NCBI GenBank assembly: GCA_903824665.1 | Contig: CAIJXT010000026.1 | Coordinates: 1-64,000 of the forward strand | Source of the DNA: an uncultured Bacteroidota bacterium | Lineage (GTDB): Bacteria > Bacteroidota > Bacteroidia > Chitinophagales > Chitinophagaceae | Reading direction: 5' to 3' | Length of the DNA stretch: 64,000 bases | In this document: positions 1 to 64,000 of the stretch, in pieces | How the letters are laid out: every line of letters starts with the position of its first letter | Position numbering within the stretch: position 1 is the first letter of the stretch | Position numbers and translations under genes: made by a program | The notes under the pieces: model-generated | Databases searched by the model: none | The model's input: the letters and a program-made list of their open reading frames with translations, nothing else | Told to the model about the DNA's origin: nothing

Positions 1-2
1 TG

Positions 3-716
3 ACGCTGAGCAAAAAAAAACTGCTGGGATGGGATATAGAGTTGTACAAATACACACCTGCCTGGGCACTGGCAAAGGCAGTATACGAGCAAGACACTGC
101 GAGGATTCATAAAATATGCATAAGGAATAAATCGCTATTGTCATTCAAGGAAGAGAAATTCGGGATGACGCTGCTGGATTGGGCGGTACAAAATGATAGG
201 TACTTTTCTGCCAGAGCACTATTATTGGAAGGTGCGGATCCCAATGCAAGATGTATCCCTACCAATACGCCGTTTTTAGAAGCCGCCGACAAAAAGGAAA
301 CAGCCAATTATCTTACGCTACTACTTAAATTTGGTGGAAGGGTAAATGATGTATGTGCAGACAGTGAATTTGATGTTACTCCGCTGAAAAGAGCATCTCA
401 AAGCTATCTTGAAAGTGTAAAAATACTGGTTGAAGCAGGTGCAGATATCAACTTTAATACTGACGGATATAGTACTGCACTGTCGTGGGCGTTGTTTGCG
501 GGGAAGTTTCAAATAGCTGAGTACCTGATATCTAAAGGTGCCGACTATGAAAAACCTATACATTATGACCGTGGTACGTTCATGTATCCGATGAACATAT
601 TGAGACAAAAAATTGACGAGCCAGATAGTAACGACAATAAAGCAAGAGACCGAATTAAAAAATATATAGAAGCTATAAGCGGCGATACATTGACCAAGCG
701 GGGAGCGCAATATTAG
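3..716 (+). CDS. Ankyrin-repeat protein, 5' end outside window
   Basis: The reading frame is open from base 3 with no stop upstream, so the true start is probably left of the window; a TTG at 42 is the first possible internal start. The visible 230-odd residues contain ankyrin helices: 'GMTLLDWAVQNDRYFSARALLLEGADPN', written in pieces, is seen as TLLDWAVQ, ALLLEGADPN, then SVKILVEAGADINF and IAEYLISKGADYE, i.e. at least three to four 33-residue repeats. No signal peptide or catalytic domain is visible. Ankyrin repeats mediate protein-protein contacts; the partner cannot be told from the sequence. It converges with pepT. Confidence 0.8.
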   Translation, partial: TLSKKKLLGWDIELYKYTPAWALAKAVYEQDTARIHKICIRNKSLLSFKEEKFGMTLLDWAVQNDRYFSARALLLEGADPNARCIPTNTPFLEAADKKETANYLTLLLKFGGRVNDVCADSEFDVTPLKRASQSYLESVKILVEAGADINFNTDGYSTALSWALFAGKFQIAEYLISKGADYEKPIHYDRGTFMYPMNILRQKIDEPDSNDNKARDRIKKYIEAISGDTLTKRGAQY

Positions 717-720
717 TACT

Positions 721-741
721 CGCCAGTGGAAAACACTGGCG
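721..741. terminator. Hairpin between convergent genes
   Basis: CGCCAGTG and CACTGGCG form an 8-bp stem around a GAAAA loop, 4 bp after the ankyrin gene stop. There is no T-run on either side, so it may be a weak terminator or an RNA-stabilising 3' hairpin. Confidence 0.4.
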
Positions 742-786
742 CCAATGGGGGCGGTAACAAAAGCGGGAGACAGCGGGTTCCAGCAT

Positions 787-2037
787 TTACGCCTTCTCTT
801 CCCATATCTGGGCGAGGTGTACCAGTGTTTCTACGGCTTTCTCCATGTCCTGCACGCTTACGTATTCCTGTTTGGAGTGGATACCCATCTCGCCTGTAAA
901 AATATTGGGGCAGGGTAATCCCATAAACGAAAGACGTGACCCATCTGTACCGCCGCGAATGCTCATGCGCTGCGGGGTGATGCCGGCTCGCACCATGGCA
1001 GCCTGGGCATAATCCATCACATGGGGGCAACCATCGAGTATCTCCTTCATGTTGCGGTATTGCTCTTTTACGGCAAAGGTCATTGATGAGCCGGGAAACT
1101 TAGCCACTGCCTGCTCTGCCAGACCACGCAGACGCTGCTCGTGAACAGGCAGCCTGGTGGTATCAAAATCGCGCACTATGAACTGTACTGTGGCTTTCTC
1201 CAGGCCACCGTCCATAGCTACAGGATGCACGAACCCCTGCATGCCCTCGGTAACCTCCGGGCACCACTCGCCTGCCGGCAGCGAAGCCAGGAATGCGGCG
1301 GCTACCTTGCTGGCATGCACCATCTTGCCTTTGGCATAGCCGGGATGGGCACTTATGCCCTGAAAGGTAACGGTAGCAGCATTGGCAGAGAAGGTCTCAC
1401 CCTCCAGATGCCCGCGCTCGCCACCATCGAGTGTATAACCATAGTGTGCGGCAAGCTTCTCCATATTTACGGCGGCTACTCCCCTGCCTATCTCCTCATC
1501 GGGGGTAAACAGGATGCGGATGGCACCGCGTTTGATCTCGGGATGCTGCAGCAGGTAGGCGGCAAGGTCCATTATGATTGCCACACCCGCCTTATCGTCG
1601 GCACCGAGCAGTGTGGTGCCGGATGCTGTGATGATATCGTCGCCGATGCGCTGGCTGAGGTACGGATGATCGTGGGTATTGATGATGACGCTGGTATCAT
1701 CGGGCAGGATGATGTCGCTGCCATTGTAGGCGCGGTGCAAAATGGGCTTTACCCCTGCTCCGCTGCAGTCGGGCGCGGTGTCTACATGAGAGCAGTAGCA
1801 GAGCACAGGCACTTCCTTATCGGATGTACCCGGAATGGTGGCATACACGTATCCATGAATATCGAGCTCGGCATCGCTGATGCCCATCTCGTGCAGCTCC
1901 TGCAACAGCAGCAGGCTCAGCTCTTTCTGCTTTTCGGTAGAGGGCTGTGTGGGCGAGTTGGGGTCGCTTTGTGTATCTATCTGCACATAACGCATAAAAC
2001 GTTCGGCAACGGTATGGCTGTAGTTGGCTATTGGCAT
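787..2037 (-). CDS. pepT: Peptidase T (tripeptide aminopeptidase, M20B)
   Basis: Cytosolic zinc tripeptidase that removes N-terminal residues from tripeptides. The 416-residue length is normal for PepT (about 410). Metal-site motifs of the M20 family are visible: YCSHVDTAPD (His84), GADDKAG (Asp147), TPDEE (Glu181-Glu182, the catalytic Glu and a ligand) and GIHSKQE near the C-terminus (His387). GRG..AVN and SAHPG of the dimerisation (lid) domain are also present. The start ATG is 42 bp from the divergent marC start, so both promoters must lie in or overlap that short gap. The identification is secure; the alternative, another M20 peptidase, is unlikely given the length and motif set. Confidence 0.95.
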   Translation of the reverse strand: MPIANYSHTVAERFMRYVQIDTQSDPNSPTQPSTEKQKELSLLLLQELHEMGISDAELDIHGYVYATIPGTSDKEVPVLCYCSHVDTAPDCSGAGVKPILHRAYNGSDIILPDDTSVIINTHDHPYLSQRIGDDIITASGTTLLGADDKAGVAIIMDLAAYLLQHPEIKRGAIRILFTPDEEIGRGVAAVNMEKLAAHYGYTLDGGERGHLEGETFSANAATVTFQGISAHPGYAKGKMVHASKVAAAFLASLPAGEWCPEVTEGMQGFVHPVAMDGGLEKATVQFIVRDFDTTRLPVHEQRLRGLAEQAVAKFPGSSMTFAVKEQYRNMKEILDGCPHVMDYAQAAMVRAGITPQRMSIRGGTDGSRLSFMGLPCPNIFTGEMGIHSKQEYVSVQDMEKAVETLVHLAQIWEEKA

Positions 2038-2079
2038 ATTTGTAAATTGTGGCGTAAATGTAAGTATCTTGGCGGTCGT

Positions 2080-2676
2080 ATGGAAACCTTTGGGCTGAGT
2101 AAAATAGACATTTCACAGATTGTTACCGTATCCTTTACCCTGTTTGCGGTAATAGATGTGCTGGGATCGCTGCCTATACTCATCGGCATTAAGAAAAAGG
2201 TGGGCGAGATCAATGCCATGCAGGCCACGCTGGTGTCGGGCGGGCTGATGCTGTTGTTCTTTCTGGTGGGTGAGCGCATGCTGCACTTTATGGGCCTGGA
2301 TATCAAATCGTTTGCGATAGCGGGCTCAATAGTGATCTTTATACTGGGGCTGGAGATGGTGCTGGGGCTGGAGTTTTTTAAGGCAGATAAGGATGCCAAG
2401 ACGAGCACACTGGTGCCGGTGGCGTTTCCGCTGATAGCGGGGTCTGGTACGCTGACCACGGTAATGTCGCTGAAAGCGGCCTACCAGTATTACAATATTC
2501 TGATTGCCATATTCATTAACCTGATCATTATCTACATCACACTGCGCTCGCTGAATCTGCTGGAGCGGTTGCTGGGACCATCGGGTATACTGGTGATCCG
2601 CAAGTTCTTTGGGGTGATACTGTTGGCCATTGCCGTGAAGATATTTATGGCTAATACTGGTCTGCTGAAACAATAG
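2080..2676 (+). CDS. marC: MarC/UPF0056 family integral membrane protein
   Basis: A 198-residue, six-helix inner-membrane protein. The frame is open far upstream through the pepT region, but the family start is the ATG at 2080, which gives METFGLSK followed by a first hydrophobic helix (VTVSFTLFAVIDVLGSLPILI). Typical MarC features are the VIDVLGSLPI segment and GSGTLTTV in the second half. MarC proteins are widespread and were once linked to multiple antibiotic resistance, but their transport role is unproven. Divergent from pepT. Confidence 0.9.
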   Translation: METFGLSKIDISQIVTVSFTLFAVIDVLGSLPILIGIKKKVGEINAMQATLVSGGLMLLFFLVGERMLHFMGLDIKSFAIAGSIVIFILGLEMVLGLEFFKADKDAKTSTLVPVAFPLIAGSGTLTTVMSLKAAYQYYNILIAIFINLIIIYITLRSLNLLERLLGPSGILVIRKFFGVILLAIAVKIFMANTGLLKQ

Positions 2677-2682
2677 TCAACA

Positions 2683-2699
2683 CGGTGCATCATGCACCG
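2683..2699. terminator. Small hairpin after marC
   Basis: CGGTGCA-TCA-TGCACCG, a 7-bp stem with a 3-base loop, begins 7 bases after the marC stop and lies between convergent genes. No T-run follows, so a terminator role is only inferred. Confidence 0.4.
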
Positions 2700-2730
2700 C
2701 CTGGGTTATCCCCTGCCCAAAGGCGGGCTG

Positions 2731-3093
2731 CTATTCAAATTTTTTGGAGGAGTATAGCAGGAACAGACTGAAAAGCACATCGAGAATGAACAAATTGCTG
2801 ACGTACAGGTCGCGGTTGTTGGGATTCTTAATGAACACGTAGAGGACCACATTGATGACCGATAGCAGTATGTAGCCTGTAGCACCCCACTGGCGGAGGT
2901 CGCAGGCGGCAAGCCAGCAAATGGCGTATGCCAGCATCCACACCGCTTGTAACCACTCTATATTGCCAATAGGTACCGCCCGCAAACCCCACACAACCCA
3001 AAACAATCCCAGCAGATGCGCACCGGCCACAAAAGGCATGAGCAAAGGTGGCTTGCGGACAATATCGGTAATGAGTGTCTTAATGTTGCGCAT
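2731..3093 (-). CDS. Small four-helix membrane protein, unknown function
   Basis: A 120-residue protein with a short basic N-terminus (MRNIKTLITDIVRKPP) and about four hydrophobic segments (around residues 18-37, 45-65, 70-88 and 98-116). It carries no motif I recognise. It lies downstream of the cystathionine beta-synthase gene on the same strand, but a strong hairpin separates them, so it may have its own promoter. Coding seems real because the whole frame is consistently hydrophobic with charged loops. Confidence 0.65.
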   Translation of the reverse strand: MRNIKTLITDIVRKPPLLMPFVAGAHLLGLFWVVWGLRAVPIGNIEWLQAVWMLAYAICWLAACDLRQWGATGYILLSVINVVLYVFIKNPNNRDLYVSNLFILDVLFSLFLLYSSKKFE

Positions 3094-3114
3094 GGATGTG
3101 GTGAGGTAAGAAAG

Positions 3115-3157
3115 ACATCATCCTCATCTGCCCGCTGAGGGCAAGTGAGGATGATGT
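3115..3157 (-). terminator. Long stem-loop after the cystathionine beta-synthase gene
   Basis: ACATCATCCTCA (3115-3126) pairs perfectly with TGAGGATGATGT (3146-3157), and inside it TGCCC-GCTGA-GGGCA forms a second 5-bp stem. Read on the minus strand it is followed by a T-rich CTTTCTTA. It sits 54 bases past the CBS stop codon, so a terminator on that transcript is the simplest reading. Confidence 0.6.
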
Positions 3158-3211
3158 AAGGTTATGGCATACTGCCAGAAAACGGGTTGACAAAGAAGCT
3201 GCACACGGCTA

Positions 3212-4579
3212 CTATCCCTTGCTGTATGCGTTGAGAATGTCGTACTTGGTGAGTATAGAATACTGGCCGCTATCGTCGCGGGTGAGGACAGCACCATTGT
3301 CTTTGTTGATAAAGCTGGTAAGGCGCTCCAATGCCATATCGCGTTCTACAACTGGCAGTGGCTTGTCCATCACATCGGCAACGAGCATATCGCGCACGTC
3401 GGCCTGCTCTATCAGTCGCTTGAAGAGGCTGCCCTGCGATATGCTGCCAGCCATTTCGAGACCGTTCATTACCGGCAGGTGCTCTATATCGTACTTCTTC
3501 ATCAGTTCCAGTGCATCCATCACCCTGGCGTCGTGGGCAATGGTAACCAGGCGCCTGCGACCCAGACCGTTGATGAGATCGCCTACGGTGGCCACCTCAA
3601 GGAAGCCGCGATCCATCATCCACTCATCGTTGTATATCTTGCCTACATAGCGGCTGCCATGGTCGTGAAAAATGACCACTACCACATCGTCTTTTTTGAG
3701 CTGATCCTTCATCTGGCGCAGACCCGCAATTACCGAGCCTCCGGAGTAACCAACAAAGATGCCTTCTTCTTTAGTAATGCGGCGAGCCATCAATGCACCG
3801 TCTTTATCGGTCACTTTCTCAAAGTGATCGAGCGCATTACGGTCGTAATTCTCAGGCAGGAAGTCTTCGCCAAAACCCTCTGAAATGTAGGGGTGTACCT
3901 CGCCCATATCGAGCACTCCTGTATCAAACCATTTCTTCAACAAACTACCATAAGTATCTATAGCCCAAACCTTTACGTTCGGATTCTGCTCCTTCAGGTA
4001 CTTTCCTGTACCTACTATAGTACCACCTGTACCGGCTGCAACAACCAGGTGGGTTATCTTTCCTTCGGTCTGTTCCCAGATCTCCGGGCCGGTCTGCTCG
4101 TAGTGTGCCAGCCTGTTGGCCAGGTTGTCGTACTGATTTACGTACCAGCTATTGGGTATCTCTGTCTGCAGGCGGCGTGCCACCTGATAATAACTGCGGG
4201 GATCTTCCGGATCTACATTGGTGGGGCAAACGATCACCTCTGCACCATGTGCCTTGAGAATGTCTGCCTTTTCCTTGCTCTGTTTGTCGGTGGTGGCAAA
4301 GATGCAGCGGTAGCCCTTGATGATAGCGGCCAGTGCAAGACCCATGCCGGTATTGCCACTGGTACCCTCGATAATGGTACCACCGGGCTTTATTTTACCT
4401 TCTTTTTCAGCTACTTCCAGCATTTTGAGTGCCATACGGTCTTTTATGCTGTTGCCGGGATTAAAGGTCTCTACCTTGGCATAAACTGTGCAGGGAAGAT
4501 CGGCAACGACGCGGTTGAGGCGTACGAGTGGCGTGTTTCCTATTGTTTGCAGTATGTTGTCATAAACTCTTGCTGGCAT
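3212..4579 (-). CDS. Cystathionine beta-synthase (PLP domain plus CBS pair)
   Basis: PLP enzyme that condenses serine (or O-acetylserine) with homocysteine, or makes cysteine, in the cytosol. The fold-type II domain spans residues about 5-320: NPGNSIKDR holds the PLP lysine (Lys46), TSGNTG (73-78) binds the carboxylate, and GTGGT is the phosphate loop. Residues about 335-455 form two CBS motifs, typical of regulated cystathionine beta-synthases and absent from plain CysK. The frame extends to a GTG at 4582, but the ATG at 4579 gives the usual start. No heme-binding N-terminal extension is present. A purely cysteine-synthase role cannot be excluded from sequence. Confidence 0.9.
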   Translation of the reverse strand: MPARVYDNILQTIGNTPLVRLNRVVADLPCTVYAKVETFNPGNSIKDRMALKMLEVAEKEGKIKPGGTIIEGTSGNTGMGLALAAIIKGYRCIFATTDKQSKEKADILKAHGAEVIVCPTNVDPEDPRSYYQVARRLQTEIPNSWYVNQYDNLANRLAHYEQTGPEIWEQTEGKITHLVVAAGTGGTIVGTGKYLKEQNPNVKVWAIDTYGSLLKKWFDTGVLDMGEVHPYISEGFGEDFLPENYDRNALDHFEKVTDKDGALMARRITKEEGIFVGYSGGSVIAGLRQMKDQLKKDDVVVVIFHDHGSRYVGKIYNDEWMMDRGFLEVATVGDLINGLGRRRLVTIAHDARVMDALELMKKYDIEHLPVMNGLEMAGSISQGSLFKRLIEQADVRDMLVADVMDKPLPVVERDMALERLTSFINKDNGAVLTRDDSGQYSILTKYDILNAYSKG

Positions 4580-5001
4580 CACTATCTGGTTTTAGTTCGT
4601 GGGGCGAAGGTAAGAATTTGGTATGGGAAAGCAGGACAAACCGCGGTATTTTTCGATGTAATTGTTGTTAATTTGGTATAACCACAATCTGAAGTTTTGT
4701 AGCCTGCCCAAAGTGCTGATAGTAAACATTGTCGATGAAAATATATTAATTCAGCAAATGTCACTCGCCTATTTTTCGCTTTGGTACATTCCAGCGGCAC
4801 ATACAGTAACAGCATGAGTTTATCCACAGCCCTGTGGGAACTGTCTGGTGTCAGCAGTTTTCGAATGAATTTCTACCTACCTTAGCAGCCCGTAAACAAA
4901 AAAAGTAAAAGCCAACCGTGGCCACACGCCGTCAAAATGCACTATTTGTCTGCATTGGGGTAGGAAACGAGTCGCCCGCTTTTTCAATGAGTCTATTGTA
5001 A
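4580..5001. other. Intergenic region between divergent CBS and biotin carboxylase genes
   Basis: About 420 bases without a credible gene. Near-matches to the Bacteroidota -7 box occur on both sides: TACCTTCG read on the minus strand (4605-4612) towards the CBS gene, and TACCTTAG (4878-4885) towards the biotin carboxylase gene. An exact TTATCCACA 9-mer at 4822-4830 forms part of a short dyad with the following CTGTGG. No RNA gene was recognised. Confidence 0.5.
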
Positions 5002-6504
5002 ATGAACAAAATATTAGTTGCCAATCGTGGTGAGATCGCTATGCGTGTAATGCGCACAGCAAGGGAAATGGGGATAAAAACCGTGGCTGTGTTCTCTGAG
5101 GCAGACAGAAATATGCCCTTTGTACGGTATGCCGATGAAGCGGTATGTATTGGACCAGCATTGAGCGCCCAAAGCTATCTGCGTGGCGATAAGATAATAG
5201 AAGTAGCCCTGCAAACCGGAGCCGATGCAATTCATCCCGGATATGGATTTCTGAGTGAAAATGCAGGATTTTCGAAAGCGGTAAGCGATGCCGGACTGAT
5301 CTTTATTGGCCCCTCGGCACACAGCATAGCCGTAATGGGGAGCAAAATAGGTGCCAAGCAGGCCGCCAAAAAATTTGATGTACCGATGGTACCCGGCACA
5401 GAAGAGCCGGTAAAAGATATTGCTGAAGCTCAGGCTATTGCCCGTAAAATAGGCTACCCGATACTTGTGAAGGCATCGGCAGGTGGTGGCGGCAAGGGCA
5501 TGCGGGTAGTGAATGGAGATGATGAATTTGAAGAGCAGGTAAGTGCAGCGAAAAGCGAGGCACTGAAAAGTTTTGGCAATGATGATGTATTTATAGAGAA
5601 GTACGTAGCCTCGCCCAAACACATAGAGATACAATTGATGGGCGACCAGCATGGCAATTATGTATACCTCTTTGAACGGGAATGCAGCATACAGCGCCGG
5701 CACCAGAAACTGGTAGAGGAAGCACCCAGCAGTTGCCTGACACCAGAGATACGGAAGGCGATGGGCGAATGTGCGGTAGCTGCTGCCAGATCTTGCGACT
5801 ATTATGGTGCAGGCACGGTGGAATTTCTGGTGGATGACGCATTGAACTTCTACTTTCTGGAAATGAACACCCGTTTGCAGGTAGAACATTGTGTGACGGA
5901 AATGATCACCGGAATAGACCTGGTGAAGGAACAAATCAATGTTGCCAGGGGCAATACACTGAGTTTCAGTCAGGAAGACCTTCATATCAACGGACACTCG
6001 ATAGAGTTGCGGGTGTGTACCGAAGACCCAATGAACAATTTTCTGCCTGATACCGGTACACTGGAAATGTACCAGCCACCCAAGGGACCTGGTGTGCGTG
6101 TAGATGATGCGTACGAAGAAGGCACCGCAGTACCGATCTACTACGACCCGATGATTGCCAAACTGGTAGTACACGCGCCTACCCGTGCAGAAGCGATAAG
6201 CAAACTGTGCCGGGCGATAGACGAATACTATATTAAAGGCATAAAAACGACACTGGAGTTTGGGAAATGGGCTGTGCAACAGGAAGCGTTCAGCAGCGGA
6301 CACTATGATACTAAATTTATAGAGCGCTACTTTAAACCGGAATACCTGGTAAAAGAAGATGCTGATACAGATGAGGTAGCGGCGCTGATGGCAGCTTATG
6401 TATGGCAGCACAAAGGAAGCACTACAAATGCCCTAACTGGCATTGCCACTACAGCCACCGCCAACAAGGGCAGCCAATGGAAAACCCGCAGGTATGACCG
6501 CTAA
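5002..6504 (+). CDS. accC: Biotin carboxylase (acetyl/propionyl-CoA carboxylase subunit)
   Basis: ATP-grasp enzyme that carboxylates biotin on the biotin carrier protein. Diagnostic segments are NRGEIA at the start, HPGYGFLSEN (79-88), the glycine-rich ATP loop GGGGKGM (161-167) and EMNTRLQVEH (287-296, catalytic Glu/Asn/Arg). At 500 residues it is some 50 longer than E. coli AccC; the last 30 residues (Gly/Thr/Ala-rich, then basic) look like a non-conserved tail. No accB or carboxyltransferase gene is adjacent, so whether it serves acetyl-CoA or propionyl-CoA carboxylase is open. Its stop overlaps the end of the convergent MFS gene by 4 bases. Confidence 0.93.
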   Translation: MNKILVANRGEIAMRVMRTAREMGIKTVAVFSEADRNMPFVRYADEAVCIGPALSAQSYLRGDKIIEVALQTGADAIHPGYGFLSENAGFSKAVSDAGLIFIGPSAHSIAVMGSKIGAKQAAKKFDVPMVPGTEEPVKDIAEAQAIARKIGYPILVKASAGGGGKGMRVVNGDDEFEEQVSAAKSEALKSFGNDDVFIEKYVASPKHIEIQLMGDQHGNYVYLFERECSIQRRHQKLVEEAPSSCLTPEIRKAMGECAVAAARSCDYYGAGTVEFLVDDALNFYFLEMNTRLQVEHCVTEMITGIDLVKEQINVARGNTLSFSQEDLHINGHSIELRVCTEDPMNNFLPDTGTLEMYQPPKGPGVRVDDAYEEGTAVPIYYDPMIAKLVVHAPTRAEAISKLCRAIDEYYIKGIKTTLEFGKWAVQQEAFSSGHYDTKFIERYFKPEYLVKEDADTDEVAALMAAYVWQHKGSTTNALTGIATTATANKGSQWKTRRYDR

Positions 6505-7628
6505 CGGATGCGGGAGAACATTAATACCACCACAGCGCCAACACCGGCTGTGAAGCTATAATGCGACACCTGCTGCAGCGAAAAATGGCCGGAAGTGATG
6601 CTCACTACTACAAAACCGAGAATGGCGGCAACCCAGTTGGCAGAAGACAATACAGACTGGGCGTGTTTCTGTTCGCTGATGGGGTACATGTCGTAAATGA
6701 TCTTCTGGGATACGCCCCGACTGCAGTAGGTCATGATACAAATGAGAAAGCTGACGGCAAAGAACGACTGATAGGTATTGCCGGTATACAAAAAGCCCAT
6801 GGCCGCGGTAACTGCCGCAAGCGATACAACAAGCAACCACTTGCCCGAAATGCGCTCTGACAAAACCCCAAACAACCACGGCAATGGAAAAACAATAAGC
6901 GCCCCCCAGGCGAATATGCGGGAGATGGTGTCGATATCGTAATGCAGGTCTTTCATGATGAGGGACAGATTGAACCTGCCCATAAACGACAGCATAATAC
7001 CTGCATTGAATGTAATGAGCAGCAACCAGAGTTTACCACTGATGCGGAAAGTACCCGTATCCTGGCTGTGTTGGGCATAAACCACATCAAACCCGGAGCC
7101 GAGCATGAGGAAGCGGGTAACGATGGTCATCATACCAAACACAATGAAGGATGAAAGCGTACCCAGGCTGTGTATGACCGGACCAATAAAAAAGCTGCCA
7201 ATAACAGCCCCCACCAGTGTAGTATTGGCCAGCAAGCCGAAATTGCGGCCTGATTTCGGAGCGGGGCTTATGTAGGTCATGATGATACTGTAAATATTGA
7301 TCTGAACCCCACACAGAAACCAATAACAAGACGTGGCGACGAGGAAACCAGTGTATCCCATACCGCACCCCATGGCTATGAGCGTGATAGCAGTAAGGAT
7401 AGCCAAAATAACCGACAGCCTGCTGACAGAGCTATACAAACCCAGTATGCGTGGTGTAAGGTATGACCCGGCAGCAATAGCCAAATAGGTGATGGCCATA
7501 AAAATGCCGTTGTCTCTGGGTGTAGCACCAAGATCGGCAATCATGACCGGCAATATGGGGTAAATACCCTGCAGGATAATCCTGTCGATGGTGGCAATAA
7601 GCAGGAGAATAATAACAGGTCTGTTCAC
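6501..7628 (-). CDS. MFS transporter
   Basis: A 375-residue protein with about 12 hydrophobic helices and the usual MFS central loop. The N-terminal helix IILLLIATIDRIILQGIYPI and the following LGATPRDNG loop match the start of an MFS fold. It starts with GTG at 7628; no in-frame ATG is available upstream. CACCTTTG on the minus strand ends 7 bases before the GTG (7636-7643), one mismatch from the -7 box, which would give a nearly leaderless mRNA. Substrate unknown. The 3' end overlaps accC by 4 bases. Confidence 0.85.
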   Translation of the reverse strand: MNRPVIILLLIATIDRIILQGIYPILPVMIADLGATPRDNGIFMAITYLAIAAGSYLTPRILGLYSSVSRLSVILAILTAITLIAMGCGMGYTGFLVATSCYWFLCGVQINIYSIIMTYISPAPKSGRNFGLLANTTLVGAVIGSFFIGPVIHSLGTLSSFIVFGMMTIVTRFLMLGSGFDVVYAQHSQDTGTFRISGKLWLLLITFNAGIMLSFMGRFNLSLIMKDLHYDIDTISRIFAWGALIVFPLPWLFGVLSERISGKWLLVVSLAAVTAAMGFLYTGNTYQSFFAVSFLICIMTYCSRGVSQKIIYDMYPISEQKHAQSVLSSANWVAAILGFVVVSITSGHFSLQQVSHYSFTAGVGAVVVLMFSRIR

Positions 7629-7772
7629 TCAACATCAAAGGTGCAACAAATGATCGTAATTACGAATGTGCACTCCGGTCGTAAATTATGAGTGCAGAAA
7701 ATGATGCAACAACGAACAAAAACGCGGATAGATGGGTCAATAGCAATAAATTCGTGCTGAAAACGTCATCGC

Positions 7773-8705
7773 TTGTCGCCAGAAAATAACACCCAGCTGA
7801 TAAAAACGGAAGCAGAGCGTCTGGGGTTCAACTCCTGCGGTGTGGCTGAGGCCGTACATCTGGATGATGATGCCCGGCGGCTGGAATTATGGCTCAAAAA
7901 GGGATATCAGGGTACTATGCAGTATATGGAGCGCAATTTTGAATTGCGGATAGACCCGCGGAAGCTGGTGCCGGGTGCAAAATCAGTGATCACGCTGCTG
8001 CTGAACTACTACCCTGCCGAACACCAGGCAGCCGGTGCCCCCGGAATAGCGAGGTATGCCTTTGGTACAGATTATCACTTTGTGATACGGGATAAGCTGA
8101 ACGAGCTACTGGCCTTTATAAACACAACAATAGGCGCGGTAGACGGGCGCGGATTTGTGGACAGTGCGCCGGTACTGGAGCGCAGCTGGGCTGTGCGCAG
8201 TGGACAGGGATGGGTTGGTAAAAATGGCAATCTGCTGACCCGGCATTCGGGCTCTTACTTCTTTATCGCAACGCTAATCACCGACCTAGAGCTAGTGGCA
8301 GACAGCCCTTTCGCCACCGACCACTGTGGTACCTGCACCCGCTGTATAGACGAATGCCCAACTGAAGCCATAGTATCACCAACGGTGGTGGATGGTAGTA
8401 AGTGCATCTCGTACCTGACTATAGAACTAAAGGATGCACTGATACCTGCGGGTATGCAGGATAAGATGGCGGGTTGGATGTTTGGCTGCGATGTGTGCCA
8501 GGAAGTGTGCCCCTGGAACCGGTTTGCCAAACCACATAACGAACCTGCACTGACACCAATAAGGGAGGTACTGGACCTATCGAGGCGAGAATGGGAGGGA
8601 ATGACTGAAGAGTATTTCAACAGGGTTTTCAGGAAATCGCCCATGAAACGATCTAAATGGAAGGGCATACAACGGAACCTGGGGGCGTTGCGTGAATCTG
8701 AATAA
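7773..8705 (+). CDS. queG: Epoxyqueuosine reductase
   Basis: Cobalamin-dependent iron-sulfur enzyme that reduces epoxyqueuosine to queuosine in tRNA, the last step of Q biosynthesis. Two [4Fe-4S] motifs are visible: CGTCTRCIDECP (Cys185, 188, 191, 195) and CDVCQEVCPWN (Cys239, 242, 246); DSAPVLERSWA is the conserved active-site region. At 310 residues it lacks the C-terminal HEAT extension of longer QueG proteins. The start must be the TTG at 7773, because a stop precedes it by four codons and no earlier ATG exists; the predicted N-terminus then fits the family. Confidence 0.95.
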   Translation: MSPENNTQLIKTEAERLGFNSCGVAEAVHLDDDARRLELWLKKGYQGTMQYMERNFELRIDPRKLVPGAKSVITLLLNYYPAEHQAAGAPGIARYAFGTDYHFVIRDKLNELLAFINTTIGAVDGRGFVDSAPVLERSWAVRSGQGWVGKNGNLLTRHSGSYFFIATLITDLELVADSPFATDHCGTCTRCIDECPTEAIVSPTVVDGSKCISYLTIELKDALIPAGMQDKMAGWMFGCDVCQEVCPWNRFAKPHNEPALTPIREVLDLSRREWEGMTEEYFNRVFRKSPMKRSKWKGIQRNLGALRESE

Positions 8706-8708
8706 CGA

Positions 8709-9995
8709 CTAGTGTGCAAAGTCCTCTTCGAAATTCTTCATTCGCTCGGCAGGCGGATTGAAATACCCAAACTTGACATGCGGGAATTCTTCGTGAATCA
8801 ATTCTATCATCTGCCTGATGCCCATACACTCGCCAGTATCTCCGATATTCATTTTGCCGAGGTACCAATCGGGGTCTATGTTGAAGCTGCGCCACTGTAT
8901 CATGTCAAGGCCGGTAGTGCGGATAAGATCGCAAAGTGCGTCAAACTCCTCTATGCAGTCCGTCATACCCGGGAAGACAAAGTAGTTGATAGATGCCCAT
9001 CCACCATATTTTTTTACAATACGCAGGCTTTCTGCAAGATCCTCGAACTTGTAATTATTGGGGCGGTAGTAGTTAGTGTAAATGTCTGCGCGGGCTGAGT
9101 TGAGACTTACCCTGATGCTGTTAAGACCAGCCTGCATCAGCTGTTCTACCGCCGCCGGTTTGCTGCCGTTGGTATTGATATTGATACTGCCTCTGGTAGT
9201 ATGCTTTCTGATCTCGATGATTGCTTCACGGATGGTTTCCCACATGAGCAGTGGCTCTCCTTCACAACCCTGCCCGAAGCTGATGATCGGGTAAGGTGCA
9301 GTTTCGAGGTGGGGTACTGTGAACTCTACGATCTCTGCTGCTGTAGGCTTAAACTGCAGTCTGTCCTGAGGCGAAACAATCGTTTCGTCTTCTGGCTGAA
9401 ATGAAATACAACCAATACAGTTGGCGTTGCAGGCGGGCGAGGTAGGCACAGGGCACTCCCAGCGACCCAGGAAATAGTTGCGGGCGGCGGGGCAATGGTA
9501 GGTTAGCGCACAGTTATCGGCAAGGTGCTTTACCAGCCGGTTGTGAGGGTAATCTTTTACCAGCTGACCTACTCCTGTTTCAATTTTAACCTGATCATAT
9601 CCGCTGCACTCCTGCCTGATATCGCGCTCGATGCGCATGGCGGGTACATAGAATTTTTCGTTGAGCCAGCCGGCAGCGGTGTAGCAAAAAAGCGGCAGTA
9701 TTGGCGCATCGGGTAGTGTTTCGTAGGCAGCAATATAGAATCCGGTATGCGCAGGTGGTATAAAGGCAGCTACTGCCCATCCCTTCTCACACAGCCGCAT
9801 TTCACCGGTCTTCACGTCAATGCCGATTCCGCGGCGGCCCGGTAATTCATACAGATTACCGCCATCGGGCAACTCAATCCAGTCTTCGGTGGGAATGGGC
9901 ATTGCGTCCCATCCACTGCGGCCTACGGTGTAGAGCGATGTGTCTTCGAAAATCTTACCCTCCCCATCGGAGTACAGTATGTATGGACTGGTCAT
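8709..9995 (-). CDS. Radical SAM protein with long N-terminal extension
   Basis: A 428-residue protein. Residues about 185-400 form a radical SAM domain: the cluster motif CNANCIGC (Cys189, 193, 196), GQGCEGEPLL (the SAM-contacting GGEP-like segment) and SININTNGSKP. The N-terminal 180 residues carry further cysteines (for example CALTYHC at 162-168) and no domain I recognise. The chemistry cannot be assigned; it resembles uncharacterised Bacteroidota radical SAM proteins. It converges with queG, 3 bases between stops, and starts at a good ATG with a -7 box 48 bases upstream. Confidence 0.85.
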   Translation of the reverse strand: MTSPYILYSDGEGKIFEDTSLYTVGRSGWDAMPIPTEDWIELPDGGNLYELPGRRGIGIDVKTGEMRLCEKGWAVAAFIPPAHTGFYIAAYETLPDAPILPLFCYTAAGWLNEKFYVPAMRIERDIRQECSGYDQVKIETGVGQLVKDYPHNRLVKHLADNCALTYHCPAARNYFLGRWECPVPTSPACNANCIGCISFQPEDETIVSPQDRLQFKPTAAEIVEFTVPHLETAPYPIISFGQGCEGEPLLMWETIREAIIEIRKHTTRGSININTNGSKPAAVEQLMQAGLNSIRVSLNSARADIYTNYYRPNNYKFEDLAESLRIVKKYGGWASINYFVFPGMTDCIEEFDALCDLIRTTGLDMIQWRSFNIDPDWYLGKMNIGDTGECMGIRQMIELIHEEFPHVKFGYFNPPAERMKNFEEDFAH

Positions 9996-10042
9996 TGGTA
10001 TGTTTGTAATGTTGGTGCCGGGAATAAACTACCGGCTAAGTG

Positions 10043-10050
10043 CAAAAGTA
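10043..10050 (-). promoter_or_regulatory. -7 promoter box for the radical SAM gene
   Basis: Read on the minus strand this is TACTTTTG followed by C, an exact match to the Bacteroidota -7 consensus TAnnTTTG. No convincing -33 TTTG is visible at the right distance. Confidence 0.5.
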
Positions 10051-10080
10051 CAGGGTTAACCCCACTTTTGTCCCAGTGCC

Positions 10081-11631
10081 CTATGCCGGCATGGGCTCCT
10101 TAACTTTTTGCCTGTTCAGAAAGAGCTCCCAATCCTGCAACTGCTCGCCCTTCAGTACCCTCGGGAACTTACTCATGGCCCCTTCCTTGCCCTTTGCACG
10201 GAGGTAACCGATGAATGTATCGCCGGGCAGCACCTTCACAAACACCTCTTTGAGTGCCGATGTACGCTCTACAAGATAATCATCATTGAGCTTACAGAGG
10301 GTTTCGTCGAGCAGTTTTTTAATCACCTGAGGATCTACATCGTTGTCGCAGCCGATATACCACTGATGGGCGAAAAGGTTGTCGTACTTCATGCCGGACA
10401 CTGCGAATTCGCGTATGGTGATATTAAGCTGTTTTGAAACTGTCTCAATCGCCTTGTTCATATTGTCTATAGACATATGCTCGCCGCAAAGGCTAAGGAA
10501 CTGACGTGTACGACCTACAATGGCAATCTCGTATTCGGCAGCATTGGTGAAGCGAAGCACATCGCCTATCAGGTAGCGCCATGCACCGGAGCAGGTACTG
10601 AGCAGCACAGCATACTCTACCCCCTCCTCTACCTCGTGTACAAGGTAGGTTTTGGCATCGGGTTTGATATTGCCATCGTCGTCGAAATTGGCGGCAGTAA
10701 ATGGCACGAACTCAAAGAACACTCCTGCATTCAGTACCAGCTTGATACCGGCATTGGGGCGGGCCTGAAATCCGAAAGAACCCTCGGACGCCATGTACGT
10801 CTCTATAAAGGTAACAGGCTTGCCCCATATCTTCTTGAAGCTCTGGCGGTAGGGTTCTACAGACACGCCACCATGTATGTATACGCTGAGATTGGGCCAT
10901 ACCTCGTGGATGTTTTTAACACCGTAGTGTTTGATGACCCGCTCCAGTACGATCTGTACCCAGGCAGGCACACCACATATTATGCCCACATCCCATTGCG
11001 AGGCTTTCTCTACGATAAGTTTTATTCGGTCTTCCCACTTCGGGCGGCGCGAAATGCGCTGACCCGGTTTGTAGAGGAGCGACGATATCCAGCGGGGCAT
11101 ATTTTTGGCACTGATGCCGCTCATATCGCCTTCGTAATATTCTCCCTTCTCAAAAAGCGATGTAGTACCGCCCAGCATGAGCACACCCTTCTCAAAAGCC
11201 ACCGGCTTTATCTTGAAGTTGGCCATGCTGTAGAGTTGCTTGAAACCCACCTTCTTGATCGACTTGATCATATCCTGTGTAACAGGTATATGTTTGCTGG
11301 CTGCCTCTGATGTGCCGGAGCTGAGTGCGAAGTATTTTACCTTGCCGGGCCACGATACGTTTTCCTCACCATCCTGTGCTCTGCACCACCATTGGTCGTG
11401 CATATCTGTGTAGGTATGAAGCGGAACAGACTCACGAAAAGCTTTTACGAAATCAATTTCTTTACTCAGTATATCACCGAAACCATAGTGTTTTCCGAAA
11501 GAAGTATATTGGCCGCGCTCCAGTAACTGACGGAGTGTGTGCCGCTGGTATGTCTGCGGGCTTGCAACCGGCAGGTTGAATTTTTTACGTAGTTGTAAAG
11601 ACCGGGCTATCAGATTACCTAATATTGCCAT
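10081..11631 (-). CDS. GH3 auxin-responsive promoter family protein (acyl-adenylating fold)
   Basis: A 516-residue member of the GH3 family, acyl-acid-amido synthetase-like enzymes of the ANL superfamily. Family features visible are FALSSGTSEAASKHIPVT (the SSGTS ATP loop, about residues 101-118), the segment ETYMASEGSFGFQ (second nucleotide motif) and YLIGDVLRF plus GRTRQFLSLCGEH towards the C-terminal lid. In plants these enzymes join amino acids to hormones; the bacterial substrate is unknown. The gene stands alone between the radical SAM gene and fmt, with a -7 box upstream. Confidence 0.9.
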   Translation of the reverse strand: MAILGNLIARSLQLRKKFNLPVASPQTYQRHTLRQLLERGQYTSFGKHYGFGDILSKEIDFVKAFRESVPLHTYTDMHDQWWCRAQDGEENVSWPGKVKYFALSSGTSEAASKHIPVTQDMIKSIKKVGFKQLYSMANFKIKPVAFEKGVLMLGGTTSLFEKGEYYEGDMSGISAKNMPRWISSLLYKPGQRISRRPKWEDRIKLIVEKASQWDVGIICGVPAWVQIVLERVIKHYGVKNIHEVWPNLSVYIHGGVSVEPYRQSFKKIWGKPVTFIETYMASEGSFGFQARPNAGIKLVLNAGVFFEFVPFTAANFDDDGNIKPDAKTYLVHEVEEGVEYAVLLSTCSGAWRYLIGDVLRFTNAAEYEIAIVGRTRQFLSLCGEHMSIDNMNKAIETVSKQLNITIREFAVSGMKYDNLFAHQWYIGCDNDVDPQVIKKLLDETLCKLNDDYLVERTSALKEVFVKVLPGDTFIGYLRAKGKEGAMSKFPRVLKGEQLQDWELFLNRQKVKEPMPA

Positions 11632-11663
11632 TGGTACCTTTGAGTTGATTTTAAAATGGAGGA

Positions 11664-11671
11664 CAAATGTA
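11664..11671 (-). promoter_or_regulatory. -7 promoter box for the GH3 gene
   Basis: Minus-strand TACATTTG, exact consensus, 32 bases upstream of the GH3 start codon. Confidence 0.5.
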
Positions 11672-11803
11672 CATTTTACTTTGTTAAAGTGAAGGCAATA
11701 ATGTTAACAGCATTTAAAACAGCAGACTTTATACATATGATATAATGACACACTGATAGAAAGGCAGGAAAATTTGGGGAATAGGCTTTTATTTGCAGAA
11801 GAT

Positions 11804-11977
11804 ATGAATTGGAGAACAATAACCGGTCTTATACTGCTCATAGTGGGCATCAGGGTGTACTATATAGCGGCACATGGTGTGGGGCAGACAGCGGGCAACA
11901 GCAGGCTGGCCAGTTTTGTATGGATCGCTGTAGGGGTATTTCTGATAGTGCGGGGAATGACCCGGAAAGAATCGTGA
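11804..11977 (+). CDS. Small two-helix membrane protein
   Basis: A 57-residue frame starting at ATG 11804 (the longer frame from 11774 begins with a non-ATG codon and adds unconvincing sequence). It has two hydrophobic helices, ITGLILLIVGIRVYYIAA and FVWIAVGVFLIVRGM, with a polar turn (GQTAGNSR) and a basic tail. The pattern resembles small YtpI/DUF-type membrane proteins, but I cannot name a family. Probably real because of its clean hydrophobic-turn-hydrophobic design. Confidence 0.5.
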   Translation: MNWRTITGLILLIVGIRVYYIAAHGVGQTAGNSRLASFVWIAVGVFLIVRGMTRKES

Positions 11978-12076
11978 GCCATGCCGGTCTGGGACAATGT
12001 GAGCCAGACATGCCTGGAAGCAACCACATGATCACTACCTACCTGAAAGGGACAATCAAATTTCGTACAATACAAG

Positions 12077-12084
12077 TAATTTTG
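12077..12084 (+). promoter_or_regulatory. -7 promoter box for fmt
   Basis: TAATTTTG followed by C matches the -7 consensus. Transcription would begin near 12091, at the first candidate ATG (12093), which favours the ATG at 12111 as the real start. Confidence 0.5.
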
Positions 12085-12110
12085 CTGCCCCGATGAAGAA
12101 TTTTGAAGCT

Positions 12111-13022
12111 ATGCGCATTGTTTTTTTTGGTACTCCTGATTTTGCTGTAGCCTCGGTGAAAGCACTCAATGATGCCGGTGCCCAAATAGTGGCCGTGGTA
12201 ACCATGCCCGACAAACCCGCCGGCCGTGGAAGGCAACTGTACGAGTCGCCGGTGAAACAATACGCACTGAGCGCGGGGATACCGGTGCTGCAACCAGAAA
12301 AGATGAAGGCACCGGAATTTCTGGAACAACTAAGGGCACTGAATGCCGACCTGCAAGTAGTGGTAGCCTTCAGGATGATGCCGGAAGTGGTATGGAATAT
12401 GCCCCCGATGGGTACCATAAATGTGCATGGATCGCTGCTGCCGCAATACCGGGGGGCTGCGCCCATAAACCGTGCTATAATGAATGGCGAAACGGAAACA
12501 GGCGTGACCACCTTTGCGCTGAAACACGAAATAGATACGGGCGACATACTGCTGCAACACACCGTGCCCATACTGCCCACCGACAATGCAGGCACCATGC
12601 ACGATAAGCTGATGCAGGCAGGAGCGGAACTGCTGGTAACAACTGTGCGCGGACTAGCAGCTGGCTCGCTAAAAGAGATACCCCAGACCACTGTAGCAAC
12701 CGGTGAGCTGAAACATGCACCCAAAATCTTTAAACCCGATACAATCATAGACTGGCACCACCCAGCCACAACTGTACACAATCTGGTGCGCGGGCTATCG
12801 CCCTACCCTGCTGCATGTACCGTGCTGCGCGAAAAATCGATCAAGGTATTTACCACCCGATATGAGCACACCCGGCACGACACCGCACCCGGCACTATGC
12901 AGACCGACCATGCTGCGTACCTGAGATTTGCCACACCCGATGGATGGGTGTATGTGGAAGAACTGCAGGCAGAGGGCAAAAAGCGCATGGGCATTACAGA
13001 ATTTCTGAGGGGATTCAGATGA
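12111..13022 (+). CDS. fmt: Methionyl-tRNA formyltransferase
   Basis: Adds a formyl group from 10-formyl-THF to initiator Met-tRNA. The N-terminal formyltransferase domain begins MRIVFFGTPDFAV and contains the signature NVHGSLLPQYRGAAPINRAI (Asn, His and, further on, the DTGDIL catalytic Asp). The C-terminal OB-like domain (about residues 210-303) includes GLSPYPAAC. I place the start at ATG 12111, because it gives the canonical N-terminus and leaves a 20-base leader after the -7 box; the ATG at 12093 would add six residues. Length of 303 is slightly under the 315 of E. coli Fmt. Confidence 0.95.
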   Translation: MRIVFFGTPDFAVASVKALNDAGAQIVAVVTMPDKPAGRGRQLYESPVKQYALSAGIPVLQPEKMKAPEFLEQLRALNADLQVVVAFRMMPEVVWNMPPMGTINVHGSLLPQYRGAAPINRAIMNGETETGVTTFALKHEIDTGDILLQHTVPILPTDNAGTMHDKLMQAGAELLVTTVRGLAAGSLKEIPQTTVATGELKHAPKIFKPDTIIDWHHPATTVHNLVRGLSPYPAACTVLREKSIKVFTTRYEHTRHDTAPGTMQTDHAAYLRFATPDGWVYVEELQAEGKKRMGITEFLRGFR

Positions 13023-13102
13023 TCATCCTTCAAAATAATGCAATAAAAAACCGGCAATACCGTATTTATTTTCATTAACTTTATAAGTTATAAACCATAA
13101 CT

Positions 13103-14788
13103 ATGAAGAAGTCCTATCTTATTGCGGTGTTATTAATGGCCTTTACTATTGCTGGGCGGGCACAGTACAACTATCCCTTCCCGGGGAGAATATCGATTGA
13201 CAGAAACAAGGGAATAAGCTTTGTTGGCGCAATGCAGGATTCAATTGTCTTTGCAAATACTACAATAAAACAGGAAGATTTTGCCGGTCCTTTTTCTCCC
13301 AGCTCTATTCCTTATCTTTTTATTTCAAAATTGGATTCGAATTTTAATTTAATATGGTTTAATGTTTTGGGTGGTGATGATTGGCCTTATCCTACCAGGA
13401 CTTTTGATACTAAACTCGCAAACGACCGATATGGCAACACCTACTTTGCCTGTAATTTTAATGGTTCTATAACGCTGGATACCGGAGTGAATGTCTACCC
13501 GTCGGGTACGGAGTGGAATTCAGCAATAGTGCTTGCCAAGTACGATTCTGCCGGAGACCTTGTATGGCACAAAATAAGCCGCGGAGTTTTAGATCGAAGC
13601 AAAGTAGGCCTTGGCATAGACACTGCAGACAATGTGTACCTGAATTCGGAATTCAATAGCTGGGTAGCATTTGGGACCGACACTGCAAAAACACCCCCAG
13701 GTAGCGAGGGCACCTTCTTCATGAAATTTGATACAGGTGGCAATCTGATATGGAAGAAAACGATTCGGGGGAACAAACGTAACCAGGACTATGCCACCGA
13801 TATTTACGGCAATACCTATGTGGCGGGCAATTGTATAGACTCTCAGTTTTGCGGCACAGATACCAGTTACCAGGCCGATACAAGCTCGTATGTAGCCGGA
13901 TGCACAGCAACAGGTAGCCCGCAATGGCAGCGGGTGCCGGTAGGTACAGACCACATGGGCGCAGCAATAGGTGTAGGCCCCGACGGCAAACCGGTGACTG
14001 CAGGTGTGCTAAAGGGCGATCTGTACTTCAATACCGCACCACCTGTTTTTGCAACCGGTGCAGAGTACAACACCTTCATTGCCAAATATAATGATACCGG
14101 CAATGCGGTATGGACCACCAGGGCGCTATCGCCCTACGTGAACCCAGAGTTGGAGGTAGACGGACAGAATAATGTGTATATAGCAGGTGGACGCAACAGC
14201 ACTGCAGCGCCTTTGTTGCAGGTTGATACCACAATGGTACCCGCTAAACCAGGCGAAGTATTTGTGGTAAAACTAGACTCAAATGGCAAAGTAATATGCA
14301 ACGTAAATCTCCGCTATTTGAAAGTACCAACAATCACTTTTGACAGAGAAAACTACTTCTATTTGACAGCAAGACGAGGATACGAATTTTCTTTTCATCC
14401 AGCCCTGGCTATTTTTAATTCTGACACATTTTACAATTCAGGAAATGATCAATATATCGGCAAGTTTGACCAGAACTGCCAATTGGTGCGAATGGGCCAA
14501 ATCCATACTCCTGATATCTCTACAGAAAACGTACCGGTAATCAGCAATTCTTTGGTTGTAGATGTTTTCCCAAATCCTGCTGAAGACAAGCTGTACATAC
14601 AGTTCAAAAACGGAGTACAGGTACCGGCAATGATAAAACTATACGATATTACCGGCAGAGCGGTATATGAAGCCGGGACAGTACGGACTAAAGCCGAAGT
14701 AAATATTGCCGGCCTATCATCGGGTTTGTATCTGGTAGAGGTGACTACTGCAGATAACAGAGTGGTGAAGAAATTTGTGAAGCGGTGA
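13103..14788 (+). CDS. Secreted beta-propeller-like protein with T9SS C-terminal sorting domain
   Basis: A 561-residue exported protein. Residues 1-20 are a signal peptide ending IAGRAQ. The body contains repeats of the SBBP type (for example DSNFNLIWFNVLGG, DSAGDLVWHKISRG, DTGGNLIWKKTIRG, DTGNAVWTTRAL), each a short beta hairpin with a D..G/N..W pattern, suggesting a propeller. The last 75 residues (VFPNPAEDKLYIQF ... YDITGRAVYEA ... LSSGLYLVEVTT ... KKFVKR) are a type A C-terminal domain for export by the type IX secretion system. Binding partner unknown. Confidence 0.88.
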   Translation: MKKSYLIAVLLMAFTIAGRAQYNYPFPGRISIDRNKGISFVGAMQDSIVFANTTIKQEDFAGPFSPSSIPYLFISKLDSNFNLIWFNVLGGDDWPYPTRTFDTKLANDRYGNTYFACNFNGSITLDTGVNVYPSGTEWNSAIVLAKYDSAGDLVWHKISRGVLDRSKVGLGIDTADNVYLNSEFNSWVAFGTDTAKTPPGSEGTFFMKFDTGGNLIWKKTIRGNKRNQDYATDIYGNTYVAGNCIDSQFCGTDTSYQADTSSYVAGCTATGSPQWQRVPVGTDHMGAAIGVGPDGKPVTAGVLKGDLYFNTAPPVFATGAEYNTFIAKYNDTGNAVWTTRALSPYVNPELEVDGQNNVYIAGGRNSTAAPLLQVDTTMVPAKPGEVFVVKLDSNGKVICNVNLRYLKVPTITFDRENYFYLTARRGYEFSFHPALAIFNSDTFYNSGNDQYIGKFDQNCQLVRMGQIHTPDISTENVPVISNSLVVDVFPNPAEDKLYIQFKNGVQVPAMIKLYDITGRAVYEAGTVRTKAEVNIAGLSSGLYLVEVTTADNRVVKKFVKR

Positions 14789-14826
14789 TTGTATTATAAC
14801 TGAACTATAACTGTTACATTTACAAG

Positions 14827-15288
14827 ATGAAACATACCCTAAAAACAACAATAGGCATAGTGAGTATATGCCTGATAGCACTGGCGGCGTGAAAAAAAAA
14901 GAAAGACGACTCTGTAAAGGCACGCCTATCGGGCAAATGGACAATGACCCAGGTGGGCACAGATGCCAACAACAATAACGTGATGGATGCCAGCGAGGTG
15001 GTGCCCGCACCAGATACGCTGCCCATAGCGCTCACCTTCAAGGGTGATGGTAATGGCGATTTTTCGACCTCATTTTTCGGCACCAATCTGTCTCTCGCAT
15101 TTACCTGGACACTGAGTAATAGTGATAAGGATATAAATATAAAACCTGCCAGCACCACCACCGGGCTACCCGTGACAGAGGGTGTACTTCACATTTACAG
15201 CCTTACCGGCGCAGAACTGGTGGTAAAGGATACCGCTACCATAGACAGCGCGCTAATGAACACCTGGACGGTGTATAAGAAACAATAA
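14827..15288 (+). pseudogene. Lipocalin-like lipoprotein gene with stop at the lipobox cysteine
   Basis: From ATG 14827 the frame reads a lipoprotein signal, MKHTLKTTIGIVSICLIALAA, then TGA (14890-14892), then KKKKDDSVKARLSGKW and a further 110 residues in the same frame to 15288. The stop occupies exactly the position of the expected lipobox cysteine (LALAA-C-KKKKDD), so a TGC to TGA change explains it. The downstream part (SGKWTMTQVG, LTFKGDGNGDFS, TWTLSNSDKDINI, WTVYKK) looks like a small lipocalin-type beta-barrel. The stop precedes a run of nine A, so a read error is also possible. The gene follows the T9SS protein by 38 bases. Confidence 0.75.
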
Positions 15289-15371
15289 GGGAACGAAATG
15301 TAAAGGGGTGACTATCTCTGGTACGGCTCGTAATACGATGCCGATGGCGGATATGTGCCTGCGGGGTGCGA

Positions 15372-15854
15372 TCAGTTAACGATCTTGTCTGCGCAGCAGC
15401 TACTGGCAAATGCGTCGGGCTTGGCCTTGAAGGCATAGCCCATACCCAATATATAGCCCATAGCCTCGCGGAGGGCTTCATTGCTCTTGAACTGTGGGTT
15501 GGTGTTGATATCGGCATGCACCTCCATATCTACATCATACTTATTGAACAGGTCGCAGAGCTCGTAAGCGATCTCTATGCTGCGTGCCACCTCTACCAGC
15601 ATGCGCTCCTTGATACTGTAAGTCTGCAGGGTTTTGTCGTGGCTGATAAACATAAAGCCACCACGTTTTTCGCGCAGAAATACAATTACCGTAGCAAATT
15701 CGGTTTCGGCGCCATGTACCTGAGAGTCGGTGCCGATGCATACCTTCAATTTGTACCCTGCATTGATCTCCCTTACAATCGCATCTTCTACTGCCGATTT
15801 TACCGGCACTTTAATGGGTTCTCCGCTGAACTTTCTCCAAAGCATCTTTAGCAT
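15372..15854 (-). CDS. YkuK-like RNase H-fold protein (DUF458)
   Basis: A 160-residue protein matching the DUF458/YkuK family, which has a predicted RNase H-like fold. Characteristic segments are VCIGTDSQVHG near residue 40 (the first acidic strand), TVIVFLREKRGG and the DVDMEVHADIN segment. The Asp in GTDSQ and the Asp of HADIN could form the acidic site. No biochemical function is established for the family. Stand-alone gene. Confidence 0.8.
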   Translation of the reverse strand: MLKMLWRKFSGEPIKVPVKSAVEDAIVREINAGYKLKVCIGTDSQVHGAETEFATVIVFLREKRGGFMFISHDKTLQTYSIKERMLVEVARSIEIAYELCDLFNKYDVDMEVHADINTNPQFKSNEALREAMGYILGMGYAFKAKPDAFASSCCADKIVN

Positions 15855-16077
15855 TATTTATTATACTAAAGTTACCTACAATAATATTACCAAAACATTA
15901 TTTGAGAATTATCACAATGTAAAATGCACATCTTATTAACATTATTTCACAGGAAATTCACAGGCAGCAAACATTTTCAATAAGATAGCTCAAGCGATGA
16001 AAACAATGAATTAAATCATTGATTATCAACACATTAGATACAATTAAAACTTACTAAGCGAAACATCCAGACACTTT

Positions 16078-16950
16078 TTATGCCAAAAGTGCCTGCCAGG
16101 CTTTTTCCACATCGCCGGTTTCTATCAGGGCCTTGGCGTAGCGGTGCAGCCCCTCGGTACGGGCTACGGGGTCATTTTTATATAAATCGAGAATGCCATT
16201 TATACGCTTATCGTGTGCCGCCTCCTTTGGTGGTATAGCGGTGCTGTTGCCCAGTATACCCAGATGGTTGCCGGTGAGAATGGTGCTGTTGCGCACTGCC
16301 TGAGGCAGCGCATCGATACCTATTCCCAGTGCTGCATTGGGCTTTGGTACATCGAAAATAGCACTACCATATGCCCGGCAATAATGATCGCCACCCATGC
16401 GGGCCACCAGATCAATTTTGTTGGGGTCTATTTTGCCTTCAGCATCCAGCACGGCATCGTCTATGTGCATACACACCACCTCGCAGATCACCAGATTGCC
16501 GGCTCCGCCCTCAGTACCTGTTTCTAGCACTTTCAGCACCCGGCATTCCAGCTGCACCGGCGATTCTTTTACCCTGAATGGCTTCACAATGTCGGAAGGA
16601 ATAGGCGTGAATCCCGCCTTCACAAACTCGTCGACCCCTTTGGGATACTCGCAACTGGCCAGATTGGTCTGCTGCACCATATTGTAGTTTACTACATTGA
16701 TCACCACCTCGCTGGTGGCATACACGTTTTCGAGGGTGTGCTTTACCGTATTATCGCGCACACGGCGGGCAGGCGAAAAAATGAGTATTGGCGGCTTGGC
16801 ACCAAACACATTAAAAAAGCTGAATGGCGACAGATTGGACACCCCATTGCTGTCAATCGTACTGGCAAAACAAATAGGCCTGGGCGCCACTGCACCCAGC
16901 AGGTATCCGTGCAACAATGCTGTCTTTATTTCTCCGGGAATGATTCTCAT
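16078..16950 (-). CDS. Flavin reductase-like (FMN-binding split barrel) protein
   Basis: A 290-residue protein whose first 200 residues form a flavin reductase-like domain: GAVAPRPICFASTIDSNGVSNLSPFSFFNVFGAKPP is visible in parts as the FMN-binding strands, with the S-x-FSFFN segment typical of the FMN phosphate region. The C-terminal 80 residues are helical and not recognised. It probably reduces or binds FMN; the electron acceptor is unknown. Single gene between the YkuK-like gene and htpG. Confidence 0.85.
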   Translation of the reverse strand: MRIIPGEIKTALLHGYLLGAVAPRPICFASTIDSNGVSNLSPFSFFNVFGAKPPILIFSPARRVRDNTVKHTLENVYATSEVVINVVNYNMVQQTNLASCEYPKGVDEFVKAGFTPIPSDIVKPFRVKESPVQLECRVLKVLETGTEGGAGNLVICEVVCMHIDDAVLDAEGKIDPNKIDLVARMGGDHYCRAYGSAIFDVPKPNAALGIGIDALPQAVRNSTILTGNHLGILGNSTAIPPKEAAHDKRINGILDLYKNDPVARTEGLHRYAKALIETGDVEKAWQALLA

Positions 16951-17058
16951 ATCGTATGTTGTTTGGAGCGGGCATACCGCTGTTAGGCGTGTGCAAGATA
17001 AAATTAATCACAGAACTTTTTGGTTGTTTGTTGTGGCATTAACTATCGGGCAACTATA

Positions 17059-17096
17059 GAAAAAGGGTGCAAACCTGTAGATCTGCACCCTTTTTC
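17059..17096 (-). terminator. Rho-independent terminator of htpG (bidirectional)
   Basis: GAAAAAGGGTGCA (17059-17071) pairs with TGCACCCTTTTTC (17084-17096), a 13-bp perfect stem with A/T-rich outer part giving a T-run on either strand. It lies 20 bases past the htpG stop. Confidence 0.88.
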
Positions 17097-17115
17097 AAAC
17101 ATTCATTTCAATTGG

Positions 17116-19023
17116 CTATATCAGGCTCACACTTCTGTTTACAAACTCGGTAAGGTCGGCCCCGGTAAGTAAGCCCTGCGACAGCATGGCCAGATCAAAA
17201 GCCTGCTTGGCCAGCGTGCCCTGATCGACAGCGTCGGCAGCGAGTATGCGGCTCACCAACTTGTGATTGCTATTGACACTTACATTGTACGTATCGGGCA
17301 GCGAACCATAGAAGCCCATACCACCACCGCCCATCGCGGCCATGTCTTTCATGCGGCGCATAAACTCGTCCATCGTAACGGTTACCGGCAACTCGTCGGG
17401 TCCCAGCGCCTCTACTTTCACATTCATATTGGGCTTGCTAATAGCCTGCTCAAAAATGGTCTTTACGCTGGTGGTTTGCTCTTCGTTCAGTATCGATTCA
17501 ATCTTTTCGTCTTTCGCTATCAGCTTCTCTACCACATCTGCATCTACACGCTTCAGATTGGTTTTCTCCAGCTTGCGCTCTATGGTATGAATGAAGTGGC
17601 TGTCGATGGGTGAATTCATGAGCAACACATCGTACATTTTCCGGTTGGCACTCTGGATGAATGAATCCTGTTTGGCAGGGTCGGTGGTATACAGGTAAAT
17701 AATAGTGCCATCTTTATCTGTCTGCAGTGTCTGTGCTTTTTCTTTGTATTCGCTGAGGGTGAAATGCTCCTGCTTAGTGTTGGTAAACAGTGCAAAGTCC
17801 TTTGCACGATCGTAGAACTTGTCTTCGCTGATCATGCCATACTTCACAAACATGCCTATATCGCTCCACTTTTCTTCGTAAGCCTTACGGTCGTTTTTAA
17901 ACAGCTCGGCAAGCTTATCGGCAACTTTTTTGCTGATGTGGCTATTGATCTTCTTCACATTACTATCGGCCTGCAGGAACGAGCGCGACACATTGAGCGG
18001 AATATCCGGAGAGTCTATCACACCATGCAGCAGCATCAGGAAGTCCGGTACGATATCCTTCACCTCGTCGGTGATAAATACCTGTCGCGAGAACAGCTTG
18101 ATCTTGTTGCGCTGCAACTCAAATTCGTTCTTCACCTTGGGGAAGTACAGTACACCAGTAAGATTGAACGGATAATCTACATTGAGGTGAATCCAGAACA
18201 ATGGTGGCTCGCTCATAGGATAGAGCTCGCTGTAAAACTTCAGGTAGTCTTCGTCCTTAAGTTCAGATGGCGCTTTGGTCCAGATAGGAGTAGTATCGTT
18301 GATGATGTTATCCAGCTCTATTTCCTTAGGATCTTTGCTTTTTGCCTCTTCACCCTCAACCGGTTCTTCAACGGCAGTGTCTTCGTAATCATACTCTGTT
18401 TTGGTGCCGAACTTGATAGGGACTGGTAGAAAGCGGCAATATTTATCGAGTATACCCTGCAGTTTGTATTTGTCCAGAAACTCTTCAGAGTCGCCATTTA
18501 CATGCAGTATTATGCTGGTGCCCCTTTCGGTGCGGCTGCCCTCGGTGATCTCAAACTCGGTACTGCCATCGCATATCCAGCGGGCTGGTTGGGCACCTTC
18601 CTGGTAGCTCAGTGTCTGAATCTCTACCTGGTCGGCGACCATAAATGCAGAATAAAAGCCAAGTCCGAATTTGCCAATCAGTTCGTGCGCATCTTTGGCA
18701 TCCTTGAATTTTTCTACGAATTCCTCTGCACCCGAGAAGGCGATCTGATTGATGTATTTCTTAATTTCCTCAGCAGTCATACCCAGCCCGTTGTCGGATA
18801 TGGTTATGGTTTTGGCCTCTTTGTCGAATGCCACCTCAACAAGCGGCGCTCCCAGAGAGCCATTATACTGCCCAAGCGAAGAAAGCCTTTTGATCTTCTG
18901 CACTGCATCTACGGCATTGGATACCAACTCGCGCAAAAAGATCTCATTGTCTGAGTAAAGGAATTTTTTGATAATCGGGAATATGTTTTCCGTGTGGATC
19001 GATATACTGCCTTTTTCCTGCAT
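17116..19023 (-). CDS. htpG: HSP90-family chaperone HtpG
   Basis: Cytosolic ATP-dependent dimeric chaperone. The GHKL ATPase motifs are ELVSNAVDA (Asn36, Mg/ATP), DNGLGMT and GKFGLGFYSAFMV; the middle domain contains the conserved SPDIPLNVSRSFLQ-like segment; the C-terminal dimerisation part ends at residue 635. The frame extends 25 codons upstream, but ATG 19023 gives the canonical MQEKGSISIHTENIFP. Minus-strand CAACTTTG (one mismatch from the -7 box) lies about 45 bases upstream. Single gene. Confidence 0.96.
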   Translation of the reverse strand: MQEKGSISIHTENIFPIIKKFLYSDNEIFLRELVSNAVDAVQKIKRLSSLGQYNGSLGAPLVEVAFDKEAKTITISDNGLGMTAEEIKKYINQIAFSGAEEFVEKFKDAKDAHELIGKFGLGFYSAFMVADQVEIQTLSYQEGAQPARWICDGSTEFEITEGSRTERGTSIILHVNGDSEEFLDKYKLQGILDKYCRFLPVPIKFGTKTEYDYEDTAVEEPVEGEEAKSKDPKEIELDNIINDTTPIWTKAPSELKDEDYLKFYSELYPMSEPPLFWIHLNVDYPFNLTGVLYFPKVKNEFELQRNKIKLFSRQVFITDEVKDIVPDFLMLLHGVIDSPDIPLNVSRSFLQADSNVKKINSHISKKVADKLAELFKNDRKAYEEKWSDIGMFVKYGMISEDKFYDRAKDFALFTNTKQEHFTLSEYKEKAQTLQTDKDGTIIYLYTTDPAKQDSFIQSANRKMYDVLLMNSPIDSHFIHTIERKLEKTNLKRVDADVVEKLIAKDEKIESILNEEQTTSVKTIFEQAISKPNMNVKVEALGPDELPVTVTMDEFMRRMKDMAAMGGGGMGFYGSLPDTYNVSVNSNHKLVSRILAADAVDQGTLAKQAFDLAMLSQGLLTGADLTEFVNRSVSLI

Positions 19024-19229
19024 ATATGTAGTGTTTAGATTTTTAATAGACCTATCAATCTGTATTCCAAAGTTGAAAAATTGACAAAATGACAGCAAAA
19101 ACGGCAGATATCAGCCACATGTTGCCGACAGTGGTTTGCATACGGGAAAAACACCCATTTATTTCCGTGAATACTCTCCTAATCGGCGGCTGATTGGTGT
19201 TGCATATTTGTGTAAGAAAAAACGCAAGT

Positions 19230-19439
19230 ATGATACAGCAGCAGGAAGGGGACAGCGTATTGCTGAGTAAGCGTGAGGAGGAAATACTTGGCTATATCTC
19301 CAAAGGCCTAACCTCGAAAGACATAGCCAGTGTGCTGTACCTGAGTAAAAACACAGTAGATACCCACCGGCGCAATATGATCAGGAAGAGCCAAGTGAGG
19401 AGGTGTACGGAGTTGGTGAGGGGTGAGGGGGATTTTTAA
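19230..19439 (+). CDS. Stand-alone LuxR/GerE-type helix-turn-helix protein
   Basis: From ATG 19230 it encodes 69 residues, essentially only a LuxR-type DNA-binding domain: LSKREEEILGYISKGLTSKDIASVLYLSKNTVDTHRRNMIRK contains the E..I...GLTSK.IA..L..S..TV..HR..I pattern. There is no receiver or sensor domain. The last residues (SQVRRCTELVRGEGDF) diverge from the usual N-T-AELV ending, so this may be a gene remnant. The product could bind DNA as a dimer. It ends 19 bases before the next gene, which it might control. Confidence 0.6.
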   Translation: MIQQQEGDSVLLSKREEEILGYISKGLTSKDIASVLYLSKNTVDTHRRNMIRKSQVRRCTELVRGEGDF

Positions 19440-19458
19440 ACCACAAAACACACATAAC

Positions 19459-21123
19459 ATGAACAAAAAATTGAATTTACCTAAACTTCAGAAAATTGCG
19501 GTAATAGCAGGCTGCGCCATTGTTACAATGTTATGTGCAAGCGAAACCAAAGCGCAGAACTCGACCAATGAGATTCTGGAAGCAGAAAAGGTGCATAACT
19601 TTATAAGTCTGCGAGCAGACCTACCTGCCGGCATTCTCTACTATCAGGTAGATGGTAACCTGGGACAGGTGTTCCAGAAACACCTTGATAACAACCAGAC
19701 AGTCAGTTTTGTAGCATCCATACGTAGAAAAGAGATCAATTTTAGTCTTGATTTCCTCAATCCACTCACACACAGTGTCCAGTATTCAGACACAATACTA
19801 TCGGATCCAGCTTATCAGAGCGTCGAAAAATTTCTGGGTCAAATTATTACTCTTTCGAAAGAAGTCTCGAAGTTCAATTCTGAAGTTAGCATTGAGCCAA
19901 AATTAGAAACGATTGTGGGAAAAGTAATGGGCATCGTAGATTCCCCGAAAACGAATGGTCAACAGAACAAAAACGCCAACATTATGCATATGATCAACAA
20001 TTTCGGTGCACCGGCATTAACTGAATGGAAGTACCTGTATGTAAAAGATAAAAGTACTTTTAAAGCGATACCAGTTGAAACGGATTTATTCGCGAACATT
20101 ACCCAATTAGACAAACACATATATGATGGCAATTTCAATGATACAAGCGGCTTCTTGCATGATGTAAAGGTTCAAATTGAACTTTTGGCCTCAAAAAATA
20201 ATTTGAAAGATTTCACGACACAAACTAAGGAGCTAGAGGTATTTCTGAAAGCAAAAGAACACCAAATTGAAAAAGGGAGAAAACTCATTTCTCTTTTGCA
20301 GGGAAATGTCAGCAGCTATACACTTCCAAATTCGATTACTGATCCTGATGAAAAAGCAAATGGTTCAAATTTTTTACTGTACACAAAATACGTTTTGAAA
20401 CAGTTTATTGACGACTGCAATAAGATCCAAGCCGATAGAGAAGCTCTATACAAGTACATCATCGAACTACACAAATCTGCGAAGCTGTTTATCCCATCGA
20501 GCCGAGTAAACAAGAGGGATAACGGATGTGAGGGTGACAACGAAACAATCATTGGTCGTAGTAATATTCAGCACGAACGCCTGAAGCTGATCAATATCAC
20601 GATTGCCAAAAGAGAAATAAAATTTGACGACAATCAAATGAAAATAAGTACAGTTGGCAAACCACTTGTTGTAAAAATCAGGCTTAGGGCAAATCACACA
20701 CTTATTCCGGAAATTTCAACGGGCATTGCTTTCACAGATATTGGTTATGCCCAGTATGGAACAACAACAAATGCGGCAGGCCAAATGGTCGTCGGCGAAG
20801 CCAAAAGTAAACGGCTTCCAGTAGTGGCAACCAGTTGCCTCAATCTCATTATCAATGGATTTGACGGAATAGTTCACCCACTGGTACAGGTAGGTGTGGG
20901 TACCGGTAAAGACACCCCTACGATGTTAGGTGGAGCGGGCCTTCGTTTCACACAGCCCTTTGCCTTTGCAATAGCGTTCGGTGCGATCTACAACTTCAAC
21001 AACGAACTCAATTCGTTAAAAATCGGAGATACGATTTCCGGGACGACTGCCATCACAAACGACCTGAGATATCGCCTCAATACAAAACCATCCTTTTACA
21101 TTGGGATCCAATACAATTTTTGA
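19459..21123 (+). CDS. Secreted or outer-membrane protein of unknown function
   Basis: A 554-residue protein. The true start is probably ATG 19459 (the frame opens 12 codons earlier inside the preceding gene), giving a signal peptide, MNKKLNLPKLQKIAVIAGC... ending SETKAQ near residue 33. The central part (about 100-400) is rich in charged helices with a predicted coiled coil (NLKDFTTQTKELEVFLKAKE). The C-terminal 180 residues look like beta strands and end YIGIQYNF, an aromatic terminus as in outer-membrane barrels. I recognise no family. It follows the orphan LuxR-HTH gene. Confidence 0.7.
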   Translation: MNKKLNLPKLQKIAVIAGCAIVTMLCASETKAQNSTNEILEAEKVHNFISLRADLPAGILYYQVDGNLGQVFQKHLDNNQTVSFVASIRRKEINFSLDFLNPLTHSVQYSDTILSDPAYQSVEKFLGQIITLSKEVSKFNSEVSIEPKLETIVGKVMGIVDSPKTNGQQNKNANIMHMINNFGAPALTEWKYLYVKDKSTFKAIPVETDLFANITQLDKHIYDGNFNDTSGFLHDVKVQIELLASKNNLKDFTTQTKELEVFLKAKEHQIEKGRKLISLLQGNVSSYTLPNSITDPDEKANGSNFLLYTKYVLKQFIDDCNKIQADREALYKYIIELHKSAKLFIPSSRVNKRDNGCEGDNETIIGRSNIQHERLKLINITIAKREIKFDDNQMKISTVGKPLVVKIRLRANHTLIPEISTGIAFTDIGYAQYGTTTNAAGQMVVGEAKSKRLPVVATSCLNLIINGFDGIVHPLVQVGVGTGKDTPTMLGGAGLRFTQPFAFAIAFGAIYNFNNELNSLKIGDTISGTTAITNDLRYRLNTKPSFYIGIQYNF

Positions 21124-21214
21124 CGGCAGGATACCGCATGTAACACAAACTTAAGTATACCCATCTAAAGTTTTAGTGTAAGCTGATACTATATCCCATC
21201 ACCATCTTGCCCCT

Positions 21215-22192
21215 TTATCCCACCACCATCCTCGCCGCATCTTTTGCAAAATAGGTTGCTATCAGGCTCGCTCCGGCGCGCCTGATAGCGGTGAGCGATT
21301 CCAGAATTGCTTTGTTCTCGTCCAGCCAGCCCATTTGAGCGGCGGCCTTTATCATGGCATACTCACCGCTCACATGGTAAGCGCTCACGGGCACATCTAC
21401 CCTATCGCGCACCTCACGTATGATGTCCAGATAAGCCATTGCCGGCTTGACCATCACAATATCTGCTCCTTCTTCTACATCCATCAGCACCTCTTTTATG
21501 GCTTCTATACGGTTGGCATAGTCCATCTGGTAAGTCTTTTTGTCGCCAAAGCCGGGTGCGCTGTCCAGTGCATCGCGGAAGGGACCATAGAAACACGATG
21601 CATACTTGGCACTGTATGCCATTATGCCGGTTTTAGACAATCCCTTCGACTCCAGCGCCTCGCGAATGGCAGCTATGCGTCCGTCCATCATATCGCTGGG
21701 CGCTACAAAATCTGCACCCGCGCGAGCATGGCTGATGCTCATCTGCGCCAACACTTCTACGGTCGCATCATTGACGATCTCATTACCTTCCACAATTCCG
21801 TCGTGGCCGTAAGTAGAGAAAGGATCCAATGCCACATCGGTCATCACCACCATATCGGGGCATGCGTTCTTAATAGCCTTAATGCTGCGTTGCATCAGTC
21901 CATCGGGGTTAAGCGCTTCAGTGCCGGCATTGTCTTTCAGCTCGTCTTTGCATTTGATGAACAGTAACACACTCCTGATACCAAGCCCCCACAGTTCTTT
22001 TACCTCCTGCACAGTCAGATCAATACTCATACGGTAATACCCCTGCATCGAAGAAATTTCTTCTTTTACACCAGCACCTTCTATTATAAACAAGGGCGCT
22101 ATAAAGTCTGATGGTCTGAGTATGGTCTCGGCCACCATGGCTCTAATAGCTGGTGACTGGCGTAGAATTCGGTTTCTTCTGATGAGATGCAT
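21215..22192 (-). CDS. hemB: Delta-aminolevulinic acid dehydratase (porphobilinogen synthase)
   Basis: Condenses two 5-aminolevulinate molecules to porphobilinogen in heme synthesis. Both Schiff-base lysines are visible, in MAYSAKYASCFYGPFRDA and in VMVKPAMAYLDI. The metal site reads DVALDPFSTYGHDG, with Asp/Ala instead of the cysteine triad, so this is the Mg-dependent (non-zinc) type. Start ATG 22192 gives MHLIRRNRILR and 325 residues, the normal length; the frame extends 20 codons upstream without family similarity and across the promoter box. Confidence 0.96.
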   Translation of the reverse strand: MHLIRRNRILRQSPAIRAMVAETILRPSDFIAPLFIIEGAGVKEEISSMQGYYRMSIDLTVQEVKELWGLGIRSVLLFIKCKDELKDNAGTEALNPDGLMQRSIKAIKNACPDMVVMTDVALDPFSTYGHDGIVEGNEIVNDATVEVLAQMSISHARAGADFVAPSDMMDGRIAAIREALESKGLSKTGIMAYSAKYASCFYGPFRDALDSAPGFGDKKTYQMDYANRIEAIKEVLMDVEEGADIVMVKPAMAYLDIIREVRDRVDVPVSAYHVSGEYAMIKAAAQMGWLDENKAILESLTAIRRAGASLIATYFAKDAARMVVG

Positions 22193-22198
22193 GGATCG

Positions 22199-22206
22199 CA
22201 AATTTA
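22199..22206 (-). promoter_or_regulatory. -7 promoter box for hemB, 6 bases from the ATG
   Basis: Minus-strand TAAATTTG followed by C is an exact -7 consensus. Only six bases separate it from the hemB ATG, which implies a leaderless or nearly leaderless transcript. Confidence 0.5.
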
Positions 22207-22330
22207 GGTGTAAAGGTAAGCTGGTTTGCACTAACAGATTGTTATACCCCATGTACGGGCAAAACTATTGTGCCCACCACACTGGTTAGGTGCGACAGGG
22301 AGATATTGTAATGAAAAATAAAAAAAAATG

Positions 22331-22798
22331 CTATAGGTGGGCCCTGAGCATCCATGCCATTTTCTCGTGTGCCTGCATTAGTCCGGTCAGGAAATCGGCA
22401 GTACCGGCATCTTTGAATGTATCGTTGACCTGACTGATCTGGCCACGTACCGTGCGGATTACCGACTCGTGGTCGTTCAGCAAACCCAATACCATTTTCA
22501 TGGCTCCTGTTTCGTCTTTGGGATCAGGTAGGCGCGACGCAGCAGCTGCTGCAGCCAGTGTACCTTCTGCAATGCCACCCAGCATGCGGATCCGCTCAGC
22601 TACATCGTCTGTTATTGTCGACAACTCTTCGTACTGACCCTCAAAAAATTTGTGCAATACTGAAAATGCCGGTCCGGTAACGTTCCAATGGCAATTGCGG
22701 GTATGCGTGTAAAGGGCAATTTCATCGGCAAGAAGCTGGTTGAGCAGCTTGCAAGTGGTTTGTACCTGTTCTTCTGCTAGTCCTATATTCGGTTTCAT
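22331..22798 (-). CDS. dps: Dps-family DNA-binding ferritin-like protein
   Basis: Dodecameric ferritin-like protein that oxidises and stores iron with peroxide and protects DNA. The inter-subunit ferroxidase site is visible: HWNVTG (His37), H49 and D64..E68 (TDDVAERI). Start ATG 22798 gives 155 residues, usual for Dps; the upstream extension in frame (23 codons) crosses the promoter. The Ala-rich stretch around residue 82 replaces a less regular segment in other Dps proteins. Confidence 0.95.
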   Translation of the reverse strand: MKPNIGLAEEQVQTTCKLLNQLLADEIALYTHTRNCHWNVTGPAFSVLHKFFEGQYEELSTITDDVAERIRMLGGIAEGTLAAAAAASRLPDPKDETGAMKMVLGLLNDHESVIRTVRGQISQVNDTFKDAGTADFLTGLMQAHEKMAWMLRAHL

Positions 22799-22814
22799 GA
22801 GTTTGGTTTGTGAA

Positions 22815-22822
22815 CAAAAATA
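22815..22822 (-). promoter_or_regulatory. -7 promoter box for dps
   Basis: Minus-strand TATTTTTG, exact -7 consensus, 16 bases upstream of the dps ATG. Confidence 0.5.
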
Positions 22823-22991
22823 CCAAACGGTTCCGCATTTCTGCTGACTGTCATCACATCTTAACAAGCCAATAAGGAAGAATGCGAGTGAAACAAATCA
22901 AAAAGCAGCGCATTATCCAGACCATAAAAAAAACATACAAGAAACATTCAAATGATTGCACTATTTTTACCGGCATAAAATCCATAATCCC

Positions 22992-23450
22992 ATGAGAAAA
23001 GCACTCTATATCTTTTGTTGTTTTGCAATACTGATTTCCACAACCAATAGCTCGTATGCGGGATTTGTGGTTAAAAAATCGATGCTTACGGTTGATAGCT
23101 CAGCAACAATAGCGTCTTCAGCTACAAGCAGTTTTCGGCCAAATGCTGACCAATCGCTGCTTTACCGTACTATATCCAGATACTCCAGTCCCGAAATTGC
23201 AAACAAACTGTCTCCCCGCACCAGTGGTTGGGAGGGGATTGTGGCTTTCGTATGCGGCGTTATTGGTTTTGTGGGCTGGCCTGTCACAATATTGATGTCA
23301 ATCCTCGCTATTATCTTCGGAGCGATAGGCATGGGCAGAAGAAAACGCAACAGAGGTTTAGCCATTGCTGGCTTAGTGTTGGGAATAATTGGCGTAGTTG
23401 TCGGGATATTGGCGCTTGTGCTGATCATTTCATTGCTTAGCTGGCTGTAG
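22992..23450 (+). CDS. DUF4190-like membrane protein with signal peptide
   Basis: A 152-residue protein starting at ATG 22992. It has an N-terminal signal peptide (MRKALYIFCCFAILISTTNSSYAG), a Ser-rich linker and two transmembrane segments around residues 78-105 and 118-150, separated by a basic turn (GRRKRNRG). The pattern GxIGFVG...ILAIIFGAIGMGRRKRNRGLAIAGLVLGIIG is that of DUF4190-type proteins. The next gene is a paralogue. Function unknown; membrane location inferred. Confidence 0.7.
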   Translation: MRKALYIFCCFAILISTTNSSYAGFVVKKSMLTVDSSATIASSATSSFRPNADQSLLYRTISRYSSPEIANKLSPRTSGWEGIVAFVCGVIGFVGWPVTILMSILAIIFGAIGMGRRKRNRGLAIAGLVLGIIGVVVGILALVLIISLLSWL

Positions 23451-23505
23451 CAGACCAAAACAGCCCATTCAAAAAATAACACCCCAATAAACACCTTATA
23501 AATAA

Positions 23506-23979
23506 ATGCCCAGATTCCTTTTTATTATTATTCTGTTGCTTTTGAATTCTAATTTCAGGCTACAGGCAGGACCGGTTTTCGTGCAACATTCTGGCACACG
23601 GCATGTTGTGCACAGCGCACAGATATCACCTGTATTGGCTATGCTGCCAACAATTGACACATCGACTAATACACAAAAAGCAGACGGTAAGAAAAAGGAC
23701 AAAAAACGGAAAGAAAAGGACGAAGAAAAGGAACCTCTGGAAAGCGGGTGGCGCGGTTCGGCTGCTTTAACGATAAGCCTGGTTGGAGTAATGCTATCAT
23801 TTGTTGTGGATCCCATTTATACAATTTTTGCTATTCCGTCGATATTACTCGGAATATCAGGTCTACGCAAATATCGCAGAAACGGGGGCGTTGCTGCTGC
23901 CGGTCTCATCATCGGAGGTCTGTTAGGTTTGGTTGGTCTTTGGCTTTTTTTTGGTGGCATTATTGTGTTACCACTTTAA
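23506..23979 (+). CDS. DUF4190-like membrane protein, paralogue of the preceding gene
   Basis: A 157-residue protein with the same plan as its neighbour: signal peptide (MPRFLFIIILLLLNSNFRLQAG), polar linker, then two hydrophobic segments separated by GLRKYRRNGGVAAAGLIIGG. A striking Lys/Asp/Glu block, ADGKKKDKKRKEKDEEKE (about residues 59-76), precedes the first membrane helix and is absent from the paralogue. The two genes are 55 bp apart on the same strand and look like a tandem duplication. Confidence 0.7.
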   Translation: MPRFLFIIILLLLNSNFRLQAGPVFVQHSGTRHVVHSAQISPVLAMLPTIDTSTNTQKADGKKKDKKRKEKDEEKEPLESGWRGSAALTISLVGVMLSFVVDPIYTIFAIPSILLGISGLRKYRRNGGVAAAGLIIGGLLGLVGLWLFFGGIIVLPL

Positions 23980-24076
23980 TCTACGTAAACATATTTTGGG
24001 GACCGGGAATTCTAAAACGCTGTACCTGCCCAATGGTGTATTTGCCTTTTTCATTCCGATTTTCAACGTTAACGCT

Positions 24077-24084
24077 TACTTTTG
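24077..24084 (+). promoter_or_regulatory. -7 promoter box for the E1 fusion gene, 6 bases from the ATG
   Basis: TACTTTTG followed by C, exact -7 consensus, six bases before ATG 24091. It excludes the TTG at 24082 as start and predicts a leaderless or nearly leaderless mRNA. Confidence 0.5.
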
Positions 24085-24090
24085 CCGTTC

Positions 24091-26145
24091 ATGCTTTCTA
24101 AAGAACTACTACTAAAGGCATACCGGCTTATGATGACCGCCAGATCTATGGCGGAAATTTATGATGCAAACAGACAGGTATGCAAGTATGTGCACAGCAC
24201 CTCGCGCGGGCACGAGGCCATACAGCTTGCTACAGGATTCCTGCTGCAGCCCTGCGATTTTGTGAGCCCCTATTACCGCGACGAAAGCCTGATGCTGGGC
24301 ATGGGCTACCGCCCTTACGAACTCATGCTGCAATTGCTGGCCAAGGGCGATGACCCCTTCACAGGAGGCAGAGAATATTACAACCATCCCAATATCAGAA
24401 GGGAAGGATTTCCGGGTATAATACACCAGAGCAGTGCTACCGGTATGCAGGCCATTCCAACAACCGGTATTGCCCAGGGCATTCAGTACCGCGAGCAGGA
24501 AAAACTATCGGATTACCCGGTACCCCCGGTTGTCATCTGCTCTCTGGGCGATGGCAGCGTTACCGAGGGCGAGGTGAGTGAAGCTTTCCAATTTGCAGTG
24601 CTGCATCAACTACCGATAATATATTTAGTTCAGGACAACGACTGGGGCATATCTGTAAGCAGCGACGAGGCACGCACTATGGATGCCTATGAGTTTGCAG
24701 CGGGCTTTAAAGGGATGGAACGCATGCGTGTAGATGGCAGTAATTTCACAGCCGCCTACAACACTATGGAAGTGGCGATCGCCCATGTACGCGAAAACCG
24801 TTCACCCCTGCTGGTTCATGCCAAAGTACCGCTACTGGGCCACCACACATCGGGTGTGCGGAAAGAATGGTACCGCACTACGGAAGATCTGGAAAAACAT
24901 GCAGTAAACGATCCGGGTCCGAAACTGAGAAGAATATTGGTAACAGAATATAAGATTACCGAGTCTGAACTGAACAAAATCGAAGCTGAACAGATTGCTT
25001 ATGTGCAGGCAGAATTTGATGCGGCAGTAGCTGCACCAGAGCCCGACCCAGCCACAGTAAGCCATTTTGTATACGCACCCTCACCTGTTACAGAAGAGAA
25101 AGGTATACGCTGCCCCGAAGGCAAGGATAAAGTAGTAATGGTTGATGCTGCATTGCATGCAGTAGAAGAATTGCTGCAGGACCACCCCGAAGCGCTGTTT
25201 TATGGTCAGGACGTTGGCAAACGACTGGGTGGTGTCTTCCGTGAAGCGGCAACACTTGCCGATAAATTTGGCGACAACCGCGTATTCAATATGGCCATTC
25301 AGGAAGCCTATATCATAGGGTCTACAGTGGGCATGAATGCAGTAGGATTGAAACCGATAGTAGAAGTTCAGTTTGCCGATTATATCTATCCGGGTCTCAA
25401 CCAGCTCGTTACAGAGATCAGCAAATCGTGCTACCTCAGTTGCGGAAAATTTCCGGTATCTATGATATTGCGTGTACCTATTGGCGCCTATGGCGGTGGC
25501 GGCCCCTACCACAGCGGCAGCGTAGAAAGTACACTGGCTACAATAAAAGGCATAAAAATAGCCTACCCCAGCAATGCAGCGGACATAAAGGGACTAATCA
25601 AGGCCGCATTTTACGACGGCAACCCGGTGGTAATGCTGGAACATAAAGGACTGTACTGGAGTAAAGTACCTGGTACTGAAGAAGCCAAGACTGTGGAGCC
25701 CGACAGAGACTACATACTGCCATTTGGTAAAGGAAATGTGGTACTGGAGGCGTCGCAGGATGCCATAGACAACGGAGAATCAATTTGTATCATCACTTAC
25801 GGTATGGGAGTATATTGGGCAAAGAACGCTGCCAAACAGTACCCCGGAAATGTGGAGGTGATCGATATCCGCACCATTTACCCGCTGGATGAGGACCTGA
25901 TATACCGCACAGTCAAAAGGCATGGCAAAGTGATCGTACTGACAGAAGAACAGCTGCGCAACTCGTTTTGCGAAGCACTGGCAGGCCGGATAGCTCAAAA
26001 TTGCTTCCGCGAACTGGACGCACCGGTGCAGACCATAGGTGCGCTGGACCTGCCCGCTGTACCTATGAACATGAGTCTGGAAGCGGCGATGCTACCCAAT
26101 GCCGATAAAGTAGCTGCGCGGATAGGTGAGTTGCTAATGTGGTAA
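24091..26145 (+). CDS. 2-oxoisovalerate-type dehydrogenase E1, fused alpha and beta subunits
   Basis: Thiamine diphosphate enzyme of a branched-chain (or related) 2-oxoacid dehydrogenase complex. Residues about 1-330 are the alpha part, with the ThDP motif GDGSVTEGEVSEAF...DNDWGIS; residues about 345-684 are the beta part (GQDVGKRLGGVFREA, FNMAIQEAYIIGSTVGMN, VEVQFADYIYPGLNQL, GAYGGGGPYHSGSVES). The 684-residue fusion is common in Bacteroidota. E2 and E3 genes are not in the window. Substrate cannot be fixed from sequence alone. Confidence 0.93.
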   Translation: MLSKELLLKAYRLMMTARSMAEIYDANRQVCKYVHSTSRGHEAIQLATGFLLQPCDFVSPYYRDESLMLGMGYRPYELMLQLLAKGDDPFTGGREYYNHPNIRREGFPGIIHQSSATGMQAIPTTGIAQGIQYREQEKLSDYPVPPVVICSLGDGSVTEGEVSEAFQFAVLHQLPIIYLVQDNDWGISVSSDEARTMDAYEFAAGFKGMERMRVDGSNFTAAYNTMEVAIAHVRENRSPLLVHAKVPLLGHHTSGVRKEWYRTTEDLEKHAVNDPGPKLRRILVTEYKITESELNKIEAEQIAYVQAEFDAAVAAPEPDPATVSHFVYAPSPVTEEKGIRCPEGKDKVVMVDAALHAVEELLQDHPEALFYGQDVGKRLGGVFREAATLADKFGDNRVFNMAIQEAYIIGSTVGMNAVGLKPIVEVQFADYIYPGLNQLVTEISKSCYLSCGKFPVSMILRVPIGAYGGGGPYHSGSVESTLATIKGIKIAYPSNAADIKGLIKAAFYDGNPVVMLEHKGLYWSKVPGTEEAKTVEPDRDYILPFGKGNVVLEASQDAIDNGESICIITYGMGVYWAKNAAKQYPGNVEVIDIRTIYPLDEDLIYRTVKRHGKVIVLTEEQLRNSFCEALAGRIAQNCFRELDAPVQTIGALDLPAVPMNMSLEAAMLPNADKVAARIGELLMW

Positions 26146-26167
26146 ACAACTACGAAGCCATATTTAT

Positions 26168-27277
26168 TCAGGGCACCTGTATGGGTGTGTTGCGGCTTCG
26201 TATACGCTTCTGTTCCCATAGCCATGCTTCTCTGCTCACATTGCCATAGGTGAGAATACCGTCTGCCTGTTGTTGCAAACGCAAGTAGCTGTCGAAAATA
26301 TCTGATGTGTAGCTCGAAAAAAGTCCGTGGTATTTTTGGCTGATCTGATCCAGCGTATCAAGGTGTGCAATGGTAAGCATATTCAACTGTCCGGAAAAGT
26401 GTTTCGCCTGCGCTGAATCGTACCGGAACAATCTGTTGTTCGTATACAACCAAATATTGAGGTAAGCAGAATACCGGAACACGGGATCATCGGCCGCAGT
26501 AGCGACTGCATAGGCCAGCAGATTAGCATCTCCCTCTGCCGCAATGCCCGCCTGGTGAGCCATCTCATGGCAAACAGTGAACGGCATCATAAATACCGGA
26601 ATCCTTTTGGTGATCTGCCCCTCCGAGGTAAATGGATTGTAATAACCATCGATACCCATACGCTGCAAGAAATAGCCAAACAATGACCCCTTTATACCCA
26701 GGCCCCGGTCTTTTACTTTGCTGGTTGTGAACTCACGGTAATACACTAAGGCGCGATCATTGATATGACTGTAAGGCAAGGAAGAATATTGAGGGGCGTA
26801 CTGGTTAAGCCTGTCAACCAGAAACTTATTGAACGAGCCCAAAGCAGCGATTTCTCTGGCTTTCAAAGCCTTCCTTCCGCCCGACTTTTCTACTTTCAAG
26901 CCCCAACTCCGGGCCAGCGGTTCTTTGGAATAGTTAGCACCCCACCCTAACAGAAAAACCAAGTACACCATAAGGCCAGTATTGGCTACATTGAGCACCG
27001 ATCCAGCCAGCCGGTCTTTGTAAGCACCAAACTTCCGCACGAAGTATACCCACCTGGTAAGTGTTACCAGCAACCAAATACCACCAATAATATAAAGCAC
27101 ATCGCCAATACTAAATGGTACTGCGCCAAAAACAGTATGGCGCCCCGATTGGATAGACGGATAGATGTGATCGCTGTAGTATATTACGAAACCGGGAAAC
27201 TGAGTCAGAAAAAAAGAAAATACCCACAATATGGCTACCAACAACAATAGCACCCACATTTTAGATTTAATGGACAT
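26168..27277 (-). CDS. DUF3810 membrane protein with HExxH motif
   Basis: A 369-residue protein. Three hydrophobic helices occupy the N-terminal third (WVLLLLVAILWVFSFFL, SIGDVLYIIGGIWLLVTL, TGLMVYLVFLLGWGANY), followed by a soluble domain with FTVCHEMAHQAGIAAEGDANLLAY near residue 235: HEMAH is a zinc-metallopeptidase HExxH and the following E in AEGDAN could be the third ligand. This matches DUF3810. Substrate unknown. Convergent with the E1 gene, with a 9-bp stem (26151-26159/26194-26202) spanning the junction. Confidence 0.88.
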   Translation of the reverse strand: MSIKSKMWVLLLLVAILWVFSFFLTQFPGFVIYYSDHIYPSIQSGRHTVFGAVPFSIGDVLYIIGGIWLLVTLTRWVYFVRKFGAYKDRLAGSVLNVANTGLMVYLVFLLGWGANYSKEPLARSWGLKVEKSGGRKALKAREIAALGSFNKFLVDRLNQYAPQYSSLPYSHINDRALVYYREFTTSKVKDRGLGIKGSLFGYFLQRMGIDGYYNPFTSEGQITKRIPVFMMPFTVCHEMAHQAGIAAEGDANLLAYAVATAADDPVFRYSAYLNIWLYTNNRLFRYDSAQAKHFSGQLNMLTIAHLDTLDQISQKYHGLFSSYTSDIFDSYLRLQQQADGILTYGNVSREAWLWEQKRIRSRNTPIQVP

Positions 27278-27397
27278 AACACATCAAATATCAAATATCA
27301 AGGCAAGAATTCCAAAATCCGTTGTTGTAGCAAGAATCTGTCTATTAGAAAAACCGGCAAATTTTTGCGTTATTCGCAGGCAATTAGTCTTACAGCC

Positions 27398-27967
27398 TTG
27401 AACAATAAGAAAATCATCATTATCGCGGCACCCTCCGGATCGGGAAAAACTACGCTGGTAAAGCGATTGTTGGCAGCGAAAGACAACCTTGCCTTCTCTA
27501 TATCTGCATGCACCCGCACACCAAGACAAGGGGAATTACATGGCAAAGACTACTACTTCTATGACAAGGATACTTTTGTACGAATGATAGAAGAGGATGC
27601 TTTTGTGGAGTGGGAAATGGTTTATGCCGGCAAGTATTATGGCACCCTTAAAGAAGAACTGGAGCGGATATGGGCTCTTGATAAATATCCATTGATAGAT
27701 ATTGACGTAATGGGCGCATTGAGTGTGCGCGATAAATACCGGGATATTTGTCTTACCATTTTTATTGAAGCGCCATCGATAGAGGTACTGCGGGAACGCC
27801 TGATCGCCAGGGGCACTGAAACACCGCAAACACTGGAAGAACGGATCTCGAAAGCAGTAGATGAGCTTAAAGTAGCACCGGAGTTTGATAAAATTATTAT
27901 TAACGATGATCTGGAACGCGCTACTGAAGCACTGCTGCAAAATGTAGAATCGTTCCTTAATGAATAA
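27398..27967 (+). CDS. gmk: Guanylate kinase
   Basis: Phosphorylates GMP to GDP with ATP. The N-terminus NNKKIIIIAAPSGSGKTTL holds the P-loop; ACTRTPRQGELHGKDYYF is the GMP-binding region and ARGTETPQTLEERI the lid. I choose the TTG at 27398, which gives 189 residues and the canonical start; an earlier TTG at 27365 overlaps a near-consensus -7 box (AATTTTTG, 27360-27367) and adds eleven residues not seen in the family. No ATG is available near either position. Confidence 0.93.
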   Translation: MNNKKIIIIAAPSGSGKTTLVKRLLAAKDNLAFSISACTRTPRQGELHGKDYYFYDKDTFVRMIEEDAFVEWEMVYAGKYYGTLKEELERIWALDKYPLIDIDVMGALSVRDKYRDICLTIFIEAPSIEVLRERLIARGTETPQTLEERISKAVDELKVAPEFDKIIINDDLERATEALLQNVESFLNE

Positions 27968-28018
27968 TTCCGGTTTGTTTACCCTATCTTACATGTGTTT
28001 TTAGAAACTATTTAATTT

Positions 28019-28026
28019 TATTTTTG
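28019..28026 (+). promoter_or_regulatory. -7 promoter box for the TPR glycosyltransferase gene
   Basis: TATTTTTG, exact -7 consensus, 17 bases before ATG 28044. Confidence 0.45.
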
Positions 28027-28043
28027 GGTATCACTTCAATACA

Positions 28044-30362
28044 ATGGCCAAAAAACAACATACACAACCCACCCCGGTAACGAAACAACCCGAAAACCCT
28101 GTTGCAGAAGCCGCCGCACCTCCGGCGCCGGTATTCAATATGGGCGATATCAGATTCTGGCTGCTCGACTTCAAAGGACAGGCAATCATAGTGGCACTGC
28201 TTGCTTTTGCATTGTACTGCAACACTTTCAAACATGAGTTTGCACATGACGATGGTATTGTGATCGTAAAAAATGAGTTTGTGCTGGAAGGATTCAGCGG
28301 TATCAATGGCATACTTACCAAGGATGCCTACCATAGTTACTACCGCCAGCTACACACCACCAATCAGCTGAAGGGTGGCCGTTATCGCCCGCTCTCCATC
28401 ATTACCTTTGCAATAGAACAGCAATTTCTTGGTGCAGTAAAGGAGGAAAATGTAGATAGCGTCCTCAGCCAAACGATTTCTTATGGTGTATCAGGGCCTA
28501 ACCAGTTAAAACTGATACACAACATGAACGTACGCCACGTTTTTAATGTGCTGTGGTACATGCTTTCAGTAGTTATCTTGCTCTATTTCCTAAGATTCAT
28601 CATTTTCCCCAAATACCCGGGCATGGCTATGATAGCTGCTGTGCTGTTTACTGTGCATCCGGTACATACCGAAGTGGTTGCCAATGTGAAAAGCCGTGAT
28701 GAGATCATGTCGCTACTCTTTATGTGCCTCACATTCATCTTCGCGGTCAAGTACGAAGACAACAAGAAAAAGCTATGGACACTTGGTGCTGCATTATTCT
28801 GCTTCTTCCTTGCATTTCTCTCCAAAGAATATGCTATAACGATGTTGGCATTGTTACCCCTTGCCTTTTACCTTTTCAGAGGCTATTCAGTGTACAAAAG
28901 CATTTACACCATTTTGCCTTATGCTGTTATCGTAACGCTATATCTGGCCGTACGCCTTAATGCCATTGCACCATCTGGCGACGAAGCTGGTAGCAGCAAT
29001 GCGCTTCTGGATATGTTCCCGTTTTTGGGATTAGCGCTGGCTGGTGGCGCGCTGTATTTCTACATAAAGCCACAGAAAAGCGGCACTTCCGACTGGTCGC
29101 TGCTGGTGGGCAAATTGGTACCGTTCCTACCGTACTTTCTGCTGTCAGCTGCCTATTTGCAGCAGCGATTTGCAGCGCTGCCCGAGGTGATAGAAAGCGC
29201 AGGCAAAGAAGTGCTGAACAACCCTTATCTGTACGCAGAGGGCAATCAGAAACTCGCTACCGAGATTGGTGCAACGCTTTACTACCTGAAATTCCTGCTG
29301 TTTCCCCACCCGCTTTCAGCCGATTATTCATTCGCACAGATACCCTATATGGAGTTCACTGATCCTTTGGTATGGGCGTCGCTGCTGGTGCATGGTGCTA
29401 TCTTCTGGGCGATGTTCCGTTTCTTTCCGAAACGAAAACTTGCAGAGGCCGCAACACAGGGTAGCGGCATTATTGGCGAAGGCAAAGAGATTATGTGCTT
29501 TGCCATCGCGTTCTACATGCTGCATCTGCTCATGGTTAACAATCTGGTGTTTGATATTGGCGCCACATTAGGAGAACGCCTTATTTACCATTCGTCTGTT
29601 GGATTCGTTATTGTTGTTGCGTGGCTGCTGTACAAAGGCGCAGAGCGGGTACAACCGGTTGCAACCGGGTTTAAACTAGCGGGTGGTTTTGTGGTGCTTG
29701 TCGTAGCGCTAATGAGTTTTAAGACCATAGACCGCAACCGTGCATGGAAAAACGACAGTACGCTGTTCAGCACAGACATAAAAACGGTGCCAAACAGCGT
29801 GTTGGTTAACGCTAATGTGGCAGCGTCATATATAACCCTGGCCGACTATGAGAAAACGAAAGAAGGACGCGAAAAATATTTGCGCGACGCTATCGGCATT
29901 CTGGATCATACGCTGTCTATACACCGCAAATTCGTTGCAGCATTCCTCAACCGTGGCATAGCATGGTACAAAATGGGCGATATCGAAAAGACAGCAGCCA
30001 ATATCGACACAGTGCGGCAACTGTACCCCACCTACCCTACGCTGCCGGGCATGTACAAGCTGATCTGCGATCACTACCTGAAAGTGGGATGGGAAGAATA
30101 CGGCAAGTTTGGTAAGTACACCGAGGCAATCGAGGTCTATAAAAAGGGATTAAAAATTGACTCTAACAATGTGGACCTGTGGTACAACATGGGTGGAGCA
30201 TACTATACCAGCAATCAGCCAAATGAAGCGATATATGCTTTTCAGCGCGCACTCAAAATTCAGCCGGGTAACGCTCAGGCTCAGGCTGGCATTAACGCCT
30301 CTATTCAACTGCTGAATGGTGGTGCGGTAAATCCGCCAACTGGTCAGGTAAAAAATAAATAA
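28044..30362 (+). CDS. TMTC-like membrane protein with C-terminal TPR repeats
   Basis: A 772-residue polytopic membrane protein. After a Pro/Ala-rich cytosolic N-terminus come about 10-12 helices. FAHDDGIVIVKNEFV (the DD motif of GT-C O-mannosyltransferases in the first loop) and GRYRPLSIITFAIEQQF with HPVHTEVVANVKSRDEIMS are shared with TMTC/PMT-like proteins. The C-terminal 200 residues contain tetratricopeptide repeats (AFLNRGIAWYKMGDIEKTAANID; NVDLWYNMGGAYYTSNQPNEAIYAFQRALKI). Likely an O-glycosyltransferase acting on exported proteins; donor and target unknown. The Met at 28044 is preceded by a -7 box. Confidence 0.85.
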   Translation: MAKKQHTQPTPVTKQPENPVAEAAAPPAPVFNMGDIRFWLLDFKGQAIIVALLAFALYCNTFKHEFAHDDGIVIVKNEFVLEGFSGINGILTKDAYHSYYRQLHTTNQLKGGRYRPLSIITFAIEQQFLGAVKEENVDSVLSQTISYGVSGPNQLKLIHNMNVRHVFNVLWYMLSVVILLYFLRFIIFPKYPGMAMIAAVLFTVHPVHTEVVANVKSRDEIMSLLFMCLTFIFAVKYEDNKKKLWTLGAALFCFFLAFLSKEYAITMLALLPLAFYLFRGYSVYKSIYTILPYAVIVTLYLAVRLNAIAPSGDEAGSSNALLDMFPFLGLALAGGALYFYIKPQKSGTSDWSLLVGKLVPFLPYFLLSAAYLQQRFAALPEVIESAGKEVLNNPYLYAEGNQKLATEIGATLYYLKFLLFPHPLSADYSFAQIPYMEFTDPLVWASLLVHGAIFWAMFRFFPKRKLAEAATQGSGIIGEGKEIMCFAIAFYMLHLLMVNNLVFDIGATLGERLIYHSSVGFVIVVAWLLYKGAERVQPVATGFKLAGGFVVLVVALMSFKTIDRNRAWKNDSTLFSTDIKTVPNSVLVNANVAASYITLADYEKTKEGREKYLRDAIGILDHTLSIHRKFVAAFLNRGIAWYKMGDIEKTAANIDTVRQLYPTYPTLPGMYKLICDHYLKVGWEEYGKFGKYTEAIEVYKKGLKIDSNNVDLWYNMGGAYYTSNQPNEAIYAFQRALKIQPGNAQAQAGINASIQLLNGGAVNPPTGQVKNK

Positions 30363-30371
30363 AGATTGTTG

Positions 30372-30788
30372 CTACTCGGCTGCCCGGTTCTCCTTTTCCC
30401 GGGCAGCCGAAAGCTCGTCCAGCATCTCTGCTGTAAGCGGTTTGGGTAGGAATTTGTCTACAATCTTGTAATTTCTGGCTGTTGTAAAATCTTCATCATT
30501 CAGCGTTGACGACATGATGTAGAATACGGAACTGCGTGTGAGCTGAGACTGCAGCCTCAAATACCTATCCAGAAAATCAAAGCCGGTCATCAAAGGCATT
30601 TGTATATCCAGAAATATCAATTCCGGCAAATTTTCCGGTATTGCTGCATTCAATTCCAGATGATCGAGCGCCTCCTGACCTGAACTAAAACACAATACCT
30701 GCCTGGCAAAGGCTGCCCGCCTGATCAGCATTTCCGATATCAGCCGCTCCAACGGCGAGTCGTCAATGATGAATACCAGGTCGAACAT
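30372..30788 (-). CDS. Single-domain response regulator (CheY-like)
   Basis: A 138-residue receiver domain with no output domain. The acidic pocket is IIDD (Asp9-Asp10), the phosphoacceptor is Asp61 in FLDIQMP, the Ser/Thr switch is in MSST and the Lys in FLPKPL. A partner kinase is not adjacent. The codons for the C-terminus (AAREKENRAAE) contain a 12-bp perfect hairpin (30376-30410) shared with the gene end. Confidence 0.92.
   Translation of the reverse strand: MFDLVFIIDDSPLERLISEMLIRRAAFARQVLCFSSGQEALDHLELNAAIPENLPELIFLDIQMPLMTGFDFLDRYLRLQSQLTRSSVFYIMSSTLNDEDFTTARNYKIVDKFLPKPLTAEMLDELSAAREKENRAAE
30376..30410. terminator. Perfect hairpin inside the 3' end of the response regulator gene
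   Basis: TCGGCTGCCCGG pairs with CCGGGCAGCCGA, a 12-bp GC-rich stem with an 11-base loop, lying within the last coding codons of the minus-strand gene and 14 bases past the stop of the plus-strand TPR gene. It may terminate the plus-strand transcript; no T-run is present. Confidence 0.45.
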
Positions 30789-31510
30789 AGTAACGATATT
30801 GTTGAATTTGGAGTTAAAAAAGTATCTAAGTTCAGGTGTTTAGTATCGAATTGACAATAGCAACTACATCAATACTTTAGGTCTGAAAAGCTGGCACGCA
30901 CTCAAAAAATCCAAATAACAACCTTGTGTAGCGCTGCCGGCAAATACTGTATTAATACACTATTTCAATTAAGACTGCAAAGGTAAAACAAATAGATGGG
31001 GCTTTTCTATTCCCAATTCAACAATTTTCATGTAAATAAATATTCATACATTAACCCTTTCCTCACACTGTGCACCTACAGATTTGTTGCCTCAGAAAAT
31101 GTCGACGAAGGCCGCAGAACAAGATTGTATTTTTCGCCACAACTCAACGCTGTTTTTCCACAGTGTGTGCATATCATTTCGCCGGTAGTTTTGAGTAAGG
31201 GGGTACATTTGTTTTGTTATCGGGTTCCTAAGCAGTAGTACTGTGATGAAGTAATGGGAAGCCGGTTTTTTGTCTGGCACCAGCCCCGAAGCATTGTTTC
31301 TGATGTAGTAATACATGCAAGTTTTGGAGGGTCTGCGCGCCAAAAAGATGATCAGCAACGTTAGCTGACAGCACCTAAAGACAACTGAAAACCGACTTAC
31401 CAAAATACCTGCCCCGTTCACGGTAACTACCCTAGGTGGAAGAGTAATTAACATTAACTGGTTAGCTGCCCTACCGGGTATTGCTCAAGCAAGAAAATAA
31501 ATAAGTGACT
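30789..31510. other. Long intergenic region and probable nrdB leader
   Basis: About 720 bases without a credible gene. The left part, to about 31200, is AT-rich and holds an inverted pair CACACTGTG (31064-31072) and CACAGTGTG (31159-31167). A -7 box at 31204-31211 would give a leader of nearly 300 bases before nrdB. The leader contains GGGAAGCCGG...TCTGGC, a short stem vaguely like a cobalamin riboswitch core, but a proper B12 box is not visible. Confidence 0.5.
31204..31211 (+). promoter_or_regulatory. -7 promoter box, candidate start of the nrdBA transcript
   Basis: TACATTTG, exact -7 consensus, 299 bases before the nrdB ATG. No second exact box nearer the gene was noticed. Confidence 0.4.
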
Positions 31511-32476
31511 ATGCAGGAAGAAATACTTTTAAAAGAAAATAAAGACCGCTTTGTGATTCTCCCGATCAACTACCCGAGGGTATGGGAAATGTACAAAAAA
31601 CACGAAGCCAGCTTCTGGACCGCTGAGGAAATAGACCTCGGTGATGATCAGAAACACTGGGACGGTCTGAATGATGGAGAGCGTCACTTTATATCGCATG
31701 TGCTTGCATTTTTTGCAGCCAGCGATGGCATCGTTAACGAAAATCTGGCGGTGAACTTCATGAGCGAAGTCCAATTGCCAGAGGCACGCTGTTTCTATGG
31801 ATTCCAGATCATGATGGAGAATATCCACTCTGAAACCTATGCCCTGCTGATAGATACTTACATCAAAGACCCCAAAGAAAAACACAGGCTGTTTCATGCC
31901 ATTGATACGGTGCCAGGTGTGACCAGAAAAGCAGAATGGGCATTGCGCTGGATCAAAAATGGCTCGTTTGCAGAACGCCTGGTTGCGTTTGCAGCGGTTG
32001 AAGGCATATTTTTCAGCGGTAGCTTCTGCTCCATATTCTGGCTGAAAAAACGCGGCCTTATGCCGGGACTTACTTTCAGCAACGAACTCATAAGCCGTGA
32101 TGAAGGTATGCACTGCGAGTTTGCCTGCCTGCTCTACAGCATGTTGCAAAACAAGCTTTCGCAGCAACAGGTATATGACATCATCTGCGAAGCTGTAACT
32201 ATAGAGAAAGAATTTGTAACAGAAGCGATCCCGGTAGACCTGATCGGTATGAACGCCAAACTGATGCAACAATACATAGAGTTTGTGGCAGACAGGTGGA
32301 TAGACGAACTGGGATACCCGAAAGTGTACAATGCCACCAACCCTTTCGACTTTATGGAAATGATTTCGCTGCAGGGAAAAACCAACTTCTTCGAGAAGCG
32401 TGTAGGAGACTACCAGAAAGCAGGCGTGATAAATGGTGCGGCATCGCAGAGCTTTTCGCTCGATGAGGATTTTTAA
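31511..32476 (+). CDS. nrdB: Class Ia ribonucleotide reductase, small (R2) subunit
   Basis: Diiron-tyrosyl radical subunit that drives nucleotide reduction. The 321-residue sequence is of the eukaryote-like R2 type: [28 protein letters not shown] is visible with the radical Tyr of CFYGFQ and the iron ligands of [17 protein letters not shown] carries further ligands, and the acidic tail SFSLDEDF ends in the C-terminal peptide that docks on NrdA. Start ATG 31511 follows an in-frame GTG (31505). nrdA follows 116 bases later on the same strand. Confidence 0.95.
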
Positions 32477-32498
32477 AAAGGCATGCCGGTTCCAACTA

Positions 32499-32570
32499 CT
32501 ATCGACTAACGACTATATACTATCGACTAAATACTAACTACTATCAACTAACTACTGATTACCAATTACC
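32499..32570 (+). repeat. Low-complexity ACTA/CTAA repeats between nrdB and nrdA
   Basis: The gap holds degenerate copies of ACTATCGACTAA (two close copies, then CTATCAACTAACTACT) followed by ATTACCAATTACCAAA. The strand is almost free of G. It sits in a probable operon gap, so it may be a translational or folding spacer. Confidence 0.6.
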
Positions 32571-32592
32571 AAAATTTCAAATTCCCAACAAT

Positions 32593-34986
32593 ATGTACGT
32601 AATAAAAAGAAACGGCAAAAAGGAAAGCGTAAAGTTTGACAAAATAACCGCACGCATAGAGAAACTGTCGTACAGCCTCAACAGGGCTGTGAATGTGATA
32701 GACGTGGCCAAAAAAGTGATTGAAGGGCTGTACGATGGTGTATACACAACTGAGCTCGACAATCTGGCGGCCGAGACCGCTGCGTCGCTCACCATCAAGC
32801 ACCCCGATTATGCACTGCTGGCAAGCCGCATAGCGATCAGCAACCTGCACAAAAACACAACAAAATCGTTTTCTGAAACCATGCGCCGTCTGTACAACTG
32901 TACCGATGCTACCAGCGGGCGTAAAATGCCACTGCTGGCCGACGATGTCATGGAGATCATAGAAGCAAATGCAGAACTGCTGGACAGTTCTATCATTTAC
33001 GACCGCGATTTCGGTTTCGACTATTTTGGTTTCAAAACACTTGAGAAATCTTACCTGCTGCGCCTGGACGGCAAAGTAGTAGAGCGCCCACAGCATATGT
33101 TCATGCGCGTGGCTATCGGTATCCACAAGCAGGATATCACGAGCGCGCTGGAGACCTACAACCTGATGAGCGAGCGGTGGTTCACACATGCTACCCCTAC
33201 CCTGTTCAATGCAGGCACTCCCAAACCACAGATGTCATCGTGCTTTCTGCTGACCATGAAAGACGATAGCATAGAAGGTATATACGATACACTGAAGCAA
33301 ACAGCAAAGATATCCCAGAGTGCAGGCGGCATAGGTCTGGCTATTCATAATGTACGCGCCACCGGCAGCTATATTGGCGGCACCAATGGCACCAGCAATG
33401 GCCTCATACCCATGCTGCGCGTGTTCAACGACACTGCCCGCTACGTAGATCAGGGTGGTGGTAAGCGCAAGGGTGCATTTGCAATATACCTGGAACCATG
33501 GCATGCCGATGTATTTGAGTTCCTCGATATCCGCAAGAACCACGGCAAAGAAGAACTGCGTGCACGGGATCTGTTCAACGCCCTATGGATACCTGATCTG
33601 TTTATGAAACGTGTGGAGGAAAACACCACATGGAGTCTGTTTTGCCCCAACGAAGCACCCGGACTCTCTGATTGTCATGGTGCAGAATTTGAAAAGCTGT
33701 ATACTCAATACGAGGCAGAGGGACGCGCCAGAAAAACGATCAAAGCACAGGAATTGTGGTTTGCAATATTGGAGGCACAGATCGAAACCGGCACACCGTA
33801 CCTGCTGTATAAAGACGCTGCCAATGGCAAAAGCAACCAACAGAATCTGGGCACCATCAAAAGCAGCAACCTGTGCACCGAGATTATAGAGTATACAAGC
33901 CCCGATGAGGTAGCGGTGTGCAATCTTGCATCTATTGCATTGCCACGGTTTGTACAGAATGGCAATTTCAACTTCGAGAAGCTGTACGAAGTTACTTACC
34001 ACATCACCAACAATCTGAACAGAATTATCGACAACAACTACTACCCTGTTGACGAAGCACGCACCTCCAACCTCCGCCACCGCCCCATAGGCCTGGGTGT
34101 GCAGGGCCTTGCAGATGCGTTCATACTTATGCGCCTGCCATTCGAAAGCGACATGGCTAAGCTGCTGAACAAAAACATTTTTGAAACTATCTATTTCGCA
34201 GCCATGACTGCGAGCAAAGACCTCGCAATAGCACAGGGTGCTTACGAAACATTCCCCGGATCACCGCTATCTAAAGGCCAGTTTCAGTTCGACCTGTGGA
34301 ATGTACAGCCAAGCGACAGATACGATTGGGAGTCGCTGCGTGCAGAGGTAATGACACATGGCGTGCGCAACTCACTGCTCGTAGCACCGATGCCTACAGC
34401 GTCTACATCGCAGATACTGGGCAACAATGAGTGCTTTGAGCCATACACCTCCAATATTTACACCCGCAGGGTACTGAGCGGCGAGTTTATCATCGTAAAC
34501 AAACACCTGCTGAAAGATCTGGCGGAGTTGGGCCTGTGGAACAACACCATTAAGAACAGCATTATCAAAGCCAATGGCTCTATACAGCACATCAGCGAGA
34601 TACCGGCAAACATCAAGGAGCTTTACAAAACGGTGTGGGAAATAAAACAACGCAATCTGATAGATATGGCCGCAGACAGGGGTGCATATATCTGCCAGTC
34701 GCAGTCGCTCAATCTGTTTGTAGACAGCCCTACCATGTCCAAGCTAACTTCTATGCACTTCTACGCATGGAAGAAGGGCCTGAAGACCGGCATGTACTAT
34801 CTGCGCTCGCAGGCAGCATCGCAGGCCGTACAATTTACAGTAGAGAAACAAGGCAGCCAGGAAATCGAGCCGGTATTGCCATCAAGCGAGCCCAAAGCAG
34901 TCGCCGATGAAACCGACGATATCACCACCGAATATGCAGGTCCCACCTGTACTATGGAGGAGGGTTGTGTGACTTGCAGCTCGTAG
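32593..34986 (+). CDS. nrdA: Class Ia ribonucleotide reductase, large (R1) subunit
   Basis: Catalytic subunit reducing ribonucleoside diphosphates. Residues 1-90 form an ATP-cone ([18 protein letters not shown]), so allosteric overall activity control is likely. The barrel contains [20 protein letters not shown] (first active-site Cys), [12 protein letters not shown] with CNLASIALP, and the loop [20 protein letters not shown]. The C-terminus ends EEGCVTCSS, the mobile Cys pair for re-reduction by thioredoxin/glutaredoxin. 797 residues, normal. It shares a transcript with nrdB, and a strong terminator follows. Confidence 0.96.
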
Positions 34987-35011
34987 AGTTGCTCACAAGT
35001 ATTTTAATCTT

Positions 35012-35045
35012 ATGCCACGCCTTCAAAAGCGTGGCATTTTTTTTG
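35012..35045 (+). terminator. Rho-independent terminator of nrdA
   Basis: ATGCCACGC (35012-35020) pairs with GCGTGGCAT (35029-35037) around CTTCAAAA, followed by eight T. It lies 26 bases past the nrdA stop. Confidence 0.92.
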
Positions 35046-35282
35046 AATGATCCTATTCACCACTCCCGGAATAGCATCCAGCACCAAAAATCAAGAAGTC
35101 AACTGCTTCAAATTATCCGTTTCATTACGGGACAACAACGCATTTTTGAGCTAGCCGCAAATAAGTATGAGCAGCAACAGGACGGAAACCCAGGCTAAAC
35201 AGGGTCTCTAGCTTTACCAGGCAATAAAGCATTTGATTTTTAGTCCCCTATCCTGCCAGCAACACATATGTCCGCAACTGCT

Positions 35283-35290
35283 TACATTTG
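35283..35290 (+). promoter_or_regulatory. -7 promoter box for fluC
   Basis: TACATTTG, exact -7 consensus, 29 bases before the TTG start at 35320. Upstream, from the nrdA terminator to here (about 235 bases), I see no gene, riboswitch or repeat. Confidence 0.5.
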
Positions 35291-35319
35291 TAGCAGGTCA
35301 TCAAAAAAACCAACTTAAG

Positions 35320-35697
35320 TTGAATATCAGGACATTGTTACTGGTGGGAATAGGAGGTGCTGCCGGCAGCATGGTTCGTTTCATGATATCAGGCATTGTG
35401 GCCAGAGCCGGGAACATGCAACTACCGGTAGCCACTTTTGGTATCAATATTGCAGGGTCTTTCCTTATCGGGCTACTGTTTGGTCTTTCCATTCGCGAAA
35501 ACTCCGCATTGTCTCAGCCAATGATGCTGTTGCTGGCCACTGGTTTCTGTGGAGGATTCACCACTTTTTCTGCATTCGCCCTCGAAAACATCAACCTGCT
35601 TCAGAAGGGCGCACCGCTTACAGCCATGGGATATTCGATAGCCAGCGTGGTATGCGGGCTCCTTTTTTGCCGTCTGGGTTTGTGGCTGGCAGCATAG
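35320..35697 (+). CDS. fluC: Fluoride ion channel FluC (CrcB)
   Basis: A 125-residue, four-helix membrane channel exporting fluoride. Family signatures are GGAAGSMVRF, FGINIAGSFLIGLLFG (Asn of the pore) and GFCGGFTTFSAFALEN (the GGFTTFS motif with the Phe box). The start is a TTG at 35320, since the frame upstream has no ATG and the -7 box lies at 35283-35290. The length matches a single-domain FluC, which works as an antiparallel dimer. Confidence 0.93.
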   Translation: MNIRTLLLVGIGGAAGSMVRFMISGIVARAGNMQLPVATFGINIAGSFLIGLLFGLSIRENSALSQPMMLLLATGFCGGFTTFSAFALENINLLQKGAPLTAMGYSIASVVCGLLFCRLGLWLAA

Positions 35698-35876
35698 CAA
35701 CCACACATCTTCTTTGCTATAGCGAATAGTAAATAAATCTTATCGGCAAATAGGTGCAAACTACCGGATAGTACGTAAATTAGTATTGAACAATAAATTC
35801 GCTGTACCAGACCCGTACCACCGGATTTTTACCGGATTCTGGTAATTGACTGATAAATCTGACCTTTGCTATAGAT

Positions 35877-38141
35877 ATGGACCATAAAGAAACTGATCAC
35901 TTAGAGGTATACAACAAAACTGAGGAAGAGGAAAAGAAACTCATTTTAAGGGAATACAGAGCGTTGCTGCGTGCACTGAAACTGAACCTGAAAAAGGGCG
36001 ATAAGACACTGTTGCGCCACGCCTTTGAAATGGCAGTGGAAGCACACAAAACCACCCGGCGCAAATCGGGAGAGCCCTACATACTGCATCCACTGGCGGT
36101 GGCCCGCATAGCTGTAGAGGAGATTGGTCTGGGCGTAACCTCTGCCATATGCGCACTGCTTCATGATACCGTTGAAGACACAGAGATAACCCTGGAAGAC
36201 CTTAAGCGCGAATTCAATGTGAATGTGGCGCGCATCATAGATGGCCTCACCAAAATATCGAATGTGGTAGACCTGAAAGGCGACACCACAATACAAGCAG
36301 AGAACTTCAGGAAAATACTGCTGACACTGGCCGAAGACCCACGTGTGATACTGATAAAACTGGCCGACCGTCTGCATAATATGCGCACACTGGACAGCAT
36401 GAGTCGCGAGAAGCAGCTAAAAATAGCCTCTGAGACCACCTACATCTACTCTCCCCTCGCCCACCGCCTGGGCCTATACGAGATCAAGTCTGAGATGGAA
36501 GATCTGGCGCTGAAATTCACTCAGCCCGAGATCTACATGGACATCACACGCGGGCTGAAAGAGACCCGCAGAGAACGTTCGCGCTACATCAATGAGTTTA
36601 TAAAACCTATTAAAGAAGAACTCGCCAGTCATGGATTTGATTTCGAAATCTATGGCCGCCCTAAAGCAGTACACTCTATCCTTAATAAGATGCGCAACAA
36701 GCATGTGACCTTTGAGGAAGTGTACGACATCTTTGCGATCAGGATCATTATTCAGTCGCCGCCAGAGCGCGAGAAAGAAGACTGCTGGAAAGTGTACTCT
36801 ATCATTACCAACTTCTACCACCCCAACCCCGAGCGCCTGCGCGACTGGATAAGCGTGCCCAAGGGCAACGGCTACGAGGCGCTGCACACCACTGTAATGG
36901 GCCAGGGAGGACGCTGGGTAGAGGTGCAGATACGGTCGGCAAGAATGAATGAAATTGCCGAGAAAGGACTGGCCGCCCACTGGAAGTATAAGGAAGGTGC
37001 ACCGTCGACCCAGGAAAGCAAGCTCGACAGCTTCCTGGAACACCTGCGTGAGGTGCTTGCCAACCCCAACACAGATACTATCGACTTTATTCAGGACTTT
37101 AAACTCGACCTGTTTACTGAAGAGATCTATGTATACACTCCCAAGGGCGATATGCGTGTATTGCCCAAAGGTGCAACTGCACTCGACTTTGCCTTTGATA
37201 TACACACACAACTGGGTGCACGCTGTATAGGCGCCAAAGTGAACCACCGGCTGGTGCCACTTAGCCACAAAATAGACAGTGGCGATCAGGTAGAGGTCAT
37301 CACTTCATCCAAGCAGCATCCTTCTGAAGACTGGCTGCAGTTTCTTGTAACAGCAAAGGCAAAATCGAGCGTAAAAAACTACCTTAAAGAGGACAAACGT
37401 AAGACCGCTGAAGACGGCAAGGACATGCTGAAACGCAAGCTGGAGCAGATGAATACAACGCTCTCTCAGCACAATGTGACGGAGTTGCAGCAATACTACA
37501 AAAAGCCTTCGCCACTGGATCTCTATTATGCTATAGCAGTGGGCAGTATCGACCTGAGCGATCTGAAAACATTTACAATATACGGCGACAAGCTGCAGCA
37601 CCCCTCGCGTGAAATAAAGAATGACACCAAACAACTTGCAGATGAAGAGATACTGAAGCAGAAACATGGCAAAGGGGCAGAACTAATCATTTTCGGAGAG
37701 CGCTCTGATAAAATATTGTACAAGCTTGCACAATGCTGCCAGCCTATACCCGGCGATGATGTATTCGGGTTTGTCACCTCTGGCGAAGGCCTTAAAGTGC
37801 ATCGGGCAGATTGTCCCAACGCCGCCAAACTGCTCGCCAACTACGGCCACCGAATAGTGAAAACAAAGTGGGCCAAAAACAAAGAGATATCCTTCCTCAC
37901 CGGCGTACGTATAACTGGGCTCGATGACGTAGGCGTGATACAGAAGATAACCAACATCATATCGGGCGAGCTGAAACTGAACATGCGCTCGCTGAGCATA
38001 GATTCTAAAGACGGCATGTTTGAGGGTACGATAATGGTATATGTGCACGACCGCGAAGAGCTGAACGTGTTCTGCAACAGGCTTGGCGCACTGGAGGGAG
38101 TTATTAAGATCGAACGGGTAGATAGCCCCGACGGATCGTAG
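35877..38141 (+). CDS. Bifunctional (p)ppGpp synthetase/hydrolase (Rsh)
   Basis: Stringent-response enzyme. Domains in order: HD hydrolase (His71; HDTVEDT, 96-102), synthetase (about 230-370; GRPKAVHSILNKM and LRDWISVPKGNGYEALHTTV), TGS (about 410-475; VYTPKGDMRVLPKGATALDFAF), and a C-terminal ACT domain (about 670-750). Retention of the HD motif indicates hydrolase as well as synthetase capacity, as for SpoT/Rel of Bacteroidota. Length 754 is typical. The box GACCTTTG (35861-35868) is one mismatch from the -7 consensus and 8 bases from the ATG. Confidence 0.95.
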   Translation: MDHKETDHLEVYNKTEEEEKKLILREYRALLRALKLNLKKGDKTLLRHAFEMAVEAHKTTRRKSGEPYILHPLAVARIAVEEIGLGVTSAICALLHDTVEDTEITLEDLKREFNVNVARIIDGLTKISNVVDLKGDTTIQAENFRKILLTLAEDPRVILIKLADRLHNMRTLDSMSREKQLKIASETTYIYSPLAHRLGLYEIKSEMEDLALKFTQPEIYMDITRGLKETRRERSRYINEFIKPIKEELASHGFDFEIYGRPKAVHSILNKMRNKHVTFEEVYDIFAIRIIIQSPPEREKEDCWKVYSIITNFYHPNPERLRDWISVPKGNGYEALHTTVMGQGGRWVEVQIRSARMNEIAEKGLAAHWKYKEGAPSTQESKLDSFLEHLREVLANPNTDTIDFIQDFKLDLFTEEIYVYTPKGDMRVLPKGATALDFAFDIHTQLGARCIGAKVNHRLVPLSHKIDSGDQVEVITSSKQHPSEDWLQFLVTAKAKSSVKNYLKEDKRKTAEDGKDMLKRKLEQMNTTLSQHNVTELQQYYKKPSPLDLYYAIAVGSIDLSDLKTFTIYGDKLQHPSREIKNDTKQLADEEILKQKHGKGAELIIFGERSDKILYKLAQCCQPIPGDDVFGFVTSGEGLKVHRADCPNAAKLLANYGHRIVKTKWAKNKEISFLTGVRITGLDDVGVIQKITNIISGELKLNMRSLSIDSKDGMFEGTIMVYVHDREELNVFCNRLGALEGVIKIERVDSPDGS

Positions 38142-38153
38142 CAGATCAAGCGT

Positions 38154-38924
38154 TTAGTTTTTGGGCGCACCGATTACATGAAGCAACGGATCCGGGCTCA
38201 CTGCCGATGAACCGCACAGTGGATGGTCGAGCATGAACAAGAGAAACATGCACATAGCCAGCATACCAGTAAGCATACCTGGCAACAATCTGTTGGCCCA
38301 GGCTGGCTCAACTGTAAAGAACCAGGAAAAGCAAATAACAATGATACTACCTGCCACCAACACTACCCAAATGAGCAATGGTATATGCGACCGCAAATAA
38401 CCGGCACGTGTATACCTTAGCTCCTGTACATCAGCAATATTGTCCTGTACTGCATCCACTACCCTTTTATCAGCTGCCGGGAGGGTATCAAGGAGCAGTA
38501 GCTGCGCCCTGATTTGCCGCAACGCAGGATTGGAAACATGGTGGTGCTGGTATTGATACCATTCGTTGGCGATCTCAGTTTTTACATAGTTCGCCACCCC
38601 GGAGTCGATAATGATTCGCAATGATAACGGCAGGTCTGCCGCCTGCTCACGCACCTCTTCCAGCTTTGCAGCTTCCTCGATCACACTTTTGTTGATCTCC
38701 TCATAGTCTTCCCAGACTGCAACAATCACAAATGCGAGTATCAGCGAGTAGATAAGGCTTATCGCACCAAACATAATACCACCACTTTCATTGAAAGACG
38801 AAAAGCGGACACGCTGCAGTCTGCGGCTGAAGAAATGATGAAGTACTAATGAAAGCAGCACACACAATGCCGAAAAACAAAAGCAAAGCACCCAGGCCGG
38901 TAAAGAGTTGAGCATGTAATTCAT
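38154..38924 (-). CDS. DUF4239 membrane protein
   Basis: A 256-residue protein with two N-terminal hydrophobic helices (LPAWVLCFCFSALCVLLSLVL; MFGAISLIYSLILAFVIVAVW), a helical soluble segment, and two more helices near residues 180-235. The pattern FGAISLIYSLILAFVIVAVWEDYEE is characteristic of DUF4239 (bestrophin-like fold predicted). Function unknown. Convergent with rsh (12 bp between stops). Confidence 0.85.
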   Translation of the reverse strand: MNYMLNSLPAWVLCFCFSALCVLLSLVLHHFFSRRLQRVRFSSFNESGGIMFGAISLIYSLILAFVIVAVWEDYEEINKSVIEEAAKLEEVREQAADLPLSLRIIIDSGVANYVKTEIANEWYQYQHHHVSNPALRQIRAQLLLLDTLPAADKRVVDAVQDNIADVQELRYTRAGYLRSHIPLLIWVVLVAGSIIVICFSWFFTVEPAWANRLLPGMLTGMLAMCMFLLFMLDHPLCGSSAVSPDPLLHVIGAPKN

Positions 38925-38962
38925 TAATACTTGTTTAATGGATCCACAAAACGTTTCAGGGT

Positions 38963-39193
38963 TTAGACGAGCTTGTCTATGGATGTGGCCAACTTGTAAT
39001 CACGGTCCGTGATGGTGTTACCGGCATCGTGCGACGTAAGCCATATCTCCACACTGTTCCAGGTGTTGGTCCAGGTGGGGTGATGGTTTTGCTTTTCTGC
39101 TATAATAGCTACCTGCGCCATAAAGCCAAAAGCATGTACAAAATCTGTAAACTCGAACTTCCTGTAAAGCTCATTATCAATTTCCTGCCACAT
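38963..39193 (-). CDS. phhB: Pterin-4a-carbinolamine dehydratase
   Basis: A 76-residue DCoH/PCD protein that recycles the tetrahydropterin cofactor of aromatic hydroxylases. The signature ..[32 protein letters not shown] is visible, with the active-site His pair in NHHP and the later His in TSHDAG. The N-terminus is shorter than in most family members (usually 95-110), so the first helix-strand is trimmed; an upstream in-frame extension is not obvious. No partner hydroxylase is adjacent. Confidence 0.85.
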
Positions 39194-39337
39194 TATATAC
39201 CCATGCAGGATTTCAGTACTGCATCCGGCTTAAAGTTAGGTCAAACCTGACGAAAATCACAATGTATTTTATACTATCAAACCGTGCATGTCGGGTGGAA
39301 CCTGCATATCAAAGCATTTTTTTACAATTTCTACATG

Positions 39338-39345
39338 TACCTTTG
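39338..39345 (+). promoter_or_regulatory. -7 promoter box for fumC
   Basis: TACCTTTG followed by C, exact -7 consensus, 37 bases before the fumC ATG. A TTTT at 39317-39320 is a weak -33 candidate. Confidence 0.5.
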
Positions 39346-39382
39346 CATCCCGAAATCAAACCACAAAAACACATACCAGATC

Positions 39383-40783
39383 ATGGATATCAGGATTGAA
39401 AAAGACACTATGGGCGAAGTAAAGGTGCCTGCTCATGCCTACTATGGCGCACAGACACAACGCTCTATCGAGAACTTCAAAATTGCGCAGGACATCAACA
39501 GGATGCCCAAAGAAATCATCAAGGCTTTTGCATTTCTGAAAAAGGCCGCAGCCATCACCAACTGTCAGCTGGGCGTATTGCCACAGGAAAAATCAGACCT
39601 AATAGGCAAGGTATGTGATGAAATACTGACAGGTAAGCTGGACGAAGAATTTCCGCTTGTAGTTTGGCAAACAGGCTCCGGTACCCAAAGCAATATGAAC
39701 GTGAACGAGGTGGTAGCCTACCGCGCACACGTAATGAATGGTGGCTCGCTGTTGGATAAAGACAAGATCATTCACCCAAATGACGATGTAAACAAGTCAC
39801 AGTCTTCTAACGATACCTTCCCAACGGCAATGCACATAGCAGCCTACAAAATGCTGGTGGATGTGACTATACCTGGTATATCTAAGCTGCGCGATACGCT
39901 GGATCGTAAGTCGAAGGAGTTTATGCATGTGGTGAAGATAGGCCGTACCCACTTTATGGATGCCACCCCACTTACACTGGGTCAGGAACTGAGTGGATAT
40001 GTGTCGCAGCTCAATCATGGCCTGCGTGCCATTTACAACAGTCAGGCGCACCTCAGCGAACTGGCACTGGGCGGCACAGCCGTCGGTACCGGCATCAACA
40101 CCCCAGCAGGTTATGCGGTAAAAGTAGCCGAAAACATCGCGGCGCTAACCGGCCTGCCATTCGTAACTGCAGAAAATAAGTTTGAAAGTCTGGCCGCGCA
40201 CGATGCTATAGTAGAAGCACATGGCGCGCTGAAAACAGTGGCGGTGAGCCTGATGAAAATAGCCAACGATATCCGTATGCTCAGCTCCGGCCCACGCTCC
40301 GGCATAGGCGAATTGTATATACCCGACAATGAGCCCGGATCATCTATAATGCCCGGCAAGGTGAACCCAACACAATGCGAAGCACTGACCATGATAGCAG
40401 CTCAGGTTATGGGCAACGACGTGGCAATCAGCATTGGTGGGTCTAACGGCCACTTTGAGCTCAATGTGTTCAAACCAATGATGATCTACAACTTCCTGCA
40501 CAGCGCACGCCTCATAGGCGAAGGATGTGTATCTTTCAACGACAGGTGTGCCGAAGGTCTGGCGCCCCTCGAAGACAACATACGCAAACATGTAAACAAT
40601 TCGCTGATGCTGGTCACAGCGCTCAATACCAAAATAGGCTACTACAAGGCTGCTGAGATAGCACAGACAGCACACAAGCAGGGTAAAACCCTGAAACAAA
40701 CAGCGATAGATCTGGGATATGTCACTGCCGAAGAATTTGATCAGTGGGTAGACCCAAGGGATATGGTAGGTGAGATAAATTAA
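39383..40783 (+). CDS. fumC: Fumarase class II
   Basis: Cytosolic fumarate hydratase of the TCA cycle. Motifs of the fumarase/aspartase superfamily: [40 protein letters not shown] and the signature [15 protein letters not shown]. The start is ATG 39383 ([16 protein letters not shown]), 466 residues; the frame runs 33 codons further upstream across the promoter box, so that longer version is not real. A strong terminator follows. Confidence 0.96.
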
Positions 40784-40801
40784 ATAAACGTTGAACTGAT
40801 T

Positions 40802-40840
40802 CATAGAAAAAGGCGGGCAAAAAACCCGCCTTTTTCTATG
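40802..40840. terminator. Bidirectional terminator between fumC and the TPR gene
   Basis: A 16-bp perfect stem (40802-40817 with 40825-40840) containing GGCGGG/CCCGCC, loop CAAAAAA, gives a T-run on both strands. It ends 17 bases before the stop of the convergent TPR gene. Confidence 0.92.
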
Positions 40841-40856
40841 AACAATAATTATGAGG

Positions 40857-42347
40857 TCAAACGGCACCACCCGTCTTACTGCTATTGATCATGTTCTCTT
40901 TGATGATCATGTCTTTTACAATCACATCCAGCTTTACTGCAGTCTCAGCTATGCCGTCTATCACTACTTTATTGTCCGGATCAGTATAATCTCCGAGGTT
41001 GAAGACATCCACAAGACCAAGAATAGTGGCTACCTGTCCACTCACCTCGTGCGAATGGGTATAAGCGATGTCGCCCATCACATTCTTCTGCTTTTCTATC
41101 CGCTCCAGATGGCGCTTCTTTTCCTTAGATAACAACAGGTTGCGCCGCTTCTGCACCATAAACTGTCGTATGAAAAAACCTGCGACGATAAGCACAAGTA
41201 CCAGTGAGATGATCAGTATGATCCGCTCGTTGCGTTTTTGAACCAACTCGAGCTTTTTGATCTGAATCAGTTTATCTTTTACAGCCAGTTCACGCTCTGT
41301 TTCCAGGTCTGCGATCTTCAGTTTGTTTTCGGCAGAGTATACAGAGTCTTTGTAAGTAGTGTATTGCAGATAGCTGGCAAATGCCGAATCCAGATTGCCA
41401 GACATCATATAGGCCTCATACTGGTTTTTGCTGAACTCTATGATGTTATCGAGCTGACCAATCTTCTTACTCAGACTAATACTCTCTGACAAATACCGGA
41501 TAGCATTTTCCAGAAAAACCTTTTTAGAACCCTGTGGCACAATACGGTCTTGCTTGCCGGGCGAATCCAGGTCCCTTGCTAGTTCGGCATATATGGAACC
41601 GATATTGCCAAGATTTATCGCAATGCCATTGTTGTCACCCAGCTCCCTGAAAAGATCCAGCGCTTTAGCGTCATACTCCAGCGCCTTTATGTAGTTCTTT
41701 TGCTCTTTATATACATTTCCGATGTTGCCGAAATTATGAGCAAGACCATCCTTGTCATTTAATTGCTGAAAAATGGCCAACGACTTAAAATCATACTCCA
41801 ACGCTTTGTTGTAGTCCTTCTTGAGCAAGTAAATAATTCCTATGTTGCCGTAATCGCCACCAATGTTTATACTGTCGCCGATTTGCAGATCAAGTTCCAA
41901 TGACTTAAGGTTATATTCCAGCGCTTTCTGATAGTTGCCTATTTCCTGATAAATAACCGCAATATGGCTGATAATACTGCCGTATGTACCTGCTCCGGAT
42001 TCTTCTGTGAATAAAACAAGTGCCTTGTTGAAATACTCCAACGCTTTTGTGTAGTTGGACTTGTGGTAGTAGTTGACCCCGAGGGCATTGTATGCCTGGC
42101 CAACACCTTTATTTTTGCCCAGTGCAATAGCCAGTTCCAGCTGTTCGTTGGCCAACCTGATCCCTTCATTCGGATCTATGGTTTTATAGGTGATAGACAG
42201 TAGATTGAGCAGCTTAATTTTATCAGTATCTGCTTTCGCTTCAGGCAACTTTCTGAGCAGTGAGTCAATAAGCTGCTGTCCCTGCACTTGCGCTTTGCAA
42301 AATACAGGCAATAACAGAAGACAAAAAAGCAGGCGAAAACTCATCAA
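40857..42347 (-). CDS. TPR protein with membrane helix and histidine-kinase-like dimerisation region, no ATPase
   Basis: A 496-residue protein. Signal peptide (residues 1-20, LLLLPVFCKAQ), about six tetratricopeptide repeats at 80-290 (repeated YxKALEY, GNIGxIY), a second helical stretch, one transmembrane helix around 388-408 (ILIISLVLVLIVAGFFI), then a short coiled coil. The tail holds AYTHSHEVSGQVATILGLVDVF, resembling the HisKA dimerisation helix with a phosphoacceptor-like His, but the gene stops without an HATPase domain. It could be a truncated sensor or use a separate kinase. Convergent with fumC. Confidence 0.8.
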   Translation of the reverse strand: MMSFRLLFCLLLLPVFCKAQVQGQQLIDSLLRKLPEAKADTDKIKLLNLLSITYKTIDPNEGIRLANEQLELAIALGKNKGVGQAYNALGVNYYHKSNYTKALEYFNKALVLFTEESGAGTYGSIISHIAVIYQEIGNYQKALEYNLKSLELDLQIGDSINIGGDYGNIGIIYLLKKDYNKALEYDFKSLAIFQQLNDKDGLAHNFGNIGNVYKEQKNYIKALEYDAKALDLFRELGDNNGIAINLGNIGSIYAELARDLDSPGKQDRIVPQGSKKVFLENAIRYLSESISLSKKIGQLDNIIEFSKNQYEAYMMSGNLDSAFASYLQYTTYKDSVYSAENKLKIADLETERELAVKDKLIQIKKLELVQKRNERIILIISLVLVLIVAGFFIRQFMVQKRRNLLLSKEKKRHLERIEKQKNVMGDIAYTHSHEVSGQVATILGLVDVFNLGDYTDPDNKVVIDGIAETAVKLDVIVKDMIIKENMINSSKTGGAV

Positions 42348-42521
42348 TAATAAATATTCTTTGCGATGGCCACTAATTTTGCAAAGGTACGTTTACTATC
42401 TATGACAAAATTAATCAATAGCAGCATTGACTCCGTTATATGCACGCAATTTGGTTAAACAGAGGTTAAAGGCGCATGGATAGCATTTATATCATTAATG
42501 ATGGTTTTGATGAAGTAACAG

Positions 42522-42529
42522 TATATTTG
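42522..42529 (+). promoter_or_regulatory. -7 promoter box for the geranylgeranyl-reductase-like gene
   Basis: TATATTTG, exact -7 consensus, nine bases before ATG 42539. If used, the upstream ATG at 42476 cannot be the start. Confidence 0.35.
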
Positions 42530-42538
42530 ACTCCGGAG

Positions 42539-43795
42539 ATGTCAGTGAGCACAACAGATACTAAAGTTATTGTTATTGGAGCCGGCCCGGCGGGTGCAGG
42601 CATTTCATTTTTCCTTACCAAATTCGAAATACCACATGTCGTAGTAGACAAGGAGACTTTCCCCCGCGACAAGGTGTGTGGCGATGCCTGCAGCGGCAAA
42701 ACAGCCTTAGTAATAAACCGTGCAAATCCTGAATGGCTCAATGAAATACTGGCCGACGGAGCACAATTCCTCCCTTCCTGGGGAATAAAGTTCGTAGCTC
42801 CAAATGGAAAGCATCTGGACATTCCTTTTTCTCCTCATCGTACAAAAGAAACAAAGGCACCGGGCTTCACCGTTCCACGTTTGAATCTCGATAATTTCCT
42901 GTTCAGCAAAATGCCGTCGCCCTATGCAACAATATACCAGGGCGCCACAGTAACCGGCATACTCCACACTGGTAACGGCGCAAAAGTGGAGCTGACACAT
43001 GAAGGTGCAAAACATGAGATCTCTGCTCCGGTTATCGTCGGTGCCGATGGGGATAAGAGTATTGTCCGCAAACAATTCCTAAGTGAAAACACATCTCCCA
43101 AAACCTATGCTGTGGGCCTGCGTGCCTATTACGAAGGCGTTGCAGGCATGCATGATGAACACTTTATTGAACTGCACTTTCTGCCGGAAATGCTACCCGG
43201 CTACCTTTGGATATTCCCGCTTCCCGGCGGCAGAGCCAATGTGGGTGTAGGAATATTGTCAGAAACTATTAGAGAAAAGAAGATCAATCTGCGTGAACAG
43301 ATGCTGGCCGCTATCAGAAACAACCCGCAAATAGCACCCAGATTTGCAAATGCAAGACTGATTGACAAAATTCAGGGCTGGGGACTGCCCCTGGCCATGG
43401 AGCGGCAACCGCTTTCCGGCAACAATTTCATATTGTGTGGCGATGCAGCGTGCCTCATAGACCCATTCAGCGGCGAGGGCATCGGCAATGCACTGTATAG
43501 TGGTATGCTGGCAGCTATGGCCATAAAAGAAGCAGTACAGGCCAACGATTTTTCAGGCTCGTTCCTGAAGACCGCCTATGACGATATACTCTACAAACGT
43601 CTGGGAGACGAACTGAAAATCAGTGCTACGCTGCAACGCCTTTGCAAGTATCCATGGTTGTTCAACTTTGTCGTTAACAAGGCAAGCAAAAGCGCATCGC
43701 TGCGCAATACCATCAGTTGTATGTTCTCAGATCTTGATGTACGCGAGCAGCTGAGTAAGCCTTCATTCTACCTTAAAATCCTTTTCAACCGATAG
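42539..43795 (+). CDS. Geranylgeranyl reductase family FAD-dependent oxidoreductase
   Basis: FAD enzyme of the geranylgeranyl reductase/digeranylglycerophospholipid reductase group. VIVIGAGPAGAGISFFL is the Rossmann FAD motif, DKETFPRDKVCGDACSGK matches the family's (P)RDKxCGD motif, and FILCGDAACLIDPFSGEGIGNAL is the second FAD-binding GD motif. Likely reduces isoprenoid or related double bonds; the substrate is unknown. A start at ATG 42539 (418 residues) begins directly before the FAD motif; an ATG at 42476 would add 21 residues. Not linked to the carotenoid operon 10 kb away. Confidence 0.85.
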   Translation: MSVSTTDTKVIVIGAGPAGAGISFFLTKFEIPHVVVDKETFPRDKVCGDACSGKTALVINRANPEWLNEILADGAQFLPSWGIKFVAPNGKHLDIPFSPHRTKETKAPGFTVPRLNLDNFLFSKMPSPYATIYQGATVTGILHTGNGAKVELTHEGAKHEISAPVIVGADGDKSIVRKQFLSENTSPKTYAVGLRAYYEGVAGMHDEHFIELHFLPEMLPGYLWIFPLPGGRANVGVGILSETIREKKINLREQMLAAIRNNPQIAPRFANARLIDKIQGWGLPLAMERQPLSGNNFILCGDAACLIDPFSGEGIGNALYSGMLAAMAIKEAVQANDFSGSFLKTAYDDILYKRLGDELKISATLQRLCKYPWLFNFVVNKASKSASLRNTISCMFSDLDVREQLSKPSFYLKILFNR

Positions 43796-43829
43796 GCATA
43801 CCAATTATTCGTAACTGCACTGGCCAAGA

Positions 43830-46800
43830 CTAGTCGCCCAGCTCTATCGCAGCCTCGTGCCAAGGAAAAGACTCTGCATTCCGGCTGTATTCCCAATAGA
43901 ATTTTCCACGTTTACGATCATAGTTCCCTATTTCGTTCATTGTTTCGGCATCATACAGGCGACCATTTACCATTGTATACCTGATGGTCTCTGTGTTTTT
44001 TATGTCATCAAGCGGATTCCTGTCCATCACAAGCAGATCAGCAAGTTTGCCCTGCTGCAGCGAACCGATCCAATCATCGAACCCAAGGCTTCGTGCAGGA
44101 TTTATGGTGGCAGTTTTCAAAGCCTCCATCGGGCTCATACCCCCCTGTGCCATCATCCATATTTCCCAATGTGCACCTATACCCTGTATCTGGCCATGAG
44201 CGCCCATATTGATGGTAACACCTGCATCACTCAATTTTTTAAGGCTGCGCGATACGAGCATATGGCCATTCTCATATTCTTCTTCAGGAGCCATCACCCT
44301 GTGACGGCTACGCGTATCTATCACGGCACGTGGGGTAAACCGCAGCAGCCTTTCCTTCTCCCAAACATTGGTATGTTGATACCAGTAATATTCCCCGCTC
44401 AGCGCACCATAGCTAACGATCAGTGTCGGAGTATTGGCCGTACCTGACCTTTTCCAAAACTCTATAACATCATTGTATAGAGGTGCAACCGGTATGTTGT
44501 GTTCTATTGTGGTGTGGCCATCCATGATCATGCTCATGTTGTGATAAAAGAACGAACCACCCTCTGGTACTACTTCCACTTTCAACTCCCGGGCAGCTTC
44601 AATCACCATCTGGCGTTGCTCGCGGCGCGGCTGATTGTAACTTTTCACACTAAATGCGCCAAAAGCCTGCGTGCGCCGCAGCGCGCTCTTCGCATCCTCG
44701 AGGGAATTGATCACTGCTTTAAAATCGCCATCAGCTCCATACAGGATCATACCGGTTGAAAAAACCCTGGGCCCGGTCATGATGCCGGCCTTCACTAGCT
44801 CGCTCTGTGCAAATACCATTTCACTGTTTGCCGACGGATCGTGCATAGTAGTTACACCATATGCGAGATTGGCAAAATAGGCCCAATGCTTGTCCGGTGT
44901 AAGACCGTACCTGAAGTGATTGCCATGTGCGTGCGCGTCTATAAACCCGGGCATGATCGTTTTGCCACTGCAGTTGATCTCTTTCGCACCTGCCGGAACT
45001 TTCACATCCCTTCCTATCGCTTTTATGACATTACCCTCCACTACTATTGTCCCGTTCTCTATTACTTCATTCCCGTTCATTGTTATGATCCTGGCATTAG
45101 TCAGGGCTATCGTTCCGTCAGGTTTGTCTGTTTTCGCAGTTAGTCCCACAGATATGCCGGCCTCGGGTGCTTTAAACAGTGAATCAGCCTTACCGGATAC
45201 AAACTCAAAGCGGTCTTCAAGATTGATTGTGTAATACTGATCACCAAGCGTGTAATGCAATTTTTTGTTGTCGCCACTCCAGTGCAGGTTTATCCCTGCA
45301 TCTCTCGACACCTTCTTTACAGGTATATCGGTAACGTCATCGCCCAATGTGATGGTTTTTCCGGTATGAGGAAACAGCGCGATATAAACGGCATGAAGGT
45401 GCACAAAAGCCACCCAGTTACCATCGGGCGAAACCGTGAACTGGCTGCCATATTTACATTTAATAAGCGCCTTTTCATCACTTCCATCCAGCTTACAACT
45501 GCTGAACGCTCGCTCATACGGTGCAAGCTGGCTGCCACCTCCTTGAAAATAAATCCTGTTGCCATCGGCACTGAACTCAGGATTATCGCCCTTATCTGTT
45601 ACAAACACTTCTTTACCTCCATTTGCAGGCAGGTAGTAAATCCCTGGCTTCACCGTGTAGCTGTTACCCATATCGCCATTGCTGGCTTCCCGCCCATATA
45701 CAAGCCATTTGCCATCGGGCGAAAATGAAGGCGTACGGAACATACCCTTTGTTGTCGTGATCACCTGGGGCTTTGCCTTGGCGTCCATAGCCACTTTGCA
45801 GATATTGCCGGCGAGTGTATCATTCCAGGAAACGTATACCAGCCATTTACCATCGGCGGAAAACGCCGGCTCTGATTCCTGCACACTGCTATTGGTGATC
45901 CGCTCGGGCTTACCGTCTGGCAACGCCTTACGGTAAATATGTCCGAGAGCATTAAAAACCATCCACTTACCATCAGGCGATGTTGTAGCATGACGTATCA
46001 CCTTCGCTGTGAACTCAGAGGGGTTCAGATCCTGCTTGTACCGCACCGCATCAGTGATGTGTTGTTTTACATTGCAGGTAAACGGGATTTCAGAAGCTGT
46101 ATTGACACTGCCAGCTTCAATTTTCATGATTTTACCACCACTCCAGATCACAATATTCTTATCGTCTGGTGTCCATGCAAAACCGGTATAAATGCCGAAT
46201 ACCGTCCAGGCTTCCTGCTGATCTTTCGACAACTTGTCATAAACTGGCCATTCCTCTCCGTTTTCCAGATTGCGCAGGTACAGTACTGTTTTTGTCCTTA
46301 CCCTTTTCACAAAAGCAAGCAGCTTACCATTGTGCGATACCTGTGGCCTTACCGCACCGCCAGGCCCACCTGTTACCGTCTCTATCTCGCCCTTCTCCCG
46401 ATCATACCTTTTGATTACAAATATCTGATTGTTGGGATCCTTATTGTATTGAAAAAAACCGCCCGGGTACATATCCTCACTATAATACACATAACGCCCG
46501 TCTGGTGAAGCACAGGGTTCATTAAGGTCCTGCTGATCGTTCTTACGTGCGGTCAGCTGCAAACCTCCCCCACCCGATATATGGTACATCCACAACTCAC
46601 CTGCTCCCAGCGACCTTCCGGAAGTGAAGTGTTTACGTGCAACAATGTAATTATTGTCTACCCAAACACCGTTGTTGAGCAGCCTGAAGCTTTCTTTGGT
46701 TATCTGCACGGCACTGCTGCCATCTTTGTTCATCATCCATACATTATCGCCACCACCCGCATCTGATGTAAAGAGGATCTTCTTGCCGTCAGGGCAGAAC

Positions 46801-47096
46801 CTCGGCTGCACTTCCATAGCCATACCTGCACGCAGCACTTGTGCATTTCCACCTCCGACGGGCATGATGTATATATCTCCCAGCAAGTCGAATACGATGT
46901 CTTTGCCATCGGGCGACACATCGAGGTTCATCCACGTTCCTTCATTCACTGCAAAAGAAACATCTTTACCGGGGCCGCCGGGCTTATTTACATCCCACTT
47001 CTTTTTGGCGTCCTTTGTATCCTGTGCAATCGTCGCTACCGACATGCCCGAAAGCAACACAAGAGCGAATAATCGTTTAATGGTCATTTTTTGCAT
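43830..47096 (-). CDS. Periplasmic beta-propeller (TolB/WD40-like) fused to amidohydrolase
   Basis: A 1,088-residue exported enzyme. A signal peptide (MTIKRLFALVLLSGMSVATIAQ) precedes a PD40/WD40-like propeller of about 600 residues, with repeated SPDGKWL/F signatures (VSPDGKDIVF, CPDGKKILF, FSADGKWLVY, FSPDGKWLVY). Residues about 665-1070 are an amidohydrolase: GFIDAHAHG (HxH metal ligands), a possible carboxylated Lys in FSVKSYNQP, EHN (His) and GTDxH-like segments near NMGAHGQ. The family is common in Bacteroidota; the substrate is unknown, possibly a peptide or cyclic amide. Confidence 0.88.
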   Translation of the reverse strand: MQKMTIKRLFALVLLSGMSVATIAQDTKDAKKKWDVNKPGGPGKDVSFAVNEGTWMNLDVSPDGKDIVFDLLGDIYIMPVGGGNAQVLRAGMAMEVQPRFCPDGKKILFTSDAGGGDNVWMMNKDGSSAVQITKESFRLLNNGVWVDNNYIVARKHFTSGRSLGAGELWMYHISGGGGLQLTARKNDQQDLNEPCASPDGRYVYYSEDMYPGGFFQYNKDPNNQIFVIKRYDREKGEIETVTGGPGGAVRPQVSHNGKLLAFVKRVRTKTVLYLRNLENGEEWPVYDKLSKDQQEAWTVFGIYTGFAWTPDDKNIVIWSGGKIMKIEAGSVNTASEIPFTCNVKQHITDAVRYKQDLNPSEFTAKVIRHATTSPDGKWMVFNALGHIYRKALPDGKPERITNSSVQESEPAFSADGKWLVYVSWNDTLAGNICKVAMDAKAKPQVITTTKGMFRTPSFSPDGKWLVYGREASNGDMGNSYTVKPGIYYLPANGGKEVFVTDKGDNPEFSADGNRIYFQGGGSQLAPYERAFSSCKLDGSDEKALIKCKYGSQFTVSPDGNWVAFVHLHAVYIALFPHTGKTITLGDDVTDIPVKKVSRDAGINLHWSGDNKKLHYTLGDQYYTINLEDRFEFVSGKADSLFKAPEAGISVGLTAKTDKPDGTIALTNARIITMNGNEVIENGTIVVEGNVIKAIGRDVKVPAGAKEINCSGKTIMPGFIDAHAHGNHFRYGLTPDKHWAYFANLAYGVTTMHDPSANSEMVFAQSELVKAGIMTGPRVFSTGMILYGADGDFKAVINSLEDAKSALRRTQAFGAFSVKSYNQPRREQRQMVIEAARELKVEVVPEGGSFFYHNMSMIMDGHTTIEHNIPVAPLYNDVIEFWKRSGTANTPTLIVSYGALSGEYYWYQHTNVWEKERLLRFTPRAVIDTRSRHRVMAPEEEYENGHMLVSRSLKKLSDAGVTINMGAHGQIQGIGAHWEIWMMAQGGMSPMEALKTATINPARSLGFDDWIGSLQQGKLADLLVMDRNPLDDIKNTETIRYTMVNGRLYDAETMNEIGNYDRKRGKFYWEYSRNAESFPWHEAAIELGD

Positions 47097-47231
47097 TATT
47101 GTAAATTGGCTTTAAAGATAATTCTGCAGTCCTGAATTACGGTAACAACTTTGGGGGAACTTTCGGGTGATGAAATAATTATGGAGCAGCAAACTGCCCA
47201 GACAGTCCGCCCGGTTCATTTTTGGCAAAAT

Positions 47232-47873
47232 CTATTTCACGGAAACCACGCCCGCTTTTATAGCATACATGGCAAGACCGGTACGTGTAGTGATATTCAG
47301 CTTTTTGAACAGCGCCTCTCTGTAGCCATCTATTGTCCGTGGGCTCAGGCACATTTCATCCGCTATCTCTTTATAAGTCATTTCGGTAGAGCAATATTTG
47401 AGGAACTGCAGCTCACGGTCATTCAGTTCTATATTCATGCGCCCCTCAGGATCATGAAGAATGTGCAACATTCGCCCTGTTACGATATCAGAATGGTAAA
47501 AGCCATTTTTGTAAACAGCATTGATTGCCTGACGCAACTCTTCCGGATCTGAGTCTTTAAGCACATAGCCATTTGCACCGTTCCGCAGCATTTTGATCAC
47601 ATTCAACTCTGTATCATACATCGAAAGCGCCAGGATCTTTATATCGGGCCAGCGCTTTCTGACCTCTGATGCAGTTTCGTAGCCATTCATCACCGGCATA
47701 TTGATATCAAGTATACACACATCCGGCAAGGGAGATGTTGCGGCCATCTTGTCCAGCAGATCTCTACCATTCCCTGCCTCCAGTACTACTGCTATATTCT
47801 CAAATTGCGAAAGCACCCCCGCCACACCTTTGCGGAGCATCGCGTGATCGTCAGCTAAAGCTACTTTTATCAT
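47232..47873 (-). CDS. LuxR-type (NarL family) response regulator
   Basis: A 213-residue two-component regulator. The receiver domain has ADDH (Asp8-Asp9), phosphoacceptor Asp56 in ILDINMP, Ser in LSMYD and Lys in VLKDSD. A LuxR-type helix-turn-helix follows at about 150-205 (NDRELQFLKYCSTEMTYKEIADEMCLSPRTIDGYREALFKKL). It is the last gene of the six-gene cluster, 91 bp after its likely partner kinase; targets unknown. Confidence 0.95.
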   Translation of the reverse strand: MIKVALADDHAMLRKGVAGVLSQFENIAVVLEAGNGRDLLDKMAATSPLPDVCILDINMPVMNGYETASEVRKRWPDIKILALSMYDTELNVIKMLRNGANGYVLKDSDPEELRQAINAVYKNGFYHSDIVTGRMLHILHDPEGRMNIELNDRELQFLKYCSTEMTYKEIADEMCLSPRTIDGYREALFKKLNITTRTGLAMYAIKAGVVSVK

Positions 47874-47964
47874 TTTTCGGAAAATGGGAAATCTTCAGCG
47901 AGTGATATAAAAGCTTAAAGCTATAAAAAAGTGTGAATTATTTAAATAGTTGATTCAAAGAATT

Positions 47965-48741
47965 TTATCTGTTGATCTCTAACCTTATTCTGGTCCCTAC
48001 ATTTTTTTCAGATACAACCTCCAGTTTACTCTTCAGCAGGTCGGTACGTACATACATATTGCTGAGCCCTATCCCGCTGCTGGCAACATTGTCTGTCTCA
48101 AAACCCGAACCATTGTCGGCAACTGTCACGCACAAAGCTAGTGGCGTATAGTCCAGGTAAACATCTATTGCTGCCGGCGCAGCATGCTTTATGGCATTGG
48201 TGATTGCCTCCTGTATTATTCTGAATATCAGCAATTCCCGTTCGTTTCCCATGCTGTATTCATCGCCGCTGCGGTGTAGCGTACATTGCATATCTCTCGC
48301 CGATCGCACATATTCCAGATCCTTATTTACAGCATCCACCAGACCAGCCGTATTTACAAATGTACTGTTCAGCGTGTGGCTGATGTTGCGCAGATCCGAT
48401 ATTGCCTTACTCAACAAGTCCGTACACTCTCCTGCCTTTGAGATGATCTGCTGCTCCTTACTGTTGTTGCGGATATTGTACAACTGCATTTTTACTATGC
48501 TGAGCAATTGGCCTATGTTGTCATGTATCTCTTCAGAAAAATACTTGAAAGACTGCTCCTGCACTTCCATCCGGGATAGTAACAACTGACTGTGATAGTT
48601 GTTTTCAAGCGCCTGCTTTTCCAGCAAGTGTTCATACCGCTTCTTTTTGTGCACTATGAGAAAGATAACCAGTGTAAATGCAAAAAGCATGAGGGTAAGC
48701 GTACCTCCCAAAAAAGTGATCAGATCATTGTCTAGCGTCAT
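47965..48741 (-). CDS. Sensor histidine kinase (HisKA_3/HATPase), membrane-tethered
   Basis: A 258-residue kinase. One hydrophobic helix (residues 10-30), a coiled coil, then a HisKA_3 region with the phosphoacceptor His73 in SEEIHDNIGQLL and the LSKAISDLRNISHTLN helix; the HATPase contains EAITNAIKHA, VADNGSGFE and SSGIGLSNM. It lacks any periplasmic sensor, and its first 17 bases overlap the end of the seven-helix gene upstream, so the membrane protein is the natural candidate for sensing. Cognate regulator downstream. Confidence 0.95.
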   Translation of the reverse strand: MTLDNDLITFLGGTLTLMLFAFTLVIFLIVHKKKRYEHLLEKQALENNYHSQLLLSRMEVQEQSFKYFSEEIHDNIGQLLSIVKMQLYNIRNNSKEQQIISKAGECTDLLSKAISDLRNISHTLNSTFVNTAGLVDAVNKDLEYVRSARDMQCTLHRSGDEYSMGNERELLIFRIIQEAITNAIKHAAPAAIDVYLDYTPLALCVTVADNGSGFETDNVASSGIGLSNMYVRTDLLKSKLEVVSEKNVGTRIRLEINR

Positions 48742-49378
48742 TATTTATCATTTTGGGATAATAAAGGAATACAAATCCAAAAGCACCGTAGGAGATAATG
48801 TTGATTACCAATTGTATGACCCTTGCCAGCTCGTGGTGATTGTTGGCAGCATATAGTGCATGAATATAAGACCAGAAAAAATAGGTAAAGCAATAAATGA
48901 AAACGAGCAGCATGGTTATCCAGAAATGCGGATGCCGCTTTACACTGACTATATTGTCACTGATAAACATTTTATAAAAATAACTCAGACACATCACCGC
49001 AACAACTAAACCCCGAAAACGCAAAGTGTTTGTGGGTAAAGTCGTGACTGGCTGAAAATAGATCAGGTTGACCAGTCCGGTAAGAACAAAAAGCAGCGTG
49101 CTTAGCTGCATCAACAAACGTTTGTGACGAAACGCTGCCAGATCGATATAGTATGCTGTAACCAATGTAAGACTTATTACAGCTGTGACATGGTACACGG
49201 GATTCTTCATCTGAAACCAGTAATAACTCAACCTAGCACTTACTTCACCGGTTATCGCAAAAATCAGCAGCAACAGCACGATGCGTGTGCTTCTGTCAAT
49301 TTTTCGATATTGCAATGACCCGCAGATGATACTGAATAGCATGGCCGCGAGCAAAACATAAAATAATATCAGGATCAT
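48725..49378 (-). CDS. Seven-helix membrane protein B2, overlapping the kinase gene
   Basis: A 217-residue polytopic protein with about seven hydrophobic helices and short loops, and no recognised domain. Shared features with the protein at 50477-51160 are a similar length, an early ITGE/VTEV turn, a PV/PI...TL..N..R.RGL loop in the middle, and FWxTMLL...TYFFW/FLIVT...TYLY near the sixth helix. The 3' end overlaps the kinase start by 17 bases, so translation is coupled. Likely a signal-receiving membrane module, by inference. Confidence 0.75.
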   Translation of the reverse strand: MILILFYVLLAAMLFSIICGSLQYRKIDRSTRIVLLLLIFAITGEVSARLSYYWFQMKNPVYHVTAVISLTLVTAYYIDLAAFRHKRLLMQLSTLLFVLTGLVNLIYFQPVTTLPTNTLRFRGLVVAVMCLSYFYKMFISDNIVSVKRHPHFWITMLLVFIYCFTYFFWSYIHALYAANNHHELARVIQLVINIISYGAFGFVFLYYPKMINNDARQ

Positions 49379-49407
49379 TGTCTGGTAACCATTTTCCTGC
49401 GGTTTCG

Positions 49408-50277
49408 CTACTTCTTTACTTTCTTATCTTTTTTGCGATCCATGGCGGTTCCGTCCTGATGGTGGTAATCCATGCTGGCATCAAACTGCACCAGGCAGGT
49501 CGGGCAGGGGTCGCTTTCGTCAAACATGGTCTGGTTGTCATTTACATCCCTGCCCCAGATATGCCTGCCCATGTTGTCGGTTCCGATGAGCATAGCCGTA
49601 AAATTGTCGTACCGCTCCTGGTATTTATAGCCCATATAAATTTGCAGATACTCAATTCCCCTGTTGTACTGCAGATAATTTTTAATCTCGTTGGCCGACA
49701 TGATAAATGACTCCGTAACAAATACTTTAGGCCAATATACCTCATTGTCGTTTCCGCGCTGAAAATTTTTAATGTATTCTTTCGCCATTGCCGTGTCAAT
49801 TATGCCCACCGTGCAATTCGCTATATCACAGTTGTCTGCACCGCCATCCATGTAATCAATATCTTCGTCAAACGGCACACAACAGTTAGGTTCGGATACA
49901 GGTGTAGCCCAGATTTTACTGCGGCTGTCATGAACAATGCGTGTACCGCCCTGTCCATCCGATTCCTGAACAGCGCCAGTGATAACCATCATCTTTTCTT
50001 TCTTTTCGCCGCCCTGTCCATCAGGTGTGATTTTCGTTCCGAAATACAAATGCAGATAGGTCTTTTGATTATCCGAAGCACCCAGCAGATAATCCCCAAT
50101 TCCCTCGCCTTTGGAAAGCGATTTGATCAAAAAAGAGCTGGGGTGCAGCCTGTAAGACTGAAATCTTTTTACATGCCGCTTACCTACGCTGGTTTTAATA
50201 ATAGAACCCGACTGTGCGTACGAATGAACATCAATTCCAAAGAAAAAAAGAATAAATACAACAATTGCTTTTTTCAT
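49408..50277 (-). CDS. Secreted protein A2 with two copies of a Cys-containing unit
   Basis: A 289-residue protein starting at ATG 50277 (a TTG three codons earlier also opens the frame). Signal peptide MKKAIVVFILFFFGIDVHSYAQ. It holds a duplicated unit of about 95-100 residues: copy 1 (about 42-137) SSFLIKS...YLHLYFGTK...MMVITG...GTRI...NCCVPFD; copy 2 (about 168-266) ESFIMSA...YLQIYMGYK...AMLIGT...GRHI...CPTCLVQFD. The tail is strongly basic (MDRKKDKKVKK). The neighbouring lipoprotein carries one further copy. I recognise no family. Possibly a ligand or partner of the membrane protein that follows. Confidence 0.8.
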   Translation of the reverse strand: MKKAIVVFILFFFGIDVHSYAQSGSIIKTSVGKRHVKRFQSYRLHPSSFLIKSLSKGEGIGDYLLGASDNQKTYLHLYFGTKITPDGQGGEKKEKMMVITGAVQESDGQGGTRIVHDSRSKIWATPVSEPNCCVPFDEDIDYMDGGADNCDIANCTVGIIDTAMAKEYIKNFQRGNDNEVYWPKVFVTESFIMSANEIKNYLQYNRGIEYLQIYMGYKYQERYDNFTAMLIGTDNMGRHIWGRDVNDNQTMFDESDPCPTCLVQFDASMDYHHQDGTAMDRKKDKKVKK

Positions 50278-50476
50278 AAATCTCAAATATTTTCAGACTT
50301 AAAAATAGAAAAATTTCGCTGTTTATACATTATTTGTTTGTTGGTATTGGTATAAACGGTAGCGATCAATGCCACCTCATCGCATGCGTTGTTTTTTAAA
50401 TACAACAAGTAGTAATACAACAAAAACATTAACTACTATTATCACGCACCCTACAAAAAAAATCGGCAAAATTATT

Positions 50477-51160
50477 TCAGTCACTGTCGATAACATTTTT
50501 TTTAAGGAGTATTGGCAAAACTCCAAGTATTAAATAAGTGAAACAGTTTACAATACAATATACCGGATATACTATTTGAAAAAAAAGGACACTATTATTC
50601 CGATATATAATATCATAGACGCCATTATACAAATATGTAATGGACCAAAAGAAAAGAAATATCGTTACAATCAGAAAATCAAGATTTCGAAACAAACGCA
50701 GCTTTGAGTCATCTGAAAAAAACCTGTAATAGGCTACCAGCGATACAAGAATAATATAAAACCCTTCAAAAATAAAAAAATAGGTATATAGCCCCTTTAC
50801 CCTCTTTATATTATCATTTTTTATAAGTGTAAAATATTTCCCAATGGGAAAATAAGTATCCATCAAAACGACAAAAAGAAAGCACAAAACAAGTCCAATA
50901 AAAATGTTTAGAATCGGCCGTTTGTGCTTTCTAAAAAAATAATAGAGAATCAACGCAAACTGAACAGGACAGAGCATCAAGTATACAAACAGATTGTATC
51001 TGTACATTACCAGACAAATAACACCAATCACTTCTGTTACGAATACTGTTGCCAGGTACACAAATATTATCTTCAACGCAGCAGGTAAAATCTTGAAGTT
51101 AATGGCATATACAGCACAAGCTGCAAATACTATTGAAATATACAGGTATATAAAGTACAT
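50477..51160 (-). CDS. Seven-helix membrane protein B1
   Basis: A 227-residue protein with about seven hydrophobic helices. It resembles the second membrane protein at 48725-49378 in length and in several turns, but the two are divergent. Its start overlaps the stop of the lipoprotein gene at one base, so the two are translationally coupled. No recognised domain. Confidence 0.75.
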   Translation of the reverse strand: MYFIYLYISIVFAACAVYAINFKILPAALKIIFVYLATVFVTEVIGVICLVMYRYNLFVYLMLCPVQFALILYYFFRKHKRPILNIFIGLVLCFLFVVLMDTYFPIGKYFTLIKNDNIKRVKGLYTYFFIFEGFYIILVSLVAYYRFFSDDSKLRLFRNLDFLIVTIFLFFWSITYLYNGVYDIIYRNNSVLFFQIVYPVYCIVNCFTYLILGVLPILLKKNVIDSD

Positions 51161-51849
51161 TATTTTCCTCTGATTATCTGAGTATGTCCTGGTGGCCTCG
51201 AATAAGTTGCCGAAACTGTCCCGGTAAACACATTGTCAAATGCAGCCTGTCCAACTTCAGGACAAGCAGATGGGCAACCAGCAATTTGATTATAGACTTC
51301 ACTTCCAATAGTAATGTAATTGCCTGTTGCATCATATGGAACAACAACTAAACTCATTACAGGCACTTCTCTCGTATTGTCATTACATAAAATGAGTTTA
51401 AAGTACTTTATCTTATTTCCAGTAGGAATTGTTATCGGCGCATCCGGATCATGGCTAAAATAATCATAAAACACATGGGCATCGACAAAAAACGACCTCA
51501 ATTGCGTTTTCTCATCTCCTGCCGCAATTGTTGTCAGGTAATTTTCGACTTTCGCATCTGCTGCAGAAAGGGAAATCAATTGTCCCATTTTTAGCATTGC
51601 CCTAGGAATTGGCGCAAATAATGGAGGCGTAAAAGCATTCAACATAGTAGTTGAGGAATCAAAATGACCAATGTTTTTTGTCGAATACCCCATTTTCTCA
51701 AAATAGGCTCTTATTACCGCCTGCGTATCACACCGTACTGCTGACGATTTGCTTGTGTCAGGGATTCCACTTTCAGTACCTTTTTCTCCGCATCCAATGG
51801 AAAGAATAAAAGAAAACAGCATCGAAATCCAAAAAAATGTTTTTTTCAT
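51160..51849 (-). CDS. Lipoprotein A1 sharing the Cys-containing unit
   Basis: A 229-residue lipoprotein: signal LFSFILSIGC with the lipid-attachment Cys at residue 20. The unit near residues 100-205 reads YLTTIAAGD...SFFVDAHVFYDYF...KIKYFKLILC...VPVMSLVVVPYDATGNYI...CPSACPEVGQAAFD and aligns with both copies in the secreted protein downstream (same order of SF.V, Y(F/L)xL, hydrophobic strand, D..G..I and C..C..FD). No recognised family. First gene of the cluster, with a -7 box upstream. Confidence 0.8.
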   Translation of the reverse strand: MKKTFFWISMLFSFILSIGCGEKGTESGIPDTSKSSAVRCDTQAVIRAYFEKMGYSTKNIGHFDSSTTMLNAFTPPLFAPIPRAMLKMGQLISLSAADAKVENYLTTIAAGDEKTQLRSFFVDAHVFYDYFSHDPDAPITIPTGNKIKYFKLILCNDNTREVPVMSLVVVPYDATGNYITIGSEVYNQIAGCPSACPEVGQAAFDNVFTGTVSATYSRPPGHTQIIRGK

Positions 51850-51906
51850 AAAATTGGTTGTTTTTAGAGGTAAAAAAATAAAGACAATTATATATTAGTA
51901 ACCGCA

Positions 51907-51914
51907 CAAAAGTA
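51907..51914 (-). promoter_or_regulatory. -7 promoter box for the six-gene cluster
   Basis: Minus-strand TACTTTTG, exact -7 consensus, 57 bases before the lipoprotein ATG. Confidence 0.5.
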
Positions 51915-52058
51915 ACCCTACCTAAAAAAATTAGATACCGTATTTTTCCCGTATTTTCTGTTAATACCTATTTTCACAGGCATGCGAAACCATAAAGACT
52001 AATAACAGCCCTCGTCGATGTATAAAATGAGGAATTGCAAACTTTGAACTACACCGAA

Positions 52059-52481
52059 CTACAAAACCCGATTTGCATCATTGAGATTGCAGATCATCCG
52101 TTTGTGTTGTTTGATCAAAAATGCCAAAAAAAGTGGCTTGATGAAAAATGGTCCGTTAAAAATTACTTGCTCAGTCAATTCAGTAGTACCGTTGTTGTCG
52201 GTAAAGTCGAAAACCAGCTTCAGTGTTACACCCTTCACGATCTCAGCAAACATCACCACCTGGCTATGGGGTGTTACCTTTTGCAGCAGTACTTTGTACG
52301 AAAATGAAATTCCCAGGCCGGCAAGCACCATACGTTCATGCAGTTTGTAAGACGACTCGCCCAGCAGTTCACACTTATATATGACCGGATGTATAGCTAC
52401 GAACTTGTGTAAATCTGCAAAATGGGTGTAAGCTTCACTAATCGGGCGATTGATCTGATGCACCAATACTCTGTCGGCCAT
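52059..52481 (-). CDS. SRPBCC-family protein next to the carotenoid cluster
   Basis: From ATG 52481 it encodes 140 residues with the SRPBCC (START/Bet v1-like) pattern: VLVHQINRPISEAYTHFADLHKF at the start, a run of beta strands (LVFDFTDNNGTTELTEQVIF), and a long C-terminal helix (LFLAFLIKQHKRMICNLND). The frame is open 51 codons upstream, but that part is not similar to the family. It is divergent from the CarH-like gene. It may bind a hydrophobic ligand; a carotenoid role is only suggested by position. Confidence 0.75.
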   Translation of the reverse strand: MADRVLVHQINRPISEAYTHFADLHKFVAIHPVIYKCELLGESSYKLHERMVLAGLGISFSYKVLLQKVTPHSQVVMFAEIVKGVTLKLVFDFTDNNGTTELTEQVIFNGPFFIKPLFLAFLIKQHKRMICNLNDANRVL

Positions 52482-52717
52482 AGCTGAATAGGATTGAAAC
52501 GAAATTAACGGATATTCGGATACCGATCTGAAAAACCTGCTGTGGTTCAAACGCAAGGTCTGGAATACCTGCAAGCTGTACTGAGTGGGCAAAAAACGAA
52601 TTGGCAAACGTGCTTTACAGTCCATCCTGCTCACATTGTAAAATCCCTCAACGCGTCAAAACAAAAAACTTTAACACAAATATGGAAGATTACACCTGTC
52701 AGCCCATAATTTTTGTT

Positions 52718-52725
52718 TAACTTTG
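52718..52725 (+). promoter_or_regulatory. -7 promoter box for the CarH-like gene and carotenoid operon
   Basis: TAACTTTG, exact -7 consensus, 20 bases before ATG 52746. The only candidate promoter I see for the whole operon. Confidence 0.5.
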
Positions 52726-52745
52726 TTTCAATATAATTGAACAGA

Positions 52746-53630
52746 ATGGAAATGTATCAGATAAATGACCTCGAACGGTTGACGGGTGTAAAAGCACATA
52801 CCATCAGAATATGGGAAAAAAGGTATAGTATCATTCATCCCAACCGAACTGAAACAAATCGTAGGTATTACGATGATACGCAAATGCGTAAACTGCTCAA
52901 TGTAACTACCCTGCTTTCACAAGGGCATAAAATATCTAAAATTGCGGCATTTAGCGACGATGAGATATTCAAACATATTGAAAAAGATGCTGAATTACAT
53001 GGGTCTGCACATATAAACACCACCTATATCAACGACCTCGTAGTGACCATGCTTGCTTTTGATGAAGCAGGATTCGAAAAGGTTTTCTCTGCCGCTGTAT
53101 TGCGTATGGGCATGTACGAAACCATGCTTCATGTAGTTTATCCCTTTCTCAACAAGACAGGTGTACTCTGGACAATCAACAAAACTGTGCCTGTTCAGGA
53201 ACATTTTGCTTCTTGTATCATCCGGCGCAAACTGATGTCGGCGACAGACGGGCTGCTACCACCCCATAAAAAGAACAATCGTTTCCTGCTGTTTCTGCCG
53301 CCTGGCGAGTGGCACGAAATTGTTCTGCTATTCTCCAACTACATCATTCGCTCACATGGCTACGATACCATATACCTGGGGCAAAACGTACCTGTGGAGA
53401 ATATCAGAAAAATGCTGGAATCAGTAAGCGTTCAACACATACTCACATTCTTTATTACAACCCGACCTGCTGACGAACTGAAGGATTTAGTTGCAAACTA
53501 TGCAGGCATGGATAAAAAAGTAAAGATGCTTATAGCCGGAAACAGGGATATACTCAACGATCCAAAAATGCTTCCGAAAAATGTTTCTTTTATGGATGGC
53601 GTAGGGAGTCTCATTGAATTGCTGAAGTAA
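52746..53630 (+). CDS. MerR-type regulator with cobalamin-binding domain (CarH/LitR-like)
   Basis: A 294-residue predicted light-dependent repressor. An N-terminal MerR helix-turn-helix (MYQINDLERLTGVKAHTIRIWEKRY...RRYYDDTQ) is followed by a B12 domain: W142-x9-E152-H153, the exact Wx9EH motif whose His is the upper ligand after photolysis, and E188-x-H190 in GEWHEIVLL, whose His should be the lower cobalt ligand. The usual Gly of ExHxxG is Val here. In CarH, adenosylcobalamin is the chromophore and light releases repression. It directly precedes crtI on the same strand, 49 bp away, so it may autoregulate. Confidence 0.88.
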   Translation: MEMYQINDLERLTGVKAHTIRIWEKRYSIIHPNRTETNRRYYDDTQMRKLLNVTTLLSQGHKISKIAAFSDDEIFKHIEKDAELHGSAHINTTYINDLVVTMLAFDEAGFEKVFSAAVLRMGMYETMLHVVYPFLNKTGVLWTINKTVPVQEHFASCIIRRKLMSATDGLLPPHKKNNRFLLFLPPGEWHEIVLLFSNYIIRSHGYDTIYLGQNVPVENIRKMLESVSVQHILTFFITTRPADELKDLVANYAGMDKKVKMLIAGNRDILNDPKMLPKNVSFMDGVGSLIELLK

Positions 53631-53679
53631 GTGTTATCCAATAAAATGTTTAAATAATAACTACAAATACACAACAAAA

Positions 53680-55149
53680 TTGAAGAACTTTTCGGTGATC
53701 GGTAGTGGGTTTTCAGGTATGTCGGCGGCTTGTTTTCTTGCCAAAGCCGGCAATGATGTGACCGTGTACGAAAAGAACACTACCAATGGTGGAAGGGCAA
53801 GATCTTTTACTGAACAGGGATTCACATTTGACATGGGGCCAAGCTGGTATTGGATGCCTGATGTTTTTGAAAAGTTCTTCGGTAATTTCGGAATGCATCC
53901 GTCAGACTATTATGAACTGGTGCAGCTTGATCCCGGTTTTCAGGTCATATTTGGCAAAGACAATGTACTGGCTGTACCTGCGTCCATGGCTGGTATTGAA
54001 GATATGTTTGAAGGCATAGAAAAGGGAAGTGCCGTAAAACTGAAAAAGTTTCTCGATGAGGGTCGTTACATGTACAATACCGGCATGCAACACCTTGTTT
54101 ACCGCCCTTCATATTCGTGGGCAGAGTATATCAACTATGATGTACTAAAAGGTGTTACCAAACTCCATGTCTTCCAGTCGGTACGCAGCCACGTACGTAG
54201 CTATTTTAAAGATGAGCGGCTGGTAGCACTTATGGAGTTCCCGGTGCTGTTTCTGGGCGCTATGGCACACCAGATACCTGCATTGTACAGCCTGATGAAC
54301 TATGCAGCACTCTCGCTGGGCACATGGTACCCCATGGGCGGAATGCTGAAAATACCACAGGCTATGGAAGATCTTGCCCGATCGATGGGTGTACAGTTCC
54401 GCAATGATTGTGAGATCACAAAGCTGAATGTAGCCAACGGCAGCGTAACCAGCCTGAACACGATAAACGGAACGCCGCATACCAATGGCGTGATAGCAAC
54501 AGGCGACTATCACCACATGGAGCAATACCTGCTCGAACCACAATACAGAAACTATACAGAGCAATACTGGACCAAGAAAACGTTTGCGCCATCGTGCCTC
54601 ATTTTCTATATAGGAGTCAATAAGCGTGTCAAGAAACTCATTCACCACAATCTGTTTTTCGATGCATCTATCGACAAGCATTCTAACGATATATATACCG
54701 ACCCGCAGTGGCCCGAAGACCCGCTATTCTACGCGTGCTGCCCTTCTAAGACAGATCCGGATGTGGCTCCTGAAGGCATGGAAAATCTGTTTGTTCTCAT
54801 ACCTGTAGCACCGGGCCTGAAAGACACTGAAGAAGTGCGTGAGCGCTATTACAAAAAGGTGATGAGCCGCATGGAGCAATGGTGTGGCGACACGATCACT
54901 GAACATGTTGTGTACAAGCGCAGTTACTGCATCAACGATTTCATGGCCGACTACCACTCCTACAAAGGCAATGCGTACGGACTGGCCAATACATTGATGC
55001 AGACCGCTGTGCTGAAACCATCCCTGCGCAACAAAACTATTAAAAACCTGTTTTATGCCGGTCAGCTTACCGTGCCCGGACCCGGTGTGCCACCTGCGCT
55101 GATATCGGGGCAGATAGCCGCCGGCCAATTACTAAAAAATACAAATTAA
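53680..55149 (+). CDS. crtI: Phytoene desaturase
   Basis: FAD enzyme introducing double bonds into phytoene towards lycopene (CrtI type). The N-terminal dinucleotide motif VIGSGFSGMSAACFLAKAG is followed by ENT.GGRARS, and the C-terminal carotenoid desaturase signature LFYAGQLTVPGPGVPPALISGQIAA is present. The start is TTG at 53680; no ATG is in frame. Length 489 is typical. It is followed by crtB after 7 bases, so the genes form one transcript. Confidence 0.95.
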   Translation: MKNFSVIGSGFSGMSAACFLAKAGNDVTVYEKNTTNGGRARSFTEQGFTFDMGPSWYWMPDVFEKFFGNFGMHPSDYYELVQLDPGFQVIFGKDNVLAVPASMAGIEDMFEGIEKGSAVKLKKFLDEGRYMYNTGMQHLVYRPSYSWAEYINYDVLKGVTKLHVFQSVRSHVRSYFKDERLVALMEFPVLFLGAMAHQIPALYSLMNYAALSLGTWYPMGGMLKIPQAMEDLARSMGVQFRNDCEITKLNVANGSVTSLNTINGTPHTNGVIATGDYHHMEQYLLEPQYRNYTEQYWTKKTFAPSCLIFYIGVNKRVKKLIHHNLFFDASIDKHSNDIYTDPQWPEDPLFYACCPSKTDPDVAPEGMENLFVLIPVAPGLKDTEEVRERYYKKVMSRMEQWCGDTITEHVVYKRSYCINDFMADYHSYKGNAYGLANTLMQTAVLKPSLRNKTIKNLFYAGQLTVPGPGVPPALISGQIAAGQLLKNTN

Positions 55150-55156
55150 CTATACT

Positions 55157-55993
55157 ATGAAGCAGTTATTCGACAACGTATCTGCCGGATGCAGCAAACT
55201 GGCCACGAGAACCTACAGTACCAGCTTTTCGCTGGGCATACATTGCCTCAGCAAAACCATACATGCCCCTATCTACGCTATCTACGGCTTCGTAAGGTTT
55301 GCAGATGAGATCGTAGACTCTTTTCATGATTTCAATAAAAAGGAGCTGTTCTACGAGTTCAGAGAAGAAACCTGGCGCGCTATTGGGAGAGGAATCAGCA
55401 TGAACCCCATTCTGAACAGCTTTCAGGATGTGGTGAACAAGTACAAAATTGACCACGACCTGATTGCCACCTTCCTGCGGAGTATGGAGATAGACCTTGA
55501 AAGGACTGCCCACTCTGGCGAGACTTACGACGAATATATTGTAGGATCGGCGGAGGTAGTGGGCCTGATGTGCCTGAAAGTATTTACGGGTGATGATGAC
55601 AACCTTTACACCAGCCTGGTACCTGCTGCCCGCAAATTGGGTGCAGCCTTTCAGAAAGTCAATTTCCTGCGCGATATCAAGGCCGACTACGAACACCTGG
55701 GCAGGGTATACTTTCCGGGTGTAGCCTTCGGATCTTTTTCAGAGCATGACAAAAAGCGTATCGAAGACGATATAGAAAACGACTTTCGCGAGGCGTTTGA
55801 AGGCATCAAAAAACTGCCGGGCAATGCACGGTTTGGAGTGTATGTAGCCTATATGTACTACCGCACACTTTTCAACAAGATACGCAGCGTATCACCATCA
55901 CGTATTCGCGAACAACGGGTACGTATTTCGAACCATCGCAAAATTGGCCTGCTGGTAACATCTTATTTCAGGCACAGCTTCAGCATTCTTTAA
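55157..55993 (+). CDS. crtB: Phytoene synthase
   Basis: Condenses two geranylgeranyl diphosphates to phytoene. Two Asp-rich motifs are visible: the first at DEIVD (50-54), the second in KVNFLRDIKADY. RTYSTSFSLGI and GAAFQKVNFLRDI are typical of the squalene/phytoene synthase fold. 278 residues, normal. The GGPP synthase gene is not in the window. It lies 10 bases before idi. Confidence 0.95.
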   Translation: MKQLFDNVSAGCSKLATRTYSTSFSLGIHCLSKTIHAPIYAIYGFVRFADEIVDSFHDFNKKELFYEFREETWRAIGRGISMNPILNSFQDVVNKYKIDHDLIATFLRSMEIDLERTAHSGETYDEYIVGSAEVVGLMCLKVFTGDDDNLYTSLVPAARKLGAAFQKVNFLRDIKADYEHLGRVYFPGVAFGSFSEHDKKRIEDDIENDFREAFEGIKKLPGNARFGVYVAYMYYRTLFNKIRSVSPSRIREQRVRISNHRKIGLLVTSYFRHSFSIL

Positions 55994-56003
55994 ATCCGCA
56001 CCC

Positions 56004-56528
56004 ATGGAACGAGTAGTATTAGTAGACGAACAGGACAACGAAACCGGCCTGATGGAAAAACAGCAGGCACATATAGAAGGAAAACTCCACCGAGCTATCT
56101 CTGTCTTTGTATTCAACACAAAACACGAACTGCTGCTGCAGCAGCGCGCCGGTGGCAAGTACCACTCTGCACTGCAATGGACCAACACCTGCTGCAGCCA
56201 TCCGCGCAGTGGCGAGGATGTGGCTACAGCAGCAGCCCGCCGTCTTATGGAAGAGATGGGCATATCCTGCACACTCACTCCTGCATTCACATTTGTATAC
56301 CGTGCCGACCTCGGCAACGGCCTTACCGAACATGAGTTTGACCATGTGTTTACCGGCATCTGCGACGACCCGCCGGTACCCGACACCGAAGAGGTGGCCG
56401 ACTGGAAATATATCCCGGCAGATGAGCTGCTCAGGAGTATGGCAGCCAATCCTGGCAGGTACACACCCTGGTTCAGACTATGTGTAGACAACCATTACGA
56501 ATCACTTTTTACCAATAGCAAAATATGA
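56004..56528 (+). CDS. idi: Isopentenyl-diphosphate delta-isomerase (type 1)
   Basis: Nudix-type enzyme that interconverts IPP and DMAPP to supply prenyl precursors. Visible motifs: NTCCSHPRSGEDVATAAARRLMEEMG (with catalytic Cys, His ligands and the Nudix Glu residues) and GLTEHEFDHVF (EHExDH metal/catalytic site). 174 residues, normal. Its stop overlaps the next gene start by four bases (ATGA), so they are translationally coupled. It is cotranscribed within the carotenoid operon. Confidence 0.95.
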   Translation: MERVVLVDEQDNETGLMEKQQAHIEGKLHRAISVFVFNTKHELLLQQRAGGKYHSALQWTNTCCSHPRSGEDVATAAARRLMEEMGISCTLTPAFTFVYRADLGNGLTEHEFDHVFTGICDDPPVPDTEEVADWKYIPADELLRSMAANPGRYTPWFRLCVDNHYESLFTNSKI

Positions 56529-56995
56529 AAACATACACACTACAGCGCGAGCAGTTGCTACCTATATCCATCGACGAAGCATGGGCTTTCTTCTCAACAC
56601 CTGCAAACCTATCTGAGATCACCCCACCGGAAATGCAATTCGAGATACTGAGCGATGTGCTGGGCAAACCAATCTTCAATGGCATGCGCATCAACTACTT
56701 TGTACGCCCGCTGCTGAACATAAAGATGAAATGGACCACCGAGATAACCGGTGTAGATGCCCCCCATATGTTTACCGACCGGCAAGAGCGCGGCCCATAC
56801 AGTCTGTGGGAGCATACCCATACCTTTGTTCCCGCACCCGGTGGCACTCTTATGACAGACCAAATAAAATACGCCCTACCTTTGGGCATTCTGGGCTCCA
56901 TAATGCATGGCATAGTGGTAGAAAAAAAATTAAAGAACATATTTGACTTCAGGGCAAAAAAGCTTGCTCAACTATTCGGGAAACAAAAGAAATAA
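56525..56995 (+). CDS. SRPBCC-family protein within the carotenoid operon
   Basis: A 156-residue SRPBCC protein: LLPISIDEAWAFFSTPANLSEITPPEM at the start, then beta strands and TDQIKYALPLGILGSIMHGIVVEKKLKNIFDFRAKKLAQLF, as in family members annotated as cell-division inhibitor-like or ligand-binding proteins. It overlaps idi by 4 bases and precedes crtZ by 5 bases. Such genes are frequent in bacterial carotenoid clusters; the role is unknown, perhaps carotenoid or isoprenoid handling. Confidence 0.8.
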   Translation: MKTYTLQREQLLPISIDEAWAFFSTPANLSEITPPEMQFEILSDVLGKPIFNGMRINYFVRPLLNIKMKWTTEITGVDAPHMFTDRQERGPYSLWEHTHTFVPAPGGTLMTDQIKYALPLGILGSIMHGIVVEKKLKNIFDFRAKKLAQLFGKQKK

Positions 56996-57000
56996 CCAAC

Positions 57001-57474
57001 ATGTGGCAGACAAACTTATTGATCACAATAGCGTCCTTTCTGTGTATGGAGGCTGTTGCCTGGCTTACACACAAGTATGTAATGCATGGGTTGCTGTGGA
57101 ACCTGCATGAGGACCACCACAAGAAAAACCCGTCTTCATTCTTTGAGAAAAACGACTACTTCTTTCTCATTTTTGCCATCCCGGGTATACTGTGCCTTGC
57201 AGCAGGCATATACGGCACATACACCCATCTGGCATTTATAGGGCTGGGTATTACCATCTATGGTTTTGCCTACTTTATGGTGCACGATATATTCATTCAC
57301 CAGCGTTTCAAGTTCTTCCGCAATGCCGACAACTTCTACTTCCGTGCCATAAGGCGGGCACACAAAATGCACCACAAACATCTGGGCAAGGAAGACGGCG
57401 AGTGCTTTGGTATGCTGTGGGTGCCACTAAAGTACTTTGCTGAAGCTATGAAAAGAAAACAAACACATGCCTGA
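57001..57474 (+). CDS. crtZ: Beta-carotene hydroxylase
   Basis: Membrane non-heme di-iron hydroxylase adding 3-hydroxyl groups to beta-carotene to give zeaxanthin. The His boxes are HKYVMH (24-29), HEDHH (36-40), HDIFIHQRF and HKMHHKH. Four hydrophobic helices flank them. 157 residues, normal for CrtZ. Its 3' end overlaps the cyclase gene by 8 bases. Confidence 0.93.
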
Positions 57475-58201
57475 CCGCTACCTGTACCTGCTGGTAGATG
57501 CAGGATGCCTGTTGTTTCCGCTGGCCTTTTCGTTTCACCCGCACTTCAGGTTTGTGACACAGTGGCGGCACTTTGTGTTACCGTGCCTGTTTACAGCGGC
57601 CTTCTTCCTTGTCTGGGACGCGCTCTTTACCCGCGCCGGCATCTGGAACTTTAACCCACGATATGTAACCGGCATTCATCTGTACAACCTACCCATTGAG
57701 GAGTGCCTGTTTTTCCTGTGCATACCCTATGCCTGTGTATTCACCTACTACTGCCTTGGCCTGTACGTGCCGCTTACACGCTTTACCCGGGTGGCTGAGC
57801 TCATTACGTTTGTGCTTATTGGTTTGCTGCTCAGTGTTGCCGCTACCAATCTGTACAAGCTCTACACGTCCGTCACCTTCTCGCTGCTGGCCTGCCTGCT
57901 GATGTTGCTGGTAGTGCGGCGGGTACAATACATGGCGGCATTCTACACCACCTTCCTGCTTATACTGCTACCCTTCTTCCTGTCCAACGGCATACTTACG
58001 GGTGCCTTTACGCAAGAGGCTGTAGTACGCTACAACGACGCCCACAATCTGGGTATCCGCATGGTCACTATACCGTTTGAAGATACCTTTTATGGTATGC
58101 TGCTGCTGCTGCTGAACGTAGCAGGTTACGAGTATATGAAAACACGATCGGCAGGTGCTACGGCCCGCCAGATAATGGGTAATAACAAGCACACCAAATA
58201 G
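57467..58201 (+). CDS. Lycopene cyclase, fused CarR-like domain type
   Basis: A 244-residue membrane protein with two copies of the heterodimeric lycopene cyclase domain (crtYc and crtYd equivalents fused). Each half has an acidic motif: the first [15 protein letters not shown] (PxEE), the second [15 protein letters not shown] (PxED). Seven or more helices. It closes lycopene ends to beta-carotene, completing the substrate for crtZ. It overlaps crtZ by 8 bases. The stop is followed directly by the tRNA-Leu promoter. Confidence 0.88.
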
Positions 58202-58232
58202 TTTGGTTTTCTGATTATTTTTTTTACCTTTG
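58202..58232 (+). promoter_or_regulatory. tRNA-Leu promoter: -33 and -7 boxes
   Basis: TTTG (58202-58205), a 19-base spacer and TACCTTTG (58225-58232) match both Bacteroidota promoter elements at the correct spacing. The -33 box begins at the base after the cyclase stop codon, so no terminator separates the operon from the tRNA. Confidence 0.7.
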
Positions 58233-58256
58233 CGCTCCCTGACACAAACCACACCT

Positions 58257-58340
58257 GCCCAGGTGGCGAAATTGGTAGACGCACTGTGTTCAGGTCGCAG
58301 CGTCCGCAAGGATGTGCTGGTTCGAATCCAGTCCTGGGCA
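58257..58340 (+). tRNA. tRNA-Leu (anticodon CAG)
   Basis: An 84-base class II tRNA: acceptor stem GCCCAGG/CCTGGGC, anticodon stem CTGTG/CGCAG with loop TTCAGGT (anticodon CAG), a long variable arm, and T loop TTCGAAT closed by CTGG/CCAG. The discriminator base is A and CCA is not encoded. It reads CUG codons. It lies 55 bases past the cyclase gene. Confidence 0.95.
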
Positions 58341-58354
58341 CAATACCAAAGCTT

Positions 58355-58392
58355 GAAACCCCTGTAAACACTCGTTTTCAGGGGTTTTTTGT
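58355..58392 (+). terminator. Rho-independent terminator after tRNA-Leu
   Basis: AAACCCCTG (58356-58364) pairs with CAGGGGTTT (58379-58387), followed by TTT and more T. It begins 15 bases after the tRNA 3' end. Confidence 0.85.
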
Positions 58393-58582
58393 TTGTATTT
58401 GTAACCGTTTTGTAACGACCCCTCGAATTTTATCGGCTTTTACTTGTTTTAAGTAATTCAGCTAATCTGTTTGCTTCAAAGAACTGCTATTGCTATTACA
58501 AACTTAATATTTGTAACGATTGAGTGTATGATATATGGGGTTCAAATGCAGGCTCAGCCCTTGTATTAAGACAAGGGGCAAA
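58393..58582. other. AT-rich junction next to tRNA-Leu: TTTGTAAC repeats and a T-arm-like stretch
   Basis: TTTGTAAC occurs at 58398-58405, about 58409-58416 and 58510-58517. GGTTCAAATGCAGGCTC (58539-58555) resembles the tRNA T-arm and 3' sequence GGTTCGAATCCAGTCCT with several mismatches. A hairpin GCCCTTGT/ACAAGGGGC lies at 58557-58579. No integrase gene is seen in the window. Confidence 0.35.
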
Positions 58583-58613
58583 AACAAAAGGGATTGAATT
58601 CAATCAATCCCTT
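58583..58613 (-). terminator. Terminator for the 96-residue minus-strand gene
   Basis: AAGGGATTGA (58588-58597) and TCAATCCCTT (58604-58613) form a 10-bp stem; read on the minus strand it is followed by TTTTGTTTTTG. It lies 23 bases past the stop. Confidence 0.78.
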
Positions 58614-58636
58614 AATGTTAGAAATGTTTTGCAAGA

Positions 58637-58927
58637 TTATATTTGCGGGTAATTTCTCGATATCCACTCCCTTATTCCGCCATGTGTTCTGGTGTCCGAT
58701 GGTACTCTTTCTCTTATTATCCTTTCCAGTCTTTGCATTGGAAGGATATTATTCTCATCCCATCCCCATAGATACGCACAACGATTGATAAAGTATAACA
58801 TCTCGTAACCCTCGTGTCGATTTAGCAGAGTGCTATCTGGTTTGCCAGTAATTTTTGGATTGTCGTTACTGGAGCCAGCATTCCATTTATAGTCTGTGTA
58901 GACCATGTTGCTTTTTGTGTAAGCCAT
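58637..58927 (-). CDS. Conserved-looking small protein of unknown function
   Basis: A 96-residue protein, starting MAYTKSNMVYTDYKWN and ending in an Arg-rich helix (LERIIRERVPSDTRTHGGIREWISRNYPQI). Neither a signal peptide nor a membrane helix is present; a Trp/Tyr-rich middle (YLWGWDENN) suggests a compact fold. I cannot name a family. It is supported by an own terminator and by reading direction shared with the two small genes to its right. Confidence 0.6.
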   Translation of the reverse strand: MAYTKSNMVYTDYKWNAGSSNDNPKITGKPDSTLLNRHEGYEMLYFINRCAYLWGWDENNILPMQRLERIIRERVPSDTRTHGGIREWISRNYPQI

Positions 58928-58951
58928 TTTTAATAATAATTGATAACGTTA

Positions 58952-58981
58952 ATAAAAAAGGGCTGGGTGTAAACAGCCCTT
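58952..58981 (-). terminator. Terminator for the 48-residue gene
   Basis: AAGGGCTG (58958-58965) pairs with CAGCCCTT (58974-58981); read on the minus strand a TTTTTTATT run follows. It begins 9 bases past the stop of the small gene. Confidence 0.82.
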
Positions 58982-58990
58982 GTTAAACTC

Positions 58991-59137
58991 TTAACTACGT
59001 AAGGATGAAATACCGACTAATATTAGTGCAAAGACAGCGCAAACAGAAATAACTGTTGCCAGTTCGCCTTTAGCCTTAAAGCCGATATTTTTATAACTTA
59101 CTTCAACCTCATTGTTTTTAAATAAAGTGACTTTCAT
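58991..59137 (-). CDS. Small (48-residue) single-helix membrane protein
   Basis: From the minus-strand ATG at 59137 the frame encodes MKVTLFKNNEVEVSYKNIGF, then a short linker and one hydrophobic helix (ELATVISVCAVFALILVGISS) ending LRS. It has a polar N-terminus, one helix and a short C-terminal tail. It has its own terminator. I recognise no family. Coding is supported by a clean helix and the terminator. Confidence 0.6.
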   Translation of the reverse strand: MKVTLFKNNEVEVSYKNIGFKAKGELATVISVCAVFALILVGISSLRS

Positions 59138-59212
59138 GTTATTTAATTTTATTAAAAATTGTCTTCTTCATCACACCTCGAAGTTTCAGCGACTGTCTTT
59201 ATAGAAATACAG

Positions 59213-59383
59213 TTATTCTTCTCTAACCCCTTTAAACTTTCCGCCTGTAGTTTTGTTGTCCATGAACTTGCCAGTATTGGCATCTCTTTTGACATACAAA
59301 CCTGTTTTGGGGTTCTGTACCTGGGAGCGTTCTCTTACAGCTCCATTGCGATGTCCATCGCCTGCTTTTCCATTTTTTGCCAT
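59213..59383 (-). CDS. Small (56-residue) basic protein with K/G-rich pattern
   Basis: From the minus-strand ATG at 59383 it encodes a hydrophilic protein: MAKNGKAGDGHRNGAVRERS, then QVQNPKTGLYVKRD, then FMDNKTTGGKFKGVREE. Gly, Lys and Arg dominate, with no hydrophobic core, so it may bind nucleic acid. I recall similar short proteins as common in Bacteroidota accessory regions, but cannot name a family or function. The minus-strand -7 box TATCTTTG lies 20 bases upstream. Confidence 0.65.
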   Translation of the reverse strand: MAKNGKAGDGHRNGAVRERSQVQNPKTGLYVKRDANTGKFMDNKTTGGKFKGVREE

Positions 59384-59403
59384 TGGTTAAAAATTTTGTT
59401 CGA

Positions 59404-59411
59404 CAAAGATA
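59404..59411 (-). promoter_or_regulatory. -7 promoter box for the 56-residue gene
   Basis: Minus-strand TATCTTTG, exact -7 consensus, 20 bases before the ATG. A possible -33 ATTG lies 22 bases further upstream. Together with the XRE promoter it makes a divergent control region of about 150 bp. Confidence 0.5.
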
Positions 59412-59490
59412 AGTGTATAAACCTAACAAAAATCAATTTTGTTACAATCACACACCTTTTATTTATGAACACTTTTTCAACATTTGGTAT

Positions 59491-59521
59491 TTTGTTACTC
59501 ACAAGAAAATGCCTACATTTG
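59491..59521 (+). promoter_or_regulatory. Promoter of the XRE-ImmA operon: -33 and -7 boxes
   Basis: TTTG (59491-59494), a 19-base spacer and TACATTTG (59514-59521) form a complete Bacteroidota promoter. ATG 59535 is only 13 bases past the -7 box, so the leader is very short. Confidence 0.7.
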
Positions 59522-59534
59522 CACACCGAAAAAA

Positions 59535-59882
59535 ATGCCACTTAAGGACTTATATACTATTGTTGGGAAACGAGTAAGATCGTATCGAGATATCAAGGGC
59601 TTAACTCAAGCCGACATCTCAGAAAAAACGAAAATCAATAGAGCTACCATTTCAAATATTGAATCGGGGAAGCAACAAGTCAGCCTGCAATATCTTTACT
59701 TAATTGCACGGGAATTAGATACTGAAATCTCTACCTTTCTCCCTTCACTAAAGGAACTGAACATTTCTGAAGAAGACAATCTTACTTTAATTAATGAACA
59801 TCTTAACGAACAGGATGTTGATGATGTCACAAAAAATAGTATATTAGAGTTGCTAAATAGAAAGCCCAAAAATGATAAATAA
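59535..59882 (+). CDS. XRE-family helix-turn-helix regulator
   Basis: A 115-residue protein beginning at ATG 59535. The helix-turn-helix covers residues about 7-62 (VGKRVRSYRDIKGLTQADISEKTKINRATISNIESGKQQVS), a typical XRE repressor core. A C-terminal acidic helical part of about 50 residues follows. It overlaps the ImmA/IrrE gene by 11 bases, the usual arrangement in which the metalloprotease can cleave or antagonise the repressor. Confidence 0.92.
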   Translation: MPLKDLYTIVGKRVRSYRDIKGLTQADISEKTKINRATISNIESGKQQVSLQYLYLIARELDTEISTFLPSLKELNISEEDNLTLINEHLNEQDVDDVTKNSILELLNRKPKNDK

Positions 59883-60414
59883 TCTTCTTGAAGCTAAGGC
59901 AGAGAAATTATTAGATGATGCTGGCTGCTACACTATACCTGTTGATGTTATATGTTTAACAGACTTCTTAAAAATTCGAGTGGAAGCAATGCCACTTCAA
60001 TCAGACATTTCAGGTTTTCTTGGAATTACTAATGACAACATTGTTATCGGCTATAATAAAACGCAAAGCCATGAAAGGAGACGTTTTACAATTGCCCATG
60101 AAATAGCCCATTATCGTCTTCATGCGGGAAAAGATATGCCGTTGTTTATTGATCGGGATAAAAAACCTGAACAGAGGATTATGTTCAGAGATGCAACTTC
60201 TTCTACTGGTGAGTTTATTAAAGAGCGTGAAGCAAATGCTTTCGCCGCAGCTTTATTAATGCCTAAATCCTTAGTTGAACAGGAATTCAAATCGTCCAGC
60301 AAAGGCTATATTCAAGATACTATAAAAGAGTTATCAGCGAAGTTCCAAGTAAGTGTGCAGGCGATGAGTATCCGTTTAGCTAATTTGGATATAATTGACG
60401 CCAATGCCTACTAA
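59872..60414 (+). CDS. ImmA/IrrE family metallo-endopeptidase
   Basis: A 180-residue zinc protease: HEIAHYRLH (residues about 75-83, HExxH ligands with catalytic Glu) and KEREANAFAAALLMP (the downstream Glu ligand). This is the family that inactivates phage-type repressors. It is translationally coupled to the XRE gene by an 11-bp overlap. It may regulate the accessory region's mobile or defence genes; its target is unknown. Confidence 0.92.
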   Translation: MINNLLEAKAEKLLDDAGCYTIPVDVICLTDFLKIRVEAMPLQSDISGFLGITNDNIVIGYNKTQSHERRRFTIAHEIAHYRLHAGKDMPLFIDRDKKPEQRIMFRDATSSTGEFIKEREANAFAAALLMPKSLVEQEFKSSSKGYIQDTIKELSAKFQVSVQAMSIRLANLDIIDANAY

Positions 60415-60751
60415 TATGCATGTTATTTGTCGGCATATTAGAACAAACATACTATGCGTACCCGTAAAATACATGACATGGTGTAATTTATTTTGGTTGC
60501 AAGTAGGTTTATCGGTATCACGATTTTAGTTTTTCTCATTGCGTTCTATTGCGTTTTCACAGTCTCATTTATTATGGCTATTGCACCGAAACAAAGTGGT
60601 CGGTGTATATCAACATAATACTGGAGATAAAACAGCAACAAATAAGTAGCCCGTAACGGACGTTTATTTTGTCGTTACGGGCTTGTGTTTCGTTTTGTCG
60701 GCAAGTGCTTCGGTCGGTATAGTATTTGCCCGTAAACACCGTCTTTCCTTT
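60415..60751. other. Gene-free stretch after ImmA
   Basis: About 340 bases with no credible reading frame. It holds the 10-bp hairpin described separately and scattered GCCCGTAA words. Nothing else was recognised. Confidence 0.5.
60649..60682. terminator. Hairpin, probable terminator of the minus-strand lipoprotein gene
   Basis: GCCCGTAACG (60649-60658) pairs with CGTTACGGGC (60673-60682), loop rich in T. It lies between the convergent ImmA and lipoprotein genes. Neither side has a long T-run. Confidence 0.5.
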
Positions 60752-61135
60752 CTATTTGCTGGTAATGGTAATTAGCTTTTCAGTCCCACGTGCCAGTGTT
60801 ACCTCATATTTTTGGGTTATGTCAAATGCTTTTGTAGCTGTGTTCAATGTAGCACCGTTGCTACGGTCATTGATTGTATCGTTAAGCATTGTTACACCGC
60901 CCACTACTGCTGTAAGCACATCGTAGTCGCTCCCTGCTGTATCATTGCTAAGGTATTCCAAGCGTATCAGTAATTCCGTGGCAATTGTGCTTCCCTGGCT
61001 CTGGTTCACGGTTAACCTTACCTTGTTGGCTACTGTTTGAGTTTGAACGGGTGAGGTGTCGTTGCTACTATCCTCTTTCTTGCAACTTGCGATAGCTATT
61101 GAAAGTGCTGTAATAATTAGTGCTGCTTTTTTCAT
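60752..61135 (-). CDS. Small lipoprotein, unknown function
   Basis: A 127-residue protein with a lipoprotein signal, MKKAALIITALSIAIASCKKEDSSND, the Cys at residue 18 followed by a polar linker. The mature part (about 90 residues) is beta-rich: VRLTVNQSQGSTIATELLIRLEYL and EKLITITSK. No family recognised. It lies 44 bp after the 321-residue gene on the same strand. Confidence 0.72.
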   Translation of the reverse strand: MKKAALIITALSIAIASCKKEDSSNDTSPVQTQTVANKVRLTVNQSQGSTIATELLIRLEYLSNDTAGSDYDVLTAVVGGVTMLNDTINDRSNGATLNTATKAFDITQKYEVTLARGTEKLITITSK

Positions 61136-61179
61136 GTGGTTTTGTTTGTTTAATTTAGAAGATTATACCCTTTGTTATT

Positions 61180-62145
61180 TTATTGAGTTAGCCCTAATGC
61201 TTTGCCGAGGTGTTGAAGCCCATGTTTTTCGAGCCACATTTGACTTGGATCATCGGTACCTCCAATTTGATATTCAACAACGTTCCAGCTACCATTACGC
61301 AACTGTAGCAATGCAGAAACATCTTCGTCAAAAGTTCCATCATCAATCATTGCCTGATATGCCGTGGCTGTATAGTTTACTGGTGAATCATAGGTTTGTA
61401 TTGGCTTTGCCATTATTGCAGCCCAGCCATTGCTTTGTTGTATTCGAGTAACATTAAATTTTATTGATTGCTGCAATGCTTCTTCAACTGGCACTTTTAG
61501 TGCATTTAGGATTTCTTTTGTTTCATTCTCGGATATTTGCGCCTTTGCATAAGTCGGTCTATACAATACAATGTCCTGTTTTGCAAGCCATCCTTTTGAA
61601 ACATTACCCAACTTGTCGGTATATTCACAATACACATACCCATTGCATTCTTTTGTTGCAGTAAAATTATCACCCCGATATAAGTACTCACTTAAACTTT
61701 GATTACGTTCGGGATTTAGAGAAAAATACGCCCTTTTGCTCGCCACAGTGTATGGTTCATTAATGGAGATTTCACGCTTTGCAACTGCTGGTGCATTATC
61801 ATTTTCATATGCGGCGTTTTCTGGACTACTATCAGCATCGTGTGTAGGCTGATTTCCAAAAATTACATAGCCAGTAATGCAGGTAATTACGATTGCGATC
61901 ACAATTACACCTGCCGTTACACTACTTGCATTAGTTTCTCGCTCAGGCATTACATAGGTGTTAACGGCAAAAAACTGTTGCTGTTCATTCTTCCCTATGT
62001 TGTATTTTGCAAAGAGGCTTTCTATAAGCTTAAGTTCATGACCTTGATACTTGTCCAGAAGCTTAGGTACATCTGCCAGCTTATCGGGGTTGTGCTTCCG
62101 GTATATACCTTCTACTATTTGATGGTAATTGCTATAGGTCGTCAT
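61180..62145 (-). CDS. Single-pass membrane protein with SH3-like middle region
   Basis: A 321-residue protein. Residues 1-70 are a cytosolic helical part (YHQIVEGIYRKHNPDKLADVPKLLDKYQGHE), one transmembrane helix lies near 78-98 (VTAGVIVIAIVITCITGYVIF), then an extracytoplasmic linker and an SH3b-like stretch (YLYRGDNFTATKECNGYVYCEYTDKLGNVSKGWLAKQDI). The C-terminal 120 residues are unrecognised. Its start lies inside the end of the preceding gene (14-bp overlap), so the two form a unit. Confidence 0.72.
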   Translation of the reverse strand: MTTYSNYHQIVEGIYRKHNPDKLADVPKLLDKYQGHELKLIESLFAKYNIGKNEQQQFFAVNTYVMPERETNASSVTAGVIVIAIVITCITGYVIFGNQPTHDADSSPENAAYENDNAPAVAKREISINEPYTVASKRAYFSLNPERNQSLSEYLYRGDNFTATKECNGYVYCEYTDKLGNVSKGWLAKQDIVLYRPTYAKAQISENETKEILNALKVPVEEALQQSIKFNVTRIQQSNGWAAIMAKPIQTYDSPVNYTATAYQAMIDDGTFDEDVSALLQLRNGSWNVVEYQIGGTDDPSQMWLEKHGLQHLGKALGLTQ

Positions 62146-62359
62146 AATTGATTTGTTTTTTCTCTAACAATTCAATGACTGTGTTTCTAAATTCAATGGT
62201 TGCTTTATCTCGTGAGAAAGCGGTTAGTATCAAGCCCAACACAGGCGATAACACCAATGAAAGCATAAAGGCGGCAAAGAAGCCGATTTCTCTTTTAGTG
62301 CCAGCAACGCCAATAGTAATGCTTAAAGCAAGCCATACGGGAATCAGTATAATTTCCAT
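62132..62359 (-). CDS. Small two-helix membrane protein, coupled to the downstream gene
   Basis: From ATG 62359 it encodes 75 residues: MEIILIPVWLALSITIGVAG, a basic turn (TKREIG), FFAAFMLSLVLSPVLGLIL, then a charged tail (RDKATIEFRNTVIELLEKKQINYDDL). The frame is open for 48 more codons upstream, but that part looks non-coding. Overlap of 14 bp with the 321-residue gene indicates coupling. No family recognised. Confidence 0.65.
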   Translation of the reverse strand: MEIILIPVWLALSITIGVAGTKREIGFFAAFMLSLVLSPVLGLILTAFSRDKATIEFRNTVIELLEKKQINYDDL

Positions 62360-62717
62360 TTTAATTGATAGCCTGAGGTCCTGCGGCTGGAAAGTAAGTT
62401 GTGGAATAAGCAAAAAAATAGGGCGTGAACCTCTGCGTGTATTCCTACTTGTAGAAGGTGCGTCCAACACCGTGCAGAATAGAAAACAGCACAAGGAACA
62501 CACCCATGGGTGTGCCTTGTCTGCTGTGTCTCTCTGCTGTATTGAGTTTGGACGCTTTTCTACAAAAGAAACAGTAGCAACGCAACTATATTTAATGCCT
62601 TACTTGTCGCTGTAAATATACTGGTAAAATTATTTATCAGTATGATAAGAGTTGACTAAAAAAAGATAAAAAAATCAATACTTTAATTACATTTAGCGAG
62701 AATTTAAAACGTCCAAT
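62360..62717. other. Divergent intergenic region with a long palindrome
   Basis: About 360 bases between the minus-strand membrane unit and the plus-strand ATPase. It contains CACACCCATGGGTGTG (62499-62514), a perfect 16-base palindrome, flanked by ACAAGG (62491-62496) and CCTTGT (62515-62520). TACATTTA (62688-62695) is one mismatch from a -7 box for the ATPase. No other gene seen. Confidence 0.5.
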
Positions 62718-64000
62718 ATGAGTAACGTAGCAAGGTTTACAATCAATGGTTTGTTCGAGGTGCATAACGTTACCATCCCATTTGACAATAAGGTGAAAAT
62801 TCTAATTGGGGAAAATGGTCTTGGCAAAACGACAATACTTAATGCGTTATATTATGTTTTGACAAAAAAGTGGCATAAGCTGGTGAAAATTCCATTTCAG
62901 AATATTGAAGTGAAATTTGAAAATAATTCGAGAATATTTTTTTCTAAAATGCATCTTGAGGCATATTTAGTTGATGATAAAAGGCAAAGAAAAAGAGGAC
63001 ATGTCGCGATTATTAATCAATTGAGGGAAATAGTTGGGGACATTCAAGATGTGAAAGCCGTACTAATTAAAAACAATGAGTTAAATCAGCAAGACATACT
63101 TAATTATATAATTCATAATAAATTGAACCAACGAATTGCTGCCCCTGTTGCAGTTTTAGTTGATGCTTTAACCAGATTGATAACTGATGAATTCGTGCTG
63201 ATATTTGACACTATTAATAAAATTATTGATGAACAATTAGATTCAACTATTCTATATTTTCCTACATATAGGCGGGTGGAAGAGGAATTGCAAAATTTGG
63301 GACAAATCAAACGAATACACCACAAGGATTATGAATACGAATTTGAAAGTCCATTTGACCAAGAGGAAAAACTTGAACTTAGTAGCATTGAAGAAGAGAC
63401 ATTAATTCAATTTGGAATGGAGGATGTTGAAATTAGAATAAAGAAAATACTATCTCATATTAACGACACCTCATTGAATGGCTTTAGTAAGGTTACTGGT
63501 GAATTGTTGAGCCAAATGCTTAAAACATTTCCCGTGGTTACTCCAGAAGTACTTGGAGATTTGAAGAAAGAAGAAATAAGTATTATCCTAAATAGGGTAA
63601 AAAATAACTTACCTGACCAAGACATGCAAAATATTTTAGGTATTGTTGAATCAAGTCAGTTTGCAGAAAAGAAGGACTTGGTGTTTTTTTTAACAAAATT
63701 AATTGAAATATATAGAGACCAAAAAGTTCTGGATGATAGTATCAAAACATTTGTAACAGTATGCAATAAATATCTTGTAGGTAAGCGTATGTATTTTAAC
63801 GAAAGTTCAGTTACTTTAGACATCTTGCGAGATAAAACAGAAAAACGGGTTAAGTTAAACCAACTGTCCTCAGGCGAAAAGCAAATAGTATCACTTTTTT
63901 CGAAAATATACTTAGAACAGCATGAAAATTTTACGGTTTTATTTGATGAGCCTGAATTATCTCTTTCGATAGAGTGGCAAAAAATGTTACTTCCCGACAT
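62718..64000 (+). CDS. AAA/SMC-like ATPase, 3' end outside window
   Basis: The first 427 residues of a P-loop ATPase, starting at ATG 62718. Walker A GENGLGKT (31-38) lies close to the N-terminus in a FxxIGENGxGKT setting typical of AAA_21/OLD/SMC-like proteins. The centre is a coiled-coil, insertion-like region (about 130-370) and is Lys/Glu-rich. Then come the ABC signature LSSGEKQ (383-389) and Walker B FTVLFDEP (405-412). Such ATPases often pair with a nuclease gene downstream in anti-phage systems, but that part is outside the window. Low GC and position in the accessory region fit that idea, which is inference. Confidence 0.9.
   Translation, partial: MSNVARFTINGLFEVHNVTIPFDNKVKILIGENGLGKTTILNALYYVLTKKWHKLVKIPFQNIEVKFENNSRIFFSKMHLEAYLVDDKRQRKRGHVAIINQLREIVGDIQDVKAVLIKNNELNQQDILNYIIHNKLNQRIAAPVAVLVDALTRLITDEFVLIFDTINKIIDEQLDSTILYFPTYRRVEEELQNLGQIKRIHHKDYEYEFESPFDQEEKLELSSIEEETLIQFGMEDVEIRIKKILSHINDTSLNGFSKVTGELLSQMLKTFPVVTPEVLGDLKKEEISIILNRVKNNLPDQDMQNILGIVESSQFAEKKDLVFFLTKLIEIYRDQKVLDDSIKTFVTVCNKYLVGKRMYFNESSVTLDILRDKTEKRVKLNQLSSGEKQIVSLFSKIYLEQHENFTVLFDEPELSLSIEWQKMLLPD

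Follow-up and report, generated by a model that had tools for sequence, protein, structure and literature searches.

Apparent tandem copies of a conserved cassette joining a small A protein and a seven-helix B protein to a sensor-less histidine kinase and a LuxR-type regulator in a Chitinophagaceae genome

The six genes at positions 47232..51849 of the analysed window (64,000 nucleotides from an uncultured bacterium of the Chitinophagaceae), all on the minus strand, look like a copy of a conserved cassette, widespread in Bacteroidota, made up of a small protein (A), a seven-helix membrane protein (B), a sensor-less histidine kinase and a LuxR-type regulator (Table 1). In this copy, sequence comparison points to what are probably two tandem cassettes, the first of which has lost its kinase, leaving two A-B pairs and one kinase-regulator pair. 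We consider it somewhat probable that A controls B, that B signals to the kinase, and that the kinase signals to the regulator.

Table 1. Features of the six-gene cluster, with positions in the window
Feature	Position	Strand	Description
A1	51160..51849	-	Probable lipoprotein as read from sequence, with a hydrophobic signal followed by Cys20; one A unit, at about residues 92-207, with CPSAC at its end
B1	50477..51160	-	B-family multi-helix membrane protein
39-codon frame	50377..50496	-	Probable remnant of a first kinase
A2	49408..50277	-	Exported, with an apparent Sec-type signal; start ATG; C-terminal half (residues 140-282) clearly an A unit, CPTC close to its end; N-terminal half a possible diverged second A unit
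B2	48725..49378	-	Seven-helix B protein, 217 residues, predicted N-out/C-in
Histidine kinase	47965..48741	-	HisKA_3 and HATPase_c
Response regulator	47232..47873	-	Response_reg and GerE (LuxR-type DNA-binding)

The open reading frames of the window reproduce the six genes of a preliminary description in position and strand, together with the overlaps of A1 with B1 (1 nt) and of B2 with the kinase (17 nt). For A2, an alternative TTG start lies 9 nt upstream of the ATG. HisKA_3, HATPase_c, receiver and GerE domains all score above the Pfam cut-offs and their two genes are adjacent, which marks the pair as a two-component system. The kinase had been described as having no sensor domain; none was found in Pfam and NCBIfam searches, and HisKA_3 and HATPase_c lie behind a short N-terminus whose sequence reads as one hydrophobic helix. 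No system of such shape had been known to the preliminary description, and our search of the open-licence PubMed Central literature likewise returned no published account of an A-B-kinase-regulator cassette.

A1 and A2 had been proposed to have a unit in common. They do not match in pairwise BLAST (E 0.87); one A-family profile matches A1 at 2.1e-34 and A2 at 7.5e-31, with A1 as one of its seeds and A2 probably absorbed during iteration. A profile that excludes A2 still finds A2 at 4.2e-12, which bears the proposal out. More specifically, the C-terminal half of A2 aligns with the A unit at an hhalign probability of 98.2 (E 5e-14), and its N-terminal half aligns weakly (probability 24-25%). Of 52 A proteins, no two matched the same Pfam or NCBIfam family at E <= 0.01 (lowest E 5.3e-4), and the PDB sequences gave no match for A (best E 0.61). 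CPxxC occurs within the last 60 residues of 79 of 100 A proteins and is absent from 21, and PP or CP lies near the C-terminal end of 99, a figure with no chance control behind it. The tail of A2 itself reads CPxC. Two home-made rules detect an export signal in 62 and 64 of the 100 A proteins, the first rule scoring those of loci L122 and L161 as signal-less from frames that begin too early. The 36-38 A proteins that lack a signal are a poor fit to a purely extracellular ligand.

For B1 and B2, the likeness noted earlier is seen in a weak pairwise match (E 9e-4, 21% identity) and in a common B profile that matches both and contains both as rows. The relationships of A1 with A2 and of B1 with B2, for which a comparison of predicted structures had been suggested, were covered at profile level. 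Neither Pfam and NCBIfam nor the PDB sequences hold a convincing match for B. Structures were predicted for two proteins, B2 and the A protein of locus L154. The B2 model is a confident seven-helix bundle (pLDDT 91, pTM 0.87). Among solved structures, GPCRs and rhodopsins come closest to it, and its predicted helix arrangement may be GPCR/rhodopsin-like. Microbial rhodopsins carry a retinal-binding lysine in helix 7; this residue is absent from B2 and from the corresponding stretch of B1, which sets these two proteins apart from them.

Odd-numbered loops are richer in Lys/Arg in 121 of 124 B proteins, corresponding to an N-out/C-in orientation, and B1 barely shows the pattern (8 vs 7 Lys/Arg). 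In B2 numbering, the positions conserved across the 124 proteins include E45 (0.78), N58 (0.80), Y62 (0.71), N104 (0.69) and Q109 (0.62), as well as F152 (0.91) and W153 (0.82), where helix 6 starts on the cytoplasmic side. At position 58, B2 itself carries K. The outer residues of B persist where A lacks an export signal (N58 at 0.81 in both groups, Q109 at 0.77 vs 0.50). Across the full set of 124, Cys and His stay below 50% at every position; in subsets, H151 reaches 0.61 (exported A) and C206 0.50 (other).

The order of these genes is conserved well beyond the window. Among 124 distinct B genes, chosen by similarity to B or A, a kinase gene follows directly in 111, and B overlaps it in 95 of those. 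A lies directly before B in 100, in keeping with the earlier view of A and B as a module. In all 56 family loci that contain B, and in 33 of 36 phylum loci, a B gene has a kinase gene right behind it. The preliminary description had staked its interpretation on A, B and the kinase occurring together, and they do. Among sampled genomes, the B profile matches at least 161 of 195 from the family, often several times per genome, and at least 81 of 395 from the phylum (Bacteroidota), both tallies being lower bounds from 7 to 18 candidates scored per genome. Of 105 A-positive family genomes, a tally that is likewise a lower bound, 104 are also B-positive when the two listings are compared by eye; in the remaining one, arranged R-A-B-K (R, regulator; K, kinase), the B scores below threshold. 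Among 16 further A hits with no B listed nearby, B directly follows A in 14.

Gene calls in these loci come from a basic script that takes the longest frame. Neighbour counts exclude loci L141, L142 and L143, which have no A-B pair, as decided before counting; no B was recognised in L140, and 36 of the 39 phylum regions (L179-L217) have a recognised B, the exceptions being L192, L197 and L217. L149-L178 partly repeat the genomes of L089-L148; the total of 124 is over distinct B proteins, and A-B adjacency in L149-L178 is biased because these loci were found through A. One of the excluded loci, L143, lies elsewhere in the genome of the window and encodes a lone A2-like protein without its own B. 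Two genomes of the same genus (G171 and G097) contain the 1088-residue gene that flanks the cluster, with no matches to A, B, kinase or regulator in the 14.5 and 18 kb covered; G171 has cassettes elsewhere in its genome.

The type of kinase varies among loci. Beside A-B, HisKA replaces HisKA_3 in L131 and L138, and PAS with HisKA kinases occur in L202, L204 and L184, the last with HisKA below cut-off; in L209 and L214, A-B has no adjoining kinase. The loci examined showed no B-kinase fusion, and B genes outnumber A genes in L118, L126, L195 and L202.

With regard to the double arrangement in the window, it had appeared that an exported-protein/membrane-protein module was duplicated and linked to a two-component system. 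In that form the proposal is not supported, since other loci already have the kinase within the cassette and a probable kinase remnant follows B1. The putative remnant, a 39-codon frame absent from the preliminary description, shares 20 nt with the 3' end of B1; it is similar to the N-terminal membrane helix of cassette kinases, and its kinase-like score is equalled by 1 of 189 control N-termini, the true kinases in the comparison being rows of the profile. This suggests two side-by-side cassettes of which one lost its kinase, and such a loss would explain why two A-B pairs share one kinase-regulator pair. In the B tree, B1 groups with the B of L129 (SH-aLRT 97) rather than with B2, which groups with those of L094, L092 and L106 (87). 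These groupings and the remnant argue against a local duplication in which a single cassette gained a second A-B pair in tandem, an origin compatible with any functional reading. The AU test does not reject B1 and B2 as sisters (p 0.357), extra B genes lie side by side in L118, L126, L195, L202 and L214, and the A-B-A-B-K-R order is also found in L199, from another family; a local duplication thus keeps an appreciable chance, although we judge it unlikely.

If A controls B, then B would be a separate seven-helix receptor subunit and A a dedicated partner that sets its state, probably through the conserved C-terminal CPxxC/PP tail acting at or near the outward face of B. The cytoplasmic side of B would pass this state on to the kinase, at its membrane helix and coiled coil, and the sensor-less kinase would in turn phosphorylate the LuxR-type regulator. 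We infer contacts of A with B and of B with the kinase, a direction of signalling and a role of the tail; B2 as the sensor of A2, as proposed earlier, is plausible. This reading is favoured by the kinase following B and A preceding B in most loci, by the joint occurrence of A and B in family genomes, by the retention of A-B while the kinase type changes, by the B2 model, the charge pattern and the conserved positions of B, and by co-variation among the proteins. It is weakened by the signal-less A proteins, by those without CPxxC, by the lack of B-kinase fusions, by the excess of B over A in four loci, by the weak charge pattern of B1, and by the poor model of the L154 A protein (pLDDT 61). 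The co-variation, moreover, depends on gene order. Over 81 loci, partial correlations of distance matrices are 0.66 for A-B, 0.63 for K-R, 0.32 for B-K, 0.16 for A-K, 0.12 for B-R and -0.29 for A-R; in the 16 loci with R before A, A-B falls to 0.01, with A-R up at 0.27 and B-R at 0.64. Adjacency or relatedness may therefore account for much of the signal.

A could instead be the precursor of a secreted or surface cell-to-cell signal (pheromone), its CPxxC/PP tail serving as the active peptide, with B and the kinase as a split receptor resembling ComX-ComP-ComA. The order of signal, receptor, kinase and regulator, the short tail, the HisKA_3 kinase with LuxR-type output and the lone A2-like protein all agree with this, and so do the signal-less A proteins, as the pheromone precursor ComX has no signal peptide. 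However, the A unit exceeds peptide size, with about 115 residues and a partly confident core (10-residue blocks up to pLDDT 86 in the L154 model), and the lipobox that a simple rule finds in 49 of 100 A proteins should anchor them to the membrane. Furthermore, the flanking genes differ in length and strand among loci, and judged by these no constant processing enzyme stands out. We regard this alternative as doubtful. That B exports, processes or inserts A, with the kinase-regulator pair merely controlling expression of A-B, would fit the tight A-B pairing, which persists without a kinase and includes A1-B1 in the window, but is quite improbable given that most A proteins have their own Sec-like or lipoprotein signals (64 of 100 under the more permissive rule), that B lacks a generally conserved Cys or His and commonly overlaps the kinase gene, and that enzyme or peptidase models gave single, weak matches among 57 B proteins (E 4.9e-4 or worse).

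Control of B by A, with the kinase downstream, is the reading we retain. If it is true, the cassette would explain what many sensor-less Bacteroidota kinases listen to, and B would add a new type to the seven-helix receptors of bacteria. The window copy, in which one kinase serves two receptor pairs, would be a natural experiment in signal integration. B is present in many genomes, yet neither A nor B has a convincing match in the family libraries searched. A further-reaching version, to which we attach only a small likelihood, is that the B proteins are GPCR-like free-standing receptor subunits throughout the phylum, each switched by its own A protein. The disulfide- or proline-locked tail of A would then occupy the seven-helix pocket as an inbuilt ligand, with exchangeable kinases as output.

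Several known systems share parts of this architecture. The ComQ-ComX-ComP-ComA cluster also combines a small protein, a multi-helix receptor, a HisKA_3-type kinase and a LuxR-type regulator. ComP senses the ComX pheromone (PMC8895600). Membership is rejected, as B and the kinase are separate genes in the window, no fusion was found among the loci and Pfam finds no ComQ-like gene among the six window genes. In ComQXPA, by contrast, receptor helices and kinase are fused in ComP, and ComQ is present. Agr systems carry an AgrB-type membrane endopeptidase; they are likewise rejected, with no AgrB-type match among 57 B proteins in Pfam and NCBIfam (E <= 0.01) and with every Cys or His below 50% in the full set of 124, H151 and C206 reaching that level in subsets.

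In LiaF-LiaS-LiaR and VraT-VraS-VraR, as in the cassette, the gene of a membrane protein immediately precedes those of a HisKA_3 kinase, which has no large sensor domain, and of a LuxR-type regulator. The window kinase also scores against the NCBIfam LiaS model, at 72.6 bits and thus under the cut-off of 450. They differ in that the cassette has an A protein and B2 has seven predicted helices. Their LiaF-type membrane partner is an inhibitor of another family than B, and no LiaF-type match was found among the 57 B proteins (Pfam, NCBIfam, E <= 0.01). UhpC-UhpB-UhpA shares a separate membrane sensor subunit alongside kinase and regulator of the HisKA_3 and LuxR types, and the window kinase scores 82.3 bits against the UhpB model, under the cut-off of 408. 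In that system the sensor subunit UhpC is of transporter type and UhpB itself contains many helices, whereas the sensor candidate of the cassette is a 217-residue seven-helix protein and its kinase has one helix.

Seven membrane helices also occur in 7TMR-DISM, 7TMR-HD and the LytS-type kinase BtsS, the last with its N-terminus outside (PMC10653868). Among the 57 B proteins, Pfam gave no match to 7TMR-DISM, 7TMR-HD or 5TMR-LYT at E <= 0.01. Whereas 7TMR-DISM, 7TMR-HD and BtsS are fused to output domains, the B protein of the cassette stands free.

The six genes of the cluster all lie on the minus strand in the order A1, B1, A2, B2, kinase and regulator, and their previously described coordinates and overlaps (1 nt between A1 and B1, 17 nt between B2 and the kinase) were borne out. 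Here, A denotes the small partner proteins and B the seven-helix membrane proteins. In the kinase, HisKA_3 and HATPase_c domains follow a short N-terminal segment that contains a single hydrophobic helix, and the regulator carries Response_reg and GerE domains. The preliminary description held that A1 and A2 are related and that B1 and B2 look alike, and both claims stand. Pairwise comparison gave no match between A1 and A2, but family profiles join them: the iterated A profile matches its seed A1 at 2.1e-34 and A2, probably absorbed into the profile, at 7.5e-31, a profile built without A2 matches it at 4.2e-12, and hhalign places its C-terminal half in the family (E 5e-14). B1 and B2 match each other barely in pairwise comparison, and both are matched by the B profile, of which both are rows.

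Single-protein searches of 195 Chitinophagaceae genomes matched A1 in 19, A2 in 2, B1 in 25 and B2 in 88. We examined 60 regions from this family, mostly around B matches and a few around A matches, 39 usable regions from other Bacteroidota families picked by B matches, and 30 loci from genome contigs found through A. A simple script called the genes in these loci, and iterated profiles supplied their labels. Most records behind the A-found loci are MAGs; named genera include Taibaiella (T. helva, T. soli), Flavipsychrobacter and Pedobacter (sp. MC2016-24). One examined locus, L167, lies on a Pseudomonadota MAG contig labelled Azovibrio restrictus and matches the Bacteroidota-labelled L169 in the order and lengths of its cassette genes; its contig is probably misbinned.

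The expected co-occurrence of A, B and kinase homologues was found in most cases. A kinase directly follows B on the same strand for 57 of 59 B genes in the family regions, and A directly precedes B for 50; the corresponding counts are 33 and 29 of 43 in the phylum regions and 30 and 29 of 30 in the A-found loci. Among 124 distinct B proteins including those of the window, the kinase is next in 111 (overlapping B in 95) and A directly before in 100. The regulator lies downstream of A-B-kinase in 65 of 81 loci with all three genes and a nearby regulator, and before A in 16. The B profile matches at least 161/195 family genomes (E ≤ 1e-10) and at least 81/395 phylum genomes (E ≤ 1e-5), and the A profile at least 105/195 family genomes (E ≤ 1e-5). 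B is also present in 104 of these 105 (listings compared by eye), the remaining genome having a weakly matching B, with the genes arranged R-A-B-K (K, kinase; R, regulator). Sixteen A matches seemed to stand alone; B directly follows A in 14, with the kinase next in 11 of those; L241 and L244, which make up the rest, seem to have matched by chance. The genome of the window (G000) holds a second cassette on contig C11 (L089).

Features in and around the cluster, and a lone A2-like gene elsewhere in the same genome
Feature	Position	Strand	Remarks
PD40 beta-propeller and amidohydrolase protein, large	43830-47096	-	about 75% identity in two same-genus genomes
Six-gene cluster	47232-51849	-	
39-codon frame	50377-50496		20-nt overlap with the B1 end, as kinases overlap B in other loci
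Carotenoid-type gene cluster beside the cassette	52746-58201	+	MerR-type regulator with B12-binding domain; flavin amine-oxidase-family protein (presumably phytoene-desaturase-like); squalene/phytoene synthase; NUDIX protein; lycopene cyclase domain
Lone A2-like exported protein	L143 5248-6096 (G000:C23:22250-23095)		38% identical to A2; neighbour gene ABC-F-like

The doubled arrangement A-B-A-B-K-R recurs in L199. Other variants are A-B-B-K-R (L118, L126), A-B-B-B-K-R (L195), B-A-B-K-R (L194), A-A-B-K-R (L191, L243) and B-K-R-A-B-K preceded by a short A-like gene (L115). Behind a constant A-B pair the kinase type varies, with HisKA in L131 and L138 and PAS with HisKA in L184 (HisKA below cut-off), L202 and L204. 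In L209 and L214, A-B has no adjoining kinase, and the two genes that flank it seem to be the same in both genomes.

The 39-codon frame is probably a kinase remnant. It resembles the first helix of cassette kinases (14.9 bits); among 189 control N-termini containing a hydrophobic segment, one reaches this score. Genuine kinases trimmed to their first 39 residues, themselves profile rows, score 34.3 at the median and 15.3 at the 10th percentile. The B tree joins B1 to the B of L129 (SH-aLRT 97) and places B2 with those of L094, L092 and L106 (support 87); an AU test did not reject a B1-B2 grouping (p 0.357). A flanking 1088-residue gene occurs in two same-genus genomes, and the cluster is absent from the stretches examined there.

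Protein A comprises one unit of about 115 residues and a tail. In raw counts over 100 distinct A proteins, CPxxC occurs within 60 residues of the C-terminus in 79, and PP or CP within 45 residues of it in 99. In L114, L115 and L116, B is preceded by a very short A-like gene (89-98 residues) that retains a PP-containing tail and escapes the A profile. Modelling of a well-sampled A (L154) gave a poor overall result (pLDDT 61), though the core came out better, and the model matched no PDB structure; the family shares no Pfam or NCBIfam family and has no PDB sequence match. The 12 kb examined around the lone A2-like gene contain no B or regulator, and no cassette kinase adjoins it.

We propose that signals would pass from A through B and the kinase to the regulator. 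Such a chain fits the way the genes are ordered and overlap, the lack of a sensor domain in the kinase, and the swapping of kinase types next to an unchanging A-B pair. Partial correlations of distance matrices over 81 loci (A-B 0.66, K-R 0.63, B-K 0.32, A-K 0.16, B-R 0.12, A-R -0.29) agree with this chain, though they change with the arrangement of the genes, the values for the 16 regulator-first loci being 0.01 for A-B, 0.27 for A-R and 0.64 for B-R. We prefer to see A as a co-receptor or tethered ligand of this putative chain; it may instead be a released signal, or it may be cargo. The main puzzle over its role is that some A proteins show no export signal: a simple rule finds a lipobox in 49 of 100, another signal in 13 and none in 38, and a looser rule counts 64 as exported.

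The preliminary description knew of no system of this shape, and the open-licence PubMed Central literature yielded no description of the cassette; the searched libraries held no family for the putative receptor or its partner protein. By its layout the cassette works in the manner of LiaFSR, UhpCBA or ComXPA, mostly as these are generally understood, and it lacks their defining features where tested. On these grounds, we regard the cassette as a two-component system in which a putative seven-helix receptor is split from the kinase and has a partner protein of its own.
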